A stretch of DNA of 64,000 bases from Geothermobacter ehrlichii (lineage in GTDB: Bacteria; Desulfobacterota; Desulfuromonadia; Desulfuromonadales; Geothermobacteraceae): contig NZ_VNIB01000002.1 of the NCBI RefSeq assembly GCF_008124615.1, forward strand, positions 168,528-232,527, in the 5' to 3' direction. Positions 1 through 64,000 of this stretch are shown here, piece by piece; the first letter of the stretch is position 1, and the number at the start of each line of letters is the position of its first letter. Below the pieces are notes generated by a model. It worked only from the letters and a program-made list of their open reading frames with translations. It had not been told where the DNA came from and made no database searches. Both the position numbers and the translations under genes were made by a program.

Positions 1-149
1 CAGGGGAAGACTGTCACGGCGAAGCATGGAATGCGAAGCCGGGCAAAACGTTCACGCCCTATACGCCTGTACCCGCAAGCACAGCTTGCGGGGCTTCGCT
101 TTGGCAGGCCTGACTTATCGGGGTGACGCCGGGCTGTTTTGAAATGGTC
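1..149. other. noncoding left edge
   Basis: No convincing gene is seen here. A 9-bp stem with a 3-base loop lies at 72-92 (CCCGCAAGC/GCTTGCGGG) but no T-run follows, so it is not a clear terminator. The stretch could belong to a structured RNA whose 5' part lies outside the window. Confidence 0.3.
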
Positions 150-401
150 ATGGAAGAGACATTTCATTACGTTTATATTCTGACAAGTCTCGCTTGCGCC
201 GAACGCCATTACGTTGGGCTGACGAAAAACCTTGAAGCCCGTCTTGCCGCCCACAACTCAGGGCAAGTTCCCCATACCTCCAAGTATCGTCCCTGGCAGA
301 TTGAGACCGCGATTGCATTCCGGTCCCGCGAAAAAGCCGTCGCCTTTGAACGTTACCTGAAAAGCCATTCGGGAAGGGCCTTTTCCCGGAAGCATTTTTG
401 A
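150..401 (+). CDS. GIY-YIG nuclease family protein
   Basis: A small single-domain protein of the UPF0213/GIY-YIG type, about 83 residues. The N-terminal YVYIL and the following HYVGLTKNLEARL are the two halves of the GIY-YIG core (Tyr, Tyr and the catalytic Arg), and the C-terminal AFERYLKSHSGRAF is the usual end of these proteins. Members are DNA-structure or repair nucleases, but the role of stand-alone copies is poorly defined. GTG 123, ATG 144 and ATG 150 are in frame; none has a good ribosome site, and 150 was chosen because homologues begin a few residues before YVYIL. It is followed at once by a tRNA-like RNA tail and a terminator. Confidence 0.75.
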   Translation: MEETFHYVYILTSLACAERHYVGLTKNLEARLAAHNSGQVPHTSKYRPWQIETAIAFRSREKAVAFERYLKSHSGRAFSRKHF

Positions 402-488
402 TCAGCAGTGGTTGGTCGAGTGGAAGGGGCGTTGCGGGGAAGGGTAGGAGTCTCTGACCGTAGTGGGCGATTCCAGCCGTCTCCACCA
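402..488 (+). other. tRNA-like or tmRNA-like 3' tail (candidate RNA remnant)
   Basis: The segment ends in CGATTCCAGCC, then CGTCTCC, then ACCA: a T-loop 3' half, a 7-base acceptor strand and a CCA end. The matching 5' acceptor strand (GGAGACG) is not found upstream in the window, and the 5' half of the T arm is degenerate. A strong intrinsic terminator follows eight bases later, as expected for the end of an RNA gene. It may be a truncated tRNA-Ser-like or tmRNA 3' domain. Identification is tentative. Confidence 0.3.
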
Positions 489-495
489 GAATTAA

Positions 496-548
496 AACGA
501 ACCAGCCCGATTGCCGTAGATGGTATGTCGGGCGGTTCGTTTTTCTTT
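496..548 (+). terminator. intrinsic terminator after the tRNA-like tail
   Basis: Left arm AACGAACC plus GCCCGA (496-510, one bulged A) pairs with TCGGGC plus GGTTCGTT (528-541), followed by a T-rich run to 548. The stem is long and clean. Confidence 0.75.
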
Positions 549-796
549 TGGTGGCAGTGGGTTGCGGTGGTTTTGTCGCTTTGACTTTGAACTCATGTCT
601 GTCATCCTTACGCTGCTGTAGCAGCTTTTTGGACTGTTCACAGTTTTTGGGGAATGTCAGTCTGCGAGAAGATTTGCCAAATCCGACATACTGTGCAGAA
701 AAATATGTTTAGTGGGTCCGACATGGACAAATTCTGTCTGATGGGGATTCTTGATGTCCCGCAACATCCCTGATAGTCTACGCTGGGGAGGATAAG
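549..796. promoter_or_regulatory. intergenic leader of the HEPN/MNT pair
   Basis: No gene seen. A short GCTGC-TGTA-GCAGC hairpin followed by TTTTT lies at about 612-631 and could be a weak terminator. The words CCGACATACTG and CCGACATGGAC recur about 40 bases apart upstream of the toxin-antitoxin genes and may be operator half-sites, which is speculative. Confidence 0.25.
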
Positions 797-1195
797 ATGG
801 ATCGCAACCGGCTCGAGGAGCGCAAGAAGGATTTTCAGGCCGCGGTAGCACGGCTGGATGAAGCCTGCCGGCTGCCGTCTGACCCCATTGTGCGCGATTC
901 CGTGATCCAGCGGTTCGAGTTCTGCTGGGAACTGGCCTGGAAGACTCTCAACATCTGGCTGAACTATCTCGGTGTCGATGTGCAGAATCCGCGCGATACC
1001 TTTCGCGAGGCGTACAACGCCGGCCTGATTGCCGACGGCAACCTTTGGTCGGACATGCAGAAAATGCGCAACCTCACCAGTCACACCTATAATGAACAGT
1101 TGGCCGAGGAGGTCTATTCCTTCATCCGGGAAACCGGGCTGGGCCTGTTCACTGCTCTTGCCGAAAAGAGTCGGACATGGACGATCGACGATTGA
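797..1195 (+). CDS. HepT-like HEPN toxin (HI0074 family)
   Basis: A 132-residue all-helical HEPN protein of the nucleotidyltransferase substrate-binding (HI0074/HepT) family. The HEPN active motif R-x4-H-x-Y is visible as RNLTSHTY (Arg91, His96, Tyr98), the arrangement found in HepT ribonuclease toxins that are AMPylated at the Tyr by MntA. A Shine-Dalgarno GGAGG precedes ATG 797. The downstream MNT gene overlaps the 3' end by 19 bp, typical of a co-translated toxin-antitoxin pair. Toxicity is inferred from the family. Confidence 0.85.
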   Translation: MDRNRLEERKKDFQAAVARLDEACRLPSDPIVRDSVIQRFEFCWELAWKTLNIWLNYLGVDVQNPRDTFREAYNAGLIADGNLWSDMQKMRNLTSHTYNEQLAEEVYSFIRETGLGLFTALAEKSRTWTIDD

Positions 1196-1509
1196 TCTTC
1201 GGTCTGGCCGCGCGGCACTACGCCGATTTTCACGCCATATTCAGCCGTTACCCGCAAATCCAGAAGGTTCTCATCTTCGGCTCGCGCGCCAAGGGCGTTG
1301 CCCGTCCCGGTTCGGATTTTGACCTGGCGGTTTTTGCCCCGGATCTGAGTGACCGGGATTTTTCCAGGCTCTGGAACGAGATCGACGCTTTGCCGGTTGT
1401 GTTCAAGATCGATCTTTTACACTGGGACTGTCTGCCGTCGTCTCCGCTGAAGGAGAAGATACTTGCGGAGGGGAAACTCTTCTACCCGTTGCCCGAGACT
1501 GCCAGTTGA
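1177..1509 (+). CDS. MntA-like nucleotidyltransferase antitoxin
   Basis: A 110-residue minimal nucleotidyltransferase. The signature GSX10DXD is complete: Gly35-Ser36, ten residues, then Asp47-Phe-Asp49, with a later acidic residue in KIDLLH. In characterised pairs such enzymes oligo-AMPylate the HEPN toxin and silence it. The start overlaps the HEPN gene by 19 bp, so translation is probably coupled. A role as antitoxin follows from the family and gene order. Confidence 0.85.
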   Translation: MDDRRLIFGLAARHYADFHAIFSRYPQIQKVLIFGSRAKGVARPGSDFDLAVFAPDLSDRDFSRLWNEIDALPVVFKIDLLHWDCLPSSPLKEKILAEGKLFYPLPETAS

Positions 1510-1589
1510 CGCGTTCTTGCACTTGCGGTCCTGCCGGTGACCCGGGTTCGAGAGAAGATGGCGAAAATTTCCCGATAGTTTTTTCCGTC

Positions 1590-2366
1590 ATGCAGAAGAT
1601 CTCGCCCGCAGAATGCGCCGGACTGATTCGCGGCGCCGCCGCCATCGTGGCCCTGACCGGGGCCGGGATTTCCACCGCCGCCGGCATCCCTGACTTTCGT
1701 GGCCCACGGGGGCTCTATGTCACCCGGCGCTATGATCCGGAAAAAGTTTTCGAGATCGGCGGATTTCTGAACGAGCCACAAGACTTCTACGAATTCTCCC
1801 GCGACTTTGTCGCCACGGTCAGGGATGTCCGGCCGACCTTCAGTCACCGCTTTCTGGCCGATCTGGAATCCGCGGGGAAGCTGGCCGGGATCGTCACCCA
1901 GAACATCGACATGCTCCACCAGCAGGCCGGCAGCCGCAGGGTCGTCGAGCTGCACGGCTCCTACGGGTCGGCGACCTGTCTCGACTGTGGCGACAGGCTG
2001 CGGGATCTCGACTACGCCTGGTGGCAGCGGGCCATGCAGGAGAGTCCCACTCCGCCGGTGGCCTATTGCCGGACCTGCAACGGCGTCCTCAAGCCCGACA
2101 TCGTCTTCTTTGGTGAAATGGTCAATGGATTCGAGCGCGCCGAGCGGATGGTCCGGGAGTGCGATCTGCTCCTGGTTCTCGGCTCATCCCTTCAGGTTGC
2201 GCCCGCATCGTTGCTGCCGTACGGATGCGACGCCATGACGGTGGTGGTGAACAGGGGAAAGGTGGACTTGGCGCCGGCCGGGCACAGGTTTTTTGCCGAC
2301 GCGGACCTGGACGGGTATTTTGTCCGGGTTGCCGGCTGCCTGGAGGACCTGCTCGGAGGCTCTTGA
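1590..2366 (+). CDS. Sir2-family NAD-dependent protein deacylase
   Basis: A 258-residue sirtuin. Visible motifs are [15 protein letters not shown] (NAD pocket), TQNIDMLH, the catalytic His in ELHGS, and two zinc pairs CLDC and CRTC, followed by KPDIVFFGE. These remove acyl groups from lysines using NAD and release O-acyl-ADP-ribose and nicotinamide. The length matches class III bacterial CobB-type or class U enzymes. The open frame extends upstream to 1506, but the sirtuin fold begins about ten residues after Met1590, so 1590 is preferred although its ribosome site is weak. It follows the HEPN/MNT pair on the same strand after 80 bp. Confidence 0.9.
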
Positions 2367-2502
2367 TTCACTCTGCGCCATATCCCGCCATTGCCAGGCG
2401 CTGGATGCTCCCCGGCGAGGCATGCCGGGTGCTGGGCCTGATTCGGCGGCGGTCTCTGTTACACTTGACATGTGTGCAGTCCCTGTCGAGGGAGTCCCGA
2501 CC

Positions 2503-4137
2503 ATGTCAGTTCCAGTCGCCATAGCCCGGATCGCCGAGAAACTGGCGATTCATCCGGAAGACCTGCTTCCCTTTGGCCGGCAGATCGCCAAGGTGCATAT
2601 CAGGGCGCTCGAACGCCCTGCGACCGGGAAGGGCCGGCTGGTCCTGGTCTCCGCCACCACGCCGACTCCGAGCGGGGAGGGGAAGACGACCACCAGCATC
2701 GGTCTGGCCCAGGCCCTGAGTCAACTGGGGGAATCGGTCTGCCTGGCTTTGCGCGAGGCGTCGCTCGGGCCCTGTCTCGGCCGGAAGGGAGGCGCCACCG
2801 GCGGCGGTCGCAGTGTGCTGGTGCCGGCCGAGCGGATCAACCTGCACTTCACCGGTGATTTCCACGCCGTCACCTGCGCCAACAATCTCCTTTCGGCGGT
2901 CATCGACAATCACATTTACCATGGCAACGCCCTCGGCATCGACCCGCGCCGCGTTGTCTGGCGGCGGGTGATGGACATGAACGACCGCAGCCTGCGCCAT
3001 ATCGTCGTCGGTCTCGGCGGCACGGGGCAGGGCATTCCGCGGGAAGGCGGCTTTGACATCACCGCCGCCTCCGAGGTGATGGCGATTCTCTGTCTGGCCG
3101 GAGATATCGACGATCTGCGCCGCCGGCTCGACAACATCCTGGTGGCCTACACCTGGGACGGTGCCCCGGTCCATGCCCGCCAGCTGCGGGTGACGGGCGC
3201 CATGCTCGCCCTGCTGTGTGATGCCATTCATCCCAATCTGGTCCAGACCGGCGAGGGCGTACCGGCCCTGGTGCACGGCGGTCCCTTTGCCAACATCGCT
3301 CACGGCTGCAGCAGTCTGCTCGCCACCCGGATGGCCATGCATCATGCCGACTGGGCCGTTACGGAAGCGGGTTTCGGTTTCGACCTCGGGGCCGAGAAGT
3401 TTTTCGATATCAAGTGCCGGATGGCGGGGCTCGATCCGGTGGCCGTGGTGCTGGTGACCACGGTACGGGCGCTGAAGATGCACGGCGGAGCACCCGGGAA
3501 TCGGCTCGAACAGCCCGACCCGGCGGCCCTTGCCCGCGGTCTGGCCAACCTCGACAAGCACATCGAGAATGTGCGCAGGTTCAACAAGCAGCCGGTGGTC
3601 GCCCTGAACCGTTTTGACAGTGACAGTGATGAGGAGATTGCCCTGGTGCGACGATGCTGTGACGAACGGCATGTGGCCTGTGCCGTCTGCAGCCATTACC
3701 AGCAAGGCGGCAGCGGTGCCCGCGAGCTGGCCCGGGCGGTGATGACGGTGGCCGAAAAGAACCGGCCCTTTGTTCCTCTCTACGACCTCGAGGCTCCGGT
3801 GGAAGAAAAGATCCGCATCATCTGTCGGGAAATCTACGGGGCCGACGATGTCGCCTTTACCCGCCAGGCGGAGCGCGACTTGCGGCAGATGAAGGATCTC
3901 GGATACGCCGGATTGCCGGTCTGTGTCGCCAAGGCTCCGACATCCCTGTCCGACAATCCGGCCCTCAAGGGACGCCCGCGCGATTTCGAAGTGACCGTGC
4001 GGGCGGTGCAGGTCAATGCCGGCGCTGGTTTCCTGGTGGTGCTGACCGGAGATATCCTGCGCATGCCCGGCCTGCCGGAAAGGCCGCTGGCCGAACGGAT
4101 CGATATCGGGCCGGACGGCGGGATCCTGGGACTGTGA
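2503..4137 (+). CDS. fhs: formate-tetrahydrofolate ligase
   Basis: A monofunctional 10-formyltetrahydrofolate synthetase of 544 residues, close to the normal 550-560. It joins formate to tetrahydrofolate with ATP, the entry step of the methyl branch of one-carbon and Wood-Ljungdahl metabolism. The P-loop TPTPSGEGKTT, the EASLGPCLGRKGGA stretch and FTGDFHAVT are diagnostic. ATG 2503 is chosen over an upstream extension because GAGGGAGT lies about ten bases before it and homologues start near here. The gene stands alone, with no folD next to it. Confidence 0.95.
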   Translation: MSVPVAIARIAEKLAIHPEDLLPFGRQIAKVHIRALERPATGKGRLVLVSATTPTPSGEGKTTTSIGLAQALSQLGESVCLALREASLGPCLGRKGGATGGGRSVLVPAERINLHFTGDFHAVTCANNLLSAVIDNHIYHGNALGIDPRRVVWRRVMDMNDRSLRHIVVGLGGTGQGIPREGGFDITAASEVMAILCLAGDIDDLRRRLDNILVAYTWDGAPVHARQLRVTGAMLALLCDAIHPNLVQTGEGVPALVHGGPFANIAHGCSSLLATRMAMHHADWAVTEAGFGFDLGAEKFFDIKCRMAGLDPVAVVLVTTVRALKMHGGAPGNRLEQPDPAALARGLANLDKHIENVRRFNKQPVVALNRFDSDSDEEIALVRRCCDERHVACAVCSHYQQGGSGARELARAVMTVAEKNRPFVPLYDLEAPVEEKIRIICREIYGADDVAFTRQAERDLRQMKDLGYAGLPVCVAKAPTSLSDNPALKGRPRDFEVTVRAVQVNAGAGFLVVLTGDILRMPGLPERPLAERIDIGPDGGILGL

Positions 4138-4198
4138 ACGGCGGAATACACCGGTTCGCGCCATGTTTTTTCGGTTTTTCGCGGCGTCACAAATTGCT

Positions 4199-4277
4199 AC
4201 CATGACTGACGCAGACATTTTCGCCGGCAATGAGCTCACTGATCAGGACCATGACTGACGCGGGCACTTTCGCCGGC
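4199..4277. repeat. short imperfect direct repeat with a fragment of the palindromic element
   Basis: The word CCATGACTGACGC followed by a spacer and TTTCGCCGGC occurs twice, about 50 bp apart. Between them 4224-4250 resembles the right terminal repeat of the element at 14871-15034 (CCGGCA-TGA-CTCACTGAT-CAGG). Probably a decayed copy of that repeat. Confidence 0.45.
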
Positions 4278-4318
4278 GGCAACGGCAATCATCATTCCGA
4301 AAGGGCAGGTGCGAAGCG

Positions 4319-4540
4319 ATGACGTCCCGCAACCGAAAACGCCGGGCGGCGAAGCCGTCCGGACGGCAGAGCGTTTTCCAGGAAGCCTGGGAGAACATGA
4401 ACGCCGACTTCGACCGGCTGCTGCCAGAGAGGTTGCGCAAGGCGGACAAGAAAAAGTTCGCCCTGTGGCTGTTCATTGTCGAACTTCTGGTTCTTGGCCT
4501 GGTCGGCAGGTTTGTCTACCGCTGGTGGGTGGGCGGATGA
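4319..4540 (+). CDS. small membrane-anchored hypothetical protein
   Basis: A 73-residue protein with a very basic N-terminus (residues 1-15), an amphipathic middle and one C-terminal membrane helix (about residues 50-68, ALWLFIVELLVLGLVGRFVY). The predicted topology is tail-anchored. No family is recognised. It ends 44 bp before the DUF364 gene and may be cotranscribed with it. Confidence 0.55.
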   Translation: MTSRNRKRRAAKPSGRQSVFQEAWENMNADFDRLLPERLRKADKKKFALWLFIVELLVLGLVGRFVYRWWVGG

Positions 4541-4583
4541 GCCGGGACAGGCGGGATTTCCGGCGAAAGGAGCAGGTGCAGCG

Positions 4584-5447
4584 ATGAGTGTCATGACCGA
4601 ATTGCGGGAGATGGCCCTGGGCCTTGCCGCCCGTTTTTCGATTCCGAAGATTGCCGGTATCGTGTTTCCCGCGGTTGGCGAAAGCGGTCAGCCCGGAGAC
4701 TGCGCCGCCGACGCCTGCCGGTTCATGGCCATGGCGCTCGACGGCGGCGCCGGCGGCATAAGCTACCTGCTGCTGCCCGATGACAGTGTCGCCGATTACC
4801 GTACCCTGCAGCCCCGGTCGTTCGTCGGGACCCGTCCCGAGAAGTACGCCGAGGCTTTCGGCACCTCCGATCCGGTGCGCGACATGCTGGGACTGGCGGC
4901 CATCAACGCCATCTGCCAGCATGTGATGCGGGTGACCGGGCGGGTGCCCGAAAACGCGGCGGATTCGCTCGGACTGATGAACATCGCGGAGGGCGACCGG
5001 GTGGGCATGGTCGGCTTCTTTCCGCCCCTGGTCAGGTACATGCGCGACAGCCGGGCGGAGCTGGTCATCGTCGAAAAGAAGGCGGAACTGGTTGACCGCT
5101 TCCCCGATTTGCAAGTGACGCTCGATGTCAGTGCTCTTCAGGGCTGCAACAAGATTCTGTGCACCGGAACGACGGTTCTCAACGACACCCTGGACGAGGT
5201 GCTTGCGCACTGCCGGAATGCCGAGCATGTTTCGGTGCTCGGGCCGACCGCCGGCTATTTTCCCGATCCTCTGTTCGCGCGGGGTGTCCACGTGCTCGGC
5301 GGCCGTTTTGTTGATGATGCCACGCTGTTGCTGAAACTGATTTCCGAGGGCAGAAAGTGGGGCGAGGCGACGCGAAAGCTCTGTTTTGAAGCCGACGGGT
5401 ATCAGGGAATTGACGACTTGGTCCGCCAAGCTTCCTCAGGTTGTTGA
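4584..5447 (+). CDS. DUF4213/DUF364 (putative heavy-metal chelation) protein
   Basis: A 287-residue cytosolic protein of the family with an N-terminal DUF4213 enolase-like part and a C-terminal Rossmann-like DUF364 domain. The segments DMLGLAAINAICQHVM, DRVGMVGFFPPLV and the glycine-rich VLGPTAGYFPDPLF are typical. Members sit near metal uptake or cofactor genes and are thought to handle metals or corrinoid-type cofactors, but no reaction is proven. ATG 4584 follows AAAGGAG at a good distance. A strong bidirectional terminator separates it from the convergent Hsp20 gene. Confidence 0.75.
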   Translation: MSVMTELREMALGLAARFSIPKIAGIVFPAVGESGQPGDCAADACRFMAMALDGGAGGISYLLLPDDSVADYRTLQPRSFVGTRPEKYAEAFGTSDPVRDMLGLAAINAICQHVMRVTGRVPENAADSLGLMNIAEGDRVGMVGFFPPLVRYMRDSRAELVIVEKKAELVDRFPDLQVTLDVSALQGCNKILCTGTTVLNDTLDEVLAHCRNAEHVSVLGPTAGYFPDPLFARGVHVLGGRFVDDATLLLKLISEGRKWGEATRKLCFEADGYQGIDDLVRQASSGC

Positions 5448-5473
5448 ACAAAGTTCGTCTTCGGAGATGTCCA

Positions 5474-5500
5474 CGGGCGACCCCGCAGTGGGGTCGCCCG
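5474..5500. terminator. bidirectional hairpin between convergent genes
   Basis: An 11-bp perfect stem (CGGGCGACCCC/GGGGTCGCCCG) with a 5-base loop lies between the DUF364 gene and the Hsp20 gene. T-runs are short. Confidence 0.7.
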
Positions 5501-5505
5501 TTTGC

Positions 5506-6006
5506 TTAGCGCACCCGGATGACCTTGCCGGTCGGCTGGTCGCTTTTCGGCAGTTCGATGCGCAAGACACCCTTGCGATAGCTGGCTTCGGCCCTGTCGG
5601 CGGCGATGCGGGCGGGCAGGGGGATGGCCCGTTCGAAGTGTCCGTAGGCACATTCCATGATGTGATAGCGGCCGTCGGTGTGCTCGCGCTGCAGCCGTTT
5701 TTCACCGCGAACGATCAGGGTGTTGTCGATGACCTGGATATCAATCTCGTCCGCTTCGAGTCCCGGCGCTTCCAGCCGCACGACGACCTTTTTGTCGGTT
5801 TCCGACACTTCGGCCGCCAGCATGCCCCAGCCAGAGCTTCTGCGGGCGATTTCCCGCGCTTCGCCGTCGTCCTTCCCTTCACGGTTCAGTCCGGGCAGGT
5901 AACGGGTCAGGGCACCGGAGGCCCGGTCGATGATCTGCCGCCAGCCTTCAGTGACCGAATGCAGCATGTTCTCGGCGCCTTCCTTCAGCTCATGCCAGTT
6001 TGCCAT
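5506..6006 (-). CDS. Hsp20/alpha-crystallin small heat-shock protein
   Basis: A 166-residue ATP-independent holdase. The alpha-crystallin domain covers about residues 60-160, with VVVRLEAPGLEADEIDIQV, the LIVRGEKR strand, the ERAIPLP motif and the terminal AEASYRKGVLRIELPK; the short C-terminal tail ends in IRVR. Two in-frame ATGs exist; that at 6006 lies eight bases after AGGAGG and is preferred to the one at 6012, only two bases away. It is transcribed alone and divergent from the methyltransferase gene. Confidence 0.92.
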   Translation of the reverse strand: MANWHELKEGAENMLHSVTEGWRQIIDRASGALTRYLPGLNREGKDDGEAREIARRSSGWGMLAAEVSETDKKVVVRLEAPGLEADEIDIQVIDNTLIVRGEKRLQREHTDGRYHIMECAYGHFERAIPLPARIAADRAEASYRKGVLRIELPKSDQPTGKVIRVR

Positions 6007-6194
6007 CGTCATCACCTCCTTGTTTTTTATGATCTGCACCTGATGCCCTTTTCCAAGATCCATGCCGGTTCGTGCTGACAAAACCCGAACATTTATGCTA
6101 GCTTGTGGCTCGATTTGTCGGCGCGCAATGTCGCCGGTTGTTGCGGTGAACGTCGCTGCGACATTGTCGCGAACCGCTACGGCAGGGCGGAAGG

Positions 6195-7127
6195 ATGGCG
6201 AGGCAGGTGCGGGCTCTGGAGTTTTTCTGTGGTATCGGCGGTTTCGCCGCAGCGGTGCGGGGGCATGATGTCGAGGTGGTGTGCGCCTTCGATCAGAACC
6301 TCTCCGCCATCGGGGTCTACCGGCACAACTTTCCGGAGCATGAGGTCCGCACCGGGAATCTCGAACGGATTACCCCGGACGATCTGGCGTCGCTGCCGGC
6401 CGATTTCTGGTGGCTCTCTCCGCCCTGTCAGCCCTATTCGGTGCGCGGCCGCGGTGCCGATCTCGACGATCCCAGGGCGCGCAGCCTGATGCATCTGCTC
6501 GATATTCTGCGACAGTTGCCCGGCGAGCTGCGGCCTCGCAACCTGGCGCTGGAAAACGTGACCGGTTTTGCCCGCTCGCGTGCCCGCAGAATGCTGCTCG
6601 CGTGCCTGCAGGACCTCGGCTACCGGATTCGCGAATGCACCCTCTGTCCGACCGAACTCGGCATTCCCATGCGGCGGCCGCGCTACTACCTGGCCGCCAG
6701 TCGTTCCTTTCTGGCCGCCCCGGATCCTGTCGCCCGGCCGCCCATGCGGCCGCTGGCGGACTATCTTTTGCCGGAGGCTGCCGTCGATCCGCGGCTGCTG
6801 CTGCCGGCCGAGATCGTCGAAAGGTTCGGCAACGGGTTCAGGATTCTCGAACCGGCCGCCGACGACGCCTACACCACCTGCTTTACCGCCGGCTACGGCA
6901 AGTCGCTGATGCATGCCGGCTCCTACCTGCGTTGCGGGCCTGGGGTGCGACGGTTCGCCCCGATGGAGATTGCCGCGCTGCTGCACTTTCCCGCCGATTT
7001 CCGTTTTCCAGCCGGCATGTCGTTGCGCCAGTGCTGGAAGCTGCTGGGCAACAGCCTGTCGGTGGCGGCCGTCAGGCAGGTTCTGCGGCAGTTTTTCTAC
7101 CCTTCGACCGGGGAGGATGAAGGTTGA
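6195..7127 (+). CDS. Dnmt2-like (TRDMT1 family) tRNA cytosine-C5 methyltransferase
   Basis: A 310-residue C5-methyltransferase. Motif I is EFFCGIGG, motif IV SPPCQPYSVRG with catalytic Cys78, motif VI ALENVTGF and motif VIII RPRYYLAAS. Dnmt2 hallmarks are present: the CFT signature (YTTCFTAGYGKSLMHAGSYL, about residue 229), the SLMHLLDIL and CPTELGIPMRRPRYYL segments that align with human DNMT2, and a near-absent target-recognition region. Bacterial Dnmt2 proteins are rare; the Geobacter enzyme methylates tRNA-Glu. No restriction partner is adjacent, which supports an RNA rather than R-M role. The ATG is close to GGAAGG; a GTG six codons in is possible. Confidence 0.85.
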   Translation: MARQVRALEFFCGIGGFAAAVRGHDVEVVCAFDQNLSAIGVYRHNFPEHEVRTGNLERITPDDLASLPADFWWLSPPCQPYSVRGRGADLDDPRARSLMHLLDILRQLPGELRPRNLALENVTGFARSRARRMLLACLQDLGYRIRECTLCPTELGIPMRRPRYYLAASRSFLAAPDPVARPPMRPLADYLLPEAAVDPRLLLPAEIVERFGNGFRILEPAADDAYTTCFTAGYGKSLMHAGSYLRCGPGVRRFAPMEIAALLHFPADFRFPAGMSLRQCWKLLGNSLSVAAVRQVLRQFFYPSTGEDEG

Positions 7128-7159
7128 CCGACCGGCATGAAGAAGGTCATACTTGCGCG

Positions 7160-7687
7160 ATGCGATTGGGAAGCTTTCTCACTCTTGGTCTGTTGCTGTC
7201 GGCATTGATTCTGACGGCCGGACCCGCTGCGGCGGTGACCGTCGACATCTGGCAGACGGGAATGACCCGGCAGCAAGTCTGGGATCTGGCCCGCGACCGC
7301 GACATTCCCCTGGCTCCGGAAGGCTGGTTGCACAGATCGACCCATTTCAAGCCGCGCTATCTGGTCGAAGACGCCCGGACCTTCTACTGTCGCGGACGCT
7401 ATTTCGACCAGCCGGCGACCTTCTATCTGAGGCTGACCGACGGGAATGCGGATGGCGACATCCGCCTGTACGAGATCGAGGTTCGTTACCGGGCCGGGGC
7501 GAACAGCCCGCTGGTCGAACGGATTGTCCGTCGGCTGACGGTCGAGATGGGAAGGGGAGAGACCCATGTCACTTCCTGGCGGAAGGAGATTGTCTGGCAC
7601 CGGCAGAACCTGAATGTGCGTCTGATCCACCGCGGCGACCGGCTGCGGCTGATCTATACCGACCTGCAATGGCAACGGCAGCAATGA
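7160..7687 (+). CDS. exported hypothetical protein
   Basis: A 175-residue protein with a clear Sec signal peptide (LGSFLTLGLLLSALILTAGPAAAV, cleavage after AAA near residue 24). The mature part is beta-rich and charged, with a single Cys (FYCRGRYF). No family is recognised. It follows the Dnmt2-like gene by 32 bp and precedes a tiny membrane protein by 15 bp, so the three are probably cotranscribed. An alternative upstream TTG at 7124 would spoil the signal peptide. Confidence 0.65.
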   Translation: MRLGSFLTLGLLLSALILTAGPAAAVTVDIWQTGMTRQQVWDLARDRDIPLAPEGWLHRSTHFKPRYLVEDARTFYCRGRYFDQPATFYLRLTDGNADGDIRLYEIEVRYRAGANSPLVERIVRRLTVEMGRGETHVTSWRKEIVWHRQNLNVRLIHRGDRLRLIYTDLQWQRQQ

Positions 7688-7702
7688 AAGGATGATAGCG
7701 CC

Positions 7703-7876
7703 ATGGAATTTGTCCTGATGTGGATCGCTTTTGGCTGCGCGGCGGCGTCGCTGGCCAAGGGAAAGAATTTCAACGTCCCGCTCTGGGTTGTTCTCGGTCT
7801 GCTGCTCGGCCCCTTCGCCCTTTTGATCATGGCCCTGCGCAAACCGGGTGAAGGTCCGGATCAGGGTTACCAGTAA
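7703..7876 (+). CDS. 57-residue small membrane protein
   Basis: ATG 7703 to TAA 7876, preceded by AAAGGA. The product begins MEFVLMWIAFGCAAASLAKG and continues with NFNVPLWVVLGLLLGPFALLIMALRKP: two hydrophobic segments separated by a short basic-glycine hinge, a hairpin topology seen in many small bacterial inner-membrane proteins. Function unknown. It lies 20 bp ahead of the Crp/Fnr gene in the same direction. Confidence 0.65.
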   Translation: MEFVLMWIAFGCAAASLAKGKNFNVPLWVVLGLLLGPFALLIMALRKPGEGPDQGYQ

Positions 7877-7896
7877 TCGTTTCGGGGGAGCACCGC

Positions 7897-8568
7897 ATGG
7901 ATATCCGGAACCTGCTGCGTCAGAGCTACCTCTTCGCCGGCGTCAGTGACGGGGATCTCGACCGGCTGGCGGAGATTTCCCGGTTGCGGACAGCCCGCCG
8001 GGGTGAAGTCCTTTTCGCCGACGGCGATGAAGCCGAAGGCTTCTTCATTGTTGCCAGCGGCAAGGTGAAGATCTACAAGCTGTCGCCCGAGGGCAAGGAG
8101 CGCATCCTGCACATCATTCATCCCGGCTGGTCTTTCGCCGAGGCGGCCATCTTCGGCGATGGACGCTATCCGGCCTACGCCGAGCCGCTGGCGACGTCGG
8201 AGCTGCTCTTTTTGCCGCGCACCGCCTTTCTCGATCTGCTCGCCCGGCACAACCAGCTGGCACTCAACATGATCGGTGGCCTGTCACGTTTCCTGCGGCA
8301 GTTCGTCACCCAGATCGAAGAACTGACCTTCAAGGACGTTCCCGCCCGTCTCGCCCGTTATCTGCTCGATCTGGCCTGTTCCGCAGATCATGTCGAACTG
8401 CCAATTTCCAAGACCCAGCTCGCCTCCAATCTCGGCACGGTCAGCGAAACCCTTTCCCGTACCTTTCGTCGCCTCTCCGACGAAGGATTGATCCGGGTCG
8501 CCGGCAAACGCATCGATATTCTCGATCGCGAGGGGTTGATCATGCTTTCCCGGACCTGCAAGGAATGA
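7897..8568 (+). CDS. Crp/Fnr-family transcription regulator
   Basis: A 223-residue regulator with an N-terminal cyclic-nucleotide-binding beta-roll (residues 10-125; RGEVLFADGDEAEGFFIVASGKVKIYKLS) and a C-terminal winged helix (HTH ISKTQLASNLGTVSETLSRT, about 170-190). No Fnr-type N-terminal cysteine cluster is present, so it is not an Fe-S oxygen sensor. HcpR or DNR-type nitrosative-stress regulators have this layout. The palindromes at 17081 and 19479 would suit such a protein; this link is inferred. Start follows GGGGGAG. Confidence 0.88.
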   Translation: MDIRNLLRQSYLFAGVSDGDLDRLAEISRLRTARRGEVLFADGDEAEGFFIVASGKVKIYKLSPEGKERILHIIHPGWSFAEAAIFGDGRYPAYAEPLATSELLFLPRTAFLDLLARHNQLALNMIGGLSRFLRQFVTQIEELTFKDVPARLARYLLDLACSADHVELPISKTQLASNLGTVSETLSRTFRRLSDEGLIRVAGKRIDILDREGLIMLSRTCKE

Positions 8569-10388
8569 TTCGTTTCATCTGATTTCTCCTGCAAGGCTGA
8601 GCCGTCTATTGGCTGGCACCGTACGTCTGGTCGCCCCAATCCGTATCCCTGCTAAAGAGTCGATCCAGTCGGGTCGATAAGAAGAATGCAATTTTGCGCC
8701 CTGGCAATGTCGCCCGGTGCGCGAACCTGCGTGGGGGATGCGATGGGTCGCGATAAGAAAAAAAACAGATCGCTGCTGTTGATGGCCTTTCTCTGTCTGC
8801 TGATCGGCATTGGCGTTCCGCTGCTCAATCTGGCCTACATCTATCCCTATTTTTCCCGTTTCGCCATCGAGGACGTCAAGGAAGACACGGTGCGCGTCTC
8901 CAAATTGCTCAGTCGTGTCGTCCTGAATGACGACAACTGGCGTGACTGGATCAGCAAGGGAATGGTGCCCGACTTTCTGGCCGACGATCTGGCCCGAGCG
9001 GCAGGAGAGATCGAGCTGATCAAGCTGAAGTTCTTTCTGGCCAACGGCCGTACCATCTACTCCACCGACATCGCCGATGTCGGCAAGAGAAACACCGCCG
9101 ATTTTTTTCGGCATCAGGTCGCCAGCGGCCGGATTTTCGCCCGGCTTGTCAGCAGGGCGCATGATTCTGCCGGTGGGCGGGTTTCCCGGCAGGATGTGGT
9201 CGAGGTTTTTGTGCCGGTGATGCACCAGGGCCGGTTTGTCGGGGCCTTTGAACTCAATGTCGACGTAACCGACCGCATCGAGGCCCTGCACGGACTGCTG
9301 CTGAAGCTGTCGATCATTCCCACCGTTCTTCTGCTGCTGGCCATGGGCATCATGCTCTGGCTGATGCGGAATCTCAATTTCTATATCCAGGCGCAGCTGG
9401 ACACTGAAGAAGATCTTATCAAGGCCCTCGATGAATCCTGGCAGTTGACCGAGGAGATGGCCGCCAGCCAGCGGCAGCTGGTACAGCAGGCGGAAGAGCT
9501 GGAGGAGTTGAATCGGCAACTCAAGGAAGCGCAGGCACAGATGCTGCAGCGCGAAAAGATGGCCTCCATCGGCCAGCTGGCTGCCGGTGTGGCGCATGAG
9601 ATCAACAACCCGGTCGGATTTGTCAGCAGCAATATCCGTACGCTGAAAAAATATTTCGATAAGTTCATCACTTTTGTGCAAAAGGTTGAGAGTCTTGTCG
9701 ATGGGCAGCCCGATTCCAGACTGCAGGAACAGCTGCGTAAGATCGAGCGCGAACTGCGCCTGGCGCAGGTGATGGAGGATGTTCCCGAGCTGATCGCCGA
9801 ATCTTGCGAAGGGATGCAACGGGTCAAGGAGATCGTGCTGAATCTCAAGAGTTTCTCCCGCGTCGACAACACGGAACGGCAGCAGGCCAATCTCAACGAC
9901 TGTCTCGAATCGACCCTGAAGATCGTCTGGAACGAACTCAAGTACAAGGCCAGGGTCGAGTGCGACTATGGCGAGCTGCCGAACATTTACTGCCGGCCGC
10001 AGGAGCTGAACCAGGTGTTCATGAACCTGCTGGTCAATGCCGCGCACGCCATCGAAAAAGAAGGTGAAATCCGCATTCGCACCTGGGCCGATGACGACGA
10101 GGTGCACGTGGCCATCAGCGATACCGGCAGCGGCATACCGGAGGAAATCAGACAGCGCATTTTCGAGCCCTTCTTCACCACCAAGGAGGTCGGCAAGGGG
10201 ACCGGGCTCGGGCTGAGCATCTCCTGGGATATCGTTCAGAAGCACGGCGGACGTCTCGAAGTGGATTCCGAGGTGGGCAAGGGGACGACTTTCACCATTT
10301 CTTTGCCACGCCGAGAGTCCGATGCCGACGAAGAGATGGAGGCGAGATCACAACAGGAAGTTACCAAGACGACAGTCGAGGAAGAGAA

Positions 10389-12527
<2,139 letters not shown>

Positions 12528-12548
12528 AGCTGACGAAAGCGAGGAGGT

Positions 12549-13448
12549 ATGGAAAACCGTTCCATCCTGACCGGAGAGCAGATCCGGATCCTCTGTGTCG
12601 ATGACGAGCGCAACGTGCTGAAGGCGCTGCGTCGCATATTCATCGACGATGACTGGGAGATTTTTGTCGCCGAGTCGGCGACTGAAGGCCTGGAGATTCT
12701 CAGGCAGGAAGAGGAGATCCAGCTGGTGGTGTCCGATTACCGGATGCCGGGCATGAACGGTGTCGAGTTTCTCGGAGAAGTCTGCCGTTACTGGCCGGAT
12801 ACCATTCGCATCGTCCTTTCCGGTTATGCCGACGCCGCTTCCATTGTCGCCGCCATCAACGAGGGCCAGATCTACAAGTTCATACCCAAACCCTGGAACG
12901 ACGACGAGCTGAAGGTAACCCTGCAGACCGCTCTCGAGCATTATTTCCTGCAGAAGAAAAACCGGGAACTGATGGCCCAGCTGCGGCAAACCAACAGTGA
13001 ACTCGAACATATCAACGACCATCTCGAACAATTGGTGCTCGAACGCACCGAAAAACTGCAGATCCAGAACGAGGCCCTGCAGATCTCGCAGAGCATCCTC
13101 GACGCTCTTCCCGTCGGCGTGATCGGACTCGATCTCGAAGGGATGGTCGTGCGGACCAACAGGGTGGGGATGCACTTTCTGGGGCTGGACAATGAATTCG
13201 TGGTCGGTCTGTCCCGTTTCGAAGTGTTGCCGGATGAGCTGAACCGTCTGGTCGACGGCCTTGAAGACAGACACTGTATCCAGGGAGAGTTCGAGATTTC
13301 CGGCCGGGTCTTGAAATACTGGGTGACGCGGCTGAGCAACCCCCGGCAGGAGGGACTGATCGTCAGCCTGGTCGATGCGAGCGGAAGGAGGCTCTGCGAC
13401 ACTTTCGCCGAGGACTGGACAGGAGACGGCTTATGTCTGATGGCGTAG
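12549..13448 (+). CDS. REC-coiled coil-PAS signalling protein
   Basis: 299 residues. The receiver domain (about 12-130) has the acidic pair CVDDE, phospho-Asp63 in SDYRMPG, the Thr/Ser switch VLSGYAD and Lys in FIPKPW. A coiled coil (about 135-175) leads to a PAS fold (about 180-290). There is no DNA-binding or enzymatic output, so it probably relays or scaffolds a signal. ATG 12549 follows GAGGAGG. The 3' end overlaps the HD-GYP gene by 16 bp. Confidence 0.85.
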   Translation: MENRSILTGEQIRILCVDDERNVLKALRRIFIDDDWEIFVAESATEGLEILRQEEEIQLVVSDYRMPGMNGVEFLGEVCRYWPDTIRIVLSGYADAASIVAAINEGQIYKFIPKPWNDDELKVTLQTALEHYFLQKKNRELMAQLRQTNSELEHINDHLEQLVLERTEKLQIQNEALQISQSILDALPVGVIGLDLEGMVVRTNRVGMHFLGLDNEFVVGLSRFEVLPDELNRLVDGLEDRHCIQGEFEISGRVLKYWVTRLSNPRQEGLIVSLVDASGRRLCDTFAEDWTGDGLCLMA

Positions 13449-14782
13449 AGTTGCGCGACCTGAAGGTTCTTTTCGTTGACGACGAAAAGAACATTCTCTC
13501 TTCGCTGCGGCGTCTGACCGTAGACGAAGAATTCGAAACGCTTACCGCATCGTCCGGAGCGGAAGGGCTCGAGTTGCTGCGTGCCGAAGAGAATATCGGC
13601 CTGGTGGTATCGGACCAGCGCATGCCCGAGATGACCGGAGCCGAGTTTCTGGCCGAGGTGCGCAGGCTCTGCCCCGACATCCCGCGCATTGTTCTGACCG
13701 GCTATGCCGATATCGACGCGGCCATGGACGCCATCAACAAGGGGGGCGCCTGCCGCTATATCAAGAAACCCTGGGACAACGACGAACTGCTTCAGGTTCT
13801 GCGAGGTGAACTGCAACGCTATCGGCTGCTGCTCGAAAACCGACAGTTGCAGGAGGTCATCCGACAGAAGAACGAGGAACTGGCCGAGTGGAACCGAAAC
13901 CTGAAGAAGCGGGTACTCGAACAGACCCGTGAAATCAGGGTCAGGAACGAACAGCTCCACGAGCAGAACGCGGAACTGCAGAGGACCCTGCACGGAACCA
14001 TCGAGGCGCTGTCGACCCTGGTCGAGCTGCGCGACAGGTCGTCCGCCGGTCACTCGGTCAATGTTGCCCATGTTTCCGAGGCTATCGCGCGTGGCCTGGG
14101 CCTGGGTGAAGAGGACGTGCAGATCATTGTCGAGGCCGCGCTGCTTCATGACATCGGCAAGATAGGCATTCCCGGCCGGCTTCTGGGGCAGGATCCAGAT
14201 GAGATGACAGGGGATGACCGAGCGGCCTACCTCAAGCACGCCATCCTGGGACAACTGGCCATCGACAAGATTGTCAGACTGCGGCCGGCCGGAGAGCTGG
14301 TTCGGCATCATCATGAATGGTACGATGGCAGCGGCTATCCTGACCGGCTTGCCGGAGAGCGCATCCCGCTCGGTGCGCGTATCATCGCCCTGGCCGACTA
14401 TGCCGATCACAACCTGGGCAAAAAGGCTGACTTGGACAACATCAAGAAAGTTCTGCTTCGTATCGAGGAACAGTGCGGCGATCGCTTCGATCCCTACCTG
14501 TTTCCGCACCTGCGGCAGCCGGTCATCGAACTGTACGGCAAGCTGGTCTGTGCCGGTGACAAGGTCGGGGCCATTCTCGAACCGCGTGAACTGCGTGTCG
14601 GCATGGTGCTGGCGGAGAATCTCTACAGCGGTACCGGTCTGATGCTGCTCAAGGAAGGCACGGTTCTGGAGAAAAAACATCTCGATTCGATCATGCGCTA
14701 TCACATGATCGATCCATTCCCGGGCGGCGTAACCGTTCTCGTCGACCGTCTCGAGCAGTCGGCGGCCATGGACGCGGACTGA
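13433..14782 (+). CDS. REC-HD-GYP cyclic-di-GMP phosphodiesterase
   Basis: 449 residues of the RpfG type. The receiver domain (about 8-125) has phospho-Asp61 in SDQRMPE; a coiled coil spans about 135-190; the HD-GYP domain starts near 200 with HSVNVA, the metal pair LLHDIGKIG near 239 and HHHEWYDGSGYP near 296. The enzyme cleaves cyclic di-GMP in two steps to GMP. Downstream of two kinases and a REC-PAS protein it is the likely output of the operon. A C-terminal VTVLVDRL segment after the phosphodiesterase core is typical of Geobacter homologues. Confidence 0.92.
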   Translation: MSDGVELRDLKVLFVDDEKNILSSLRRLTVDEEFETLTASSGAEGLELLRAEENIGLVVSDQRMPEMTGAEFLAEVRRLCPDIPRIVLTGYADIDAAMDAINKGGACRYIKKPWDNDELLQVLRGELQRYRLLLENRQLQEVIRQKNEELAEWNRNLKKRVLEQTREIRVRNEQLHEQNAELQRTLHGTIEALSTLVELRDRSSAGHSVNVAHVSEAIARGLGLGEEDVQIIVEAALLHDIGKIGIPGRLLGQDPDEMTGDDRAAYLKHAILGQLAIDKIVRLRPAGELVRHHHEWYDGSGYPDRLAGERIPLGARIIALADYADHNLGKKADLDNIKKVLLRIEEQCGDRFDPYLFPHLRQPVIELYGKLVCAGDKVGAILEPRELRVGMVLAENLYSGTGLMLLKEGTVLEKKHLDSIMRYHMIDPFPGGVTVLVDRLEQSAAMDAD

Positions 14783-14870
14783 TTGATGTGGTTTAATGTC
14801 ATTTCCCTCGGGCCTGTTTGAATGAACCGCCGTTGATTCCGACGGGTTGGCAAACTGGGCATGACGACGA

Positions 14871-15034
14871 CCTGAATCAATGAGCTCATCACCGGCGGAT
14901 AGCACAAAGTCTTTGACCTGCCTGCTTTTCTCAAAAATCGCCGACGAACCTGTGGGTGCGCCTCAGATTTTTGAGAAACGCATTCAGGCCAAGCACATGC
15001 ACTCTCCATCCGGCATGAACTCACTGATTCAGGG
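14871..15034. repeat. palindromic MITE-like intergenic repeat, copy A
   Basis: A 164-bp element with terminal inverted repeats: CCTGAATCAATGAGCTCATC at the left end and the reverse complement of CCCTGAATCAGTGAGTTCAT at the right end. An inner 13-bp inverted repeat (TTTCTCAAAAATC at 14927-14939 and its complement at 14966-14978) could form a second stem. The right two-thirds, read on the minus strand, matches 54899-54998. No coding capacity. It sits between the HD-GYP gene and the next operon. Confidence 0.75.
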
Positions 15035-15054
15035 TCGAGAGAGGAGTCTCTCCG

Positions 15055-15633
15055 TTGTTCCGGACATGGGTTTTCATGTTTCTGGCTGTATTGCTGCTTG
15101 GCGTTTTTATCCCGTCGCCGGCGGAAACGGCCGAGAAAATACTCATCATCCCGGGGTCCGGGGACAGCCAGCACCTGCTGCGTCACCTGGTTGACATATT
15201 CAATCGCAGGACTGGTCTCCTTGTGGCCATACCTGACAGTGTCGGCAACAGCGGTGGCATCCGGCAGGTACTGAAGGGGAGGGTGAAACTGGTCCGAGTG
15301 GCGAGAAGGCTGACGGAAAACGAAGCAAGCGCCGGACAGGTTGTTTATCCCACCCTGGAAATGCGTCGGGTTTTGATGCGGACTGTCGGAAGCATCGGCT
15401 ATCTCCCCCTGTCGGCGACAAGGGATTCGGGGCTGACTATTCTGTGGATCGACGGAGTTGCTCCCGATGGGGTCACCACCGAAAATGGTCGTTACCCCTA
15501 TGTCGTCCCCCTGGCGCTGGTGTGGAAACCGCCCCTTTCCGGAATCGCCGCCCGTTTCAAGGACTATCTCTTTTCCGCCGAAGCCCGTCGGGTGATGCAG
15601 GCGTTCGGCGCCTTTCCGGTAGGAGTCGACTGA
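15055..15633 (+). CDS. PstS-like periplasmic substrate-binding protein
   Basis: 192 residues with a signal peptide (FMFLAVLLLGVFIPSPAETA) and a short PBP-like domain: the DSVGNSGGIRQVLKG segment is the phosphate-type ligand loop and the C-terminal FKDYLFSAEARRVMQAFGAFPV is the usual end of PstS-like proteins. It is about half the size of a full PstS, so it is probably a sensor ligand-binding protein. The start is TTG 15055, supported by GAGGAG eight bases upstream. It ends one base before the Cache-HAMP-PAS gene, and the two probably work together. Confidence 0.75.
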   Translation: MFRTWVFMFLAVLLLGVFIPSPAETAEKILIIPGSGDSQHLLRHLVDIFNRRTGLLVAIPDSVGNSGGIRQVLKGRVKLVRVARRLTENEASAGQVVYPTLEMRRVLMRTVGSIGYLPLSATRDSGLTILWIDGVAPDGVTTENGRYPYVVPLALVWKPPLSGIAARFKDYLFSAEARRVMQAFGAFPVGVD

Positions 15634-15634
15634 C

Positions 15635-17083
15635 ATGCTCCGGTCGATCCGTTCCCGCATTCTCGCCAGCCACCTCGGCATCGTTCTGCTGGTGCTGGTG
15701 GTGCTTGGCCCGACCGCCTATTATCTGCTCAAGGGACAGCTGCTGCGTCAGCGGCTTGCCAACCTTAACTTCCTCGCCGGGCACATGGCCGGCATGGTCG
15801 AACAGCGCTTGCGGCAACGGGAATCCGATCTGGTTCAGCTGGTGGCGGGGCGGTTGGTGCAGGATTTTCCGGAAACAGCCAGGGTTTCCGCCCTGGCCGA
15901 GTATTTTTCCGGTTATCAGGACCGTTTTCCCGTTATCGCCTACATGGACGGAAAAGGCTGGGAAGAGCTGCGCGTGGTTCGCGGCCGTGATCTGCCTTAT
16001 CTTGGCCCCTTTGTCGATGCCGGTTTGTTCGCCGCGGCCCGTGAACGTCCCAACAGGGTGGTTCGGGGAACGGTCATGCAGTCGGAAAGTCTGGGGGAGG
16101 CGGTCATTCCCCTGATGTACGGCATCCGGAGATATTTCGGTGATGAGTTCGTTGGTGCGGTCTATGCCCAGGTGACCCTTGCCGATCTGACCGGATTTTT
16201 GCGAACGATCGAGGTCGGTCGTTCAGGGTACTTGGTCCTGATCGACAGGGAGGGGCTGATTCTCGCGTATCCCGCACCGGGCCGCGTCATGAGCCGTCTT
16301 GACGCTTCCGGAATGCAGGATCCGGTTGTCGCCCAGGCCCTGTCCGGACGATCGGGAGAGGGGAAGGGACGGTTGTTCGGAGTCGAGGCGTTGATGGCCT
16401 ATGCTCCGGTTCCGGACCTGAACGCCACCCTGCTGGCTGTCCTGCCCATGGCGGAATTCATGGAAGCGCCGCGCAAGCTGCGTGATACCATCCTGCTGGT
16501 GATCGGGGGGTTGATTGTCGCCGCGACCCTGCTGGCCACGCTGCTGGCCTCGCGTCTGACCCGTCCGCTTCTCGCCCTGACCCAGACGGTGCGCCGGGTG
16601 GCGGCGGGAGATCTGCCGGAGAAGCTCGATATCCCGACCACCGGCGACGAGGTCGATCAGCTGGTGGAATCCTTCGGCCAGATGATCACCGAACTGCGGC
16701 ACTCGATGATTTCACGTCACTACTTCGACCGCATTCTCGACAGCATGGGCGAAGGTCTGGTGCTGATCGGGCTGGACGGCCATATTCGCACCGCCAATCA
16801 GGTGGCGTGCGAGCTCATCGGCCTGAGGGAGCAGGAGCTTGTCGGCCGGAACCTGGGAGATCTCTTCGCCGGTGGGGACGTCGACGAGGAACCCTGGCTG
16901 CAGGTGCTTCTGGGCCGTCCGGAAGAACGGATGGGACGGAAGATCCTTCGCACCGCGACCGGTGACGTGCCGGTCCGGTTCGTCTGGACCGTGCTGGAAG
17001 ATCCTGCCGGCCGGGTGCAGGAGGTCGCCTGCCTGTTTGCCGCCGACATCGCGGTCGAGAAGTGTCGCTCGGGCGAAACCTGA
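15635..17083 (+). CDS. dCache-HAMP-PAS membrane sensor without output domain
   Basis: 482 residues. One membrane helix at about 12-33, a periplasmic double-Cache domain (about 40-280), a second helix at about 287-310, HAMP (about 310-365, ending in TTGDEVDQLVESFGQM) and a PAS domain (about 370-475). The protein stops after PAS: no kinase, GGDEF or methyl-acceptor part is present and no frameshifted continuation is seen downstream. It could act through a partner kinase. The upstream PstS-like protein is a likely ligand-binding partner. Confidence 0.85.
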   Translation: MLRSIRSRILASHLGIVLLVLVVLGPTAYYLLKGQLLRQRLANLNFLAGHMAGMVEQRLRQRESDLVQLVAGRLVQDFPETARVSALAEYFSGYQDRFPVIAYMDGKGWEELRVVRGRDLPYLGPFVDAGLFAAARERPNRVVRGTVMQSESLGEAVIPLMYGIRRYFGDEFVGAVYAQVTLADLTGFLRTIEVGRSGYLVLIDREGLILAYPAPGRVMSRLDASGMQDPVVAQALSGRSGEGKGRLFGVEALMAYAPVPDLNATLLAVLPMAEFMEAPRKLRDTILLVIGGLIVAATLLATLLASRLTRPLLALTQTVRRVAAGDLPEKLDIPTTGDEVDQLVESFGQMITELRHSMISRHYFDRILDSMGEGLVLIGLDGHIRTANQVACELIGLREQELVGRNLGDLFAGGDVDEEPWLQVLLGRPEERMGRKILRTATGDVPVRFVWTVLEDPAGRVQEVACLFAADIAVEKCRSGET

Positions 17084-17092
17084 CCTGGGTCA
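17081..17092. promoter_or_regulatory. Crp/Fnr-type palindrome (candidate HcpR-like site)
   Basis: TGACCTGGGTCA, flanked by C and A, is centred at 17086.5, 42.5 bp before ATG 17129. It shares the wording TGACC-N2-GGTCAAGG with the site at 19479. The centre is a typical distance for a class II activator if transcription starts close to the ATG. Binding by the regulator at 7897 is inference. Confidence 0.4.
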
Positions 17093-17128
17093 AGGCCGTT
17101 GTCCGCCGTTTCTGTCAAGGTTGTTCTC

Positions 17129-18202
17129 ATGATGCGTCGATTTATCCGTACTGCCGTTCGATTTCGCTTTCAGTCCGTTGTGCACCTGATCGTTCTGGGC
17201 GTCCTGATCGCCGGCAGCGGTTGCGTCAGGATTCGACAAACCCCGGCGGTCGGTGGTTCGGAAAAACACGATTGCCTGATGCGCTGGGATGCCGCCGGCA
17301 ACCGGCTGGCCGCAACGGTGCCCGGAGGGCTGGTGCTGCTCGATGTCCGGAGCGGCGAGCGCCATCGGTTCGTCCTGCCCGCTGTAACGGCGTTCGACTG
17401 GCTTCCCGGCAGCGATGAACTGCTGGTCTCGACGGCAACGAAAGACGGCTGCCGCCTGTGGCGGGCCCGGATGGCAGGCGATCCCGTTCTCTGGCGCGAA
17501 CTGGCTGGTGCCTGCCGGTCGCTTGTTGCCGACGAAACAGGTGTTTGGGTGCTGACCGAGCGGTTGTCGCAATTCACTTTCGGCGGCAACCTGCGCCTTG
17601 CACTGACACGGATCGATGCTGCAGGGATCAGCGACAGTGTTCTCGCCGACCTGACCCTGAGTCCGGCCATGGCCCGTCGACTCGCTGTTTTGCGGCAACA
17701 GGCCCGCTGGAGCGCCCTCAGTCCCCAGCGTGACATTCTGCTGTACGCCGAACCGCACGATCCTCCCGCCATGGCCCCCTACCTGAGGTTCATGGCGCGC
17801 CACCTGGTTTCGGGCGCCAGCTGGCCCATCGTCAGTCTGCCGTGGACGGTGGAAACCGTCCGGTTCTCGCCGGACGGCGAAACTGTCGAGCTGCGGGAAC
17901 GGTCGGGGCCGTGGCGCCGGTTCGACCTCTGGACCGGCGAAGAACAGAAGGCCGGTACGGTTTTCCCGGCCGCTGCAACCGAGACGGGCAAATCAGGTAT
18001 CTGTTCTTCATTCAGTCCGGACGGAAAGTTTCTGGCTGCCCGGCAACAGGGAAAAATCATGCTGGCTCCGAAAGTGCCGGATGCTGGAAGGTTGCCAGAC
18101 CTTCAGGACACGCGTCGGCTCGAGTTGCGCCGGTGGCGAAGCCGCGGACTGATTGATGGTGAAGACTATCGCACTTTTCTGGAAAGGATCGACCGACTGT
18201 GA
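17129..18202 (+). CDS. exported beta-propeller-like protein
   Basis: 357 residues from ATG 17129 (AAGG eight bases upstream). A basic start and hydrophobic stretch (SVVHLIVLGVLIAGSGC) form a signal sequence or anchor; the Cys context is a poor lipobox, so lipidation is uncertain. The rest has WD40/TolB-like repeats, e.g. RWDAAGNRLAATVPGGLVLLDVRSGE, VETVRFSPDGETVEL and CSSFSPDGKFLAA. Its stop overlaps the start of the multihaem cytochrome gene by 4 bp, so they are cotranslated; it may assist or interact with the cytochrome in the periplasm. Confidence 0.75.
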   Translation: MMRRFIRTAVRFRFQSVVHLIVLGVLIAGSGCVRIRQTPAVGGSEKHDCLMRWDAAGNRLAATVPGGLVLLDVRSGERHRFVLPAVTAFDWLPGSDELLVSTATKDGCRLWRARMAGDPVLWRELAGACRSLVADETGVWVLTERLSQFTFGGNLRLALTRIDAAGISDSVLADLTLSPAMARRLAVLRQQARWSALSPQRDILLYAEPHDPPAMAPYLRFMARHLVSGASWPIVSLPWTVETVRFSPDGETVELRERSGPWRRFDLWTGEEQKAGTVFPAAATETGKSGICSSFSPDGKFLAARQQGKIMLAPKVPDAGRLPDLQDTRRLELRRWRSRGLIDGEDYRTFLERIDRL

Positions 18203-19482
18203 GACTCTTTCTGTTGTGCCTCTTTCTTCTCTTGCCGGCCGGGCAGCTGCTGGCCGCCGATTGCGCCGGCTGTCATGACGACAGAACGCCCGGCATTGTC
18301 GACCAGTGGCGGCAGAGCGCCCATGCCCGGGCCGGAATCGGCTGCGCCGATTGCCACGGCGAGGACCACGAACGCATCCTGGACGGTCAGGTTCGGGTTT
18401 CGGCCACCGTCTGCGGCCGGTGTCACGACCGGGAATGGCGGCAGCACGCCGCCAGCCGCCACGGTCTCGGTCTGCATTCCGGTTGGGGGTGCACCCGCAA
18501 CCTGCCCGGCCGCGACCGCAACGAATGCGCTTTCTGTCACCGGGGAGGGACGGCTCTGCCGGTCAGCACCGTCAATTGTGCCCGGTTTCTCGAACAGAGC
18601 AGCGCCATGGGGCAGGTTGGCTGCAACCGCTGTCACCAGGTCGAGAACGCCTGCGGCAGCTGCCACGGCAATCATCTGACAGATCTTTCCATCGTTCGTG
18701 ATCCGCAGGTCTGCGCCAAGTGCCACATGGGTCCGGACCATCCGCAGTGGGAGATGTGGCAGACCAGCCAGCACGGACAGCTCTGGCGCCTGAAGGGTGA
18801 AAAGGTCGCGCCCTCCTGCCAGGGGTGCCACATGCCGGACGGCACCCACGATGTTTCCGGCGGCATCGCCCACACGCCGGGAGGCAAAAGCCTGGCGGAC
18901 GATCTGGCGCCGGCGAGGCGCGAAGCCATGCTGGACGTCTGCAGCCGCTGCCATGCCGCGTCGTTCGTCCGCAGGGAGCTCGAGCGGGGCGATGCCGTTC
19001 TGGCCGAGAGCCGCGATCTGGTGGAAGAGGCGGCGGAACTGATCGAGGATCTGGCCTCCCGCGGCCTGTTGCGACCTATGCCGGAGGATCGACCACCGCA
19101 TCCGCTGCGCGGCAAAAGCCTTGTTCTCGATGGCCAGATGCTGTACGAAGACACCTCCGGCATCGAAAGTCTCTTTTTCCGGTTGAAGAAGTTCGCCTTC
19201 GCCAAGACCTGGAAGGGGGCCTTTCATCAGAACCCGGCCTGGGCCCACTGGTACGGCAACGCCGAACTGAAACTGCTTCTGGAACAGATCCGCTCCGAGG
19301 CGGACCGGCTGGAACACTTTGCGACCGGGGAGAAGGCTGTCTCCGAGTCGCAGGTCGATCGGACGACCAGCGAACTCGACCGGCTGCGGCGGGAGCATGA
19401 GCGGGGACGGCTGGACGATGCCGCCTACCGCAAGGCCCGGACAGAGCTGCTTGAAAGCTGGCTGAAAAAGGATGCCCCTTGA
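18199..19482 (+). CDS. HAO-like multihaem cytochrome c (nine CXXCH)
   Basis: 427 residues with a signal peptide (LFLLCLFLLLPAGQLLAAD). Nine CXXCH motifs are seen: CAGCH, CADCH, CGRCH, CAFCH, CNRCH, CGSCH, CAKCH, CQGCH and CSRCH. The phrase CAKCHMGPDHPQWEMWQTSQHG is diagnostic of the hydroxylamine oxidoreductase (octahaem) family. The C-terminal third is helical and haem-free. HAO-like proteins in anaerobes act on hydroxylamine, nitrite or NO, some reductively. Nine rather than eight motifs is unusual. The gene is coupled to the upstream beta-propeller gene and precedes ygbA. Confidence 0.85.
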   Translation: MRLFLLCLFLLLPAGQLLAADCAGCHDDRTPGIVDQWRQSAHARAGIGCADCHGEDHERILDGQVRVSATVCGRCHDREWRQHAASRHGLGLHSGWGCTRNLPGRDRNECAFCHRGGTALPVSTVNCARFLEQSSAMGQVGCNRCHQVENACGSCHGNHLTDLSIVRDPQVCAKCHMGPDHPQWEMWQTSQHGQLWRLKGEKVAPSCQGCHMPDGTHDVSGGIAHTPGGKSLADDLAPARREAMLDVCSRCHAASFVRRELERGDAVLAESRDLVEEAAELIEDLASRGLLRPMPEDRPPHPLRGKSLVLDGQMLYEDTSGIESLFFRLKKFAFAKTWKGAFHQNPAWAHWYGNAELKLLLEQIRSEADRLEHFATGEKAVSESQVDRTTSELDRLRREHERGRLDDAAYRKARTELLESWLKKDAP

Positions 19483-19492
19483 CCCTGGTCAA
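19479..19492. promoter_or_regulatory. TTGACC-N2-GGTCAA palindrome upstream of ygbA
   Basis: TTGACCCTGGTCAA is a perfect 6-2-6 palindrome centred at 19485.5, 41.5 bp before ATG 19527. A possible -10 (TAGTCT) lies at about 19515. HcpR and DNR-type Crp/Fnr regulators use related sites and YgbA-family genes are members of such nitrosative-stress regulons. The sequence is seen directly; the regulator is inferred. Confidence 0.55.
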
Positions 19493-19526
19493 GGCTGTCG
19501 CGGTCGGAACGGTGTAGTCTGCAGGC

Positions 19527-19898
19527 ATGAAGACGAATCTTGAACAGCGCCAGCTTACGCGTCGCGAGATCAAGGATTTGCGGGTGCTGATCCGCTTCAC
19601 CGAGGTCTATTGCCGGGCCCACCATCCCGATCGCGAGCGGCGGCCGTTGCAGTTGACCGAGGACGCGGGGCTGAATGCCGGCCGCTTCCGTTTCTGCGAC
19701 GAATGCGTTGAATTTCTCGACTATGCCGTGCAGCGGCGGCTGCGCTGCCCGCTCGATCCCAAGCCGGCCTGCAAGCACTGCCCGGTGCACTGCTACAAGC
19801 CGCAGATGCGGCAACGGGTGCGTGAGGTCATGCGCTTTGCCGGGCCCTACCTGATGAAACGCGGCCGGCTCGATCTGCTGTGGCACTACCTGTTCTGA
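19527..19898 (+). CDS. ygbA: nitrous oxide-stimulated promoter family protein (YgbA)
   Basis: 123 residues of the YgbA_NO family. Conserved Cys-rich segments are FCDECVEFLDYA, RCPLDPKPACKHCPVHCYKP and the C-terminal MRFAGPYLMKR. The Cys arrangement suggests an Fe-S or metal site. In other bacteria ygbA is among the genes most strongly induced by nitric oxide; the biochemical function is not settled. The palindrome just upstream and the preceding HAO-like cytochrome fit a nitrosative-stress role. The ribosome site is weak, so a leaderless or short-leader transcript is possible. Confidence 0.85.
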   Translation: MKTNLEQRQLTRREIKDLRVLIRFTEVYCRAHHPDRERRPLQLTEDAGLNAGRFRFCDECVEFLDYAVQRRLRCPLDPKPACKHCPVHCYKPQMRQRVREVMRFAGPYLMKRGRLDLLWHYLF

Positions 19899-19961
19899 GG
19901 GGATTCCGAAAGCATTCGGCCAGTTCGCCGGAGCAAACCAGATTCGAACGGAGAGACGATC

Positions 19962-20714
19962 ATGATTCGCGAAATTGTCAGAATCGACGAAGAAAAATGC
20001 AACGGCTGCGGCCTGTGCGTGCCCGCCTGCGCCGAGGGTGCCATCCAGATCATCGACGGCAAGGCGCGGCTGATCGCCGACAACCTCTGCGACGGTCTTG
20101 GCGCCTGCCTGGGTGAGTGTCCGCAGGATGCCATCAGCATCGAGCGACGCGAGGCGGATGAATTCGACGAAGAGGCGGTCGAGGCCCATCTCGGACACAA
20201 GCCGCAGGCGCATCCGCCTTCTGCCGGCGGTTGCCCTTCAGCCGCCGTCAAGACCTTTACGCCGCCGGCAGGCGGCTGCCCCTCGGCGCAGCTGCGGAGT
20301 TTCGGCCAGGGCGACGCGCCGTCGGATGCCGACGTTGCCGGCCGAAGACCATCCGAACTGCGGCAATGGCCGGTTCAGCTGCACCTGGTGCCGCCCACGG
20401 CGCCCTTTCTGCAGGAAGCCGACGTGTTGCTGGCCGCCGACTGTGTTCCTTTTGCCTACGCCGATTTTCATAAGGATCTGCTCAAGGGCAAGGCGCTGCT
20501 TATCGCCTGCCCCAAGCTGGACGACACATCGCCCTATGTGGAGAAGCTGTCCGCCATGATCCGGCAGGGGCGCATCCGCAGCCTCACCGTCGCCCACATG
20601 GAAGTTCCCTGCTGCGGCGGGCTGATCTTCATGGCCCGGCAGGCGATCGAGGCCAGTGGTGTCGAGATTCCCTTCGAGACCATCAATATCGGTATTCAGG
20701 GAGAGCGCAAATAG
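19962..20714 (+). CDS. 4Fe-4S ferredoxin-type protein
   Basis: 250 residues. Two 4Fe-4S motifs at the N-terminus (CNGCGLCVPAC at 13-23 and CDGLGACLGEC at about 43-53) are followed by a flexible linker with two GGCPSA repeats, then a larger globular domain containing CPKLDD and PCCGGL cysteines. Similar ferredoxin-linked proteins accompany hydroxylamine reductase (Hcp) or nitrosative-stress genes in related bacteria, but no hcp gene is in the window. The gene lies 63 bp after ygbA on the same strand and ends at a strong terminator. Confidence 0.8.
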   Translation: MIREIVRIDEEKCNGCGLCVPACAEGAIQIIDGKARLIADNLCDGLGACLGECPQDAISIERREADEFDEEAVEAHLGHKPQAHPPSAGGCPSAAVKTFTPPAGGCPSAQLRSFGQGDAPSDADVAGRRPSELRQWPVQLHLVPPTAPFLQEADVLLAADCVPFAYADFHKDLLKGKALLIACPKLDDTSPYVEKLSAMIRQGRIRSLTVAHMEVPCCGGLIFMARQAIEASGVEIPFETINIGIQGERK

Positions 20715-20749
20715 GGACAGACAGGACTTTGCGCGACAGGGCCGGATAC

Positions 20750-20783
20750 AAAAAGCCGGGGAGCCAAGCTCCCCGGCTTTTTG
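20750..20783. terminator. bidirectional intrinsic terminator
   Basis: A stem AAAAGCCGGGGAGC/GCTCCCCGGCTTTT with a 3-base loop, an A-run on the left and a T-run on the right. It serves both the Fe-S gene (plus) and the Gly-rich gene (minus). Confidence 0.9.
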
Positions 20784-20792
20784 CTGCCCGGA

Positions 20793-21098
20793 TTATTCCT
20801 GGTCGTGGAGTTCCGGGTCTCTGACGCGCAACCGCTGCCGGTCCTGGCTGGCGGTCCCGGCCTGAAGCCCCTTTTCTGCCCGGGCCTGAGTCTGGTTCCG
20901 GTATTGGTTCTGGTTGCCGGCCTGCTGCCGAGCGGACAGCTGGCAGTTGCCGCGATTGTAGCTGTGGCTGTAACTTTTGCCGCCACCGCCACCGCCACCG
21001 CCACCGCCACGACCGCCACCCCGTCCGGCCAGCGCCGTTCCCGCGGTTGCTGTCAGCAGAGTCACACAGACCAGGGCAATGATACTTTTTCTGTTCAT
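20793..21098 (-). CDS. secreted Gly-rich small protein
   Basis: 101 residues. A signal peptide (MNRKSIIALVCVTLLTATAG, cleavage after TALA) is followed by an RGGGRG plus ten-Gly tract, then a Gln/Asn/Arg-rich, disordered tail. The start lies seven bases after AAAGGAG. No family is known; Gly-rich secreted peptides of this kind may be cell-surface or adhesive. It is alone on the minus strand. Confidence 0.6.
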   Translation of the reverse strand: MNRKSIIALVCVTLLTATAGTALAGRGGGRGGGGGGGGGGKSYSHSYNRGNCQLSARQQAGNQNQYRNQTQARAEKGLQAGTASQDRQRLRVRDPELHDQE

Positions 21099-21517
21099 TT
21101 GCGTTCTCCTTTGCGTAGAAAGATGTTGTTTTCATACCTAAAGACGAGAAGGAACGGGAAAGGTTTACTTGTCGGCAAAAAACAACATAAATTTGTGCAG
21201 AATTATTAAGATACAAAAAAACGCCCGGATTCCGGGCGTGTATTACAGAAGGCTTCAGCAGATTGGCGTTACCGCCAGCAGGGGCGCAGGGGGCGGCCGA
21301 AAATTTGACAGGACTGTGTATTCGGGGCAACCCCAGTTGCGATCCATGAATCGAGGCGGAGGTGTCCAGACGATGCGTTCATAAATGACAGGTCGACGGT
21401 GCCGACAGCGGACCGCCAGCATAAATCTTTTCGCCCTGCTGTCCGATAGTAAAGAGAAAAGCCTTTTCGCCCGGCATCATTGTCGGCAACCTGTCTTCAG
21501 TTAATGCGGAGGCAGCC
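21099..21517. other. intergenic region with a possible minus-strand RNA
   Basis: No supported gene over 40 codons is seen in 419 bp. A minus-strand terminator at 21215-21239 implies a transcript starting to its right, perhaps a small RNA or short peptide read leftward from about 21400. Upstream of the hemerythrin gene the sequence is AT-richer, but no clear promoter was picked out. Confidence 0.35.
21215..21239 (-). terminator. minus-strand intrinsic terminator with no gene upstream
   Basis: ACGCCCG/CGGGCGT stem with a 5-base loop, preceded on the plus strand by six A, which is a U-run for minus-strand RNA. No recognised minus-strand gene lies to the right of it. Confidence 0.6.
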
Positions 21518-21922
21518 ATGGAACTTATCAAGTGGCGAGATGCCTACAACACCGGCATCGGCATGTTCGACGAAGAGCACCGCTGCCTGGTGACGATGAT
21601 CAACCGCCTCTACACGGCCCTGCGGGAAGGGAAAGAAGAAACGGTGGTGAAGGCGATCCTCGAGGAGCTGATCAACTACACCCGGGAGCACTTCGCCCAC
21701 GAAGAAGAACTCATGGAACGGCACGGGTACCCCGAACTCGACGCGCACCGTTTCGAGCACAATTCTTTCCGCAGCACCATCCGTGACCTGTCCCGCATGG
21801 TGAACCAGGGGATCGATGGCCTGGGACGGCCGCTGCTGCAGATGCTGCGTGACTGGCTGATGCATCACATTCAGGAGGTCGATGCCCGGTACGGACGTTT
21901 TTTCAGCGAACAGGAGCTGTGA
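21518..21922 (+). CDS. bacteriohemerythrin
   Basis: 134 residues forming the four-helix di-iron O2-binding fold. The metal ligands are visible: His21 in DEEHRCL, His58 and Glu62 in REHFAHEEELM, His77 in DAHRFEHN, and His116 with Asp121 in HHIQEVD. Such proteins bind O2 or NO and protect or supply oxidases and sensors in microaerophiles and anaerobes. GCGGAGGCAG precedes the ATG. The REC-PilZ gene follows after 49 bp and may be cotranscribed. Confidence 0.92.
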   Translation: MELIKWRDAYNTGIGMFDEEHRCLVTMINRLYTALREGKEETVVKAILEELINYTREHFAHEEELMERHGYPELDAHRFEHNSFRSTIRDLSRMVNQGIDGLGRPLLQMLRDWLMHHIQEVDARYGRFFSEQEL

Positions 21923-21971
21923 CAGGAGCGTGTGCTGCAGGCTCCCCTATTGACGCAAGGATATCCCGAAG

Positions 21972-22760
21972 ATGGAACGCAGGCCGATCATTCTGCTGGT
22001 AGACGAGTCGGAATTCTTTCTCGGTATCGAACGACAGTTTCTGCGCCATTCGCAGGTGCGCGTCCTGACCCTGCAATCGGTCGATTCGGTCGAATCGACG
22101 GTCCGTCAGGCTCGTCCCGACCTGATCTACATGGATCGATTCGCGCCCGAGATGGTCGGCGCCCGATGTTGCGCCTGCCTGAAGGCGGACCCGGAACTCG
22201 GCCACATTCCGCTGGTGCTGCTCGTCTCGGGAAAAAACGAGCGCGAGCGCGAAATATGTCTCAAGGCGGGCTGTGACGGCTTGCTGACCAAGCCCATAGA
22301 TCGTAGCGCCTTTCTGGCCATGGGCCGCCGGTTTCTTCCGGCCATCGACCGGCGTGAGCGGCGCGTCCTGTGCCACACGACCGTCTTTTTCAGGAGTGTT
22401 CACGGCAGTGGCTACGGCCACACTGTCGACATCAGCGCCGGCGGCGTCTTCATCGAGACGGACCATCCGGCGCAGCGCGGCGATCGTCTCAGCCTCTCCT
22501 TTCATTTGCCCGGTGATGCGTCCGGCCTGATCGAGGTCGAGGGCCGGGTGGTCTGGGTCAATACGGCCGAAAATCCCGTCCGTTCCAGTTTTCCAGCCGG
22601 TTTCGGCGTCGAGTTTATCGCGTCGGGGCCGCTGGTTCAGAGATGGATACGCGACTATGTCGAGTCCCACGCACCACATCAGGAAAGGGTCAGGGAAGGG
22701 CAGGTGCTGAATGACTGGCAGCCCTTTCTGCCCCTGACCGACCCGCCGGCGGCGGGTTGA
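21972..22760 (+). CDS. REC-PilZ cyclic-di-GMP-responsive protein
   Basis: 262 residues. The N-terminal receiver-like domain (about 5-120) has LLVDES, Asp54 in YMDRFAP and Lys in LLTKPID. The PilZ domain (about 130-235) has the RRERR motif, DISAGGVFIE and the hydrophobic core ending GVEFI, so it can bind cyclic di-GMP. The first acidic pair is Asp-Glu-Ser rather than Asp-Asp, so phosphorylation is possible but not certain. With the HD-GYP operon it adds to local cyclic-di-GMP signalling. Confidence 0.85.
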   Translation: MERRPIILLVDESEFFLGIERQFLRHSQVRVLTLQSVDSVESTVRQARPDLIYMDRFAPEMVGARCCACLKADPELGHIPLVLLVSGKNEREREICLKAGCDGLLTKPIDRSAFLAMGRRFLPAIDRRERRVLCHTTVFFRSVHGSGYGHTVDISAGGVFIETDHPAQRGDRLSLSFHLPGDASGLIEVEGRVVWVNTAENPVRSSFPAGFGVEFIASGPLVQRWIRDYVESHAPHQERVREGQVLNDWQPFLPLTDPPAAG

Positions 22761-22826
22761 TCCCGGTTCGTTTCATCGCGACGGTTTTTCTGGCATAATG
22801 ATCCAAAAGTGTTCAGGAGAGCTGTC

Positions 22827-23351
22827 ATGGCGGAATTCGTTGGCCTGGTGCGACAGGCCATGGAACAGACCTTCGGTGACGACCGGCGTCGCATCGATCA
22901 TGCCCTGGCCGTGGCCGGCTGGGCCGAAACCCTGCTTCGCTACATCGACGCCGATCCGGTCATCACTCTCAGCGCTGCCTACCTGCACGACATCGGCATC
23001 CACGCCGCGGAGCGAAAACACGGCTCCAGCGCCGGCCGTTACCAGGAAATCGAAGGGCCACCCATCGCCCGGGAGATTCTCGTTCGCCTTGGCGCCGATC
23101 CGCACCTGGTTGAAACGGTCTGCGAACTGGTCGGCAACCATCACACGCCCGAAGGGGTCGATTCTCCCGAATTCCGCATCCTCTGGGACGCCGACGCCCT
23201 GGTGAACCTGGAAGAGGTCGCGCCCCACAAAAACGAACAGGAGATGGCGCGGGTGGTCCAGCGAAGTTTCGTCACCGAGGCCGGTTACCGGCTCGGGATG
23301 GAAAAATACCTTTCGCCCGGGAGCCTGGCGCCTCATCTGAAAGACGGGTGA
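22827..23351 (+). CDS. HD-domain phosphohydrolase
   Basis: 174 residues of the HD superfamily. Metal-binding residues are seen as DHALAVAGWAE, YLHDIGIHAAE, NHHTPEG and the late Asp in LWDADALVNLEE. Related proteins hydrolyse nucleotides or phosphate esters; the substrate is unknown. ATG 22827 follows AGGAGA at seven bases, so the in-frame ATG at 22809 is rejected. Confidence 0.82.
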   Translation: MAEFVGLVRQAMEQTFGDDRRRIDHALAVAGWAETLLRYIDADPVITLSAAYLHDIGIHAAERKHGSSAGRYQEIEGPPIAREILVRLGADPHLVETVCELVGNHHTPEGVDSPEFRILWDADALVNLEEVAPHKNEQEMARVVQRSFVTEAGYRLGMEKYLSPGSLAPHLKDG

Positions 23352-23521
23352 GGGCAGGGCATCTGTCCGAGATTCACCAGTCACTGGATATTCTCACCCA
23401 ACGTCGGGCCGGCCTGCGCCTGGATTTCCAGGTCGAACCGGCGGTTCGACAATGCCATCCCGCTCGACACCATGATGCAGGGCTTCGAAGGCCTGTTGAC
23501 AGTGCGATGTCATCTCGAACG
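23352..23521 (+). pseudogene. possible gene remnant
   Basis: A stop-free frame without a start (from about 23352 to TGA near 23538) gives a protein-like end, NRRFDNAIPLDTMMQGFEG, continuing to EREALF. No upstream start or ribosome site fits and no family is recognised. It may be the 3' end of a deleted gene; it may also be chance. Confidence 0.25.
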
Positions 23522-23784
23522 CGAAGCACTCTTCTGATTTGAGATTTTTGGGGAATTGCAATTATTTATGGGCGCGAAATTCATTGCCTGGTGTGTGATT
23601 TTCTGTCTTCGTCGCTGTGCAGGATGATGACAAATTCTTAGGGAGTCCCAGGCCAGGACGCCCGGTTGTCTGCCCGGGGACCAGTCCATTTCCAGTCCCC
23701 CGGACACATGGTCAGCGAGATGCTGGTGTATTCCTCTTCGGCAGTGTCTGACCGGGCGCTGCCCGGCCGCACGAATGTCCTCGG

Positions 23785-23860
23785 TTGAAAATGCTTTTCA
23801 ATTTCTCTTGACAGCCGCATCCGGTTTCCGTATTTTTCGAAATCGATTTTCATTTCCAAA
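23785..23860 (+). promoter_or_regulatory. sigma-70 promoter bracketed by two Fur-like boxes
   Basis: TTGACA at 23808-23813, a 17-bp spacer and TATTTT at 23831-23836 form a near-ideal promoter. Just upstream TTGAAAATGCTTTTCAA (23785-23801) is a perfect 7-3-7 palindrome of Fur-box type, and GAAATCGATTTTCATTTC (from 23839) lies over the expected start of transcription. This predicts iron repression of the porin/FMN/membrane-protein genes downstream. The 23522-23784 stretch has no gene. Confidence 0.65.
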
Positions 23861-23944
23861 ACGCAAAAACTGGTGAACAAGCAGCCAACCCACGGGACGG
23901 GATGATTCCCCGCCCGCAATATTCTTTTTCAGGAGGAATATCTG

Positions 23945-25156
23945 ATGAAAAATCTTTTTTCGATCGTCTTCGCTCTCTGTCTGTTGGCCGTCATGTCCGG
24001 CACTGGCCAGGCCACGACCGTCGAAGAACTCGCCCGGCGCCTCGATCTGGTAACCGCCGAACTGCAAAAGCTGAAAAACGAAGCGGCGGTCAGCGAAACC
24101 CCTGTCTACCAGTCCTTTTCCGGGCTGGGACCGGCCGCTTCCAAGGTCTATGCCGCCAATCCGGGGCTTTCCATCGGCGGCTACGGCGAAGCCCACTATT
24201 CCAAGCTGCTCAATGACAGAGGCGGGAAGAAGGATCAGGTCGACTTCCTGCGCTTCGTGCTCTATTCCGGCTACAAGTTCAACGACTGGATCGTCCTGAA
24301 CAGCGAGATCGAATTCGAACATGCGACCACCGGCGAAAACGGCGAGGTTGCGCTCGAATTCGCCACCCTCGACTTTCTGCTGCACGAAAAGTTCAATCTT
24401 CGCGCCGGCCTGCTGCTGGTGCCGATGGGCATCACCAACGAACTGCACGAACCGACCCTGTTTCACGGCAATGACCGGCCGCTGGTGGAGCGCCAGGTCC
24501 TTCCCAGCACCTGGCGGGAAATGGGCCTTGGTGCCTACGGCCGGCTGGCGGAGGGGCTGGAGTACAAACTCTACCTGGTCAACGGCCTGGATGCGGCAGG
24601 ATTCGACAGTACGGGAATTCGCGGCGGCAGGCAGGAAGGATCGAAGGCGACCGCGGAGGATTTCGCTCTGGTCGCCAGGCTCGACTACGAACCGCTGCTC
24701 GGTCTGAATCTGGGTGGCAGCGTCTATCTGGGGAACTCGGGACAGGACCAGGAATTCGCCGGCGGCAAAGCCGACGTCTTCACCCGCATCTATGAGCTGC
24801 ATGCCAGCTACAAGGCGCACGGACTGGAACTTAAGGCCCTCGGCTCGCAGGTTGATCTGGAAGATACGGCTCAGCTGGCCGGGGTCCCGGAACGGGTGAC
24901 GGGCTGGTACGGCGAAATCGCCTATGACCTGCTGCCGCTGCTGATTCCGGGCACCAGCCACTACCTGGCCCCGTTTTTCCGTTACGAAAGCATTGATTAC
25001 CGCGGCTCCAGCGAGGACGTCGACCTCTATGTCACCGGCCTGAGCTACAAGCCGATTCCGAACGTGGTCGTCAAGATCGACTATCGCAACTTCGACCAGA
25101 AAAACGGCGTTGCCCGCGCCGACGAAATCAATCTTGGCATCGGTTTCATCTTCTGA
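23945..25156 (+). CDS. outer-membrane porin-like beta-barrel protein
   Basis: 403 residues with a signal peptide (LFSIVFALCLLAVMSGTGQA), a short coiled coil (about 25-45, VEELARRLDLVTAELQKLKN) and a 16- or 18-strand type barrel starting GLSIGGYGEAHY and ending in Phe (NLGIGFIF). The layout resembles phosphate-selective porins O/P. AGGAGGAATATCTG precedes the ATG. Fur-like boxes in the promoter suggest a role in metal, probably iron, uptake together with the following FMN and membrane proteins. Confidence 0.85.
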   Translation: MKNLFSIVFALCLLAVMSGTGQATTVEELARRLDLVTAELQKLKNEAAVSETPVYQSFSGLGPAASKVYAANPGLSIGGYGEAHYSKLLNDRGGKKDQVDFLRFVLYSGYKFNDWIVLNSEIEFEHATTGENGEVALEFATLDFLLHEKFNLRAGLLLVPMGITNELHEPTLFHGNDRPLVERQVLPSTWREMGLGAYGRLAEGLEYKLYLVNGLDAAGFDSTGIRGGRQEGSKATAEDFALVARLDYEPLLGLNLGGSVYLGNSGQDQEFAGGKADVFTRIYELHASYKAHGLELKALGSQVDLEDTAQLAGVPERVTGWYGEIAYDLLPLLIPGTSHYLAPFFRYESIDYRGSSEDVDLYVTGLSYKPIPNVVVKIDYRNFDQKNGVARADEINLGIGFIF

Positions 25157-25166
25157 TCGCCATTGC

Positions 25167-25200
25167 CGGTTCCGGGGGAAAGCCTCTTCCCCCGGAACCG
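25167..25200. terminator. strong intergenic hairpin without T-run
   Basis: CGGTTCCGGGGGAA pairs with TTCCCCCGGAACCG across a 6-base loop. With no T-run it is more likely an RNA-stabilising or attenuating stem that lets the porin be made in excess over the downstream genes. Confidence 0.55.
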
Positions 25201-25221
25201 ATTCCGAAAGGCAGTTCCGCG

Positions 25222-25764
25222 ATGAAAGCAATCCGTTTTATCGGCGCCATGTTGATACTGGCGGTTCTGACGCCTCCCCGGCCCTGCGGCGCCGGGGTGC
25301 TCATGACCCGCAGCGAGGCCCTGGCCCTGGCGTTTCCGAACGCGGAGCGGGTCGAAACCCGCACCCTGTACCTCTCCGCCGCTCAGCAGGCGAAGGTGGC
25401 CAGACTGGCCGGGAGCGACACTGGCCTTCTGGCCACCTTCTACGTCGGTCACCGGGGGGAGGAAATCACCGGTTATGCCGTCATCGAGGCAACGACGGTT
25501 CGCACCCGTCCGGCCACGGTCCTGATCCTGATCGATCCGCAGGGCAGGGTGCGGCGCGTCGAAATTCTCGCCTTTTTCGAACCGGAGGAGTACCGGCCCG
25601 CCGCCCGCTGGCTTGAACAGTTCGACGACCACGGCCTCTCGCCGGATTTGCGAATCGGTGGTGATATCCAGGGAATCACCGGCGCTACCCTGTCCGCCCA
25701 AGCCGTCACCCGGCTGGTGCGCAAGACTCTTGCCCTGTGGTCCATTTTGACGGAAGGAGACTGA
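25222..25764 (+). CDS. exported FMN-binding domain protein (RnfG/NqrC-like)
   Basis: 180 residues: signal peptide (FIGAMLILAVLTPPRPCGAG) and an FMN_bind domain. The covalent flavinylation motif GITGATLSAQAVT near residue 155 is complete, with Thr expected to carry FMN. Such periplasmic flavoproteins pass electrons to extracytosolic acceptors. Next to an Fe-regulated porin and a small membrane protein it may form a reductase for ferric iron or another acceptor. It ends one base before the next gene. Confidence 0.85.
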   Translation: MKAIRFIGAMLILAVLTPPRPCGAGVLMTRSEALALAFPNAERVETRTLYLSAAQQAKVARLAGSDTGLLATFYVGHRGEEITGYAVIEATTVRTRPATVLILIDPQGRVRRVEILAFFEPEEYRPAARWLEQFDDHGLSPDLRIGGDIQGITGATLSAQAVTRLVRKTLALWSILTEGD

Positions 25765-25765
25765 A

Positions 25766-26320
25766 ATGCGCATGATGATCGCCGGACCGGGCAGCACACC
25801 CGGAGCCAAAATCATTCTCGGCTTTTTCTATCTCTACTTTCTGCTTCACTGGGCAACCGGACTGCTGATGTTTCACGACAAGCTCGGCTTTTCCCTGACC
25901 GGCGTGATCCGTTACTATCTGGGAGACCCGGAGCGCTTCATGAATCCGCGCAGTTTTTCCGGCCTGCTGGAAGTGACCCATTTCCACCTGTTCGCCATGG
26001 GGCTGTTCTTCGTGATCTTCACCCACCTGCTGCTGTTTACCCCCTACGCCGACCGCATCAAGCGCCTGCTGATCTGGCTACTCGCAGCGACCATTGCCGG
26101 TGACCTTGCCGCCGGCTGGCTGATCCGCTATCTCTCGTCCTCTTTCGCCTGGCTCAAACTGGCCTCTTTCTGGGGCTTTCAGCTGACCTCCCTGGTGCTG
26201 CTCGGCGGCCTCGTCCGGAATCTGAAACCCGGTCGGTGCGCAAATCAGCCGACCGGTTCGCCCTCCTCGGCCGTCAGGTCCGCCGGGAGCCGACTTGCAG
26301 AAACACCGAATGACGGTTAA
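25766..26320 (+). CDS. four-helix integral membrane protein
   Basis: 184 residues with about four membrane helices (near 15-35, 70-95, 100-125 and 130-155). Histidines within or next to helices (LLHWATG, THFHLFAMG, THLLLF) could bind b-type haem, so it is a candidate electron donor for the FMN protein. The C-terminal 25 residues are polar. No specific family was recognised. Immediately downstream of the FMN gene, in one operon. Confidence 0.75.
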   Translation: MRMMIAGPGSTPGAKIILGFFYLYFLLHWATGLLMFHDKLGFSLTGVIRYYLGDPERFMNPRSFSGLLEVTHFHLFAMGLFFVIFTHLLLFTPYADRIKRLLIWLLAATIAGDLAAGWLIRYLSSSFAWLKLASFWGFQLTSLVLLGGLVRNLKPGRCANQPTGSPSSAVRSAGSRLAETPNDG

Positions 26321-26400
26321 ATGAAAGGGTGAGAGACTGTGGACGCACGTTCCCGCATGCCATCGAAGGGTAGTGGGAACACATTCCTAGAGGAGCGCTC

Positions 26401-27315
26401 ATGCGACCCTTTCTGTTCCTGCTTTTCGCCTGGCTGATGCTGCTGCCCGGCAATGTCAGCGCTCTCGACATCACCTCCGTCGCCCCGAACCAGGGGGAGC
26501 CCGGCACCCTCGTCACCGTCAGTGGCGGCCCCTTCACCGAAGATACCCGGGTTTTTCTCGGCGACCGGCAGGTTCCGGTCCGCGACCTTGGTCCGCGCAT
26601 CCTGCACTTTTTGCTGCCCGAGCTGCCGCCCGGCGACTATGCGCTCAGCCTGGAGGACGGAAGCGAAAAAACCGGCCAGTCCCGTTTCGTGGAAATCCTC
26701 GAACCCACCCCGGTGATCACCGAAATTACACCCCGCAACGTCGACGCCTGCGGCACCTCGGCCGACCAGACCATAAGAGTCCGCGGCAAGCACTTTCTCC
26801 CCGGGGCCAGCCTGCTATTCGACGGCGTGGTGGTCGCCATGGATCTCAGGGATTCCGGAACCCTCGAATTCAGGATTCCATCGACTCTCAAGGCCGGTGT
26901 CTACGGGGTTCAGGTTCGCAACCCCGGCGGAAACGCCTCACTGCCGCGCTCGCTGTGGGTCAACGACATTCCCGTTCTGAACAGCGTCGAACGGGGAGAG
27001 GATTACGTCAACCACTACAAGATCATCCTCAGGGGCAAGAACTTCTACTACAATTCGATTCTGACCGTGTCACAGCCGGACAGCAGCCTGCCCAATATTG
27101 CCCACCGCCCCCTGACTCTCCATGCCCACAGGCGGGACAATCCGGGTCGTTCGGGCAGCGCCTTTCAGCCTGTTCCCGGCCGGCTGCTCTATGTCGACTG
27201 CCAGACGATGATCTACCAGCGCTATCCGTCGAGCAACCAGGACAAAAGGCTGATCTTTCAGATTACCAACCCCGACGGCAAGCAGTCGGAACCGATGGAA
27301 GTCTTTCTGCCCTGA
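26401..27315 (+). CDS. exported IPT/TIG-domain protein
   Basis: 304 residues. Signal peptide (FLFLLFAWLMLLPGNVSA), then IPT/TIG immunoglobulin-like repeats: DITSVAPNQGEPGTLVTVSG (about 22-100), VITEITPRNVDACG (about 105-195) and IPVLNSVERGEDYVN (about 200-300). The GVYGVQVRNPGG and FQITNPDGKQS turns are typical. Probably a surface or periplasmic binding protein. AGAGGAGCGCTC precedes the ATG. It is the last host gene before the tRNA-Val island. Confidence 0.82.
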   Translation: MRPFLFLLFAWLMLLPGNVSALDITSVAPNQGEPGTLVTVSGGPFTEDTRVFLGDRQVPVRDLGPRILHFLLPELPPGDYALSLEDGSEKTGQSRFVEILEPTPVITEITPRNVDACGTSADQTIRVRGKHFLPGASLLFDGVVVAMDLRDSGTLEFRIPSTLKAGVYGVQVRNPGGNASLPRSLWVNDIPVLNSVERGEDYVNHYKIILRGKNFYYNSILTVSQPDSSLPNIAHRPLTLHAHRRDNPGRSGSAFQPVPGRLLYVDCQTMIYQRYPSSNQDKRLIFQITNPDGKQSEPMEVFLP

Positions 27316-27498
27316 TTCTTTTTCCCGTCAGGCGAAACGACTGCAGCCTCCTCAGCGTGTACGGAAAGAGGACGGGCCTAATCCCCCTGACCCTTTCCCT
27401 CAGCGAGAGGGGAAATTGTGCAGCACCTCAAAGGCCTGGGCTGAAAGTCCATCGTTCTCGACTGGCGTGTCGTGGCAATAAAGAACTGCACGAGTTTC

Positions 27499-27583
27499 GA
27501 ATGGGCACGAAACGAAACAAGGGGTTAGCGAATCATCGCTAACCCCTTGATATTTCTGGTGGGCGTTGCTGGGATTGAACCAG
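27499..27583 (-). repeat. attL: duplicated 3' end of tRNA-Val plus terminator
   Basis: Copy of 48377-48461. Contains CTGGTTCAATCCCAGC, AACGCCC and ACCA read on the minus strand, followed by the AAGGGGTTAGCGA hairpin at 27518-27549. The 5' half of the tRNA is missing. Mismatches to the right copy are few: one in the hairpin loop, two between hairpin and CCA, one near the outer edge. Confidence 0.88.
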
Positions 27584-27685
27584 TGTGACCGTGGTCACCA
27601 CGCCGAAGATCTCCAGCTCGGCTCCTTCCGGCACCGGAACCGGCGCGACCGATGGATTCGCTTTCATGCAGGTCTCCAATCTATC
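27539..27685 (-). pseudogene. UmuD-like C-terminal fragment at the island edge
   Basis: The minus-strand frame reads KANPSVAPVPVPEGAELEIF then GVVTTV, matching the end of UmuD/LexA-type S24 peptidases (ENP-x-PP-I-x-V-x-E-G-xx-x-EI-W-GVVT). The catalytic Ser and Lys regions are absent, and the frame runs on into the attL repeat. It looks like a truncated umuD carried or cut at integration. Confidence 0.45.
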
Positions 27686-27809
27686 CACCTGTTCGCACCG
27701 CAAAAGGATACAGCCGCTTGTGACAGAACACGACACGCCATGCGGTCTTTCAAACGGTTGCAATGATCCGTGTCGCCCATCGGAATCCAACGGAACCGCA
27801 AGGATAGCG

Positions 27810-28826
27810 TCAGGAATACATTTCCAACATTTCCTTTGCCATCTCGGCAAATTCGTTACGCAGGCTCTTCGGTTCCAGCACTTCGACCATTTCGCCGAAG
27901 CTGGCCAGCCACCAGCGTAACTGTTGGGTGTTTGGAACCTCGGCGGTAATGATGATGTCCTCCTCCTCCCTTTGGTAGGTCTGGTTGGTGCTCAGAGGGC
28001 TTTCCACCAGATGTTCGCCCGCTCCGTCGTAAAAAACGGCTTTGAGGCGAATGGTGTCACCTTCTTTCACAGGGAAACCAAACGCGCCAGCTTCCAGGTA
28101 GGCGTCGAGGTCGAACTCTGGAATGACGTGGGCCTTTTCGGTCAAGGCCTCGGCGCTCTCAAAACGGTGCAGAGCCAGGTGGTAGATCTTGGGATAGTCC
28201 TTGAAGCTTGCCAGAAGATAGATCACCGGATCGGCAATGACCAGTCCCTGCGGGCTGAAAATCCGCTCTTCCGCCTCCTGCTTCCCGACTCCTCGATACA
28301 TTCCCCGCACTTTCACGCCGCGCAGCAGGGCGTCATAGAGCGTCTTCAGAACCTGGGGATCAATGTCCGGCGGAAGCAGGGGCTGGGCCCGGCTGATAAC
28401 CCGCACCTTGTACGGCCAGCGGCGGTAGTGGTCGAGATCCGTTTGGTCGAGGACCTTCACGGCCTGACGGGCCCGGGGGCGTATAAGGTCCATACAGGAT
28501 GGGGGCAAAACGCTCTCAAGGTGGGATTCGGCCATGCGGACAACCAGCGCCGTATGGGGATCCATGCCCGGCAGATCGAAAATGTCCGCCTCCCGATCCC
28601 AGTACCAGCCGATCGGCTTGTTGTCGTCCCGGCACAGGGGAAAGATGTTGCCTTCCCAGAGCTGTTTCAGGTCGCGCTGCACGGTGCGCAGGTCAACGTC
28701 GAATCCATCTTCCCGAAGCATTTGGTGAATCTCCTGCGCGGTGCGACGCCCTCTGCGGGGCACATGCTTGAGCATCTGCCACTGGCGTAACAGCACCTGG
28801 TTCTTGTCTCTCGGTCCTTTCTTCAT
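27810..28826 (-). CDS. WYL-domain transcription regulator
   Basis: 338 residues. An N-terminal winged helix (about 10-75, RTAQEIHQMLREDGFDVDLRTVQRDL), a central WYL domain (about 150-240, with GMYRGVGKQEAEERIFSPQG and YLLASFKDYP) and a WCX C-terminal region (about 245-325). WYL regulators bind nucleic acid ligands and commonly repress phage-defence operons (BrxR/CapW type). ATG 28826 follows GAGGGG. The frame is open further upstream, but that part is antisense to the AAA gene. It is divergent from the AAA ATPase gene by 90 bp and probably controls it. Confidence 0.88.
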   Translation of the reverse strand: MKKGPRDKNQVLLRQWQMLKHVPRRGRRTAQEIHQMLREDGFDVDLRTVQRDLKQLWEGNIFPLCRDDNKPIGWYWDREADIFDLPGMDPHTALVVRMAESHLESVLPPSCMDLIRPRARQAVKVLDQTDLDHYRRWPYKVRVISRAQPLLPPDIDPQVLKTLYDALLRGVKVRGMYRGVGKQEAEERIFSPQGLVIADPVIYLLASFKDYPKIYHLALHRFESAEALTEKAHVIPEFDLDAYLEAGAFGFPVKEGDTIRLKAVFYDGAGEHLVESPLSTNQTYQREEEDIIITAEVPNTQQLRWWLASFGEMVEVLEPKSLRNEFAEMAKEMLEMYS

Positions 28827-28916
28827 TATGCCCCTCTGCTGTTTGTATGCGACACAATTCGTCGTCACCGTCCTTACCATGTTTTGTGAATCCAGAAAAG
28901 CAGGAGATGCAATTAC

Positions 28917-31001
28917 ATGGTCGACCGCTACGAGCAGAAAGTCATTGCCGGGTATCTGTGGAACCTGTTGCAGGTCGGCAAGCTGCCCTTCGCTGTCATG
29001 GATGGGCTGTGCGGAAGCATCCCGTCGATCCTGACTTATCTGGGCATCTCGGATGAGGATGGAAAGTTGCGGGAGCTGCTTAAACTGTGTTGCGAGGGGG
29101 GCGGGCAGGCGGAAGGCTCCCGCAGGGCTTTTCACGTGATGAGGCAAGCGACCCAGGCGCTTTTGGCCAAAAGGGTTGACTCTCTTCAGAATGCTGAACC
29201 CGGTATTCTCGAAAGAAACATTCGCGAACTGGTCTCCCAGATACAGCTCGACAGGGACGAAACAGCTTTTTTGGGGATGTTGCTGCGTTACCGGATTCAC
29301 GAACCCCTGTATGAGCTGTTCAACGCTCTGACACAAGCCGGCTTTGGCACGATGCCTCTTTGCGCCTCCTGTCTTGGCCTGGGAACAAGGCGCCTGCATA
29401 TTCTGCTCACGCGCGGAGGACGATTGTTCAGATCCGGGGTTATCGTGCCAGGGCTGGGTATCGGCAAGGACATCGACGACAGCTTCGATCTGTCGAAAAA
29501 GATTCTGCATGCCTTCGAGAAATCCCTCGCCGACTGCGAGGACATCCTCTCCTGTCTGTTGGGGCATGTGGAGCAAGCATCTCTTGAGTGGAGCGATTAC
29601 GATCATATCGCTTTGGAAAGGGACCGTCTTGCCCGCTTTCTGAAACAGGCCGTCGCGCGGCGGCTCAAAGGGATCAACGTGTTGTTGTATGGCCCTGTCG
29701 GAACTGGCAAAACAGAATTCAGCAAAACTCTGGCGGCTCAGTTGGGGTTTTCTCTCTATGCCCTGGGAGAACAGGACGAACAGGGTGAAGAGCCGACAAG
29801 ACATGAAAGGATCAGCAGCCTGCAGGTCATGCAGAATCTGCTGCGCTTCCAGCAAAAGAGCCTGCTGCTGTTTGACGAGATGGATGATCTGCTCGAAAAC
29901 GCTGGAGCGGCAACGTTCATTCCGGGAGAAAAAAACTCCGGTTCGAAAGTCTTTATCCATCGATTGCTGGAGGACAACCCGGTTCCGGTGATCTGGACCA
30001 TCAACAGGGTCAGCAATCTGACGCCGTCCATCATCCGCCGCATGTCCTTTGCGATCGAAATGAAAAATCCGCCCCTCGCCTTGCGCCAGCGGGTCTGGCA
30101 AAGACACCTCGCCAAGGAAGGGCTGGAGTTGTCAACAGGCGACCTCAAACAGCTTACAAGGTTGGATTTGCCTCCGGCGGTGGTGTCCAACGCGGTGAGA
30201 TTTGCCAGGTTTACAGGCGGCGCGGTGGAAGATTTCAAATGTGCGGCCGACAGTATCGTCAAGGCAATGAAAGGTGGAGGGCCAGCAAGGCCGGAGCGCG
30301 TTGAAGAGTCGTTTGCCCCACGGTTGAGCGTTGCGGACTGCAATCTCATGGAGCTTGCCGACCTTGTTGCCGAACGCGGAAAACGCAACGTCTCATTTTG
30401 CCTATACGGACCTTCTGGCACAGGCAAAACGGCCTATGTGCGGTACCTCGCTGACAGGATGCAAATGCCGGTATTGGTCAAGCATGCGTCCGACCTGCTC
30501 TCCATGTGGGTGGGGGAGACGGAACGAAACATAGCCAATGCCTTTGCGGAGGCGCGTGAGAACGAAAGTTTCCTGGTTTTTGACGAAGTTGATTCGCTTC
30601 TCGGTGATCGGCGCATGGCGAATGCAAGCTGGGAGATTTCCCAGGTCAACGAAATGCTGACCTGGATGGAGCAGCATCCGCTCCCCTTTGCCTGCACCAC
30701 GAACCTCAAGGCCCATCTTGACCCTGCCGCTATGCGTCGCTTCACCTTCAAGTGCCGATTTGACTATCTGGGACCCGAGCAGGTTGTGCACGCGTTTCGC
30801 CACTTCTTCGGACTGGTTCTGGCGCCGGAGAAGGCCCGTGAGCTGACTTGCCTGACACCCGGCGATTTTGTGGTGGTGCGTAAAAAGGCAGATTTTTACG
30901 GCGGTTGCGATATTGAACAGTATGTCGAATGGCTGCGGTGGGAAGTCCAGAACAAAAATGAGGCTATTGGTTCGCGCATAGGTTTCACCAGAATGACGTG
31001 A
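28917..31001 (+). CDS. double-AAA ATPase
   Basis: 694 residues. A helical N-terminal region (1-235) precedes two AAA modules: Walker A GPVGTGKTE near 259 with Walker B LLFDEMDD, and GPSGTGKTA near 498 with LVFDEVDSLLGDR. The second resembles FtsH/Vps4/CDC48 classical AAA domains. No protease or nuclease domain is fused. AGGAG lies ten bases before ATG 28917. A shared control region with the WYL regulator suggests an inducible two-gene unit; its effector, if any, is unknown. Confidence 0.85.
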   Translation: MVDRYEQKVIAGYLWNLLQVGKLPFAVMDGLCGSIPSILTYLGISDEDGKLRELLKLCCEGGGQAEGSRRAFHVMRQATQALLAKRVDSLQNAEPGILERNIRELVSQIQLDRDETAFLGMLLRYRIHEPLYELFNALTQAGFGTMPLCASCLGLGTRRLHILLTRGGRLFRSGVIVPGLGIGKDIDDSFDLSKKILHAFEKSLADCEDILSCLLGHVEQASLEWSDYDHIALERDRLARFLKQAVARRLKGINVLLYGPVGTGKTEFSKTLAAQLGFSLYALGEQDEQGEEPTRHERISSLQVMQNLLRFQQKSLLLFDEMDDLLENAGAATFIPGEKNSGSKVFIHRLLEDNPVPVIWTINRVSNLTPSIIRRMSFAIEMKNPPLALRQRVWQRHLAKEGLELSTGDLKQLTRLDLPPAVVSNAVRFARFTGGAVEDFKCAADSIVKAMKGGGPARPERVEESFAPRLSVADCNLMELADLVAERGKRNVSFCLYGPSGTGKTAYVRYLADRMQMPVLVKHASDLLSMWVGETERNIANAFAEARENESFLVFDEVDSLLGDRRMANASWEISQVNEMLTWMEQHPLPFACTTNLKAHLDPAAMRRFTFKCRFDYLGPEQVVHAFRHFFGLVLAPEKARELTCLTPGDFVVVRKKADFYGGCDIEQYVEWLRWEVQNKNEAIGSRIGFTRMT

Positions 31002-31076
31002 AAATTCCTGGGCATTGGAAAATTTGAGAAAAATTTGAGATTGGTGGTGTATTTTGTGGCATGAAAGGAGAGGCTG

Positions 31077-31331
31077 ATGGAATATCCGGAATATCTCAGG
31101 CTACTGCAAAACGATGGTAGGTATAAGGTAAAAGTTGTTATTAGCTCATTTGATGGCTCAGTGGCTGATTTGTCGATGGAAGCCATAGAAATCAAAAAAA
31201 TGATAGATCCAAGTACGGGGCTTTTTTACGAAAAGATGCGCTTCGATGACTGGTTGCTTAATATTTACAAGTATGAAATTGATCCAGTGAATAAAATTAT
31301 AAAAATTAAAACAAGGTTGCCAAATGATTAA
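31077..31331 (+). CDS. hypothetical protein, AT-rich
   Basis: 84 residues (MEYPEYLRLLQNDGRYKVKV at the start), ribosome site AAAGGAG before ATG 31077. Predicted alpha/beta, charged, no signal or membrane segment. Codon use and AT content differ strongly from the flanking AAA gene, a sign of separate acquisition. No family recognised. Confidence 0.6.
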   Translation: MEYPEYLRLLQNDGRYKVKVVISSFDGSVADLSMEAIEIKKMIDPSTGLFYEKMRFDDWLLNIYKYEIDPVNKIIKIKTRLPND

Positions 31332-31483
31332 TGTTAGATAGTTTTATTTTGAATAGGTGGTCGTAGGAAACTAGTTGTTGTTAAATAGCTCTGTTGCTAA
31401 AACATGATTTTTAACTTTGTGTTGTAAAGTCGTGATAATTGCAAGTTGTTTATAGTTTGTTAACTTGTGGCCTTGGAGGCAAG

Positions 31484-32074
31484 ATGGAATACGACAGTGA
31501 TTATTCTGGATGGGGCAATGAAGTCTTGTATCGAATGTGTCAAGAAAAACCACACCATGACAACCGAGACGTAATTCGCGCAAAATTATGGATTATTGGT
31601 AGGGCCTACTCTGCATCAATAGAGAGAAAAGCAAAGCCTGGTTTTAAAATGGAGGATGCTGTAGACATAATCAAGGCTTCCGACATAGATCTTTATATAC
31701 AAGAATTGAAAAAAATAGAAAGGCTCAACGAATCTAATGTTTTTACATTGCTTAAAGCTCATAAGTATTTTACTGGTGTGTTAAAGGATGCAACAGGAAT
31801 AGAAAAAAGATCGCTTGCGTCAAAGTATTTGCATTTTCATGCACCAAGTTCGGTGTTTATTTATGATTCTATAGCAAATAAAAAAATAAGAAAAATACTA
31901 AGAAAACAAAAGAAGCATTTTAAGATAAGTAGAAAATTTGATGACGCATATGAGGCGTTTGTCTGTAGGTGCATATATTACCGTGACATGGTCCTTGATC
32001 CCAAGATTGGACGTCTTGCAACACCAAGAAGAATAGATATGGAGTTGCTTGGATATAGGCCTTTATCAGATTGA
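31484..32074 (+). CDS. hypothetical protein, AT-rich
   Basis: 196 residues from ATG 31484 (GGAGGC upstream). Lys-rich, mostly helical, with a recognisable phrase RSLASKYLHFHAPSSVFIYD that I associate with a family of bacterial hypothetical proteins of about 200 residues in accessory regions. No catalytic motif is evident. Base composition is markedly AT-rich like its neighbours. Confidence 0.6.
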   Translation: MEYDSDYSGWGNEVLYRMCQEKPHHDNRDVIRAKLWIIGRAYSASIERKAKPGFKMEDAVDIIKASDIDLYIQELKKIERLNESNVFTLLKAHKYFTGVLKDATGIEKRSLASKYLHFHAPSSVFIYDSIANKKIRKILRKQKKHFKISRKFDDAYEAFVCRCIYYRDMVLDPKIGRLATPRRIDMELLGYRPLSD

Positions 32075-32153
32075 TTAGTGAATTCAATCTATAGAACATT
32101 GATTTAATAGATTGTTGACGTTCTGATTGTGTTTGTTAAATTTTGGTGAAGCA

Positions 32154-32366
32154 ATGGCAAAAAGACTAATTATAACACTTGATGAAAACACAACAAATAA
32201 TTACCTTTGGATTGCACAGAACAAAACTAAAGCAGAAGTCGACAGTGAATGTGAACCTTCTGGGATAATATTGATAATAGATATTTCTCCAGAGCCTTAT
32301 GGTGCAAGTGTTATTTGTGAAAATGACGAGATTGGTGTTGCGTCTGTTGAATTGGTTGATACTTAA
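32154..32366 (+). CDS. hypothetical small protein, AT-rich
   Basis: 70 residues from ATG 32154: MAKRLIITLDENTTNNYLWI, then a beta-rich acidic half ending ASVELVDT. The ribosome site is weak. No family seen. It could be an antitoxin- or immunity-like partner of the preceding gene, but that is only suggested by size and adjacency (79 bp). Confidence 0.45.
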   Translation: MAKRLIITLDENTTNNYLWIAQNKTKAEVDSECEPSGIILIIDISPEPYGASVICENDEIGVASVELVDT

Positions 32367-32479
32367 GAAATTGAAATTTATAAGCCAGGCATTTGTTTTA
32401 AGCGTTCCTTCAAAAAAGTTCAATGGCCCGCCTGTTCCGCTTGCAGGGTGTAAAATAGGAATAACTCATCGCCCCTGAA

Positions 32480-32650
32480 AAATTCTAACTGAAGGAAGAG
32501 CACCGGATGGCATGCAATCACCTCAAGGGAGTTGATGACGACAAGATGAACGATGAACGCCATCCTGGCTGCGTGCGGCTTCAACCTGCGAAAGCTTCTG
32601 CGGGCTTTCATTTGGCTTGTTTTCAAAGAGCTGGTACGGCTCAAGTAGGC
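32480..32650 (+). pseudogene. IS5/IS1182-type transposase C-terminal remnant, frameshifted
   Basis: Frame one gives EEHRMACNHLKGVDDDKMN; after a duplicated GATGAAC the next frame gives MNAILAACGFNLRKLLRAF and ends at TAG near 32645. Joined, this matches the C-terminus of DDE_Tnp_1 transposases (HRM-x-RN-x-LKG-x-xGD-x-xNA-x-LAA-x-x-x-NLRKLLR). Only the last 50 or so codons remain. Confidence 0.7.
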
Positions 32651-32813
32651 GCTTTTATCGTTCCGGTTTGCTCTAGCGACTTTTGTGAGGCGTTTGGTCG
32701 TTTCAGAGCAGAGTACCGAATTTCAAACAATCGTCGCCTGAGGGCGAATTGCGGGGTTTTTCAGGGACAACTAGTTAAAATACAACTTCTTTCAGACAAA
32801 GGAGAGCGGTGGG

Positions 32814-33359
32814 ATGGAACCGTATCTTGAAAAAATGGGCAAAGAAATTGTCAATGTCGCGAGGCGGTTGAATGATGAGCTTGAAGAGCTTGCTGGTGAG
32901 GGGATCTTTTTCATGCCCGAGTTGGCTTTTGCTTTCGAGGTTGGCAAGAGCATAATGAAAAATGCGGAGGAAATTTTCGGGGGAAAACCAAAATGGTGCC
33001 GGGAAACTGACCTTGGTAATGGCGGCCCTTCAGATTTGATCTTTGAATTCGATGGAGGGAAAAAGGTGGTCATCGAATTCAAAATGCGAGCGACAGGTGG
33101 CGCATATTTGGGCGATTTGGAGAAGTTAAACAAATTGGATAATGAGAATACGGCAAAGATTTTCTGTGCCTTGGTCGATGTTTTTTCCAAGGACGTTCCC
33201 AATGACGATCGGATAAAAAAGGTCGAAAACTTTAATTCAGCTCTTGTTCGTTCGGTTCTTGAACCCAAGCCATCATTTCCGACAAAGCAAAACTGGTACA
33301 GCACCCCGGTTTCATGTTTGGTTGGGGTGTGGAGCGTGGGGCAGGTGCCAAAACTATAA
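32814..33359 (+). CDS. PD-(D/E)XK nuclease-like protein
   Basis: 181 residues. The core GPSDLIFEFDGGKKVVIEFK gives Asp in SDLIF, then Glu-Phe-Lys about 12 residues on, the D-Xn-EXK signature of restriction-type nucleases (about residues 72-92). A preceding helix with Glu residues completes the fold. Ribosome site GGAGAG. It has no methylase partner. Likely an accessory defence or repair nuclease; the substrate is unknown. Less AT-rich than the gene that follows. Confidence 0.6.
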   Translation: MEPYLEKMGKEIVNVARRLNDELEELAGEGIFFMPELAFAFEVGKSIMKNAEEIFGGKPKWCRETDLGNGGPSDLIFEFDGGKKVVIEFKMRATGGAYLGDLEKLNKLDNENTAKIFCALVDVFSKDVPNDDRIKKVENFNSALVRSVLEPKPSFPTKQNWYSTPVSCLVGVWSVGQVPKL

Positions 33360-33605
33360 ATATAGATATGTTCAACTCACAAGGGCACCGAGGGGGACAT
33401 TGAAGTATTCTACAACCTGCAGAGGCGATATGCCAAGCCTGGGCAACCTCTGCTCGGTGGCATATTGGAAGAAATACGTCACGCGACAAGGGGCTGCTTG
33501 ACCATAATATAGTGTCCACTATTGCGGGCCGACCTCAGCAGGCCATTTAGAAAAAGATTTGTAATAGATAATAAAGAGCAATTTTAAGAGTCAAAAGGGG
33601 AAGAT

Positions 33606-34142
33606 ATGAACGGAAAATCTGAAAGTGAATCATTGAGGATATTGCTTGGTGAATTTTTGCAAAAAGAGCACATCAAAAAAACATTACGATTTTTATCAGA
33701 GAATAAAATATATGGATGCGAAAAATGGTTTCAAATAGAGTTTATGCGATTTTTGTTTGAAAATGAAAATGTTGTCAGTGATGAGATATGTAAAGAAGAG
33801 GAATGCGACTACGATAAAAGAAAAGAATTCGATTACGTAAAGCAGAGAATAGATTTAACATTTAGAATTAAAAATAAACAATATTATCATGCCATTGAAC
33901 TTAAACATAAACACTGTTTCTCAATTTCTTCTATAGAAGAAGATTTGGCAAAATTAGATAGAGCAAAGCCAAGTCAAAAAGAATACTTCAGAAAAATATT
34001 TTCAGTATTGCTGCATCCTTTTGTGGGAGATGATAAAATTAAAAACAAATTAAGGAGAAGGGAGTTTGCTGACAAGTTTGAATTTTCTATAAAAATACCT
34101 ACGGCAAATTTGTCTTGCTCAGTTTTTTCTGCTGAAATATAA
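33606..34142 (+). CDS. PD-(D/E)XK nuclease-like hypothetical protein, AT-rich
   Basis: 178 residues, Lys/Glu-rich. RIDLTFRIKNKQYYHAIELK shows Asp then Glu-Leu-Lys about 14 residues later (near 83-100), with an upstream EF in WFQIEFMRF, a plausible PD-(D/E)XK core. AGGGGAAG precedes the ATG. Composition is the most AT-rich of the island. A fresh IS481-family fragment begins 12 bp after the stop. Confidence 0.5.
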   Translation: MNGKSESESLRILLGEFLQKEHIKKTLRFLSENKIYGCEKWFQIEFMRFLFENENVVSDEICKEEECDYDKRKEFDYVKQRIDLTFRIKNKQYYHAIELKHKHCFSISSIEEDLAKLDRAKPSQKEYFRKIFSVLLHPFVGDDKIKNKLRRREFADKFEFSIKIPTANLSCSVFSAEI

Positions 34143-34153
34143 ATACTGCTAAC

Positions 34154-34285
34154 TGTACAGAGATAGAGTTATCACCTGACACTTTCGCCCTGGCGGGGTG
34201 ACGAGTTACGCAGCTTCTTTGGTTGCTTTTTTGTTCGTATCTTCGCACTTTGGCAATTCGTCGATAAAGGCCTGATAAGGCACCC
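34154..34285 (-). mobile_element. IS481-family end remnant
   Basis: Starts with TGTACAGAGATAGAGTTATC and follows the left end of the intact element (46980-47111), including the transposase C-terminal codons, for about 130 bp before similarity stops. It is a one-ended relic in the same orientation as the intact copy 12.8 kb away. Confidence 0.85.
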
Positions 34286-34311
34286 TGACTGGCTGAAGCA
34301 GGTTGTCCAAG

Positions 34312-34340
34312 GCTGCCGGAGCCGTTGTGGCTCCGGCAGC
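34312..34340 (-). terminator. hairpin downstream of the ARPP-1 gene
   Basis: GCTGCCGGAGCC and GGCTCCGGCAGC form a 12-bp stem with a 5-base loop just after the stop of the minus-strand ARPP-1 gene. T-run is poor. Confidence 0.5.
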
Positions 34341-34359
34341 TCCCCCTCCTTGTGAGGCC

Positions 34360-35352
34360 TTAATGGAACCTCCTGAAGTGGCGACGGCGGTTGAAGCTGG
34401 CCATTTCTCCCTGGTACTGCTGCTGTTCGGTTTTGACAAAGAGTGCCATGTGAATGACGGTATCGAGGGCAATCAGGGCGGCGCCCTGGATTTCCGGTCC
34501 TTCCAGCCGGGCATCTTCGCCAACGCCTTGCGATGTGTGGATGTCAACAGCGCAACGGCCGACAAGGGAAAGGGAGTGTTCAACCTGTTCCCGGGAGGGG
34601 GCTTGCTGCGCGGACGTTTCCCCGGGCGCAAGGGCGCTCATGGCATAGCTGCCAATGAGTTTGGGCAGTAGATCGTTCATGGCGGGGATATGGGAAACAA
34701 AATCGACCCCCGCCAGTTTGCCGTCCAGAAAAACGGCGATGCCATTGACATCCTTGATGCCGGCGAAAGCCTGAACATATTTTTCGATGTCGGGTTTTTT
34801 GTCCTCGAAGGCATCCCGCATGGCTCCGGTCTCTGAATGGGTACCAATGGCCCAGTGAAGGGCTTGCACACCTTCCCAGACCTCGTGCTGGTCGGAACGG
34901 TAGCTTTTGAATGTCTTGACGTTTCTGCTCACAGAGGCCTGTTTGCGAGAGCGCAGGAAGCTGGGCATGACCACCTGCGAGTCTTTGAACTGCTGTGACT
35001 TGTACTCCCAGCGACCCTGTTCCGTGCAGCTGACCGGAATGACACACTCGCTTTTGGGGGCGACGAGAATCGAAGTGTTGAGCACCCGGTTTTGCTTGGC
35101 GCCCTGGATCTCTTCTCCGTCCAAAAGCAGGACGAACGTATCTCCTTCATTGACCACATAGAGCTCCGGAACCGAACCGGATTCACTGACTTCCTTCACG
35201 GTCAGAACGCCCTGCGCAAAGCCCTGGCTCATGGTCAGGTAGTCGGGGCCGATCTGCTCTGATGCGACCAGGGGAGCGACGCTCATCTGGTTGAAGGTTT
35301 GAATGTCCTTGACCTGAATAGACTGAAGCAGGCTGTTGATCATCGTTTCCAT
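34360..35352 (-). CDS. ARPP-1 domain protein
   Basis: 330 residues. The conserved ARPP-1 (DUF6569-like) block is obvious: LTMSQGFAQGVLTVKEVSES, SVPELYVVN, VLLLDGEEIQGAKQNRVLNT and VIPVSCTEQGRWEY. ARPP-1 was named for association with ADP-ribosylglycohydrolase and rhodanese-phosphatase proteins in predicted counter-invader and RNA-repair loci; its activity is unproven. ATG 35352 lies eight bases after AAAGGAA; the upstream TTG is rejected. Transcription probably starts at the sigma-54 promoter 35399-35415, with the divergent RtcR-like protein as activator. Confidence 0.85.
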   Translation of the reverse strand: METMINSLLQSIQVKDIQTFNQMSVAPLVASEQIGPDYLTMSQGFAQGVLTVKEVSESGSVPELYVVNEGDTFVLLLDGEEIQGAKQNRVLNTSILVAPKSECVIPVSCTEQGRWEYKSQQFKDSQVVMPSFLRSRKQASVSRNVKTFKSYRSDQHEVWEGVQALHWAIGTHSETGAMRDAFEDKKPDIEKYVQAFAGIKDVNGIAVFLDGKLAGVDFVSHIPAMNDLLPKLIGSYAMSALAPGETSAQQAPSREQVEHSLSLVGRCAVDIHTSQGVGEDARLEGPEIQGAALIALDTVIHMALFVKTEQQQYQGEMASFNRRRHFRRFH

Positions 35353-35398
35353 CGGCAAGTTTCCTTTCTCTCAGATTTCGTGTTTCGCAAGCGCAAAG

Positions 35399-35415
35399 AG
35401 CAAGGGCGGTGCCAA
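35399..35415 (-). promoter_or_regulatory. sigma-54 (-24/-12) promoter for the ARPP-1 gene
   Basis: Minus strand reads TTGGCACCGCCCTTGCT: TGGCAC, five bases, TTGC, the full spacing of a -24/-12 promoter with one departure from consensus. Expected start about 35389, 37 bases before ATG 35352. The neighbouring gene on the other strand encodes a sigma-54 activator. Confidence 0.85.
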
Positions 35416-35441
35416 AGAAGTAATGCGTTGAAATAACAGAG

Positions 35442-35485
35442 CTTATCTGTCTGGGAAGGTCTGGTTGTTGGTTGCGGGAGATAAG
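35442..35485. promoter_or_regulatory. inverted repeat, candidate activator site
   Basis: CTTATCT (35442-35448) and AGATAAG (35479-35485) are perfect inverted copies with centres about 37 bp apart, located 30-85 bp upstream of the sigma-54 promoter and before the RtcR-like gene. Suitable as an upstream activating site; binding is inferred. Confidence 0.4.
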
Positions 35486-35547
35486 ATTGTTTGTGTCGAT
35501 GTAAAAAAGTTTATATAGTGGACGAAACCTTTTTCCGGGAGTTGACG

Positions 35548-37071
35548 ATGGAGCGCATTCTTTTTGCCTGGGTGGGGATGAACGACCTGAAGGCTTCAAG
35601 GGGAGAGGCGGATGGTCAAATGGGGCCCATTGCCAGGGTGGCGACGGAGATGACGTTTTCGCGTCTGGTGCTGCTCGACAATTATGGGCCGGCGGAGAAT
35701 GTTGCCGATTATGTGGCCTGGCTGGAGAGGCAGTGCGGGCTTCCAGTTGAGCTGGTTTCCGTCGAACTGCCAAGTCCGGTTGATTTTGCTGCCATCTATG
35801 TTGCAGCCCGTGATCAGGTGGACAAGGTCCTGACGCAGGAGAGGATGGAGCGACGCGAGGTTGTGCCGGTTTTTCACCTGAGTCCCGGCACGCCGGCCAT
35901 GGCGGCGGTCTGGATCTTGCTCGCCAAGGGCCCGTTCGCCGAGGCCGAACTTGTCCAGGCGTCCCGGGAAAAGGGCGTGGAGAGTGTCGAAATGCCCTTC
36001 AACATCTTCGCCGAGTATGTCCCGGATACGATTGCCGGGGCCGATCGTCGCCTGATGAGGCTGAGTGCGCATTACGACCTGGCAGCAGAGCCGGAAACAC
36101 ACGGCATTGTCGGCCAGAGCAAAATCATCAGGAAGCTGGTCATCCAGGCCCGCCTGGTGGCGGCTCGGGATGTGCCAGTCCTTCTCGAAGGCGAAACAGG
36201 AACCGGCAAGGAGCTGTTTGCGCGCTTTATTCACCGCGAAAGTCGCCGGTCAGAAAAGCGGTTTCTGGCGGTCAATTGTGGCGCCATCCCCCGAGAGCTG
36301 TTTGAGTCGGAGTTTTTCGGCTACGTCAGAGGGGCTTTTTCCGGTGCGAACAGAGAGCATCCGGGGTATTTCGAGCAGGCCGACGGCGGGACCCTGTTCC
36401 TGGATGAGATCGGCGAGCTGCCGGCCGATGCCCAGGTCAAGATTCTGCGGGTTCTGAACGATGGCGTGGTGCGTCGTATCGGGGATGCCAAAGACCGGCA
36501 GGTCAATGTCCGCATCATTGCCGCCACCAACAGGAATCTGCTCACGGAGGTGTCGCAGGGGCGTTTTCGTTCGGATCTGTTCTACCGCCTGGCCGTTGCC
36601 GTACTTCGGCTGCCGCCTCTGCGTGAGAGAGAAGGGGATATCCATCTTCTGCTCGAACACATGCTGACCCAGGTCAACCGGGAACTGGGCAAGGAGCCTG
36701 GCTACAAGCAGAAGAAATTTTCTATCAACGCAAAGAATATTATGCTGCGGCACACCTGGCCAGGCAACGCCCGGGAGATGTACAATACCGTGTTGCGGAT
36801 CTGTGTCTGGTGCCAGGAGGAGGTGATTCAGGAGGAGGACGTGCGCCAGGCACTTCTTCCTGGCACAACCGAGGACAAAAATGATATTCTGTCCCAACCT
36901 TTGGGGGGAGGGTTCAATATCCAGGAATTACAAGCCTTTTTGACTTCCCACTACATCAGGAGAGCCCTTGACGAAGCCGGCGGCAACAAGCGCCGCGCCG
37001 CCGCCTTGCTGGGGCTGAAGAACTACCAGACGCTCAATAACTGGATTGCCAAGTATGGGGTCGAGGTGTAA
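35548..37071 (+). CDS. RtcR-like CARF-sigma54 activator
   Basis: 507 residues. N-terminal CARF-type sensor (about 1-175; VFHLSPGTPAMAAVWILLAK is the RtcR/CARF ligand-loop signature), a sigma-54 AAA domain (Walker A GETGTGKE near 215, GAFSGA loop near 262, Walker B GTLFLDEIGE, arginine finger region FRSDLFYRL) and a Fis-type HTH (GGNKRRAAALLGLKNYQTLNNWI). RtcR senses 2',3'-cyclic-phosphate-ended RNA and activates rtcBA; here no rtcB or rtcA is adjacent and the divergent target is an ARPP-1 gene. Start 35548 follows GGGAG. Confidence 0.9.
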   Translation: MERILFAWVGMNDLKASRGEADGQMGPIARVATEMTFSRLVLLDNYGPAENVADYVAWLERQCGLPVELVSVELPSPVDFAAIYVAARDQVDKVLTQERMERREVVPVFHLSPGTPAMAAVWILLAKGPFAEAELVQASREKGVESVEMPFNIFAEYVPDTIAGADRRLMRLSAHYDLAAEPETHGIVGQSKIIRKLVIQARLVAARDVPVLLEGETGTGKELFARFIHRESRRSEKRFLAVNCGAIPRELFESEFFGYVRGAFSGANREHPGYFEQADGGTLFLDEIGELPADAQVKILRVLNDGVVRRIGDAKDRQVNVRIIAATNRNLLTEVSQGRFRSDLFYRLAVAVLRLPPLREREGDIHLLLEHMLTQVNRELGKEPGYKQKKFSINAKNIMLRHTWPGNAREMYNTVLRICVWCQEEVIQEEDVRQALLPGTTEDKNDILSQPLGGGFNIQELQAFLTSHYIRRALDEAGGNKRRAAALLGLKNYQTLNNWIAKYGVEV

Positions 37072-37107
37072 CTGGTACGCCTGTTGCTGAAACCCAGGAG
37101 GAATGCC

Positions 37108-37995
37108 GTGCCGGGAATGTCTTTCGAGTTATTACGCCAGTGGTCTTCGGAGATCTGTGATTTGTGTAGCGCTACTGACGATGCTCTGAAGAGTGGCGAT
37201 GCAATATCTGCCGCCGTCAAGATGAGAGGTATTGCGGATTGGGTAGTTCGCGAAGCTTATGCTGCATGGAGCCTCAAGCTGCCGGTTCAGCAGAGCCTTT
37301 TCGATTTGGTGAGCAACACGGCTTTCAGGGACCATCTGTCACCCCTTATTGAAAACAAGTTGCACCGGATAAGAAAGTTGGGTAACCGGGGAGCACACAA
37401 TGAGGCTGTTCCTGGCAACGATGCTTTTAAGGTCTGGAATGACTGTCTTGAGGTTGTTCGGTGGTTTTACCTGAATGTTTTTGTGGCAAGAAGGTTGGCA
37501 GAAGGGGGGCCGATTTTTGAGCGCCCCGAGAAAGAAAGCCCAAAATGTTCGAACCCGGCAGACCAGACCGGTGACACGGACAAGGTTAACAAGACTCATG
37601 TCGACGGTGTTGGTGAGAATGGGGAGGTTCCCATGGTGACATTTCCTCACGCCAACAATTCTTCGGTTGATGTCAGGACTTTTGTTGAACGGTGGCGGCG
37701 CAAGTTTGAAGAGCCGGATTCCCCCTATCGTTGGGAGGAGGCAGTGCCGAGACTGAACGCTGTCGTGGATTACCAGACACAATTGAAGAATGGCCGTCGC
37801 TACAGCCTGGATGTTCTTTGCCGCGAGATTGTTCCGGAATCTTACCGCAATACAATGCAGGCGACAAATGATTTCATGGATATCAACTCTAGGGCTCTTG
37901 AGCGTTGCATAGTGGTGAATCATTTGACGGGTCAAAGGGTTCAGGGGGCGAGATTGACCAATTTTGCAAAAGATTTTTTGGAAGTAAGGACTTGA
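37108..37995 (+). CDS. DUF4145-domain protein
   Basis: 295 residues. Residues 1-125 form a DUF4145-type helical domain ending KLHRIRKLGNRGAHN, as found at the N-terminus of HsdR and other nucleases. A low-complexity linker (about 140-185) leads to a second domain with no recognised motif. GTG 37108 is six bases after AGGAGG and is preferred to ATG 37117. It starts 36 bp after the RtcR-like gene, so it may share its transcript. Confidence 0.65.
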   Translation: MPGMSFELLRQWSSEICDLCSATDDALKSGDAISAAVKMRGIADWVVREAYAAWSLKLPVQQSLFDLVSNTAFRDHLSPLIENKLHRIRKLGNRGAHNEAVPGNDAFKVWNDCLEVVRWFYLNVFVARRLAEGGPIFERPEKESPKCSNPADQTGDTDKVNKTHVDGVGENGEVPMVTFPHANNSSVDVRTFVERWRRKFEEPDSPYRWEEAVPRLNAVVDYQTQLKNGRRYSLDVLCREIVPESYRNTMQATNDFMDINSRALERCIVVNHLTGQRVQGARLTNFAKDFLEVRT

Positions 37996-38262
37996 AAGAT
38001 AAACAATTCGTTTTGGCTGTTTTGTTTTTGTCTGTGCGGCCTGAAATTAATAAGATGATAAGAACAAGCACTGTTTATTGTTTGTTTTGATTCATGTGAA
38101 ATGAAATTAAATCGTATGTTTTCTAGTTGTCGAAAATAAGTTATTGAACATGGCGGTTAGAGTATGTAGATAAGTATTATATTGTGTGCCAATTAGTGTT
38201 TTTGAAATTATTTGTCTTGTGTTGTTCTTTTTTTTGTGAACTAAAAAGGTTGAGATTAGGGG
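37996..38262. other. AT-rich intergenic stretch
   Basis: About 270 bp, very AT-rich, with no supported gene. It holds the control region of the AAA/PLD unit; no single promoter stands out among many AT words. The composition break marks a junction between separately acquired modules. Confidence 0.4.
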
Positions 38263-39936
38263 ATGATTGGAAGGATAATTGCTCTGACAATAGAAAACTT
38301 TAAGGGCATCTCAGACCCTGTGCGGATTGAATTTGCGCCTATTACACTTCTTTTTGGAGCTAATAGCGCAGGGAAAAGCACCATTATCCAAGCATTACAT
38401 TATATGCGAGAAATTCTTGAGCATGGAAATTTGGATGCTGATAACTCTTCTTGGGCAGGTGAAACTTTAGACTTCGGTGGTTTTAGGTCGTTGGTGAATG
38501 GTCACGATCTTTATAAATCCATCAGAATTAGGATAGATTTTACTTGCGATTCAAGTTTTTTTAAAGTTTATCCGGCGTTTCCTTTTAGGGGAATAGATCC
38601 AGAACAAGTCGAAGTATGTGATATACGCACAGAATATTATGATTCTTGGTTTTCATTTCATTATTTTTTTGAAATAGAAGTTTCATGGGACTTTGCAAGT
38701 TCATCTCCGTGCATGAGCCGCATATCAAGTGGGCTTTTTGATGAAAAAATTGCAGATATTGTCCGAACTGATAAGCAAGTTTATTTTGATGGCGTGCAGC
38801 CAGGTTTTGATGAATTTCTTAAATATGTCAATTTCAGTCATGAAGTATTCTGTTCATACGGCGATAGTTTTTTACAGGACCTTGTTGCAGGTCTGTTGCC
38901 TGATGATTTTTTGGCGGGGAAGAGCGATGTAGGAATTCCCGCCACCTTATGTTGTAGTCCGCCTACTTTGTGGGACGATAATCTAAGCTTTGATGTTGAG
39001 TTCATCGAAGAGTTGCTGCGTGGTTACAGTGAGGTCGGAAAGGCTGATGCTCTAAGAAGAATTCTCCAATTTGAAAGCTATCTTACTCAACTCATCAGGG
39101 GTCCCGCAGACATCCTGCTTGAAATTTTGCAGGGTATGGCCTATGTGGGACCTATCCGAAAAACACCCGAACGTTACTTCGTCCCTCGCAAAACCAGTGA
39201 CCCGGCACGATGGGCTACCGGTCTTGCGGCGTGGGACAAGCTCTTTTTGGCGGATCAGGAGTTTATCGATGAATTGAATCGATGGCTTGCCGAACCTGAA
39301 AGATTGGGGGTCGGTTACAAGGTTGAAGCCAGGCGCTTTCGGGAAATCGATTCAGACCACGAAATCTGGTCCCTTGTGGATTCGACTGGAGAGGTCGGTC
39401 TGGCCTCAATTCTGAAAACAATTCAGAAGGACACCCCTGAAAAAAAGGAATTGTCTCTTTTGGATTTGAGGCGTGGTTGCAATGTTCTTCCCCATGATAT
39501 CGGCATTGGCATTTCCCAAATGATGCCGGTACTGATTGCCGCCTTAGATAATAGAGTTGGAATTGCCGCTATCGAGCAACCTGAACTACATGTTCATCCT
39601 GGACTTCAATGTCGTCTTGCCGATTTATTTATTTTATCTGCATTGAGGAGTTCTTATTCTCAGTCACAAAAACCTGATTACGGACAAACACAATTTCTGC
39701 TGGAGACTCATAGTGAACATCTTCTACTTCGTTTGTTAAGAAGGATCCGCGAGACTACCGATGGAACTCTCCCTGAGTGGCATTGTGGGCTGAAGCCGGA
39801 GCATCTGAGCATAAATTTCATTGACTTCAAAAATGGGAAACACAGTGTCCGCAGGTTGCAGGTCAGTGATGATGGAGATTCACTTGGTGATTGGCCGGAT
39901 GGGTTCTTTGAGGAGCGCGCGGAGGAGCTTTTCTGA
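38263..39936 (+). CDS. SMC/OLD-like AAA ATPase (DUF3696 type)
   Basis: 557 residues. An ABC-like P-loop near 33 (FGANSAGKST) after LTIENFKGI, a long insert, then Walker B in AAIEQPELHVHP and the H-loop QFLLETHSEHLLLRLLRRI. The end DGDSLGDWPDGFFEERAEEL is typical of DUF3696-containing ATPases. No Toprim domain is present, unlike OLD/GajA. The stop shares its last base with the start of the next gene, so the two are translationally coupled. Defence systems often pair such an ATPase with a nuclease. Confidence 0.88.
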   Translation: MIGRIIALTIENFKGISDPVRIEFAPITLLFGANSAGKSTIIQALHYMREILEHGNLDADNSSWAGETLDFGGFRSLVNGHDLYKSIRIRIDFTCDSSFFKVYPAFPFRGIDPEQVEVCDIRTEYYDSWFSFHYFFEIEVSWDFASSSPCMSRISSGLFDEKIADIVRTDKQVYFDGVQPGFDEFLKYVNFSHEVFCSYGDSFLQDLVAGLLPDDFLAGKSDVGIPATLCCSPPTLWDDNLSFDVEFIEELLRGYSEVGKADALRRILQFESYLTQLIRGPADILLEILQGMAYVGPIRKTPERYFVPRKTSDPARWATGLAAWDKLFLADQEFIDELNRWLAEPERLGVGYKVEARRFREIDSDHEIWSLVDSTGEVGLASILKTIQKDTPEKKELSLLDLRRGCNVLPHDIGIGISQMMPVLIAALDNRVGIAAIEQPELHVHPGLQCRLADLFILSALRSSYSQSQKPDYGQTQFLLETHSEHLLLRLLRRIRETTDGTLPEWHCGLKPEHLSINFIDFKNGKHSVRRLQVSDDGDSLGDWPDGFFEERAEELF

Positions 39937-40829
39937 TGTTGAAGGAATATGCCCTTGAACCGGATTGTTTGAAGGAATGGTCTACCTTTCGGTACCTCAT
40001 TGAAAATTTCGGAGTCCCCCAAGGCCGCCTTATTGCTGAGTTCCCCAAAAAGTGGCTGCGAATGGTTTATGAATCCTGCGGCTCTTTTTCATTTCAGCAG
40101 AAACAAAAGCTTCAAATTGAGCTGACAAGAATAAAGAAGTATGGGCTTTGCAAAACATCCCGCCCGTATGATGGCGAATTGGAATGGTTGGAGAATGCTT
40201 TCAGACAACAGGCCGAAAATCCATTCCATGCCATTATCGCCAGTGAGGCAGTCCCGGAGAATCATGTGTTGGCAGCAGAGGAGGTTTCAGCAGTTGACCC
40301 GCTCTGGAATGTACAAAGAACCAAGGTCGTCCCGAGAAGAGCCGACGATATGGCCTTGGCGGTAAGCAAGTTTTTGTCTATAGCAAAGCATATTATTTTT
40401 GTTGATCCGCATTTTGGCCCGGAAAACTCTCGATATCGTAGAGCGTTTCGGGCTTTTTTGCAGGTAGCAACCCAAAACCGGAATGCTGGAATGCCCCTCG
40501 TGGAGGTTCATACCTCGGCAAAGTCGACGAAAGAGTTCTTTCGTCAGGAATGTCAAAATAAACTTACAAGGCTTATTCCTGCCGGCCTGACAGTTCGATT
40601 TGTGAGGTGGGCAGCTAGAGATGGGGGGCAGCCGCTGCATAATCGTTACATTTTGACTGACGTTGGGGGCGTTTCTTTCCAGCATGGCTTGGATGAGGGG
40701 CGAGATGGTGAAACTGATGATGTCGCATTGCTCGACCAGCAAAACTATCAGCAACGGTGGTCTGAGTATGCCGGTGAAAATCCCGCCTTTGATTTGGCAG
40801 AAGAGCCGTTTGTCCTGAGCAGTGATTAA
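39936..40829 (+). CDS. PLD-like nuclease-fold partner protein
   Basis: 297 residues. Residues 130-290 look like one phospholipase-D/HKD half: HIIFVDPHFGP, then HNRYILTDVGG near 235 (H-x-R/K-x4-D pattern) and DDVALLD. The N-terminal 120 residues are helical and unassigned. A PLD half-site would act as a dimer. Coupled to the upstream ATPase by a TGATG overlap. It could be the effector of the pair. No named system was recognised with confidence. Confidence 0.65.
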   Translation: MLKEYALEPDCLKEWSTFRYLIENFGVPQGRLIAEFPKKWLRMVYESCGSFSFQQKQKLQIELTRIKKYGLCKTSRPYDGELEWLENAFRQQAENPFHAIIASEAVPENHVLAAEEVSAVDPLWNVQRTKVVPRRADDMALAVSKFLSIAKHIIFVDPHFGPENSRYRRAFRAFLQVATQNRNAGMPLVEVHTSAKSTKEFFRQECQNKLTRLIPAGLTVRFVRWAARDGGQPLHNRYILTDVGGVSFQHGLDEGRDGETDDVALLDQQNYQQRWSEYAGENPAFDLAEEPFVLSSD

Positions 40830-40944
40830 GGTTTGACAGGGGCCGTTGCACTTTGTCGATAAGGGCTAGTTCGTCGGTTGTGATCCAATAAATACAAGCA
40901 TTGCACTTTTATCAGGGTATGGCAGGACAGATGAGGAGGGTATC

Positions 40945-43900
40945 ATGATATCTGAAATCCAAGTCGGTGCCAATTATGAGTTGGATGGAGTGGGACCCGT
41001 CAAGATTACCAAAATTGAGGAGGGCTATATCGAGTTTGAAGAACAGGACGGCTGCCTCACGTCAATGTCGCGAGAAGAATTTCTGGCGTTGCTGGTTTCT
41101 GATCAGGGTAAAATTCAGAACTCGTCCCGGTTCAATCCTTCCAACAGGGAAAGCCCTCCTGACAATCAGGCCCTTCCTATTGTTGCTGAACAATCCACAA
41201 ACCAATACCAGATGTCGCCCCAAGGCAAGTCCTTGCCAGGCGAACAGAAGCAGGACCAAGTCGTCCCTGAAGATGTGAATTTTGTGAGGGGCGGGAACGC
41301 CGATCCTCATGGTGTTTCTTTTGAAAAGAAAACGACATCGGGATTTGCTTTCGATTCGCTTGAGTCTGTCCGCAAGAAACTCATCGACCTGACGAACCGT
41401 AATACCCTGCTCAATTATCGGCACCCCAAGGCAAGTTGCCTCCGAATAATCGATGAGTTGCCAAACCAGATTGTCGAGCGACTTCGGGCCGGCAAGGAAT
41501 TTACTTTTATCCCCGTTCCAGAGCCAACAGAAGCAGAATTAATTGTGGCCGGATATGTGGAAGTTGATCCCGTAACGGGGCAAAAAAAATATATTTCTTT
41601 TCCAGGTGCCGAAGAATGGGCGAAACATATCGGGCTGCAAACTTCATATGAACTCCCGAAAAGGGAAACGGAGGAGCTGGGAGAACGGAGACACCAGGAT
41701 TCCAAGTTGCAGACTCTGATGTATGCGCCTGAACTGGAGGCGCGTTGTCGCAGTATTCGTAGCAAAGCTGAAACGGCCATAGAGGAAAGTGGTGCCAATA
41801 TCCTGTATCTGACAATCGGATTTCTCGAATGGTATGAAAGCCGCGATTCAGACGTCGTCCGAAGAGCACCTCTTTTTACTTTGCCCGTTAGGATGGAGAA
41901 AAAAGAGTTCGACAGTGGGGCATCGACCTTTCGTTATACGATTGTCTTGAAGGATGATGGTCTGTTGACGAATATCCCATTGCGGGAGAAATTGGCCAAT
42001 GATTTCGGTTTGAGGCTACCCGAGATAGATGAAGAAATAACCCCCGAAGACTATTTCGAAAAAATATCCCAAACTATCATCAAAAGCATGCCTCGCTGGA
42101 AAATTCGCCGCCAGGCAACTCTGGCCTTGCTGAATTTCTCCAAACAGGTCATGTATGCCGACTTGGACCCGGCGAGATGGCCCAAGGGCGCATCTCTTGA
42201 AGAACATCCGATTGTACGTCAATTTTTTTCCTCGTCTGGGACAGAACATTGCCCGGCCGACTTCGGTTATTCACCTGAATATCCCATTGATGACATCCAG
42301 GGTGTTCATAAAAAGTTCCCACTTGTATATGAGGCAGACAGCTCCCAGCACAGTGCTTTAATCGATGCCCTTGAAGGGAACAACCTTGTCATCGAAGGAC
42401 CTCCCGGATCAGGCAAGTCGCAAACGATTACCAACCTGATTGCCGCTTCGATTGCAAATGGAAAGAAAGTGCTTTTCGTTGCTGAGAAAATGGCTGCTCT
42501 CGAAGTTGTCAAAGACAGGTTGGACAAGGTTGGACTAGGGGATTTTTGTCTCGAGCTTCATAGCCATAAAACACAAAAACAAAAAATTCTTTCTGATCTT
42601 GAGTCGAGGATCAACAAAAGTGGCACATATCGTGATCCTGCCGACATAGAAATCGACATTGCACGCTATGAGGATCTCAAAAACAAACTGAGAAACTATG
42701 TCGAGGTCGTCAACAGCCACTGGCGAAATACGGGACTGTCAATCCATGAAATTCTCAATAGGGCAACACGCTACAGGAGACAGTTGGAAATTGATCCGGA
42801 TCAGTTCTCAATTCACTGGATCAATGGTGAGAATTTGACGCCCGTCAGGCAGAAGGAACTCGCTGACAATCTGGAAATGCTTGTATCGATCCACAAACAG
42901 GTTTCAGATCAGTCTCCGACAGGAGAGATTGACAGCCATTACTGGTTTGGCGTTTGTAATCATAATCTCTTTGGACATCAGATCGAATCTCTTTGTTCCT
43001 TTTTGAAGGAATGGACCGATGCCTTGGCTGATCTCAAGGATTTCTGGGAACAGCAGGCAAAAAAAATTTCCATTCCTGATCAATCTGAAATTTCCTTTTC
43101 TCAGATAGAGGCTCACATTGATGGTTTGCGGAAACTGCCCGAATTGCGTGGTGGCGAGCCATTGAGTTGTCTGCCTGCATTATCAGAGGTGTTTGAAGAA
43201 TTTAGAGTCTTTTGTGGCAATTATAAGAATATTCACATGCAGATCGAAACATTAAGCGGCTCCCTGAAGGAAGAGACTATCGATGATCCATGGTCTGTAC
43301 GGGCTTTGGGTGAGGCATTGGAGTCTCTCACGGCGGTGAATTGTTCAGGGAGGATGACACTGCATGAACTCAATGAGGAGTGCGGGCTACTTGAGCATCT
43401 TGCCGAGGTCGCCTGCAAACTGGAGGCAGGATTTCAGAAAATCAGGCCCAGTATTCCCAATACCCTTGCTTCGGTTTTTGAATTGTCCAGTAATGGAGTT
43501 AGGGAATTTCAAACATTTATTTCATTGATTTCCAGATTGCCGACTGAGCTGTGGAGAAGTCGGGCGGCTTTATATGATGATGACGATCTGGATCCTCTTC
43601 TAGAGCAACTCGCCTCGAGGTTGGAGGTGCTGACGCCGCTCCACAAAAAATTGTCTGAAATTTATGACCTTCACCGATTGCCACCATTTGAAATTCTGGC
43701 TGCGGATTGGGAAACTTTCAGAGGCGGCGGTTTGTTCCGAATATTCTCATCCAGATGGCGAGCCGCTCGGAAGGCACTATTGTCACTGGGGTCTTCCGTT
43801 CGGGTTGACAAGAAAAACGTTCTTGGGCTTGTTCCAGAGCTGCTGGAGTACGTCAAAGGAATTGACGAGATTTCGGCGCTGAACCAAAAGGAACCATTGC

Positions 43901-46749
43901 TGGGCGATTTGTACAGGGGAATAGAGACACCTATTGACCGTATTCTGGTGCTAAGAAACTGGTACAAAGAAGTCCGGGCCCAGTATGGTCGTGGGTTTGG
44001 CGATAGAGCCGCCATAGGTGAAGCTCTGCTCGCTATCGACCGAAACCTTGCGATGAACATTCTCAACTTTGCCAGTGAGGAACTTAGCCCTCTGAGCGAT
44101 GCCCTGATAAAAGGGGTTAAAAGACTGAGGGAGCGTTTCCCTGGCTACGAACCTTTGAAGGACGGCAATTGCAATTTGGCCGGAGAAATCTCACCGATCA
44201 AGTGTCTCCAGGAGAAGCTCAAATCCTCGTTGTCGATTCTTTCCAAGTTGGTCAAATCTTTTGATTTGAATATGCCGGCACTGAAATCCACCCATGTCGG
44301 CTTGGAAAAGTTGGTTGAGGACCGAGAGCGGTGGAACAACAGTCCTGTCAAGACAATCCTGGAGTCAGCAGGGGTTAACCTCTCGGTGCAAAGTAATGGC
44401 TACTCACAGGATGACATGGCTGTCCTTGAAAACCTGGAGACCATTATTGATGTCTCGAAGCGCGTTCCTAGTCTGCGTGCTCCCATTTGGTCCTCTCCTG
44501 TTGCCTCGCGGTATCAGGAACTGAAGAATTCCCTCAGGGGCATGCAAAAACGATATGACACGTGCATCAAGGCAGAAAAAGAGTTTCAAGATCTTGGGAA
44601 GGTAAACCTTGAGGCTTGGTGCGCGTCAGGTGGGAAGAGGCCGGGATCCATAATTGAAAAGAATGTGAATGCGTTAGGGCATCCAGACTGGTTGGGAACC
44701 TGGCTTGATTATCTTAAGGCAAGAAACCGACTTGCCGGCAAGGGTCTTGACCAGTTCATAAAGGGGTTGGAAGAGAAGTGGTTTGCTCCGGAACAAGCTG
44801 AGGATGTCCTGCAGCTTTGTATCTCTCACCAGCTATCTACGGAAATTTTTCGGGAGAATGCCTTCCTGGCCGACTTCAGTGGGCTGGAGCAGAATGCCAT
44901 TCGGGCAAAATTCAAGGAGTACGACAAGAAACTGCAAAAACTTCAACAGGAGAAAATTGCATATCGTGCTGCGGACGTTGAGTTGCCTATTGGCGTTGCG
45001 TCTGGCCGGGTCTCTGAGTATTCAGAGCTATCCCTCATTAGGCACGAGATCGGCAAAAAACGAAAACACATTGCAGTGCGGAGTTTGCTTAAGCGGGCAC
45101 CCAAATCCATCCAAGCTCTGAAACCATGCTTCATGATGAGCCCGATGTCTGTTGCGCAATATCTGGAACCAGGTCTGTTTCAGTTCGATCTCGTGATCAT
45201 GGATGAGGCCTCACAGATAAGGCCGGAGGATGCACTTGGTTCAATCGCTCGAGGTAAGAATCTGGTGGTTGTCGGAGACCCGAAGCAGTTGCCTCCTACG
45301 TCCTTTTTTCAAAAGGTTGTTGATGAGGAGGAGATGGATGAAACGGTTGCCCTCCAGGTCACGGAGAGCATTCTCGATACAGTTATCCCGATGTTTAAAA
45401 ACAGGCGTCTCCGTTGGCACTACCGTTCCCGACATGAGAGCCTGATCAATTTTTCCAACAAACATTTTTATGATTCAGACCTCGTTCTGTTTCCTTCGCC
45501 CTTTCAGGAGTCGGACGATCTGGGGATTCGCTACAAGAAGGTTCCGAAAGGGCGTTTCAGTAGGCGGAGAAATGTCGAGGAAGCAAGGTGGATCGTTTCC
45601 GACTTACTCACCCAGTTAGTCGACCGACCAGATGAGTCTGTCGGTGTTGTCGCCATGAACACCGAGCAGAGAGACGAAATTGAACGGCAACTGGATCAGG
45701 CTTTGAAGGAGGATGACCGCGCACGCAACAGCTATGAGAAAAACCGAAGCTCTGAAGAACCACTGTTCATCAAAAACCTGGAAAATGTTCAGGGTGATGA
45801 GAGGGATGTCATCTTTATATCCATGACTTATGGACCGGAGCAAATAGGTGGGCGAACCATGCAGCGGTTTGGTCCCATCAATTCAGACGTCGGTTGGAGG
45901 CGACTGAATGTTCTTTTTACCCGCTCAAAAAAACGAATGCACGTCTACTCCTCAATGTCTTCAGGAGATGTCGTTGTTGGCCCGAGATCGAGCAGGGGAG
46001 TCGCTGCTCTGAGAGCTTTTCTGGAGTACTGCGAAACCGGCCACCTGTATCATACGGTTCATACTGGCAGGTCTCCCGATAGTGATTTTGAAATAGCGGT
46101 CATGGACGCATTGCGGGAATATGGTTATGAATGCGTGCCACAGCTTGGGGTCGCCGGTTTCTATCTTGATCTGGCGGTCAAGGACCCAGGAATGCCCGGT
46201 CGGTTCCTTATGGGGATAGAATGTGATGGCGCCACCTACCATTCAGCAAAATCCACCCGGGACCGGGACCGGTTGCGTCAAGAAATCCTTGAAAGCCTTG
46301 GGTGGAAAATCACAAGGATCTGGTCAACAGACTGGTTTAAAAATCCACAGGCCGTTCTTGTTCCAATTGTGAGACAGCTGGAAGAATTAAAGACCCCTGT
46401 TGCGGCCTCTGAAGATCTCGAAGTAAATGAACAATTCGAGGCTCAGGAAGAAAAACCGGTCGAAGTTTTTTCTGAAGAATCTGTAAGTGAAACTGCGCAC
46501 GAAGAGGAAAAAGACCTTAAGAATCGGCTGCTCGAGTTCAACCGAACAGTTATCGAAAAAGAAAATCCGAACATCGACCCGGACAAACGTTTGCTGCGAC
46601 CAGCGATGTTGCAAGCATTGCTGTTTCATCTACCAACTTCAAAGGGAGAGTTCCTTGAGCTTATTCCTGCCAGTTTGAGGTTGGGAACAGCTGCCGAGGA
46701 AGGCAAATATATTGCCCCGGTTTGTGAAATCATTGCAGCTTATGGATGA
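40945..46749 (+). CDS. DUF4011-superfamily 1 helicase-Vsr-like nuclease (HhE-like)
   Basis: 1934 residues. After a variable region (1-135) comes DUF4011 (SVRKKLIDLTNRNTLLNYRH, about 140-450), a split UvrD/Dna2-type helicase with Walker A EGPPGSGKSQT near 484 and DEASQ plus VVGDPKQLPPTSFF near 1419-1440, a long coiled insert between, motif V-VI region near 1600-1660 (NVQGDERDVIFIS, NVLFTRSKKR) and a Vsr/MTES_1575 endonuclease (about 1705-1815, DFEIAVMDALREYGY, GIECDGATYHSAKSTRDRDR). This architecture matches the reported HhE anti-phage protein. It acts as a single gene. Confidence 0.9.
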   Translation: MISEIQVGANYELDGVGPVKITKIEEGYIEFEEQDGCLTSMSREEFLALLVSDQGKIQNSSRFNPSNRESPPDNQALPIVAEQSTNQYQMSPQGKSLPGEQKQDQVVPEDVNFVRGGNADPHGVSFEKKTTSGFAFDSLESVRKKLIDLTNRNTLLNYRHPKASCLRIIDELPNQIVERLRAGKEFTFIPVPEPTEAELIVAGYVEVDPVTGQKKYISFPGAEEWAKHIGLQTSYELPKRETEELGERRHQDSKLQTLMYAPELEARCRSIRSKAETAIEESGANILYLTIGFLEWYESRDSDVVRRAPLFTLPVRMEKKEFDSGASTFRYTIVLKDDGLLTNIPLREKLANDFGLRLPEIDEEITPEDYFEKISQTIIKSMPRWKIRRQATLALLNFSKQVMYADLDPARWPKGASLEEHPIVRQFFSSSGTEHCPADFGYSPEYPIDDIQGVHKKFPLVYEADSSQHSALIDALEGNNLVIEGPPGSGKSQTITNLIAASIANGKKVLFVAEKMAALEVVKDRLDKVGLGDFCLELHSHKTQKQKILSDLESRINKSGTYRDPADIEIDIARYEDLKNKLRNYVEVVNSHWRNTGLSIHEILNRATRYRRQLEIDPDQFSIHWINGENLTPVRQKELADNLEMLVSIHKQVSDQSPTGEIDSHYWFGVCNHNLFGHQIESLCSFLKEWTDALADLKDFWEQQAKKISIPDQSEISFSQIEAHIDGLRKLPELRGGEPLSCLPALSEVFEEFRVFCGNYKNIHMQIETLSGSLKEETIDDPWSVRALGEALESLTAVNCSGRMTLHELNEECGLLEHLAEVACKLEAGFQKIRPSIPNTLASVFELSSNGVREFQTFISLISRLPTELWRSRAALYDDDDLDPLLEQLASRLEVLTPLHKKLSEIYDLHRLPPFEILAADWETFRGGGLFRIFSSRWRAARKALLSLGSSVRVDKKNVLGLVPELLEYVKGIDEISALNQKEPLLGDLYRGIETPIDRILVLRNWYKEVRAQYGRGFGDRAAIGEALLAIDRNLAMNILNFASEELSPLSDALIKGVKRLRERFPGYEPLKDGNCNLAGEISPIKCLQEKLKSSLSILSKLVKSFDLNMPALKSTHVGLEKLVEDRERWNNSPVKTILESAGVNLSVQSNGYSQDDMAVLENLETIIDVSKRVPSLRAPIWSSPVASRYQELKNSLRGMQKRYDTCIKAEKEFQDLGKVNLEAWCASGGKRPGSIIEKNVNALGHPDWLGTWLDYLKARNRLAGKGLDQFIKGLEEKWFAPEQAEDVLQLCISHQLSTEIFRENAFLADFSGLEQNAIRAKFKEYDKKLQKLQQEKIAYRAADVELPIGVASGRVSEYSELSLIRHEIGKKRKHIAVRSLLKRAPKSIQALKPCFMMSPMSVAQYLEPGLFQFDLVIMDEASQIRPEDALGSIARGKNLVVVGDPKQLPPTSFFQKVVDEEEMDETVALQVTESILDTVIPMFKNRRLRWHYRSRHESLINFSNKHFYDSDLVLFPSPFQESDDLGIRYKKVPKGRFSRRRNVEEARWIVSDLLTQLVDRPDESVGVVAMNTEQRDEIERQLDQALKEDDRARNSYEKNRSSEEPLFIKNLENVQGDERDVIFISMTYGPEQIGGRTMQRFGPINSDVGWRRLNVLFTRSKKRMHVYSSMSSGDVVVGPRSSRGVAALRAFLEYCETGHLYHTVHTGRSPDSDFEIAVMDALREYGYECVPQLGVAGFYLDLAVKDPGMPGRFLMGIECDGATYHSAKSTRDRDRLRQEILESLGWKITRIWSTDWFKNPQAVLVPIVRQLEELKTPVAASEDLEVNEQFEAQEEKPVEVFSEESVSETAHEEEKDLKNRLLEFNRTVIEKENPNIDPDKRLLRPAMLQALLFHLPTSKGEFLELIPASLRLGTAAEEGKYIAPVCEIIAAYG

Positions 46750-46979
46750 TGTAGCCGGCTATCAGGCTTTTAAAAGACCATTTTCCCATGCATTTGATTT
46801 TACTAGAATGCGGGAGGTGGCTTTGCTAGGTAGTGTAAAGGACACCTTTTAATTATACTTTAAAGTAAGACCCTCTTTCCAGCAACAACACTTTACCGGA
46901 CTTGGTTTGGCAGGGATTGTCAAGTGCGACCAGGCACGAGCATTGCTGAAACAGCAAGGCAGATTTTCAGAATACCCTC
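46750..46979. other. intergenic, no gene seen
   Basis: 230 bp between the helicase gene and the IS element. No coding frame or clear signal. It may be the remains of the right part of the island cut by the IS insertion. Confidence 0.4.
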
Positions 46980-48201
46980 TGTACAGAGATAGTTATCACC
47001 TGACACATCCGCCCCTGGCGGGGTGACGGGTTACGCAGCTTCTTTAGTTGCTTTTTTGTTTGTCTCCTTGCTCTTTGGCAATCCGTCGATAAAGACCTTG
47101 ATAAGGCACCCGCCCATTCATGTCGCGACCTTGATGGGGCCGTTCATGGTTGTAGTGGTGCAGGTAGGCATCGAGATCCTTCTGCATCTGCTCGACCGAC
47201 TCGTACCAGGTTTTGCGTCCTTCGATTCGGAAGTGCTCGTCCAGCAGGGTTCGGTGCAGACGCTCAACAAAGCCGTTGTTCTGCGGCCGGCGAACTTTGG
47301 TGGTTCGATGCTCGATGCCTTCGAGCTGCAGAAACAGCTCGTAGGGATGCTGATCCGGCCGACCGCAGTACTCCCGGCCATTGTCCGAGAGAATGGTTGT
47401 GATTGTGGCATTGTGCTTCTCGAAGAACGGCAGGACGTCTTCATTGAGCACATGCACGGCCGTGACCGGCAACTTGCTGGTGTAGAGCCGTCCCCAGGCG
47501 TAGCGGGAATGACAGTCGATCACCGACTGCAAATAGACCCGACCAACGCCTTTCAGGGTGCCAACGAAGAATGTGTCCGCCGCAACCAAATCGCCAGTGT
47601 GCTTGGTTTCGATGTGGCGCTCTCTGACCTCCGGACTGAACCGCTCCAGAAGGCGGACCTGATCGTCGCTCAGTTCAAGGTTCTGTTCTCTGACCCTGCG
47701 TTCAAGGCGAAGCAGGCGCTCATGCCGGGTCAGAAGGTTGTGGCGACTCCAGACACCACGAACACCACCGGAACTGATCTGGATCCCCTGAAAAGCCAAC
47801 TGTTGCGCGACCCTGAGAGGCCCATGAGTCGGAAACTGCAGGCTGTACTCGAGAATCGCCTTTTCGACGGATTCATCCACCCGGTTCGGGTGTGGCCCTT
47901 TGGGCCCCGGCAAGCGGTCAAGCAGGCCTTGTGCGCCATAGGTTTGGTAGTTGCGGCGGATTTCATAAAACTGCTGACGGGAGTAACTCATAACGCGACA
48001 GGCCTTGCTGACGTTGTTCAGTTCGGCAGCGAGCTCTAGCAGGCTGAGCTTCCTTCGTGCTACTTTGCGTTTGGTGGTCATGACGTTCTCCTTTCTGAGG
48101 TTGGATGAAGCTTCGACAACTCCATCTTTACCCCAGCCAGGGGCGGCATGACCACCGCTTCGTTTCGTGGCCAACTGTCAGGTTATAACCATCTCAGAAC
48201 A
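46980..48201 (-). mobile_element. intact IS481-family insertion sequence
   Basis: 1222 bp. Left end TGTACAGAGATAGTTATCAC and right end (reverse complement) TGTTCTGAGATGGTTATAAC, each continuing CTGACA: 26-bp imperfect inverted repeats with about 21 matches. One transposase gene. No clear target-site duplication is seen. It has inserted between the helicase gene and attR, where an integrase would normally lie. Confidence 0.88.
47044..48081 (-). CDS. IS481-family DDE transposase
   Basis: 345 residues. N-terminal HTH (LSLLELAAELNNVSKACRVM and QQFYEIRRNYQTYG), then an rve integrase core with DDE residues in VAADTFFVG, LSDNGREYC and GFVERLHRTL. Frame intact. ATG 48081 follows AAAGGAG; an upstream in-frame ATG at 48174 lies in the terminal repeat area and is unlikely. 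A fragment of a related copy is at 34154. Confidence 0.92.
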   Translation of the reverse strand: MTTKRKVARRKLSLLELAAELNNVSKACRVMSYSRQQFYEIRRNYQTYGAQGLLDRLPGPKGPHPNRVDESVEKAILEYSLQFPTHGPLRVAQQLAFQGIQISSGGVRGVWSRHNLLTRHERLLRLERRVREQNLELSDDQVRLLERFSPEVRERHIETKHTGDLVAADTFFVGTLKGVGRVYLQSVIDCHSRYAWGRLYTSKLPVTAVHVLNEDVLPFFEKHNATITTILSDNGREYCGRPDQHPYELFLQLEGIEHRTTKVRRPQNNGFVERLHRTLLDEHFRIEGRKTWYESVEQMQKDLDAYLHHYNHERPHQGRDMNGRVPYQGLYRRIAKEQGDKQKSN

Positions 48202-48279
48202 CATAGAGATTCTTTAATGCTTGTTGTTCTCAATTTGGAGTGACAGACAGACAATCCCGATTTTCCTGGTCGCCGTGCC

Positions 48280-48350
48280 CGACCCCTGCCATGTGTGCCT
48301 TGTGGAAAATTTCATGGCAGGGGTCGAATTTTTTCGGGCAGGGGTCAAAT
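48280..48350. repeat. short repeats beside attR (possible recombinase arm sites)
   Basis: CGACCCCTGCCATG (48280-48293) is inverted at 48313-48326, and GGCAGGGGTC-AATTT recurs directly at about 48337. The same word CGACCCCTGCC lies inside the tRNA-Val gene, so these may be arm sites or tRNA-derived fragments. Confidence 0.4.
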
Positions 48351-48376
48351 TTCGGATGGGCACAAATATGGGCACA

Positions 48377-48461
48377 GAATGGGGACGAAACGAAACAAGG
48401 GGTTAGCGAATCTTCGCTAACCCCTTGGAATTTCTGGTGGGCGTTGCTGGGATTGAACCAG
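48377..48461 (-). repeat. attR: tRNA-Val 3' end and terminator
   Basis: Right copy of the 85-bp direct repeat at 27499-27583. It covers the tRNA's acceptor/T-arm end and downstream terminator and marks the right border of the island. Confidence 0.88.
48396..48427 (-). terminator. tRNA-Val terminator
   Basis: 15-bp perfect stem (CAAGGGGTTAGCGAA and its complement) with a 2-base gap, followed on the minus strand by TTTCGTTTCG. Confidence 0.8.
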
Positions 48462-48509
48462 CGACCCCTGCCGTGTGAAGGCAGTGCTCTCCCGCTGAGC
48501 TAAACGCCC
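48435..48509 (-). tRNA. tRNA-Val (CAC)
   Basis: 75 nt including an encoded CCA. Acceptor GGGCGTT/AACGCCC, D arm GCTC-AGCGGGA-GAGC, anticodon stem CTGCC/GGCAG with loop TTCACAC (anticodon CAC), T arm GCTGG-TTCAATC-CCAGC. All stems pair perfectly. Integration site of the island at its 3' end; the repeat restores the full gene. Confidence 0.95.
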
Positions 48510-48533
48510 ATTATCTGTTGGCTGCGGACGAGA

Positions 48534-48562
48534 TATATAGCAACAACCCATTGAGGTGTCAA
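48534..48562 (-). promoter_or_regulatory. sigma-70 promoter of tRNA-Val
   Basis: Minus strand TTGACA (48557-48562), 17-bp spacer, TATATA (48534-48539); expected start about 48527, 18 bases before the tRNA. Confidence 0.8.
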
Positions 48563-48764
48563 CTGCTTTTCATGTCTGTGCCGGTGTTGCCGGGCCGGGT
48601 GGCTGCCGGCCGGTTTTGCGCTCTTTTGCGTCTCTTTCGCCAGTTCTCCCGGCATCCTGATTCCTTTTTCGAGCGATTTGTTCCAGTTGCCGGTGCAGCT
48701 GGGACGTATGAAATTGTTGTACCTGTCCTGGGGCGAGAAGATGGGCCCCGGGGCCAGGCCGACA

Positions 48765-48973
48765 TCTCTTTGCCGTGCGCGCCGGCTACCTGCGTGTCAT
48801 CGAACGGCTGCGTGCAGCCGGTGCCCAGGGGATCATTCTCGGCTGTACCGAGATAACGCTGCTGCTCGGAGCGCAGCATACAAGATCTGCCGCTTTTCGA
48901 CAGCACCGAACTGCATGCCTGTTACACTCTGGAGCGGATGTTCGCCGATTGGCAGGGAGAAATCGGGACTTGA
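48765..48973 (+). pseudogene. aspartate/glutamate racemase remnant
   Basis: Frame one reads GYLRVIERLRAAGAQGIILG followed by CTEITLLL, the C-terminal racemase motif with its catalytic Cys. After one frameshift near 48890 the next frame gives DLPLFDSTELHACYTLERMF and ends GEIGT at TGA 48973. The N-terminal half is absent or scrambled upstream. The 48563-48764 stretch contains no gene. Confidence 0.75.
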
Positions 48974-49054
48974 CAGCGAGGCGTCATCGATGGCCTACAT
49001 GCAGCGAGCGGCCTATTGGTCGAAAGACGCCGAAAACAGGATGGGAGGAAGAGC

Positions 49055-49831
49055 ATGCTGGGTGCCATCGCCGGAGACATCATCGGTTCGCGGTTCGAGC
49101 ACAATCCGGTTGCCGCGGACGATTTTGCCCTGTTTGCCGCCGATTGCCGCTTTACCGACGATACGGTGCTGACCTGCGCCACGGCCGACGCCCTGCTGCA
49201 CGGCCGTTGCTATGCCGATGCCTATCGGCAGTGGTTCCGTCGCTATCCCGACGCCGGCTACGGCGCGCGTTTCGTTCGCTGGGGAATGTCCGATGACGCC
49301 GGGCCGTACAACTCGTACGGCAACGGCTCGGCGATGCGCGTCAGCCCGGTGGGCTGGCTGGGTGACGATCTGGCGGCGGTTCTCGACGAGGCGGCGAAAA
49401 GCGCGGCGGCGACCCACGATCACCCGGAGGGGATCCGGGGAGCGCAGGCGGTGGCCGCCGCCGTGCTGCTGGCGCGCAAGGGGGAGAAGAAGTCCGGGAT
49501 CAAGGAGTTTGTCGAAACGACCTTCAACTACGATCTCGACCGCCGTCTGGCCGACATCCGGCCGGGGTACGGCTTCGATGTCACCTGCCAGGGGTCCGTG
49601 CCCGAGGCGCTGATCTGCTTCCTCGAGGCGGACAGCTTCGAGCAGGCGGTGCGCAACGCCGTGCTGCTCGGCGGCGACGCCGACACCCAGGCCGCCATCG
49701 CCGGCGCCGTCGCCGAAGCGTACTGGGGTGTGCCCGACGAGATCGGCCGGCGTTGCCGGGATTATCTCGCCGCCGACATGCGGGAGCTGCTCGAGGCGTT
49801 CGAGCGCCGAAAAAGTGTCGGCCGGCCGTGA
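49055..49831 (+). CDS. ADP-ribosylglycohydrolase family protein
   Basis: 258 residues of the DraG/ARH fold. Metal sites are seen at both ends: FTDDTVLTCA (about 29-38) and GGDADTQAAI (about 214-223); the first Met leads directly into LGAIAGDIIGSRFE. Family members remove ADP-ribose from proteins, nucleic acids or small metabolites with two Mg ions. ATG 49055 follows GGGAGGAAG. It lies in host DNA just outside the island; whether it cooperates with the ARPP-1 gene is unknown. Confidence 0.88.
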   Translation: MLGAIAGDIIGSRFEHNPVAADDFALFAADCRFTDDTVLTCATADALLHGRCYADAYRQWFRRYPDAGYGARFVRWGMSDDAGPYNSYGNGSAMRVSPVGWLGDDLAAVLDEAAKSAAATHDHPEGIRGAQAVAAAVLLARKGEKKSGIKEFVETTFNYDLDRRLADIRPGYGFDVTCQGSVPEALICFLEADSFEQAVRNAVLLGGDADTQAAIAGAVAEAYWGVPDEIGRRCRDYLAADMRELLEAFERRKSVGRP

Positions 49832-49870
49832 AATCCACCGCCGGCCGATTTTTTTGCCCATTGCAGTCGG

Positions 49871-51400
49871 TCAGCCCGGCTGGTGCCCCGGGCGCAGCAG
49901 GTCGTTGACGGTCTTGACCGGCTGGAAGACGGCCGCCGGGATTTCCACGAACAGGGTGTTCCAGCCGGCCATGGCACCGTTCCACAGTCCAGGTCGCTCA
50001 AGGGCCTTGATGGGCCGGCCGGCCAGGCTTTTCTCGGTAATGATGACCGCCGACTCATCGACGTAGCGCCCGAGACGGTGCGGCCGGCCGGTGGCGTCTT
50101 TCAGGGCGCAGGCCATGAACACCGGGTTGAAATGGGTCGCCTGTCGCAGCAGCTTTTGCGTCTGTGGCTGTTTGGTGTCAAGCTGGGCCATTTCAACGAT
50201 CTGGCGGCTGACGCCGGTTTCCGACCGGGTCCAGAAGGGCCCGCCGCCGGGCTCGCCCCGGTTCTCGACCATGCCGCAGACCCGCAGGGGACGGTCGAGC
50301 CGCTCGGTCAGCCAGGACTTCAGCCCGTCGACATCGGAACAGGCCGGCGGTGCGTAACCGAAGGTTTCCGTCAGAAAACCCGCGGCCTCTTTGGCCAGGG
50401 CATCCGTCAATCCATCGTCGAGGGCCCGCAGATAGCCCTTGATCCGCGCTTCCAGCTCCACCAGCAGACCGCCGAGCACCTTCCACCAGCGCACCACGTC
50501 CGGCTGCAGATGGGCGGGAACCACGTTGTCGATGTTCTTGATCAGAACCAGGTCGGCGTTCATCCCTTCCAGGTTGCCCAGCAGGGCGCCGTGCCCGGCG
50601 GGTCTCAGAACGAGGCGGCCGTTGTCGTCCCGCACCGGCTCGTTCTCCATCGTGACGGCGATGGTGTCCGTGGCCGGATTCTGGCAGCTGAAATCGACCT
50701 CGACCTCGATGCCGGACGCGCGCCGGATACTCTCACGGGCCGTCTCGGCGACGCGGGCGAAAGCGTCCTGCCATTCGGGCGAGACGGTGAAATGGACGCG
50801 GGTCGAAGTGCAGCCGTCCGCCAGCAGGGCGACGGCTTCGGCGAGATGCTCCTCCACCGGGGTGCGCGCCTGTCTGCCGTCATGGTGAAAATCGATCAGT
50901 CCCTTGGGGGTCCGACCGTAGTCCAGACCTGCGTCGGTCAACAAGGCGTCGAGAAAAGGGCGCATCATCCGCTGTTCGAGCAGGCTGTCGGGATTCAGGC
51001 CGCCTTCGCGCATCGCCGTCGCCAGCTGAGGATAGAAGGCGAAGCGTCTGAGATTGGCGAAGAAGGTCTGGTGAAAGGGATGGTCCGGGCAGGCGCCGTC
51101 GCGTTCCCATTGCCGGAGGGCGCCATCGCACTGGAAAAGCTCTTTGAACATCCGGGTGGCGGCGCCGCTGGCCGGGACGAAGCGGGAGAAGCGTCCTTCG
51201 CCCGCCGCCTGGTCGAAGAGTGTCGCGAGTCGTTGCCGCCGCTCGTCGTCCAGTCGCAGAATACCGTCGCCGGCAAGGCAGGGACGGTCGATGTCGACCG
51301 GCGGCGGAGGATCGCGGAACAGTTCGAGCTGCCGTTCGATTTCATCCCGGCCGATGCCCCTGCTTTCGAGCTGTTGCAGATCCTGGTGGGTCAGGTGCAT
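49871..51400 (-). CDS. DUF4301 family protein
   Basis: 509 residues. Conserved segments are FVPASGAATRMFKELF (nucleotidyltransferase-like loop), HGALLGNLEGMNADLVLIKNID and the ending GLWNGAMAGWNTLFVEIP followed by FQPVKTVNDLLRP. The family resembles sugar nucleotidyltransferases (UTP-sugar pyrophosphorylase fold), but no reaction is proven. ATG 51400 follows GGAGGGAG; the frame upstream lies in the promoter region and is not used. Confidence 0.8.
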   Translation of the reverse strand: MHLTHQDLQQLESRGIGRDEIERQLELFRDPPPPVDIDRPCLAGDGILRLDDERRQRLATLFDQAAGEGRFSRFVPASGAATRMFKELFQCDGALRQWERDGACPDHPFHQTFFANLRRFAFYPQLATAMREGGLNPDSLLEQRMMRPFLDALLTDAGLDYGRTPKGLIDFHHDGRQARTPVEEHLAEAVALLADGCTSTRVHFTVSPEWQDAFARVAETARESIRRASGIEVEVDFSCQNPATDTIAVTMENEPVRDDNGRLVLRPAGHGALLGNLEGMNADLVLIKNIDNVVPAHLQPDVVRWWKVLGGLLVELEARIKGYLRALDDGLTDALAKEAAGFLTETFGYAPPACSDVDGLKSWLTERLDRPLRVCGMVENRGEPGGGPFWTRSETGVSRQIVEMAQLDTKQPQTQKLLRQATHFNPVFMACALKDATGRPHRLGRYVDESAVIITEKSLAGRPIKALERPGLWNGAMAGWNTLFVEIPAAVFQPVKTVNDLLRPGHQPG

Positions 51401-51542
51401 TTGTGTATCTCCCTCCATTGTGGTTGAATCAGGTTCAGTCGGTCGTGGCTCTGCCGGCCACGAGAGCAGGATTCCGAAAATACTAGCTTTTCGTCCCCGT
51501 GTCCGCAAGGTGTACGGAATTGCGAAAAGTTGCCAATGAACA

Positions 51543-51572
51543 TTGACAGATGGCCGGCTGAAAGTGTAACAA
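51543..51572 (+). promoter_or_regulatory. sigma-70 promoter for the DUF2148 gene
   Basis: TTGACA (51543-51548), 17-18 bp, then GTAACA/TAACAA. The surrounding words (CATTGACAGA, CCGGCTGA) resemble the promoter at 59223-59251. Confidence 0.55.
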
Positions 51573-51627
51573 GGATGCTCTGACGAAGAGCGCGACTGTC
51601 CTGAACCATTTCCCGAAAGAGGACGCC

Positions 51628-52155
51628 ATGCCGTATTTCAGTCCTGAAACGAACGAAAAGTACCTGTTGCAGGCGGCGGCCGAGATCTGCATGGCCGCCC
51701 GGACCGCTCCCAAGGGGAAGGGCAAGGATCTGCTGGTGACCGCCGTGGTCAGCGAGACGGAGAAGAAGGCCCTGATCGAGCGGATGCTCCTCATCTCCGA
51801 ACGGGACTCCCTTCCATTTTTCGCCAGGGACGCCGGCAATCTCGAGCGGTCGCCGGTGGTGATCCTGTTCGGCAGCCGCAAGGATCCGCTGCGGCTGCCC
51901 CATTGCGGTTATTGCGGCTTTGATGACTGCGACGCCATGCTTCAGGCGGGCGGAACCTGTTCGTTCAACACCGGTGATTTGGGCATCGCCCTCGGCTCGG
52001 CGGCCAGCCGGGCCGCCGATCTGCGCCTCGACAACCGGATCATGTATTCGGCGGGCAAGGCCGCCCTCGAGCTTGGGCTGCTCGGCGAGGATGTGCAGAT
52101 CGCCTACGCGCTCCCTTTGTCGGTTACGGCCAAGAGCCCCTTTTTCGATCGCTAG
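51628..52155 (+). CDS. DUF2148 ferredoxin-like protein
   Basis: 175 residues. The Cys cluster HCGYCGFDDCDAM plus TCSFN forms the presumed Fe-S site; LGIALGSAASRAADLRLDNR and the YALPLSVTAKSPFFDR end are typical of DUF2148. Common in anaerobes; function unproven. The Nudix gene follows six bases after the stop. Confidence 0.82.
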   Translation: MPYFSPETNEKYLLQAAAEICMAARTAPKGKGKDLLVTAVVSETEKKALIERMLLISERDSLPFFARDAGNLERSPVVILFGSRKDPLRLPHCGYCGFDDCDAMLQAGGTCSFNTGDLGIALGSAASRAADLRLDNRIMYSAGKAALELGLLGEDVQIAYALPLSVTAKSPFFDR

Positions 52156-52161
52156 GTCGCG

Positions 52162-52761
52162 GTGGGCGAGCTGTTCGACATTGTCGACGAGCACGACCGC
52201 GTCATCGGTCAGGCACCGCGGTCGCGCTGCCATGGCGACCCGTCGCTGATTCACCGGGTGGCGCACGTTCTGGTTTTCAATTCGGAAGGCCGGCTGCTGT
52301 TGCAGAAGCGCAGCGCAGGCAAGGACATTCAGCCCGGCAAGTGGGACACCAGCGTCGGCGGTCATCTCGAGCCTGGAGAGGACTACCTGACGGCCGCCCG
52401 CAGGGAGATGCGCGAGGAACTGGGCATCTCCGGCGTTCCCCTGACCTTTCTCTACCGGTCGAAGATACGCAACGCGATCGAATCGGAGAACGTCGCGACC
52501 TTCATGGCCCGGTATGACGGACCGATCGATTTCGCGCCCGAAGAGATCAGCGAGGTTCGCTTCTGGAGCGGAGAGGAGATCGATCGGCATCTCGGAAGCG
52601 GGATGTTTACCCCCAATTTCGAGGAGGAGTGGGCGATGTTCAGGTCCTGGTGCCGGAAATATCCGGCGGGTCCGAACAGCGGACCGGCCTTCTGTGCCGG
52701 CGATTCCTTTCCGGATATCGTCCAGACCGAGGACCTTCTGACTAAAAATGAGGCAGACTGA
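52162..52761 (+). CDS. Nudix hydrolase (YfcD/IDI-like)
   Basis: 199 residues from GTG 52162. The Nudix box GHLEPGEDYLTAARREMREELGI lies at about 67-89 and is complete. N-terminal ELFDIVDEHDRVIG and RVAHVLVFN are typical of the YfcD/isopentenyl-PP isomerase-like branch, which hydrolyses nucleoside-diphosphate derivatives. A C-terminal extension of about 40 residues has no known domain. Translationally linked to the DUF2148 gene (six-base gap). Confidence 0.85.
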   Translation: MGELFDIVDEHDRVIGQAPRSRCHGDPSLIHRVAHVLVFNSEGRLLLQKRSAGKDIQPGKWDTSVGGHLEPGEDYLTAARREMREELGISGVPLTFLYRSKIRNAIESENVATFMARYDGPIDFAPEEISEVRFWSGEEIDRHLGSGMFTPNFEEEWAMFRSWCRKYPAGPNSGPAFCAGDSFPDIVQTEDLLTKNEAD

Positions 52762-52892
52762 ACGGCCAGTCGCCCAAAATTTATGCAGGTCGGACGGGCG
52801 AGCGGATCGCCGACGCCGGAAACGGCGGGGATAAACGGTTTAAGTTTCCGTAAAACAAGCGCTTTTTTGCCGGTGCCGACAGGTCCGTTTTG

Positions 52893-52908
52893 TGGCAGAT
52901 TTTTTGCT
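52893..52908 (+). promoter_or_regulatory. sigma-54 promoter of glnB-glnA
   Basis: TGGCAGATTTTTTGCT: TGGCA, correct spacing and TTGC, expected start about 52919, 72 bases before glnB. Fits nitrogen control through NtrC-type activators. Confidence 0.75.
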
Positions 52909-52930
52909 CACTACAGCGGGCTGAACCTGA

Positions 52931-53329
<399 letters not shown>

Positions 53330-53415
53330 TTCTTCCCGACCGGTCAGGGATGCAGGGATGCAGGCAGGCCGCGTCGCGGCCCATGTTTCATTAACATTCT
53401 GGAAGGAGAAAGTAG

Positions 53416-54825
<1,410 letters not shown>

Positions 54826-54839
54826 TCGGCGGCTTTGTC

Positions 54840-54886
54840 ACGCACAAAAAAACCCCGGGTTTTCGACCCGGGGTTTTTTTGTGCGT
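54840..54886. terminator. intrinsic terminator after glnA
   Basis: A 21-bp perfect stem, including A7/T7 flanks around CCCCGGG, with a 5-base loop. It works in both directions and also serves as a barrier to thrC readthrough. Confidence 0.95.
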
Positions 54887-54898
54887 GTTTTGCGGTAG

Positions 54899-55003
54899 CC
54901 CTGAATCAGCGAGATCATGCCGGATGAAGAGTGCGCGTGCCCGGCCTGAATGGTTTTTTTCAAAAGTCTCAGGCGCACCCGTAGGTTCGCCGGCGATTCA
55001 GGG
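54899..55003. repeat. palindromic MITE-like intergenic repeat, copy B
   Basis: Begins CCCTGAATCAGCGAGATCAT and closes with GATTCAGGG, so the ends are inverted. About 97 bp is closely similar to the minus strand of 14937-15034, including AGGCGCACCC-TAGGTTCG-CGGCGATT. It lies between the convergent glnA and thrC genes. Confidence 0.75.
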
Positions 55004-55008
55004 TCGTG

Positions 55009-56397
55009 TCAAAGAGCGTGAGCTTCGATGAACGCCCTGATCTTCTGCGTGTCGGCGTCGACGATTTTGCAGCGGCTTTCGCGCTCTTCGATGCCGGCAA
55101 GGCTCTGCGGCATCGGTGGCAGTTGGCCGATCGCCTGTTGCACCGCATCGCCGAACTTGGCCGGGTGGGCTGTCGCCAGGCAGACGACCGGACGGGAACC
55201 CTCGGCAAGAACCCGGGCCGTCGCCACGCCGGTCGCGGTGTGGGGATCGAGGATGTAGCCGGTACCGGCGTGAAAATCCCGGATGGTTTCCAGGGTCCGG
55301 TCGTTTCCGATGCTCGCCGACGCGAAATCGCGGCGGACCTTTTCGGCCAGGGCTTCGTCGCGCGGCAGGCGTCCCGTTTCGTTGAAGGTCTGCATCCAGG
55401 CCGCGAGTTTCGCGCTGTCGCCATCGAGCAGGTAGTAGAGGTAGCGCTCGAAGTTGCTGGCCTTCTGGATGTCCATCGAGGGGGAGAGGGTGGGTCGGAC
55501 CTCGCCCACCGAGTAGTCGCCCTCGTTGATGAAGCGGGTCAGAATATTGTTCTCATTGGTCGCGAGCAGCAGCTTGCCAACCGGCAGTCCCATGCGTTTG
55601 GCCACGTAGCCGGCGAAGATGTCGCCGAAATTGCCCGTGGGCACGGCAAAGTCGATGCTGTTGCACCCGGTCTGTTCCCTGACCCGGTTCCAGGCGTGAA
55701 AATAGTAGACGATCTGCGCCAGAACCCGCGCCCAGTTGATGGAGTTGATGGCACCAAGGCTGTATCTCTGCTTGAAATCGACGTCGCCGAAGATCTCCTT
55801 GACGATGGCCTGACCGTCGTCGAATGTGCCCCGGATGGCGAGGTTGAAGACGTTGTCGTCGGTGACCGTGGTCATCTGCAGCTTCTGGATCGGGGAGACC
55901 CGGCCGTGGGGGTGAAGGATGAAGATATTGATGTTCTTCTTCCCCCGCACGCCGTAGATCGCGGCCGACCCCGTGTCGCCCGAGGTGGCGCCGAGAATGT
56001 TCATGCGGGCGTTGTCGGCGGCGAGCAGGTATTCGAACAGGTTGCCGAGAAACTGCAGGGCGACGTCCTTGAACGCCAGAGTCGGGCCGTGGAACAGTTC
56101 GAGAATGAAAACTCCGTCCTTGTGCACCACCGGTGTGATGTCAGGGTGGGTGAATGCGGCGTAGGAGCGGTCGACCAGCTCTCTGAGATCGGCGGCCGGA
56201 ATGTCGGTGGCATACAGGGAGATGATCTGGAAGGCCAGCTCCCGGTAGTCGAGTTTGCCCAGGGCGTCGATGTCTCCCGGAGTCAGGCGCGGTATCTCGG
56301 CCGGAAGGAGCAGGCCGCCGTCGTCGGCCAGCCCCATGAGGACGGCCTTGCTGAAGGGAATGCCACCCACCTTGCCCCGGGTGCTTTGATAGTCCAT
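55009..56397 (-). CDS. thrC: threonine synthase
   Basis: 462 residues of the class II (fungal/gamma-proteobacterial) type. PLP Lys is in HGPTLAFKDVALQ, phosphate loop in GATSGDTGSAAI, plus VPTGNFGDIFAGY. It converts O-phosphohomoserine to threonine. ATG 56397 follows AGGAG; the 13 upstream codons are not needed. Transcribed alone on the minus strand. Confidence 0.95.
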   Translation of the reverse strand: MDYQSTRGKVGGIPFSKAVLMGLADDGGLLLPAEIPRLTPGDIDALGKLDYRELAFQIISLYATDIPAADLRELVDRSYAAFTHPDITPVVHKDGVFILELFHGPTLAFKDVALQFLGNLFEYLLAADNARMNILGATSGDTGSAAIYGVRGKKNINIFILHPHGRVSPIQKLQMTTVTDDNVFNLAIRGTFDDGQAIVKEIFGDVDFKQRYSLGAINSINWARVLAQIVYYFHAWNRVREQTGCNSIDFAVPTGNFGDIFAGYVAKRMGLPVGKLLLATNENNILTRFINEGDYSVGEVRPTLSPSMDIQKASNFERYLYYLLDGDSAKLAAWMQTFNETGRLPRDEALAEKVRRDFASASIGNDRTLETIRDFHAGTGYILDPHTATGVATARVLAEGSRPVVCLATAHPAKFGDAVQQAIGQLPPMPQSLAGIEERESRCKIVDADTQKIRAFIEAHAL

Positions 56398-56585
56398 GGA
56401 TTTCTCCTGTCGCTGGATGATTGGCCGCGCCATCATAGCAAAAAGGGAAGAGGGGCAAAAGTGGGTAATGACTGTACGTAAGGGGGAGAAAACGGTCGGG
56501 AAGGACAGGTGCCGGCGGCGTCCGTGGTCTTCACGGACGCCGCCGGTGTTCGGATTCGGGCCCTGCCGTGGTGCGCTCCAGCGGC

Positions 56586-58838
56586 TTACTGCCCTTGGGC
56601 GTCGACGACGGCGACCGCCGCCATGTTGACGATGTCGGCTACGGCGTCGCCACGCTGCAGCACGTGCACCGGCTTCTTCATGCCCATCAGAATCGGCCCG
56701 ATCTGCTCGGCGCCGCCGAGCTTGTGCAGCAGCTTGTAGGAAATGTTGCCCGACTGCAGGTCGGGGAAGATGAAGACGTTGGCGTTACCCTTCAGGGTCG
56801 AGAAGGGGTACTGGTTGGCCACCAGTTCCGGGTCGAGGGCGACGTTGGCCTGGATTTCGCCGTCGACCGTCAGTTCGGGAGCCCATTCCTTGACCAGGGC
56901 GGTGGCTTTCTTGACCTTGAGGGTCAGCGGATGTTTGGCGCTGCCGAAGTTGGAGAAGGAGAGCATGGCCACCCGCGGCTCAATGTCGAAATGACGCGCC
57001 TTCTCGGCGGTGAGGATGGCGGTTTCGGCCAGCTCTTCCGGCGTCGGTTCGATGGTGACGGTGGTGTCGGCGAAGAAGACGACCTCTTTCTTGGTGACCA
57101 TCATGTAGGCGCCGTGAACCTTGGACAGGCCGTCTTTTTTGCCGATGATCTCCAGCGCCGGCCGGATGGTTTCGGGATAGTGATGGTCGATGCCCGAAAG
57201 CAGCGTGTCGGCGTCGCCGAGATGAACCATCATGGCACCGAAATAGTTGCGGCTTTTCTTGATCAGCCGCTTGGCCTCGGCCCGGGTGATCCCCTTGCGC
57301 TGCCGCATCTTGAACAGGGTGTCGATGTATTTTCCGCGCTCTTCGTAGGTCATCGGGTCGATGATCTGGACACCGTTCAGGTCGAGGTTGAGCTCCTCGA
57401 TCTTGGCGCGGATTTCCTTCTCGTCGCCGAGCAGGATCGGCCTGGCGATCCCTTCGTCGACCAGGATCTGGCAGGCGCGGAGAATCTTTTCCTCTTCGCC
57501 TTCGGGGAAGACGATCCGTTTCGGGTTGGCCTTGGCCTTGTTGATCAGGGTTCGCATGACCTGCTTGGAGCGGGCCTGGCGCGCCTCGAGACCTTCGATG
57601 TACTTCTCCATGTTCTTGATCGGCCGCCGCGCCACGCCCGAGTCCATCGCCGCCTGGGCCACGGCCGGTGCGACGTGCAGCAGGACGCGGGGATCGAAGG
57701 GCTTGGGAATGAGGTATTCGCGGCCGAACTTGATGTTTTCGCCGCCATAGGCCCGGCGGACGGAGTCGGGGACGTCGAGCTTGGCCAGGTTGGCCAGCGC
57801 CTTGACGGCCGCCATTTTCATCTCTTCGTTGATGGCGCTGGCGTGGGTGTCGAGGGCACCACGGAAGAGGAAAGGGAAGCAGAGAACGTTGTTGACCTGG
57901 TTCGGATAGTCGGAACGGCCGGTGCCGATGATGACGTCGGGACGGACGGCCTTGGCTTCCGGCGGCGTAATTTCCGGGTCGGGATTGGCCATGGCGAAGA
58001 CGATCGGATCCTCGGCCATGGTCTTGAGCATCTCCGGCGTCAGGGCACCCTTGACCGAAACGCCGAAGAAGATGTCGGCCCCCCGCATGGCATCCCCGAG
58101 CGTCCTGGCGTCGGTTTCGACGGCGAGGCGCTCCTTGTACGCGTTCATCCCTTCGGTGCGCCCCTTGTAGATCACTCCCTTGGAGTCGCAGAGGATGACG
58201 TTCTCCTTGCGTACGCCCAGGCTGATGGCCAGGTTGGCGCAGGCGATGCCGGCGGCGCCGGCACCGTTGACCACCATCTTCACATCCTCGATCTTCTTGC
58301 CGATGATCTCCAGGGCGTTGAGCATGCCGGCGGCGGCGATGATGGCGGTGCCGTGCTGGTCGTCGTGAAAGACCGGAATACTCATGATCTCCTTGAGCTT
58401 TTCTTCGATGTAGAAGCATTCCGGCCCCTTGATGTCTTCGAGGTTGATGCCGCCGAAGGTCGGTTCAAGCAGCTTGACGGTGCGGATCAGCTCGTCGGGG
58501 TCCTTGGTGTCGAGTTCGATGTCGAATACGTCGATATCGGCAAAGCTTTTGAAAAGGACGCCCTTGCCCTCCATAACCGGCTTGCCGGCCAGGGCGCCGA
58601 TGTCACCGAGGCCAAGAACGGCGGTGCCATTGGAGACGACGGCGACGAGATTACCCTTGGCGGTATATTCGTAGGCGTCGTTGGGGTTCTTGGCGATTTC
58701 GAGGCAGGGCTCGGCAACGCCCGGGCTGTAGGCAAGGGAAAGGTCGCGGCTGGTGGCGCAGGGTTTGGTGGTGATGACCTCGATTTTTCCCTTGCGTCCC
58801 GTGCGGTGGTATTCGAGAGCTTCTTCACGTTTCGACAT
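56586..58838 (-). CDS. maeB: NADP-malic enzyme with phosphotransacetylase-like domain
   Basis: 750 residues. The malic enzyme part (1-420) has [36 protein letters not shown] and NAGAAG-type NAD(P) loop in [14 protein letters not shown]. The C-terminal part (about 430-750) is a phosphate acetyltransferase-like regulatory domain ([20 protein letters not shown]). It decarboxylates malate to pyruvate, yielding NADPH. GGAGG precedes the ATG. A possible sigma-54 promoter lies 230 bp upstream. Confidence 0.95.
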
Positions 58839-59222
58839 GATATCGAACCTCCGTTGTTGCTGGTTTTACTCTCCTTAAATTAAATGCCCCGGTGTCGCAA
58901 GGGGCAGGAAAGCGATTAATATGCTAAAAAATTGAGAAAATTTGATCCGAACCTTTGCCGGCATTCTTTTAGTTTCAGTAAAGGACCTTAGTCTTGCCTT
59001 GGGCTGCTGTCAAGAAAAATATGGTCATGGCCGCAGTTGAACTCTCTGCCGTTTACGACATGAAGAGCAAGGGCGATGCCAAAATGCTGTAATTTGTCTA
59101 TACCCTGAACATATCTCCACTTTTGAAAAGCGCAAGGAATGGTGACGGAACTTTTTCCGGCACGAAAGCTGCGGTTATTTGCCCCAGTCGGCCAGTTTTG
59201 GCCGATGTCGGGGCCGAATTCA
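58839..59222. other. intergenic control region of maeB
   Basis: No gene is seen. AT-rich blocks lie at 58910-58980; a sigma-54-like element is at 59066-59082. Nothing else is recognised in this stretch. Confidence 0.5.
59066..59082 (-). promoter_or_regulatory. sigma-54-like promoter facing maeB
   Basis: Minus strand TTGGCATCGCCCTTGCT differs by one base from the ARPP-1 promoter at 35399. Expected start about 59056, giving a leader near 218 bases to maeB. Confidence 0.6.
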
Positions 59223-59251
59223 TTGACAGACCGGCGGCTGAGGGTTAAAAG
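59223..59251 (+). promoter_or_regulatory. sigma-70 promoter of the metallophosphoesterase gene
   Basis: TTGACA, 17-bp spacer, TAAAAG; expected start about 59258. Closely resembles 51543-51572. Confidence 0.6.
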
Positions 59252-59284
59252 GACAGGAGTTTGCTGTGAAGGAAACTGTCAAGC

Positions 59285-59779
59285 ATGCGCATCGGGGTGA
59301 TCGCCGACACACATCTTCAGAGCCAGCAGGAATGCCGGCGGTTCTCCGATCGGCTTCTGGATGGACCCTTCCATTCGGTCGACATGATCTTTCATGCCGG
59401 CGATCTGGGCAACAGCGAGCTGTTGTTCTGCCTGGCTCCCTGTCCGGTGGTGGCGGTCGCCGGCAATACCGATCGGCCGCATCCCGAATTGCCGCCGCAG
59501 CGTCTGCTCACCCTTGAAGGGCGACGTATCGTGCTGGCGCATGGCTGGGGGGGCGGCGATAGTGTCGCCGCCGATCTGCTCAGGCATTTCGGGCCGGAGC
59601 GACCCGACGTGATCGTTTTCGGCCACAGTCATGTCCCCGAGAACAGGAGGGTGGGGAAAACGCTGCTGTTCAACCCGGGAAGCCCGACGCGACCCCGGTC
59701 GAGTGTGGGCGCGACCGTTGGCGTACTCGAGATTGTTGGCGGAGAAGTGGCGGGAGAGATCCTGCCCTGGCGCGACTGA
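59285..59779 (+). CDS. YfcE/MJ0936-type metallophosphoesterase
   Basis: 164 residues. Metal motifs in order: IADTHLQ, HAGDLGN, GNTDRPHPEL, LAHGWG and FGHSHVPENR, the calcineurin-like set for two metals. Small phosphodiesterases of this family act on cyclic or bis-phosphoesters in vitro. NPGSPTRPRS is also typical. The HIT gene begins 29 bp after the stop. Confidence 0.9.
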   Translation: MRIGVIADTHLQSQQECRRFSDRLLDGPFHSVDMIFHAGDLGNSELLFCLAPCPVVAVAGNTDRPHPELPPQRLLTLEGRRIVLAHGWGGGDSVAADLLRHFGPERPDVIVFGHSHVPENRRVGKTLLFNPGSPTRPRSSVGATVGVLEIVGGEVAGEILPWRD

Positions 59780-59808
59780 ATCAACAACAAAGACGAATAC
59801 CGGCTGAG

Positions 59809-60303
59809 ATGAAACGACTCTGGGCTCCCTGGCGGATGACTTACATCAACGGCGAGGACAGGCAGGGCAGAAAAGGCTGCATCTTCTGCCTCGACGCTTC
59901 GACCGACGAAGATGAGGAACGGCTGATTCTCCACCGCGGCGAGCGGGCCTTCGTCATCATGAACCGCTACCCCTATTCGAACGGCCATCTGATGGTTGCG
60001 CCCTACCGGCACACCGCGGATCTGGCTTCGCTCAATGCCGACGAGGTGCACGAGATCTGGCGGCTGACGGTGCTGGCCCGGGATGTTCTGCGCCACTGGG
60101 GGAATCCCGACGGCTTCAATGTCGGCATGAACTGGGGCAAGGTCGCCGGCGCCGGGGTCGAAGACCATCTTCACCAGCATGTCGTTCCCCGCTGGAACGG
60201 GGACACCAACTTCATGCCGGTTCTGGCCGATGTGCGGGTCATTCCGCAGCATCTGGAAGAAACCGCCACCGTGTTGCGGGAGATATTCCGGCAGATAAGA
60301 TGA
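59809..60303 (+). CDS. HIT-family protein
   Basis: 164 residues. N-terminal CIFC zinc-type pair, YPYSNGHLMVAPYRH and the histidine triad HLHQHVVPRW, close to Ap4A phosphorylase/FHIT-like bacterial proteins with an extended C-terminus. It hydrolyses or phosphorolyses dinucleoside polyphosphates or AMP conjugates. Cotranscribed with the metallophosphoesterase gene and perhaps exbBD. Confidence 0.9.
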   Translation: MKRLWAPWRMTYINGEDRQGRKGCIFCLDASTDEDEERLILHRGERAFVIMNRYPYSNGHLMVAPYRHTADLASLNADEVHEIWRLTVLARDVLRHWGNPDGFNVGMNWGKVAGAGVEDHLHQHVVPRWNGDTNFMPVLADVRVIPQHLEETATVLREIFRQIR

Positions 60304-60340
60304 GGCAAAAAGACCTGTTTTCAAAGAGGATAGGCTGACC

Positions 60341-60940
60341 ATGCTCGAGTTGTTTGTCAAGGGTGGGCCGCTGATGTGGCCTCTGCTGGCCTGTTCCGTT
60401 CTGGCCCTGGCCATTTTTATCGTGAAGCTGCTCTGGTTTGCCCGGCAGCGGCGCGAGGGGCGCGAACTGTTCAAGGAAGTGGTGACCCTGGCACAGGAAG
60501 AGCGATTCGATGAGGCGATCATTGTCTGTCGCCAGTCGTCTTCGCCGCTGGCCCAGGTCCTTCTGGCCGCCCTGCGCCAGGCCGGGCGGCCCCGGGAACA
60601 TGTCAAGACGGTGGCCGGTGAGGTCGCCGGTCAACAGAGTGTCGCCTTTGAGCGCTACCTGGGACTGCTGTCGACCATCGGCACCATCTCTCCTCTGCTG
60701 GGGCTTCTGGGTACTGTGGTCGGCATGATCGAGGCCTTCAATGTCATCGCCACAGTTGGCGTGGGGACGCCGCAGACCCTTGGCGGCGGGATTTCCCAGG
60801 CCCTGATCACCACCGCCACCGGCATGGCGGTCGCCATTCCGGTGATTCTGGCGCACCGCTTTCTTCTCGGGCAGATGAAGAGCCTGGTCGTGGCCATGGA
60901 GGAATACATCCTGCGTATCGTCGACCTGGTTGGAGACTAG
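60341..60940 (+). CDS. exbB: MotA/TolQ/ExbB proton channel protein
   Basis: 199 residues, three membrane helices (about 10-30, 105-130, 150-172). The channel segments TIGTISPLLGLLGTVVGMIEAF and ALITTATGMAVAIPVILAHR are diagnostic. With ExbD it couples the proton gradient to an outer-membrane process (TonB or Tol). No tonB or tolA follows here. The ExbD gene starts three bases after its stop. Confidence 0.9.
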   Translation: MLELFVKGGPLMWPLLACSVLALAIFIVKLLWFARQRREGRELFKEVVTLAQEERFDEAIIVCRQSSSPLAQVLLAALRQAGRPREHVKTVAGEVAGQQSVAFERYLGLLSTIGTISPLLGLLGTVVGMIEAFNVIATVGVGTPQTLGGGISQALITTATGMAVAIPVILAHRFLLGQMKSLVVAMEEYILRIVDLVGD

Positions 60941-60943
60941 CCG

Positions 60944-61366
60944 ATGCTTATTCGTCGCCGCAGTGAAGAGGAGCCGCGCGTCGACCTGACGCCGATGGTC
61001 GATGTCGTCTTTCTGCTGCTCATCTTCTTCATGATCTCCACCACCTTTGTCGAAACCCCCGGCATCGACATCAAGCTTCCCGAGTCCTCCCTGACCGTTT
61101 CCGAAAAGAAGCCCGACGAGGTGCAGGTCTATATCGACCGGGACGGCAACCTGTTTTTTCAGGGCAAGAAGACCGGTATCGGTCAGTTGCGGAAAAAGCT
61201 CGCCAGATCCATGGCCGGGAATCGCAAGGCGACGTTCGTGCTGATGGCCGACAAGGAGGTTCGGCACGGGCTGGTCGTGGAGGTCATGGATGTCGCCCGC
61301 TCGGCCGGATTCTACAACATGGCGATCGCCACCGAGAGCAGGCGCGGAACCGACAGGCAGGAATAG
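60944..61366 (+). CDS. exbD: ExbD/TolR biopolymer transport protein
   Basis: 140 residues with a single N-terminal helix containing the essential Asp in DLTPMVDVVFLLLIFFMIST. The periplasmic domain follows. Partner of the ExbB gene directly upstream. Confidence 0.92.
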   Translation: MLIRRRSEEEPRVDLTPMVDVVFLLLIFFMISTTFVETPGIDIKLPESSLTVSEKKPDEVQVYIDRDGNLFFQGKKTGIGQLRKKLARSMAGNRKATFVLMADKEVRHGLVVEVMDVARSAGFYNMAIATESRRGTDRQE

Positions 61367-61453
61367 CCTGGCGTGCGCTTGATTGTTGTTCTGTTTTCTG
61401 AAATAATTCCGGTCATGTTCTAAAACAGCTCTCTTTTACCACCGGGGGCGGGT

Positions 61454-63457
61454 ATGGATCGGTCTCGTGCCGACACTGACATGGGCAAAGCCTGGCTTTG
61501 CTGCCTGGCCGGTTTCTTCCTCGGGTTTCTGGCGCCGGTCGGCTGGCTCGTCCTCCGTCTCGTCTTCTTCCGGCAAGCCGGTCAGTCCCTGTTCGAGCAG
61601 ATTGTCGGCGAGGTTGCCGGTTCCTCTCCGCAGGTCGCCCTCTATGTCTACATGGGGCTGGGAACGGCCCTGGTGTTCGCTCTTTTCGGCTATCTCATCG
61701 GCAGGGCCTGGCAGCAGCTGCATGAGCGGGCGAAACGGCTCGACAGCCTCAACGCCACCATGGAAGCCCAGCGCGACGAGTTCGAGGAGCGGTTCAATGC
61801 CCTCAACAGCAACATCAAGAACTTTCACGCCATCAACACCCTCATCCAGAAATCGGGCAGCGTCAACGAGGTGATCCGGCTTGCCGCCGACGGGCTGTAC
61901 AACATTCTCGGCTACGACCGCGTCAACATCTGGATGCTTGATGCCGATCGGAAAAACCTGGTGCTTGCCATATCGAAGGGGACCGGCTACGAAGGCGAGC
62001 TTTCTCTGCCGCTGGATGAACGCCTCGGTGTCATCTACAAGGCGGTTCTGGAGGGACGTCCGTTTCGGGTCGACGACATGCGCAAGATGCCTGCGGACTA
62101 TCGCCTGGCCGAGGAATACACCGGTCACGAACCGATCAGGTCGCGCAGCTTCATCCTCTGTCCCATCCGGGTGCACGACCGGGTTGTCGGCCTGTTCGGG
62201 GTCGACAACAAGCGCAAGAAGGCCCAGCTTGACGATACCGACGTCGATACGGTGCGGCTTTTCGCCGACCAGGTCGCCATGACCCTGACCAAGATCGACC
62301 TGTTGCGAGCGGTCGATTCGCTGACCAGGGAGCTCGAACGGACCTTCGGCGAGCTGCTCGGCTACCGCGAGGACTACGTGGCCATCAACAGACAGCTCAA
62401 GGAGGCCGGCCAGGGCAACGCCGACACCATTCGCGAGATATCCGGCAGCGCCGAGGTGGTCAGGGAAGCGGTCGAGGAAACTCGGTCCGCCGCCGGGGAA
62501 ATTTCTGTCACCATCGCCCAGGTGTCGGAAAACATCAACAGCCTGCACGAATTTATCGACAGTTCGGTGGCGTCGATTACCGAAATGGCCGCCACCCTGA
62601 AGAGCGTCGAGGAGAACGCCGTGCAGTCGCAAACGATGATCGAGGGGGTCCAGGAACGGGCGCAGGATGGTGTCCGCCGGGTCGAGGAGACCATTGCCGC
62701 CATGGAGCGCATCCGCCAGGCGGTCGAAACGGCTACCGCCGATATCGCGCGGCTGTCGGGAATCAGCGACGAAGTGGGTGGCATCACCATGGTGATCGGC
62801 GAGATCGCCAAGAAGACCAACCTGCTGGCCCTGAATGCCGCCATTATCGCCGCCCAGGCCGGAGAGCATGGCAGTTCGTTTGCCGTTGTCGCCGACGAGG
62901 TCGGCGCCCTGGCGCGGGAAGCCGGCGAATCGACCGAAGCCATCGCCCGGCTGGTGGGGGAGATCCGGGCCGCGACCGGCGATGTGGTGCGCAACATCGA
63001 GACGACCAGAGACATGGTCGACAAGGGGATTTCGACCGGTGTCGAGCTGGAGGGTTCCCTGCAGCAGATGGTGGAGCAGGCGGACAATTCGACCGGCATG
63101 TCGCGGGAGATCCGCAAGGCGACCAACGAGGTCGCCAAAAGCGCCGAAGCCATCAACACCTCGGTGATCCGGCTCGGCGAGATGGCCGCCCAGATCTCTC
63201 ATGCCTCGAAGGAGCAGACCAGAGGCATCCGGAGTATCGTCCACGCCATCGAAGAGATCAAGACCATGACCGACGACATGGTCGCCGCCACCGAGAGGCA
63301 ACAGGTGAACATGCGCAACATCGATACGGCGGTCGATCGGGTCGGCCGCATGGCGAGCCGGATTTTCCGCGAACTCGATTCACGGCAGCAGGGTAGCCAG
63401 GAGGTTATCGAGAAGCTCGAGGTCGTGCGTGCCCTCGGGCGGAAGAAAGACGATTGA
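61454..63457 (+). CDS. GAF-domain methyl-accepting chemotaxis-like protein
   Basis: 667 residues. Two N-terminal membrane helices (about 13-35 and 62-82), a coiled coil, a GAF domain (about 125-280), then a signalling domain (about 310-640) whose hairpin tip reads [23 protein letters not shown] and [14 protein letters not shown]. It should dock CheA/CheW. No che genes are nearby. The usual tip Gln-Thr is Lys-Thr here and Glu is replaced by Ile in NAAII, a mild divergence. Confidence 0.9.
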
Positions 63458-63634
63458 TCCGCGGTCGAAGACGACGGAGCATGGGATTCCGTTATTGGCT
63501 TCTTGACAAAGCAGGCCGCTCAACAAGGTTCGGATGCAAGGCATCCGAAATGTCGAGGCATGAGGCGTACCGGGCATCGTACGTCGAATGCCGAGAGATG
63601 GATAACGCCGACAGACAACTTTTTCAGCAGCCCG
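63458..63634. other. intergenic stretch, no gene
   Basis: 177 bp after the chemoreceptor gene. It contains short inverted words (GGCGTACC, ATCGTACGTCG) and looks like repetitive intergenic sequence, but no second copy is in the window. Confidence 0.35.
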
Positions 63635-63660
63635 AACGGAGCCTCTGGCTCCGTTTTTTT
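63635..63660 (+). terminator. intrinsic terminator
   Basis: AACGGAGCC-TCT-GGCTCCGTT stem followed by seven T; terminates the chemoreceptor transcript. Confidence 0.88.
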
Positions 63661-63675
63661 GTGCCCCAGACAGTT

Positions 63676-64000
63676 TCAGGGGGCCTGTTGTTGCGCGTTG
63701 TCGTCGGCGATCTCCAGGCGCATGCGGTCTTCGCGGCAGGCGTCCGCGCCCGGACAGCGGTCGACGGAGCAGGGCTCGATGTGGATGGTGACGTCGGCGC
63801 CCGGGATTTCGCTGCGGATGCGCTCCTCCAGCAGGTCGGCGATGTCGTGCGCCTCTTCGATGGTGAGATGCCGGCAGACGGTCAGGTGAAAATCCATCAT
63901 TTTCTGTGAGCCGGCACGGCGGGTGCGCAGGTTGTGATAGCTGGCCATCACTCCCTGGTGCTTTTCGATCAGTTGCCTGATCTCGTCGCGCATCGGTTGC
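63676..64000 (-). CDS. CDF cation efflux protein, C-terminal part (cut by window edge)
   Basis: Only the last 108 codons are in the window; the 5' part lies beyond 64000. The segment is the cytoplasmic dimerisation domain: HNLRTRRAGSQKMMDFHLTV, HDIADLLEERI and VTIHIEPC match cation diffusion facilitators. A Cys/Asp-rich tail (SVDRCPGADACRED) could bind metal. These export zinc, iron or similar cations. Confidence 0.8.
   Translation of the reverse strand, partial: QPMRDEIRQLIEKHQGVMASYHNLRTRRAGSQKMMDFHLTVCRHLTIEEAHDIADLLEERIRSEIPGADVTIHIEPCSVDRCPGADACREDRMRLEIADDNAQQQAP

Follow-up and report, generated by a model that had tools for sequence, protein, structure and literature searches.

Background

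The closest described system is the HcpR1 regulon of Geobacter, Desulfuromonas and Desulfotalea (Rodionov et al. 2005, PMC1274295). According to that paper, HcpR1 recognizes the motif wyTTGACnnnnGTCAArw, carries Ser or Pro as residue 180 and Glu as residue 181 of its helix and lacks the FNR cysteines; its targets are hcp, frdX, dnrN, ndh, nrfHA and cytochrome c-like genes (PMC1274295). In E. coli and Salmonella, ygbA belongs with hcp and ytfE to the NO-defence regulon of NsrR, its function there being given as unknown; NsrR is a repressor and a different regulator from the one considered here (PMC2884951).

We analysed a 64,000-nucleotide stretch of the Geothermobacter ehrlichii genome (hereafter, the window). 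The motif, the helix residues, the absence of FNR cysteines and the hcp, frdX and cytochrome targets of the HcpR1 paper are common to this system. In the main text of that paper ygbA appears once, as an E. coli NsrR target, and a propeller/nine-haem gene pair and a leaderless message go unmentioned (PMC1274295); we propose both here. A clear Shine-Dalgarno sequence precedes ygbA in E. coli, unlike the predicted leaderless ygbA of the order that includes Geothermobacter. Class II activation of the HcpR1 type, acting on the propeller/cytochrome pair and on ygbA-frdX with a leaderless ygbA message, appears to be the best explanation as a whole, with a probability of roughly 0.78.

Genes and sites in the window

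7897..8568, + strand: REG, an HcpR1/DNR-type Crp/Fnr regulator (PF00027 and PF13545)
17078..17095, + strand: site 1, ACCTGACC-TG-GGTCAAGG, centred 42.5 bp upstream of the propeller ATG (17129)
17116..17121, + strand: expected -10 position of site 1, CAAGGT, a poor match (geometry taken from the frdX promoter alignment)
17129..18202, + strand: PROP, a putative propeller lipoprotein (predicted fold; Cys32 invariant in 16 homologues; lipobox assigned by eye)
18199..19482, + strand: CYT, a nine-haem HAO-like cytochrome with nine CxxCH motifs, its GTG start overlapping the end of PROP
19477..19494, + strand: site 2, CCTTGACC-CT-GGTCAAGG, centred 41.5 bp upstream of the ygbA ATG (19527)
19515..19520, + strand: -10 box of the putative ygbA promoter, TAGTCT, whose TAG doubles as an in-frame stop before the ATG
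19527..19898, + strand: ygbA (PF11756 and NF007714, both above cut-off), predicted leaderless with a 5' leader of 0-2 nt
19962..20714, + strand: FrdX-like Fe-S protein of ferredoxin type, with its own Shine-Dalgarno sequence
20749..20783, + strand: candidate intrinsic terminator, a hairpin that would close the unit (-34.1 kcal/mol for 20740-20790, z -5.3)

A first-pass annotation had listed a beta-propeller protein, a nine-haem HAO-like cytochrome, YgbA and an Fe-S protein as the controlled genes, and these identities hold on the basis of the structural model, the nine CxxCH motifs, PF11756 and the ferredoxin type. The PROP model (pLDDT 82) returned WD40-type structure matches with E values down to 1e-9, and Pfam propeller-repeat matches fell below cut-off; the model indicates that PROP is a beta-propeller. 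The YgbA model (also pLDDT 82) gave no match better than E 3.7 in a fold search, and the best matches of YgbA to PDB sequences reached only E 0.17 and 0.19. Seven cysteines of YgbA are invariant. The name FrdX was given by position and features, without comparison to a named FrdX; FrdX-like homologues come after ygbA in many relatives. No site was present in the 200 bp upstream of the window frdX, which is therefore probably read through from ygbA. The terminator hairpin was not listed by a consensus scanner.

CYT matches the HAO family, with 6t5e, 4n4j and 6h5l, HAO-family cytochromes of anammox bacteria, and with 4fas and 1fgj, HAO of Nitrosomonas. It has nine haem motifs, as do all 21 CYT homologues examined, versus eight in HAO. 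The Asp-His pair of the family's active site is kept in the CYT alignment. In a pairwise alignment to 4fas, His takes the place of Tyr467, the cross-linking tyrosine of HAO, which sets CYT apart from the hydroxylamine-oxidising HAO proper; no tyrosine cross-link is therefore expected in CYT. CYT may be likened to a nitrite-reducing HAO that reportedly lacks this cross-link, and may reduce NO, nitrite or hydroxylamine.

Site 2 is a perfect 18-bp palindrome (15-mer TGACCCTGGTCAAGG, 19480-19494), and site 1 is imperfect in its left half, ACCTGACC (15-mer TGACCTGGGTCAAGG, 17081-17095). Both match TTGACnnnnGTCAA, the HcpR1 motif of a 2005 prediction for Geobacter and Desulfuromonas. The ORF ahead of each site (15635-17083 and 18199-19482) has its stop codon in the TGA of that site. 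A consensus promoter scan of 16900-20850 found no sigma-70-like promoter. The 12-mer TGACCnnGGTCA occurs in the window at 5 exact places and 1 with one mismatch (shuffle mean 2.09; 6 reached in 3 of 100 shuffles) and, taken alone, is weak evidence. The 15-mer with its AAGG tail was found at 4 places in the 3.24-Mb genome, with none for the reversed control. The two places other than sites 1 and 2 lie within coding frames, of a histidine kinase and of another Crp/Fnr gene, so the 15-mer was dropped as a genome-wide marker and a promoter pattern including the -10 box was used instead. A looser site scan of the genome, allowing 2 mismatches, gave 74 places versus 38 for its control.

The putative regulator

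The Crp/Fnr regulator without Fnr cysteines that had been noticed at 7897 was borne out by its two domains and by its 24 orthologues, among which no Cys is invariant and S183-E184-x3-R188 is. S183-E184 agrees with the HcpR1 helix rule (Ser/Pro 180 and Glu 181, CRP numbering), the positions having been matched by eye. The putative assignment to HcpR1 was made by motif, helix and regulon. The closest solved structure was DNR of Pseudomonas aeruginosa, a haem NO sensor (3dkw, E 5.3e-36). Like REG, DNR is associated with TTGAT-type sites; unlike REG, it controls denitrification (PMC1274295), and haem binding by REG is presumed.

Sites in related genomes

Of the 88 genomes with a match, 80 supplied the 81 ygbA loci of the order used here; six weak matches (G007, G029, G046, G074, G082 and G086) and two good ones (G061 and G092) were left out. 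Within the fetched stretches REG was present in 48 loci, frdX in 54, CYT in 21 and PROP in 20. Two loci were set aside for want of a usable start codon or of enough sequence upstream, leaving 79 for ygbA. A perfect TTGAYnnnnRTCAA within 200 bp upstream was found for 38 of 79 ygbA, 16 of 20 PROP and 44 of 54 frdX genes, and for none of 48 REG or 21 CYT genes; in 21 of the 79 clusters no perfect site preceded PROP, ygbA or frdX.

The two matching Crp/Fnr-type sites reported at 17081 and 19480 were thus confirmed both by their coordinates and by their conservation in relatives, which places them beyond chance; the earlier distance of about 42 bp to the start codons became 42.5 and 41.5 bp on measurement. 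The sites could also have been no more than the 3' ends of the preceding genes, a possibility we rejected since in relatives the preceding gene varies and the site persists.

Distance from site to start codon

Class II activators bind at sites centred 41.5 bp upstream of the transcript start. Among perfect sites in relatives, the distance from centre to ATG was 40.5-43.5 bp in 26 of 38 ygbA and 12 of 16 PROP genes and in 0 of 44 frdX genes (Fisher p 1.6e-12 and 1.3e-9 by loci, 2.8e-7 and 2.8e-5 by genera), the interval having been fixed post hoc from an earlier look and the start codons picked blind to the site. In the ygbA clusters the frdX sites lie 63.5-102.5 bp before an ATG that has a Shine-Dalgarno sequence. 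Alignment of the 44 frdX promoters on the site set the -10 position independently of the ATG (T-12 73%, A-11 95%, T-7 93%; also G-14 77%). At the window ygbA the -10 box begins 29.5 bp past the site centre, as in a class II promoter (centre at -41.5, -10 box at -12 to -7); this arrangement is not seen before PROP in the window, where the box matches poorly.

A class II site lying 41.5-42.5 bp from the ATG instead of from the transcript start indicates that ygbA should be leaderless, and perhaps the propeller gene as well. Pairing with the 16S tail at or below -5 kcal/mol was found for all 54 frdX genes and 18 of 21 CYT genes, for 5 of 29 locked ygbA genes and for 0 of 14 locked PROP genes. At least 4 of 6 matches to a -10 box, with the hexamer starting at -14 to -11, were present in 26 of 29 locked ygbA and 12 of 14 locked PROP genes, versus 0 of 54 frdX and 2 of 21 CYT genes.

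Several observations count against leaderless messages. In the window PROP has an imperfect site half, a poor -10 box, no match to the strict promoter pattern, and an AAGG ending 8 bases before the ATG that may be a Shine-Dalgarno sequence (score -4.4). The region upstream of the window ygbA scores -8.0, probably through a CGGTG 13-17 bases ahead of the ATG that would act as a weak Shine-Dalgarno sequence were the transcript to start further upstream. Among ygbA genes the Shine-Dalgarno contrast is modest (at or below -5 in 5 of 29 locked loci versus 18 of the 50 others), 12 of the 50 non-locked loci likewise carry a -10-like hexamer at the ATG, and 12 of the 38 perfect ygbA sites are unlocked, one of them (L144) with an in-frame ATG at +2.

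For much of the order it nonetheless seems probable that ygbA, or the PROP/CYT operon before it, is expressed leaderless, from a class II promoter of the HcpR1 kind in which the activator site keeps a fixed distance to the start codon. Beyond the order, perfect sites showed no such lock: 8 of 16 close YgbA homologues had one, at 55.5-81.5 bp, and two homologues had one-mismatch sites at 42.5 bp. The pattern TTGAYnnnnRTCAA-N33-35-ATG occurred in 101 of 118 genomes among the matches listed, many of them resembling coding sequence, and was excluded from the counts. The literature search, with subscription papers outside it, gave no paper joining 'leaderless' to 'YgbA' or 'HcpR'.

Putative regulon members elsewhere

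The first-pass annotation had suggested looking for the site before hcp. The sole gene of the genome that reads as Hcp carries TTGATTTGCGTCAA 233.5 bp upstream of its ATG, together with a -10 box at the right spacing; HcpR1-type sites thus stand before hcp here and before frdX in the clusters. A second PF03063 match was rejected as Hcp, its CooF- and CooC-like neighbours making it read as CO dehydrogenase, and no site lay within 420 bp of it. In the same genome the strict promoter pattern is also found upstream of an octahaem cytochrome and a polyferredoxin gene, and in relatives upstream of hcp, ytfE, ndh and others.

The promoter pattern site-N22-TAnnnT occurred at 122 places in 32 genomes versus 3 for the reversed control. 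Ninety-five were examined as single loci, 24 lay in clusters or loci already fetched and 3 were left out. By short sequence signatures, with ten proteins checked against Pfam, the 95 included 24 places before hcp, 9 before multihaem cytochromes, 5 before frdX, 4 before ytfE and 38 before unclassed genes (among these 38 are two ygbA, one PROP and three places that lack an ORF). The proposal of a regulon with its regulator is supported by motif, recognition helix, neighbourhood in relatives and the hcp site, and the regulon appears to be largely of the known HcpR1 kind. Beyond the earlier annotation, the HcpR1 kind is now named, and the 42 bp, being relative to the ATG, point to a leaderless message.

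Alternative explanations

An HcpR1 regulon of ordinary build, in which transcripts start further upstream, ygbA and PROP use weak Shine-Dalgarno sequences, and the regulator is an NO-released repressor near or downstream of the start, was considered unlikely. The G-rich stretch before the window ygbA ATG and the AAGG before the propeller ATG would suit it, and HcpR2 of D. desulfuricans has been modelled as an NO-released repressor (PMC5701242). Against it, the -10 box keeps one position with respect to the site in both ygbA and frdX, and the site-to-ATG distance is locked in ygbA and PROP and unlocked in frdX, a lock that a repressor site would not need.

It is less likely still that the sites serve another Crp/Fnr protein, such as an oxygen-sensing or general anaerobic regulator, with the nitrosative link incidental. 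FNR-type TTGAT half-sites do occur in the motif set, and REG shares the genome with one other gene, on contig C6, in which PF00027 and PF13545 are both above cut-off; REG is the better match, in a comparison that left out four weak below-cut-off PF13545 matches and two long sensor-domain genes. The recognition helix of the C6 gene, SSRQTISLL, is unlike the HcpR1 rule, on which ground control by this gene was rejected; the third gene with a PF13545 match retains no sensor domain and is a remnant, and REG accompanies ygbA in over half of the fetched loci. Accidental palindromes near two starts were judged very unlikely and rejected: the 12-mer core is common enough in the window and half of the four 15-mer places in the genome fall within coding frames, but perfect ygbA sites at the window's distance span 17 genera of 12 families, and none of the 69 REG and CYT genes in the fetched loci has a perfect site.

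Proposed mechanism

The class II reading builds on the sites, their spacing, the gene linkage, the -10 boxes and the helix residues, all read directly from sequence; we infer site binding, activation, NO as the signal and leaderless translation. Both sites would serve an HcpR1-type regulator as class II activator sites, and the protein encoded at 7897 most likely acts at both. Switched on, presumably by NO bound at haem, a REG dimer would bind 41.5 bp before the transcript start and recruit sigma-70 polymerase, thereby activating the PROP/CYT pair and ygbA-frdX and, elsewhere, hcp, the octahaem HAO-related cytochrome and the polyferredoxin. Transcription of ygbA, and perhaps that of PROP, would begin at the ATG and give a leaderless mRNA; frdX would be translated from its own Shine-Dalgarno sequence.

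If this is true, a stress regulon is set up to be translated without Shine-Dalgarno pairing, and its companion gene frdX retains leaders of the usual kind. An unannotated stretch becomes a testable regulon, and the uncharacterised YgbA joins an HAO-type cytochrome and an Fe-S protein in one conserved unit. The site-to-ATG lock would offer a way of predicting leaderless messages from sequence alone, and the natural pairing of promoters under one activator (leaderless ygbA, led frdX) a way to ask why a stress gene dispenses with its leader. A leaderless-type promoter is also present at the REG gene in 17 of 48 loci of the order.

A probable regulon of the HcpR1 kind

The first-pass annotation had described two matching sites at 17081 and 19480, each about 42 bp before a start codon. 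Both were confirmed at these positions, with the distances listed here.

Sites and intervening genes in the window
17078-17095: site 1, one half imperfect, centre 42.5 bp before the ATG (17129) of the beta-propeller lipoprotein gene
19477-19494: site 2, perfect 18-bp palindrome, centre 41.5 bp before the ygbA ATG (19527)
8686-17083: block separating the regulator from the target operon, encoding two histidine-kinase-like proteins and two response regulators, of which one has an HD domain, besides a phosphate-binding-like protein and a Cache-HAMP-PAS protein

The TGA of each site is also the stop codon of the preceding gene, whose end the site overlaps. The propeller gene is followed by that of a nine-haem HAO-family cytochrome, and ygbA by the gene for a ferredoxin-type (FrdX-like) Fe-S protein, after which comes a strong terminator hairpin. 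The core 12-mer by itself is little proof; the 15-mer is found four times in the 3.24-Mb genome, twice within coding frames.

The window motif equals wyTTGACnnnnGTCAArw, which Rodionov et al. (PMC1274295) give as the predicted HcpR1 motif of Geobacter, Desulfuromonas and Desulfotalea; it is linked there to absence of the FNR cysteines and to a recognition helix that carries Ser or Pro at 180 and Glu at 181. The gene at 7897 had been read as a Crp/Fnr regulator without those cysteines, and alignment of 24 orthologues bears this out: the recognition helix S183-E184-x3-R188 is invariant and no cysteine is. Its closest solved structure is DNR. In the same genome, only this protein and one on contig C6 scored above cut-off for both PF00027 and PF13545; the helix of the latter, SSRQTISLL, is unlike that of the regulator. 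The survey set aside four sub-cut-off PF13545 matches and two long sensor-domain genes, and no helix-turn-helix was found in the three sensor-domain genes read. A third PF13545 match (contig C7, 13591-13758) is a Crp/Fnr remnant, a 94-residue frame without a sensor domain. On contig C6 (180603-191771), about 9 kb from the Crp/Fnr gene with the differing helix, a PF03063 protein has CooF- and CooC-like neighbours; by eye this cluster reads as a CO dehydrogenase cluster and is probably a carbon monoxide system.

Motif, helix and conserved gene linkage support the proposed regulon of propeller protein, HAO-like cytochrome, YgbA and Fe-S protein with its regulator. By its sequence features this regulon is of the known HcpR1 kind. 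The chief addition to the HcpR1 picture is a set of promoters locked to the start codon and predicted to be leaderless. Within the portions of the literature searched, we found no report of such promoters of the HcpR1 kind, nor of ygbA and the propeller/nine-haem operon as HcpR1 members.

Conservation of the genes and sites

YgbA matches were found in 88 of 118 relatives searched, and regulator matches in 116 of 118 (E up to 0.001, paralogues counted in). We compared 81 ygbA loci from 80 genomes, the window among them. Contig ends often cut the stretches, so the gene counts are lower bounds: regulator at least 48, frdX at least 54, cytochrome at least 21 and propeller gene at least 20. Common orders were regulator-ygbA-frdX and regulator-propeller-cytochrome-ygbA-frdX. 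The regulator and propeller genes of the window stand about 8.6 kb apart, with genes mostly for sensors and response regulators between them; part of this block also lies 5' of the propeller gene in two genomes (L100, L102) from the genus of Geothermobacter hydrogeniphilus.

Perfect sites (TTGAYnnnnRTCAA, at most 200 bp upstream) preceded ygbA in 38/79, the propeller gene in 16/20 and frdX in 44/54 cases. None preceded the 48 regulator or 21 cytochrome genes of the same loci, which serve as controls. At least one perfect site stood before propeller gene, ygbA or frdX in 58 of 79 clusters; 20 of the 21 clusters with no perfect site belong to two families (f7 and f18).

Of 48 loci, 17 carry a TAnnnT hexamer that begins 11-14 bases 5' of the ATG of the regulator gene itself (L103, L104, L105, L107, L113, L118, L119, L120, L122, L126, L128, L135, L141, L142, L149, L190, L208), with an extended TG in 16 of the 17 and weak Shine-Dalgarno scores; the window regulator lacks the hexamer and has GGGGGAG instead.

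Promoters locked to the start codon

Perfect sites were centred 40.5-43.5 bp before the ATG (locked) in 26/38 ygbA and 12/16 propeller genes; the interval was chosen after a first look, and start codons were taken from protein alignment, blind to the site. With one-mismatch sites included, locked ygbA genes numbered 29 loci (18 genera, 13 families) and locked propeller genes 14 (8 genera, 5 families). At frdX the distance was 63.5-102.5 bp (44 sites), and all 54 genes had Shine-Dalgarno pairing of -5 kcal/mol or lower. Counted by genera, the contrast with frdX gave p values of 2.8e-7 (ygbA) and 2.8e-5 (propeller gene).

When frdX promoters were aligned on the site (n=44), a -10 box appeared at the place expected for class II activation (A-11 95%, T-7 93%), with C-1 and A+1 preferred (66% each). 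The ygbA box occupies a like position (T-12 72%, A-11 66%, T-7 62%; n=29), and that of the propeller gene is weaker (T-7 57%, A-11 43%; n=14). In both locked groups the ATG falls close to +1, and together these features are strong indirect evidence that their messages would be leaderless. Strong Shine-Dalgarno pairing was found in 5/29 locked ygbA and 0/14 locked propeller genes; only 18/50 other ygbA and 21/48 regulator genes have it too, and a lack of such pairing is therefore not by itself diagnostic of locked genes.

In the window, the in-frame TAG stop codon upstream of ygbA belongs to the -10 box TAGTCT, and from there to the ATG no other start codon occurs. This ygbA, with a G-rich stretch upstream (-8.0), is among the five locked genes with strong pairing. 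The -10 box of the window propeller promoter is poor, which makes the leaderless prediction weak for that gene.

A phylum sample gave YgbA matches in 53 of 297 genomes, four of these within the Desulfuromonadales. Among 16 close homologues outside the order (L305-L320), eight had perfect sites, at 55.5-81.5 bp, none of them locked; in two, a site with one mismatch was centred at 42.5 bp. A Shine-Dalgarno sequence precedes ygbA in E. coli K-12. From these comparisons the lock seems to be a trait of the order. A one-base variant of the site, TTGAYnnnnGTCAT, stands before ygbA in a further two families belonging to the class (L305, L306, L313, L314, L316, L318, L319).

Encoded proteins and further targets

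In the window cytochrome the active-site Asp-His pair of HAO is retained, and His stands in place of Tyr467, the cross-linking tyrosine of HAO. With this combination a reductase is expected, and we infer that it would reduce NO, nitrite or hydroxylamine. Nine CxxCH motifs are present in each of the 21 homologues examined. YgbA has seven invariant cysteines (42 sequences) and gave no recognisable match in a fold search; a function involving a metal or Fe-S cluster is conjectural.

The promoter pattern TTGAYnnnnRTCAA-N22-TAnnnT was found 122 times across 32 genomes, and its reversed control 3 times. Its four places in the G. ehrlichii genome precede ygbA, an octahaem cytochrome (best solved relative 4qo5, then HAO), a polyferredoxin and hcp, for which a shared site had been proposed as a check. 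The polyferredoxin ATG lies at +2, a geometry that predicts a leaderless message. At 95 places examined, the next gene was hcp (24), a periplasmic CHCFxDR protein (8), frdX (5), another multihaem cytochrome (5), octahaem cytochrome (4), ytfE/RIC (4), cupin (4), polyferredoxin (3) or other/unassigned (38, including two ygbA and one propeller gene). Ten proteins checked with Pfam included one NDH-2 and one seven-haem NrfA-family (PF02335) protein; Rodionov et al. (2005, PMC1274295) had listed ndh and nrfHA among the HcpR targets.

The CHCFxDR protein, probably periplasmic, lies 3' of class II promoters at its eight places (L213, L239, L241, L246, L249, L253, L275, L293). The one sequence tested had no Pfam match, and the protein is a candidate new NO-response protein. 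By eye, a bacteriohaemerythrin-like ORF lies 3' of the window cluster (21518-21922), and the ORF at 6195-7127 resembles a DNA cytosine methyltransferase.
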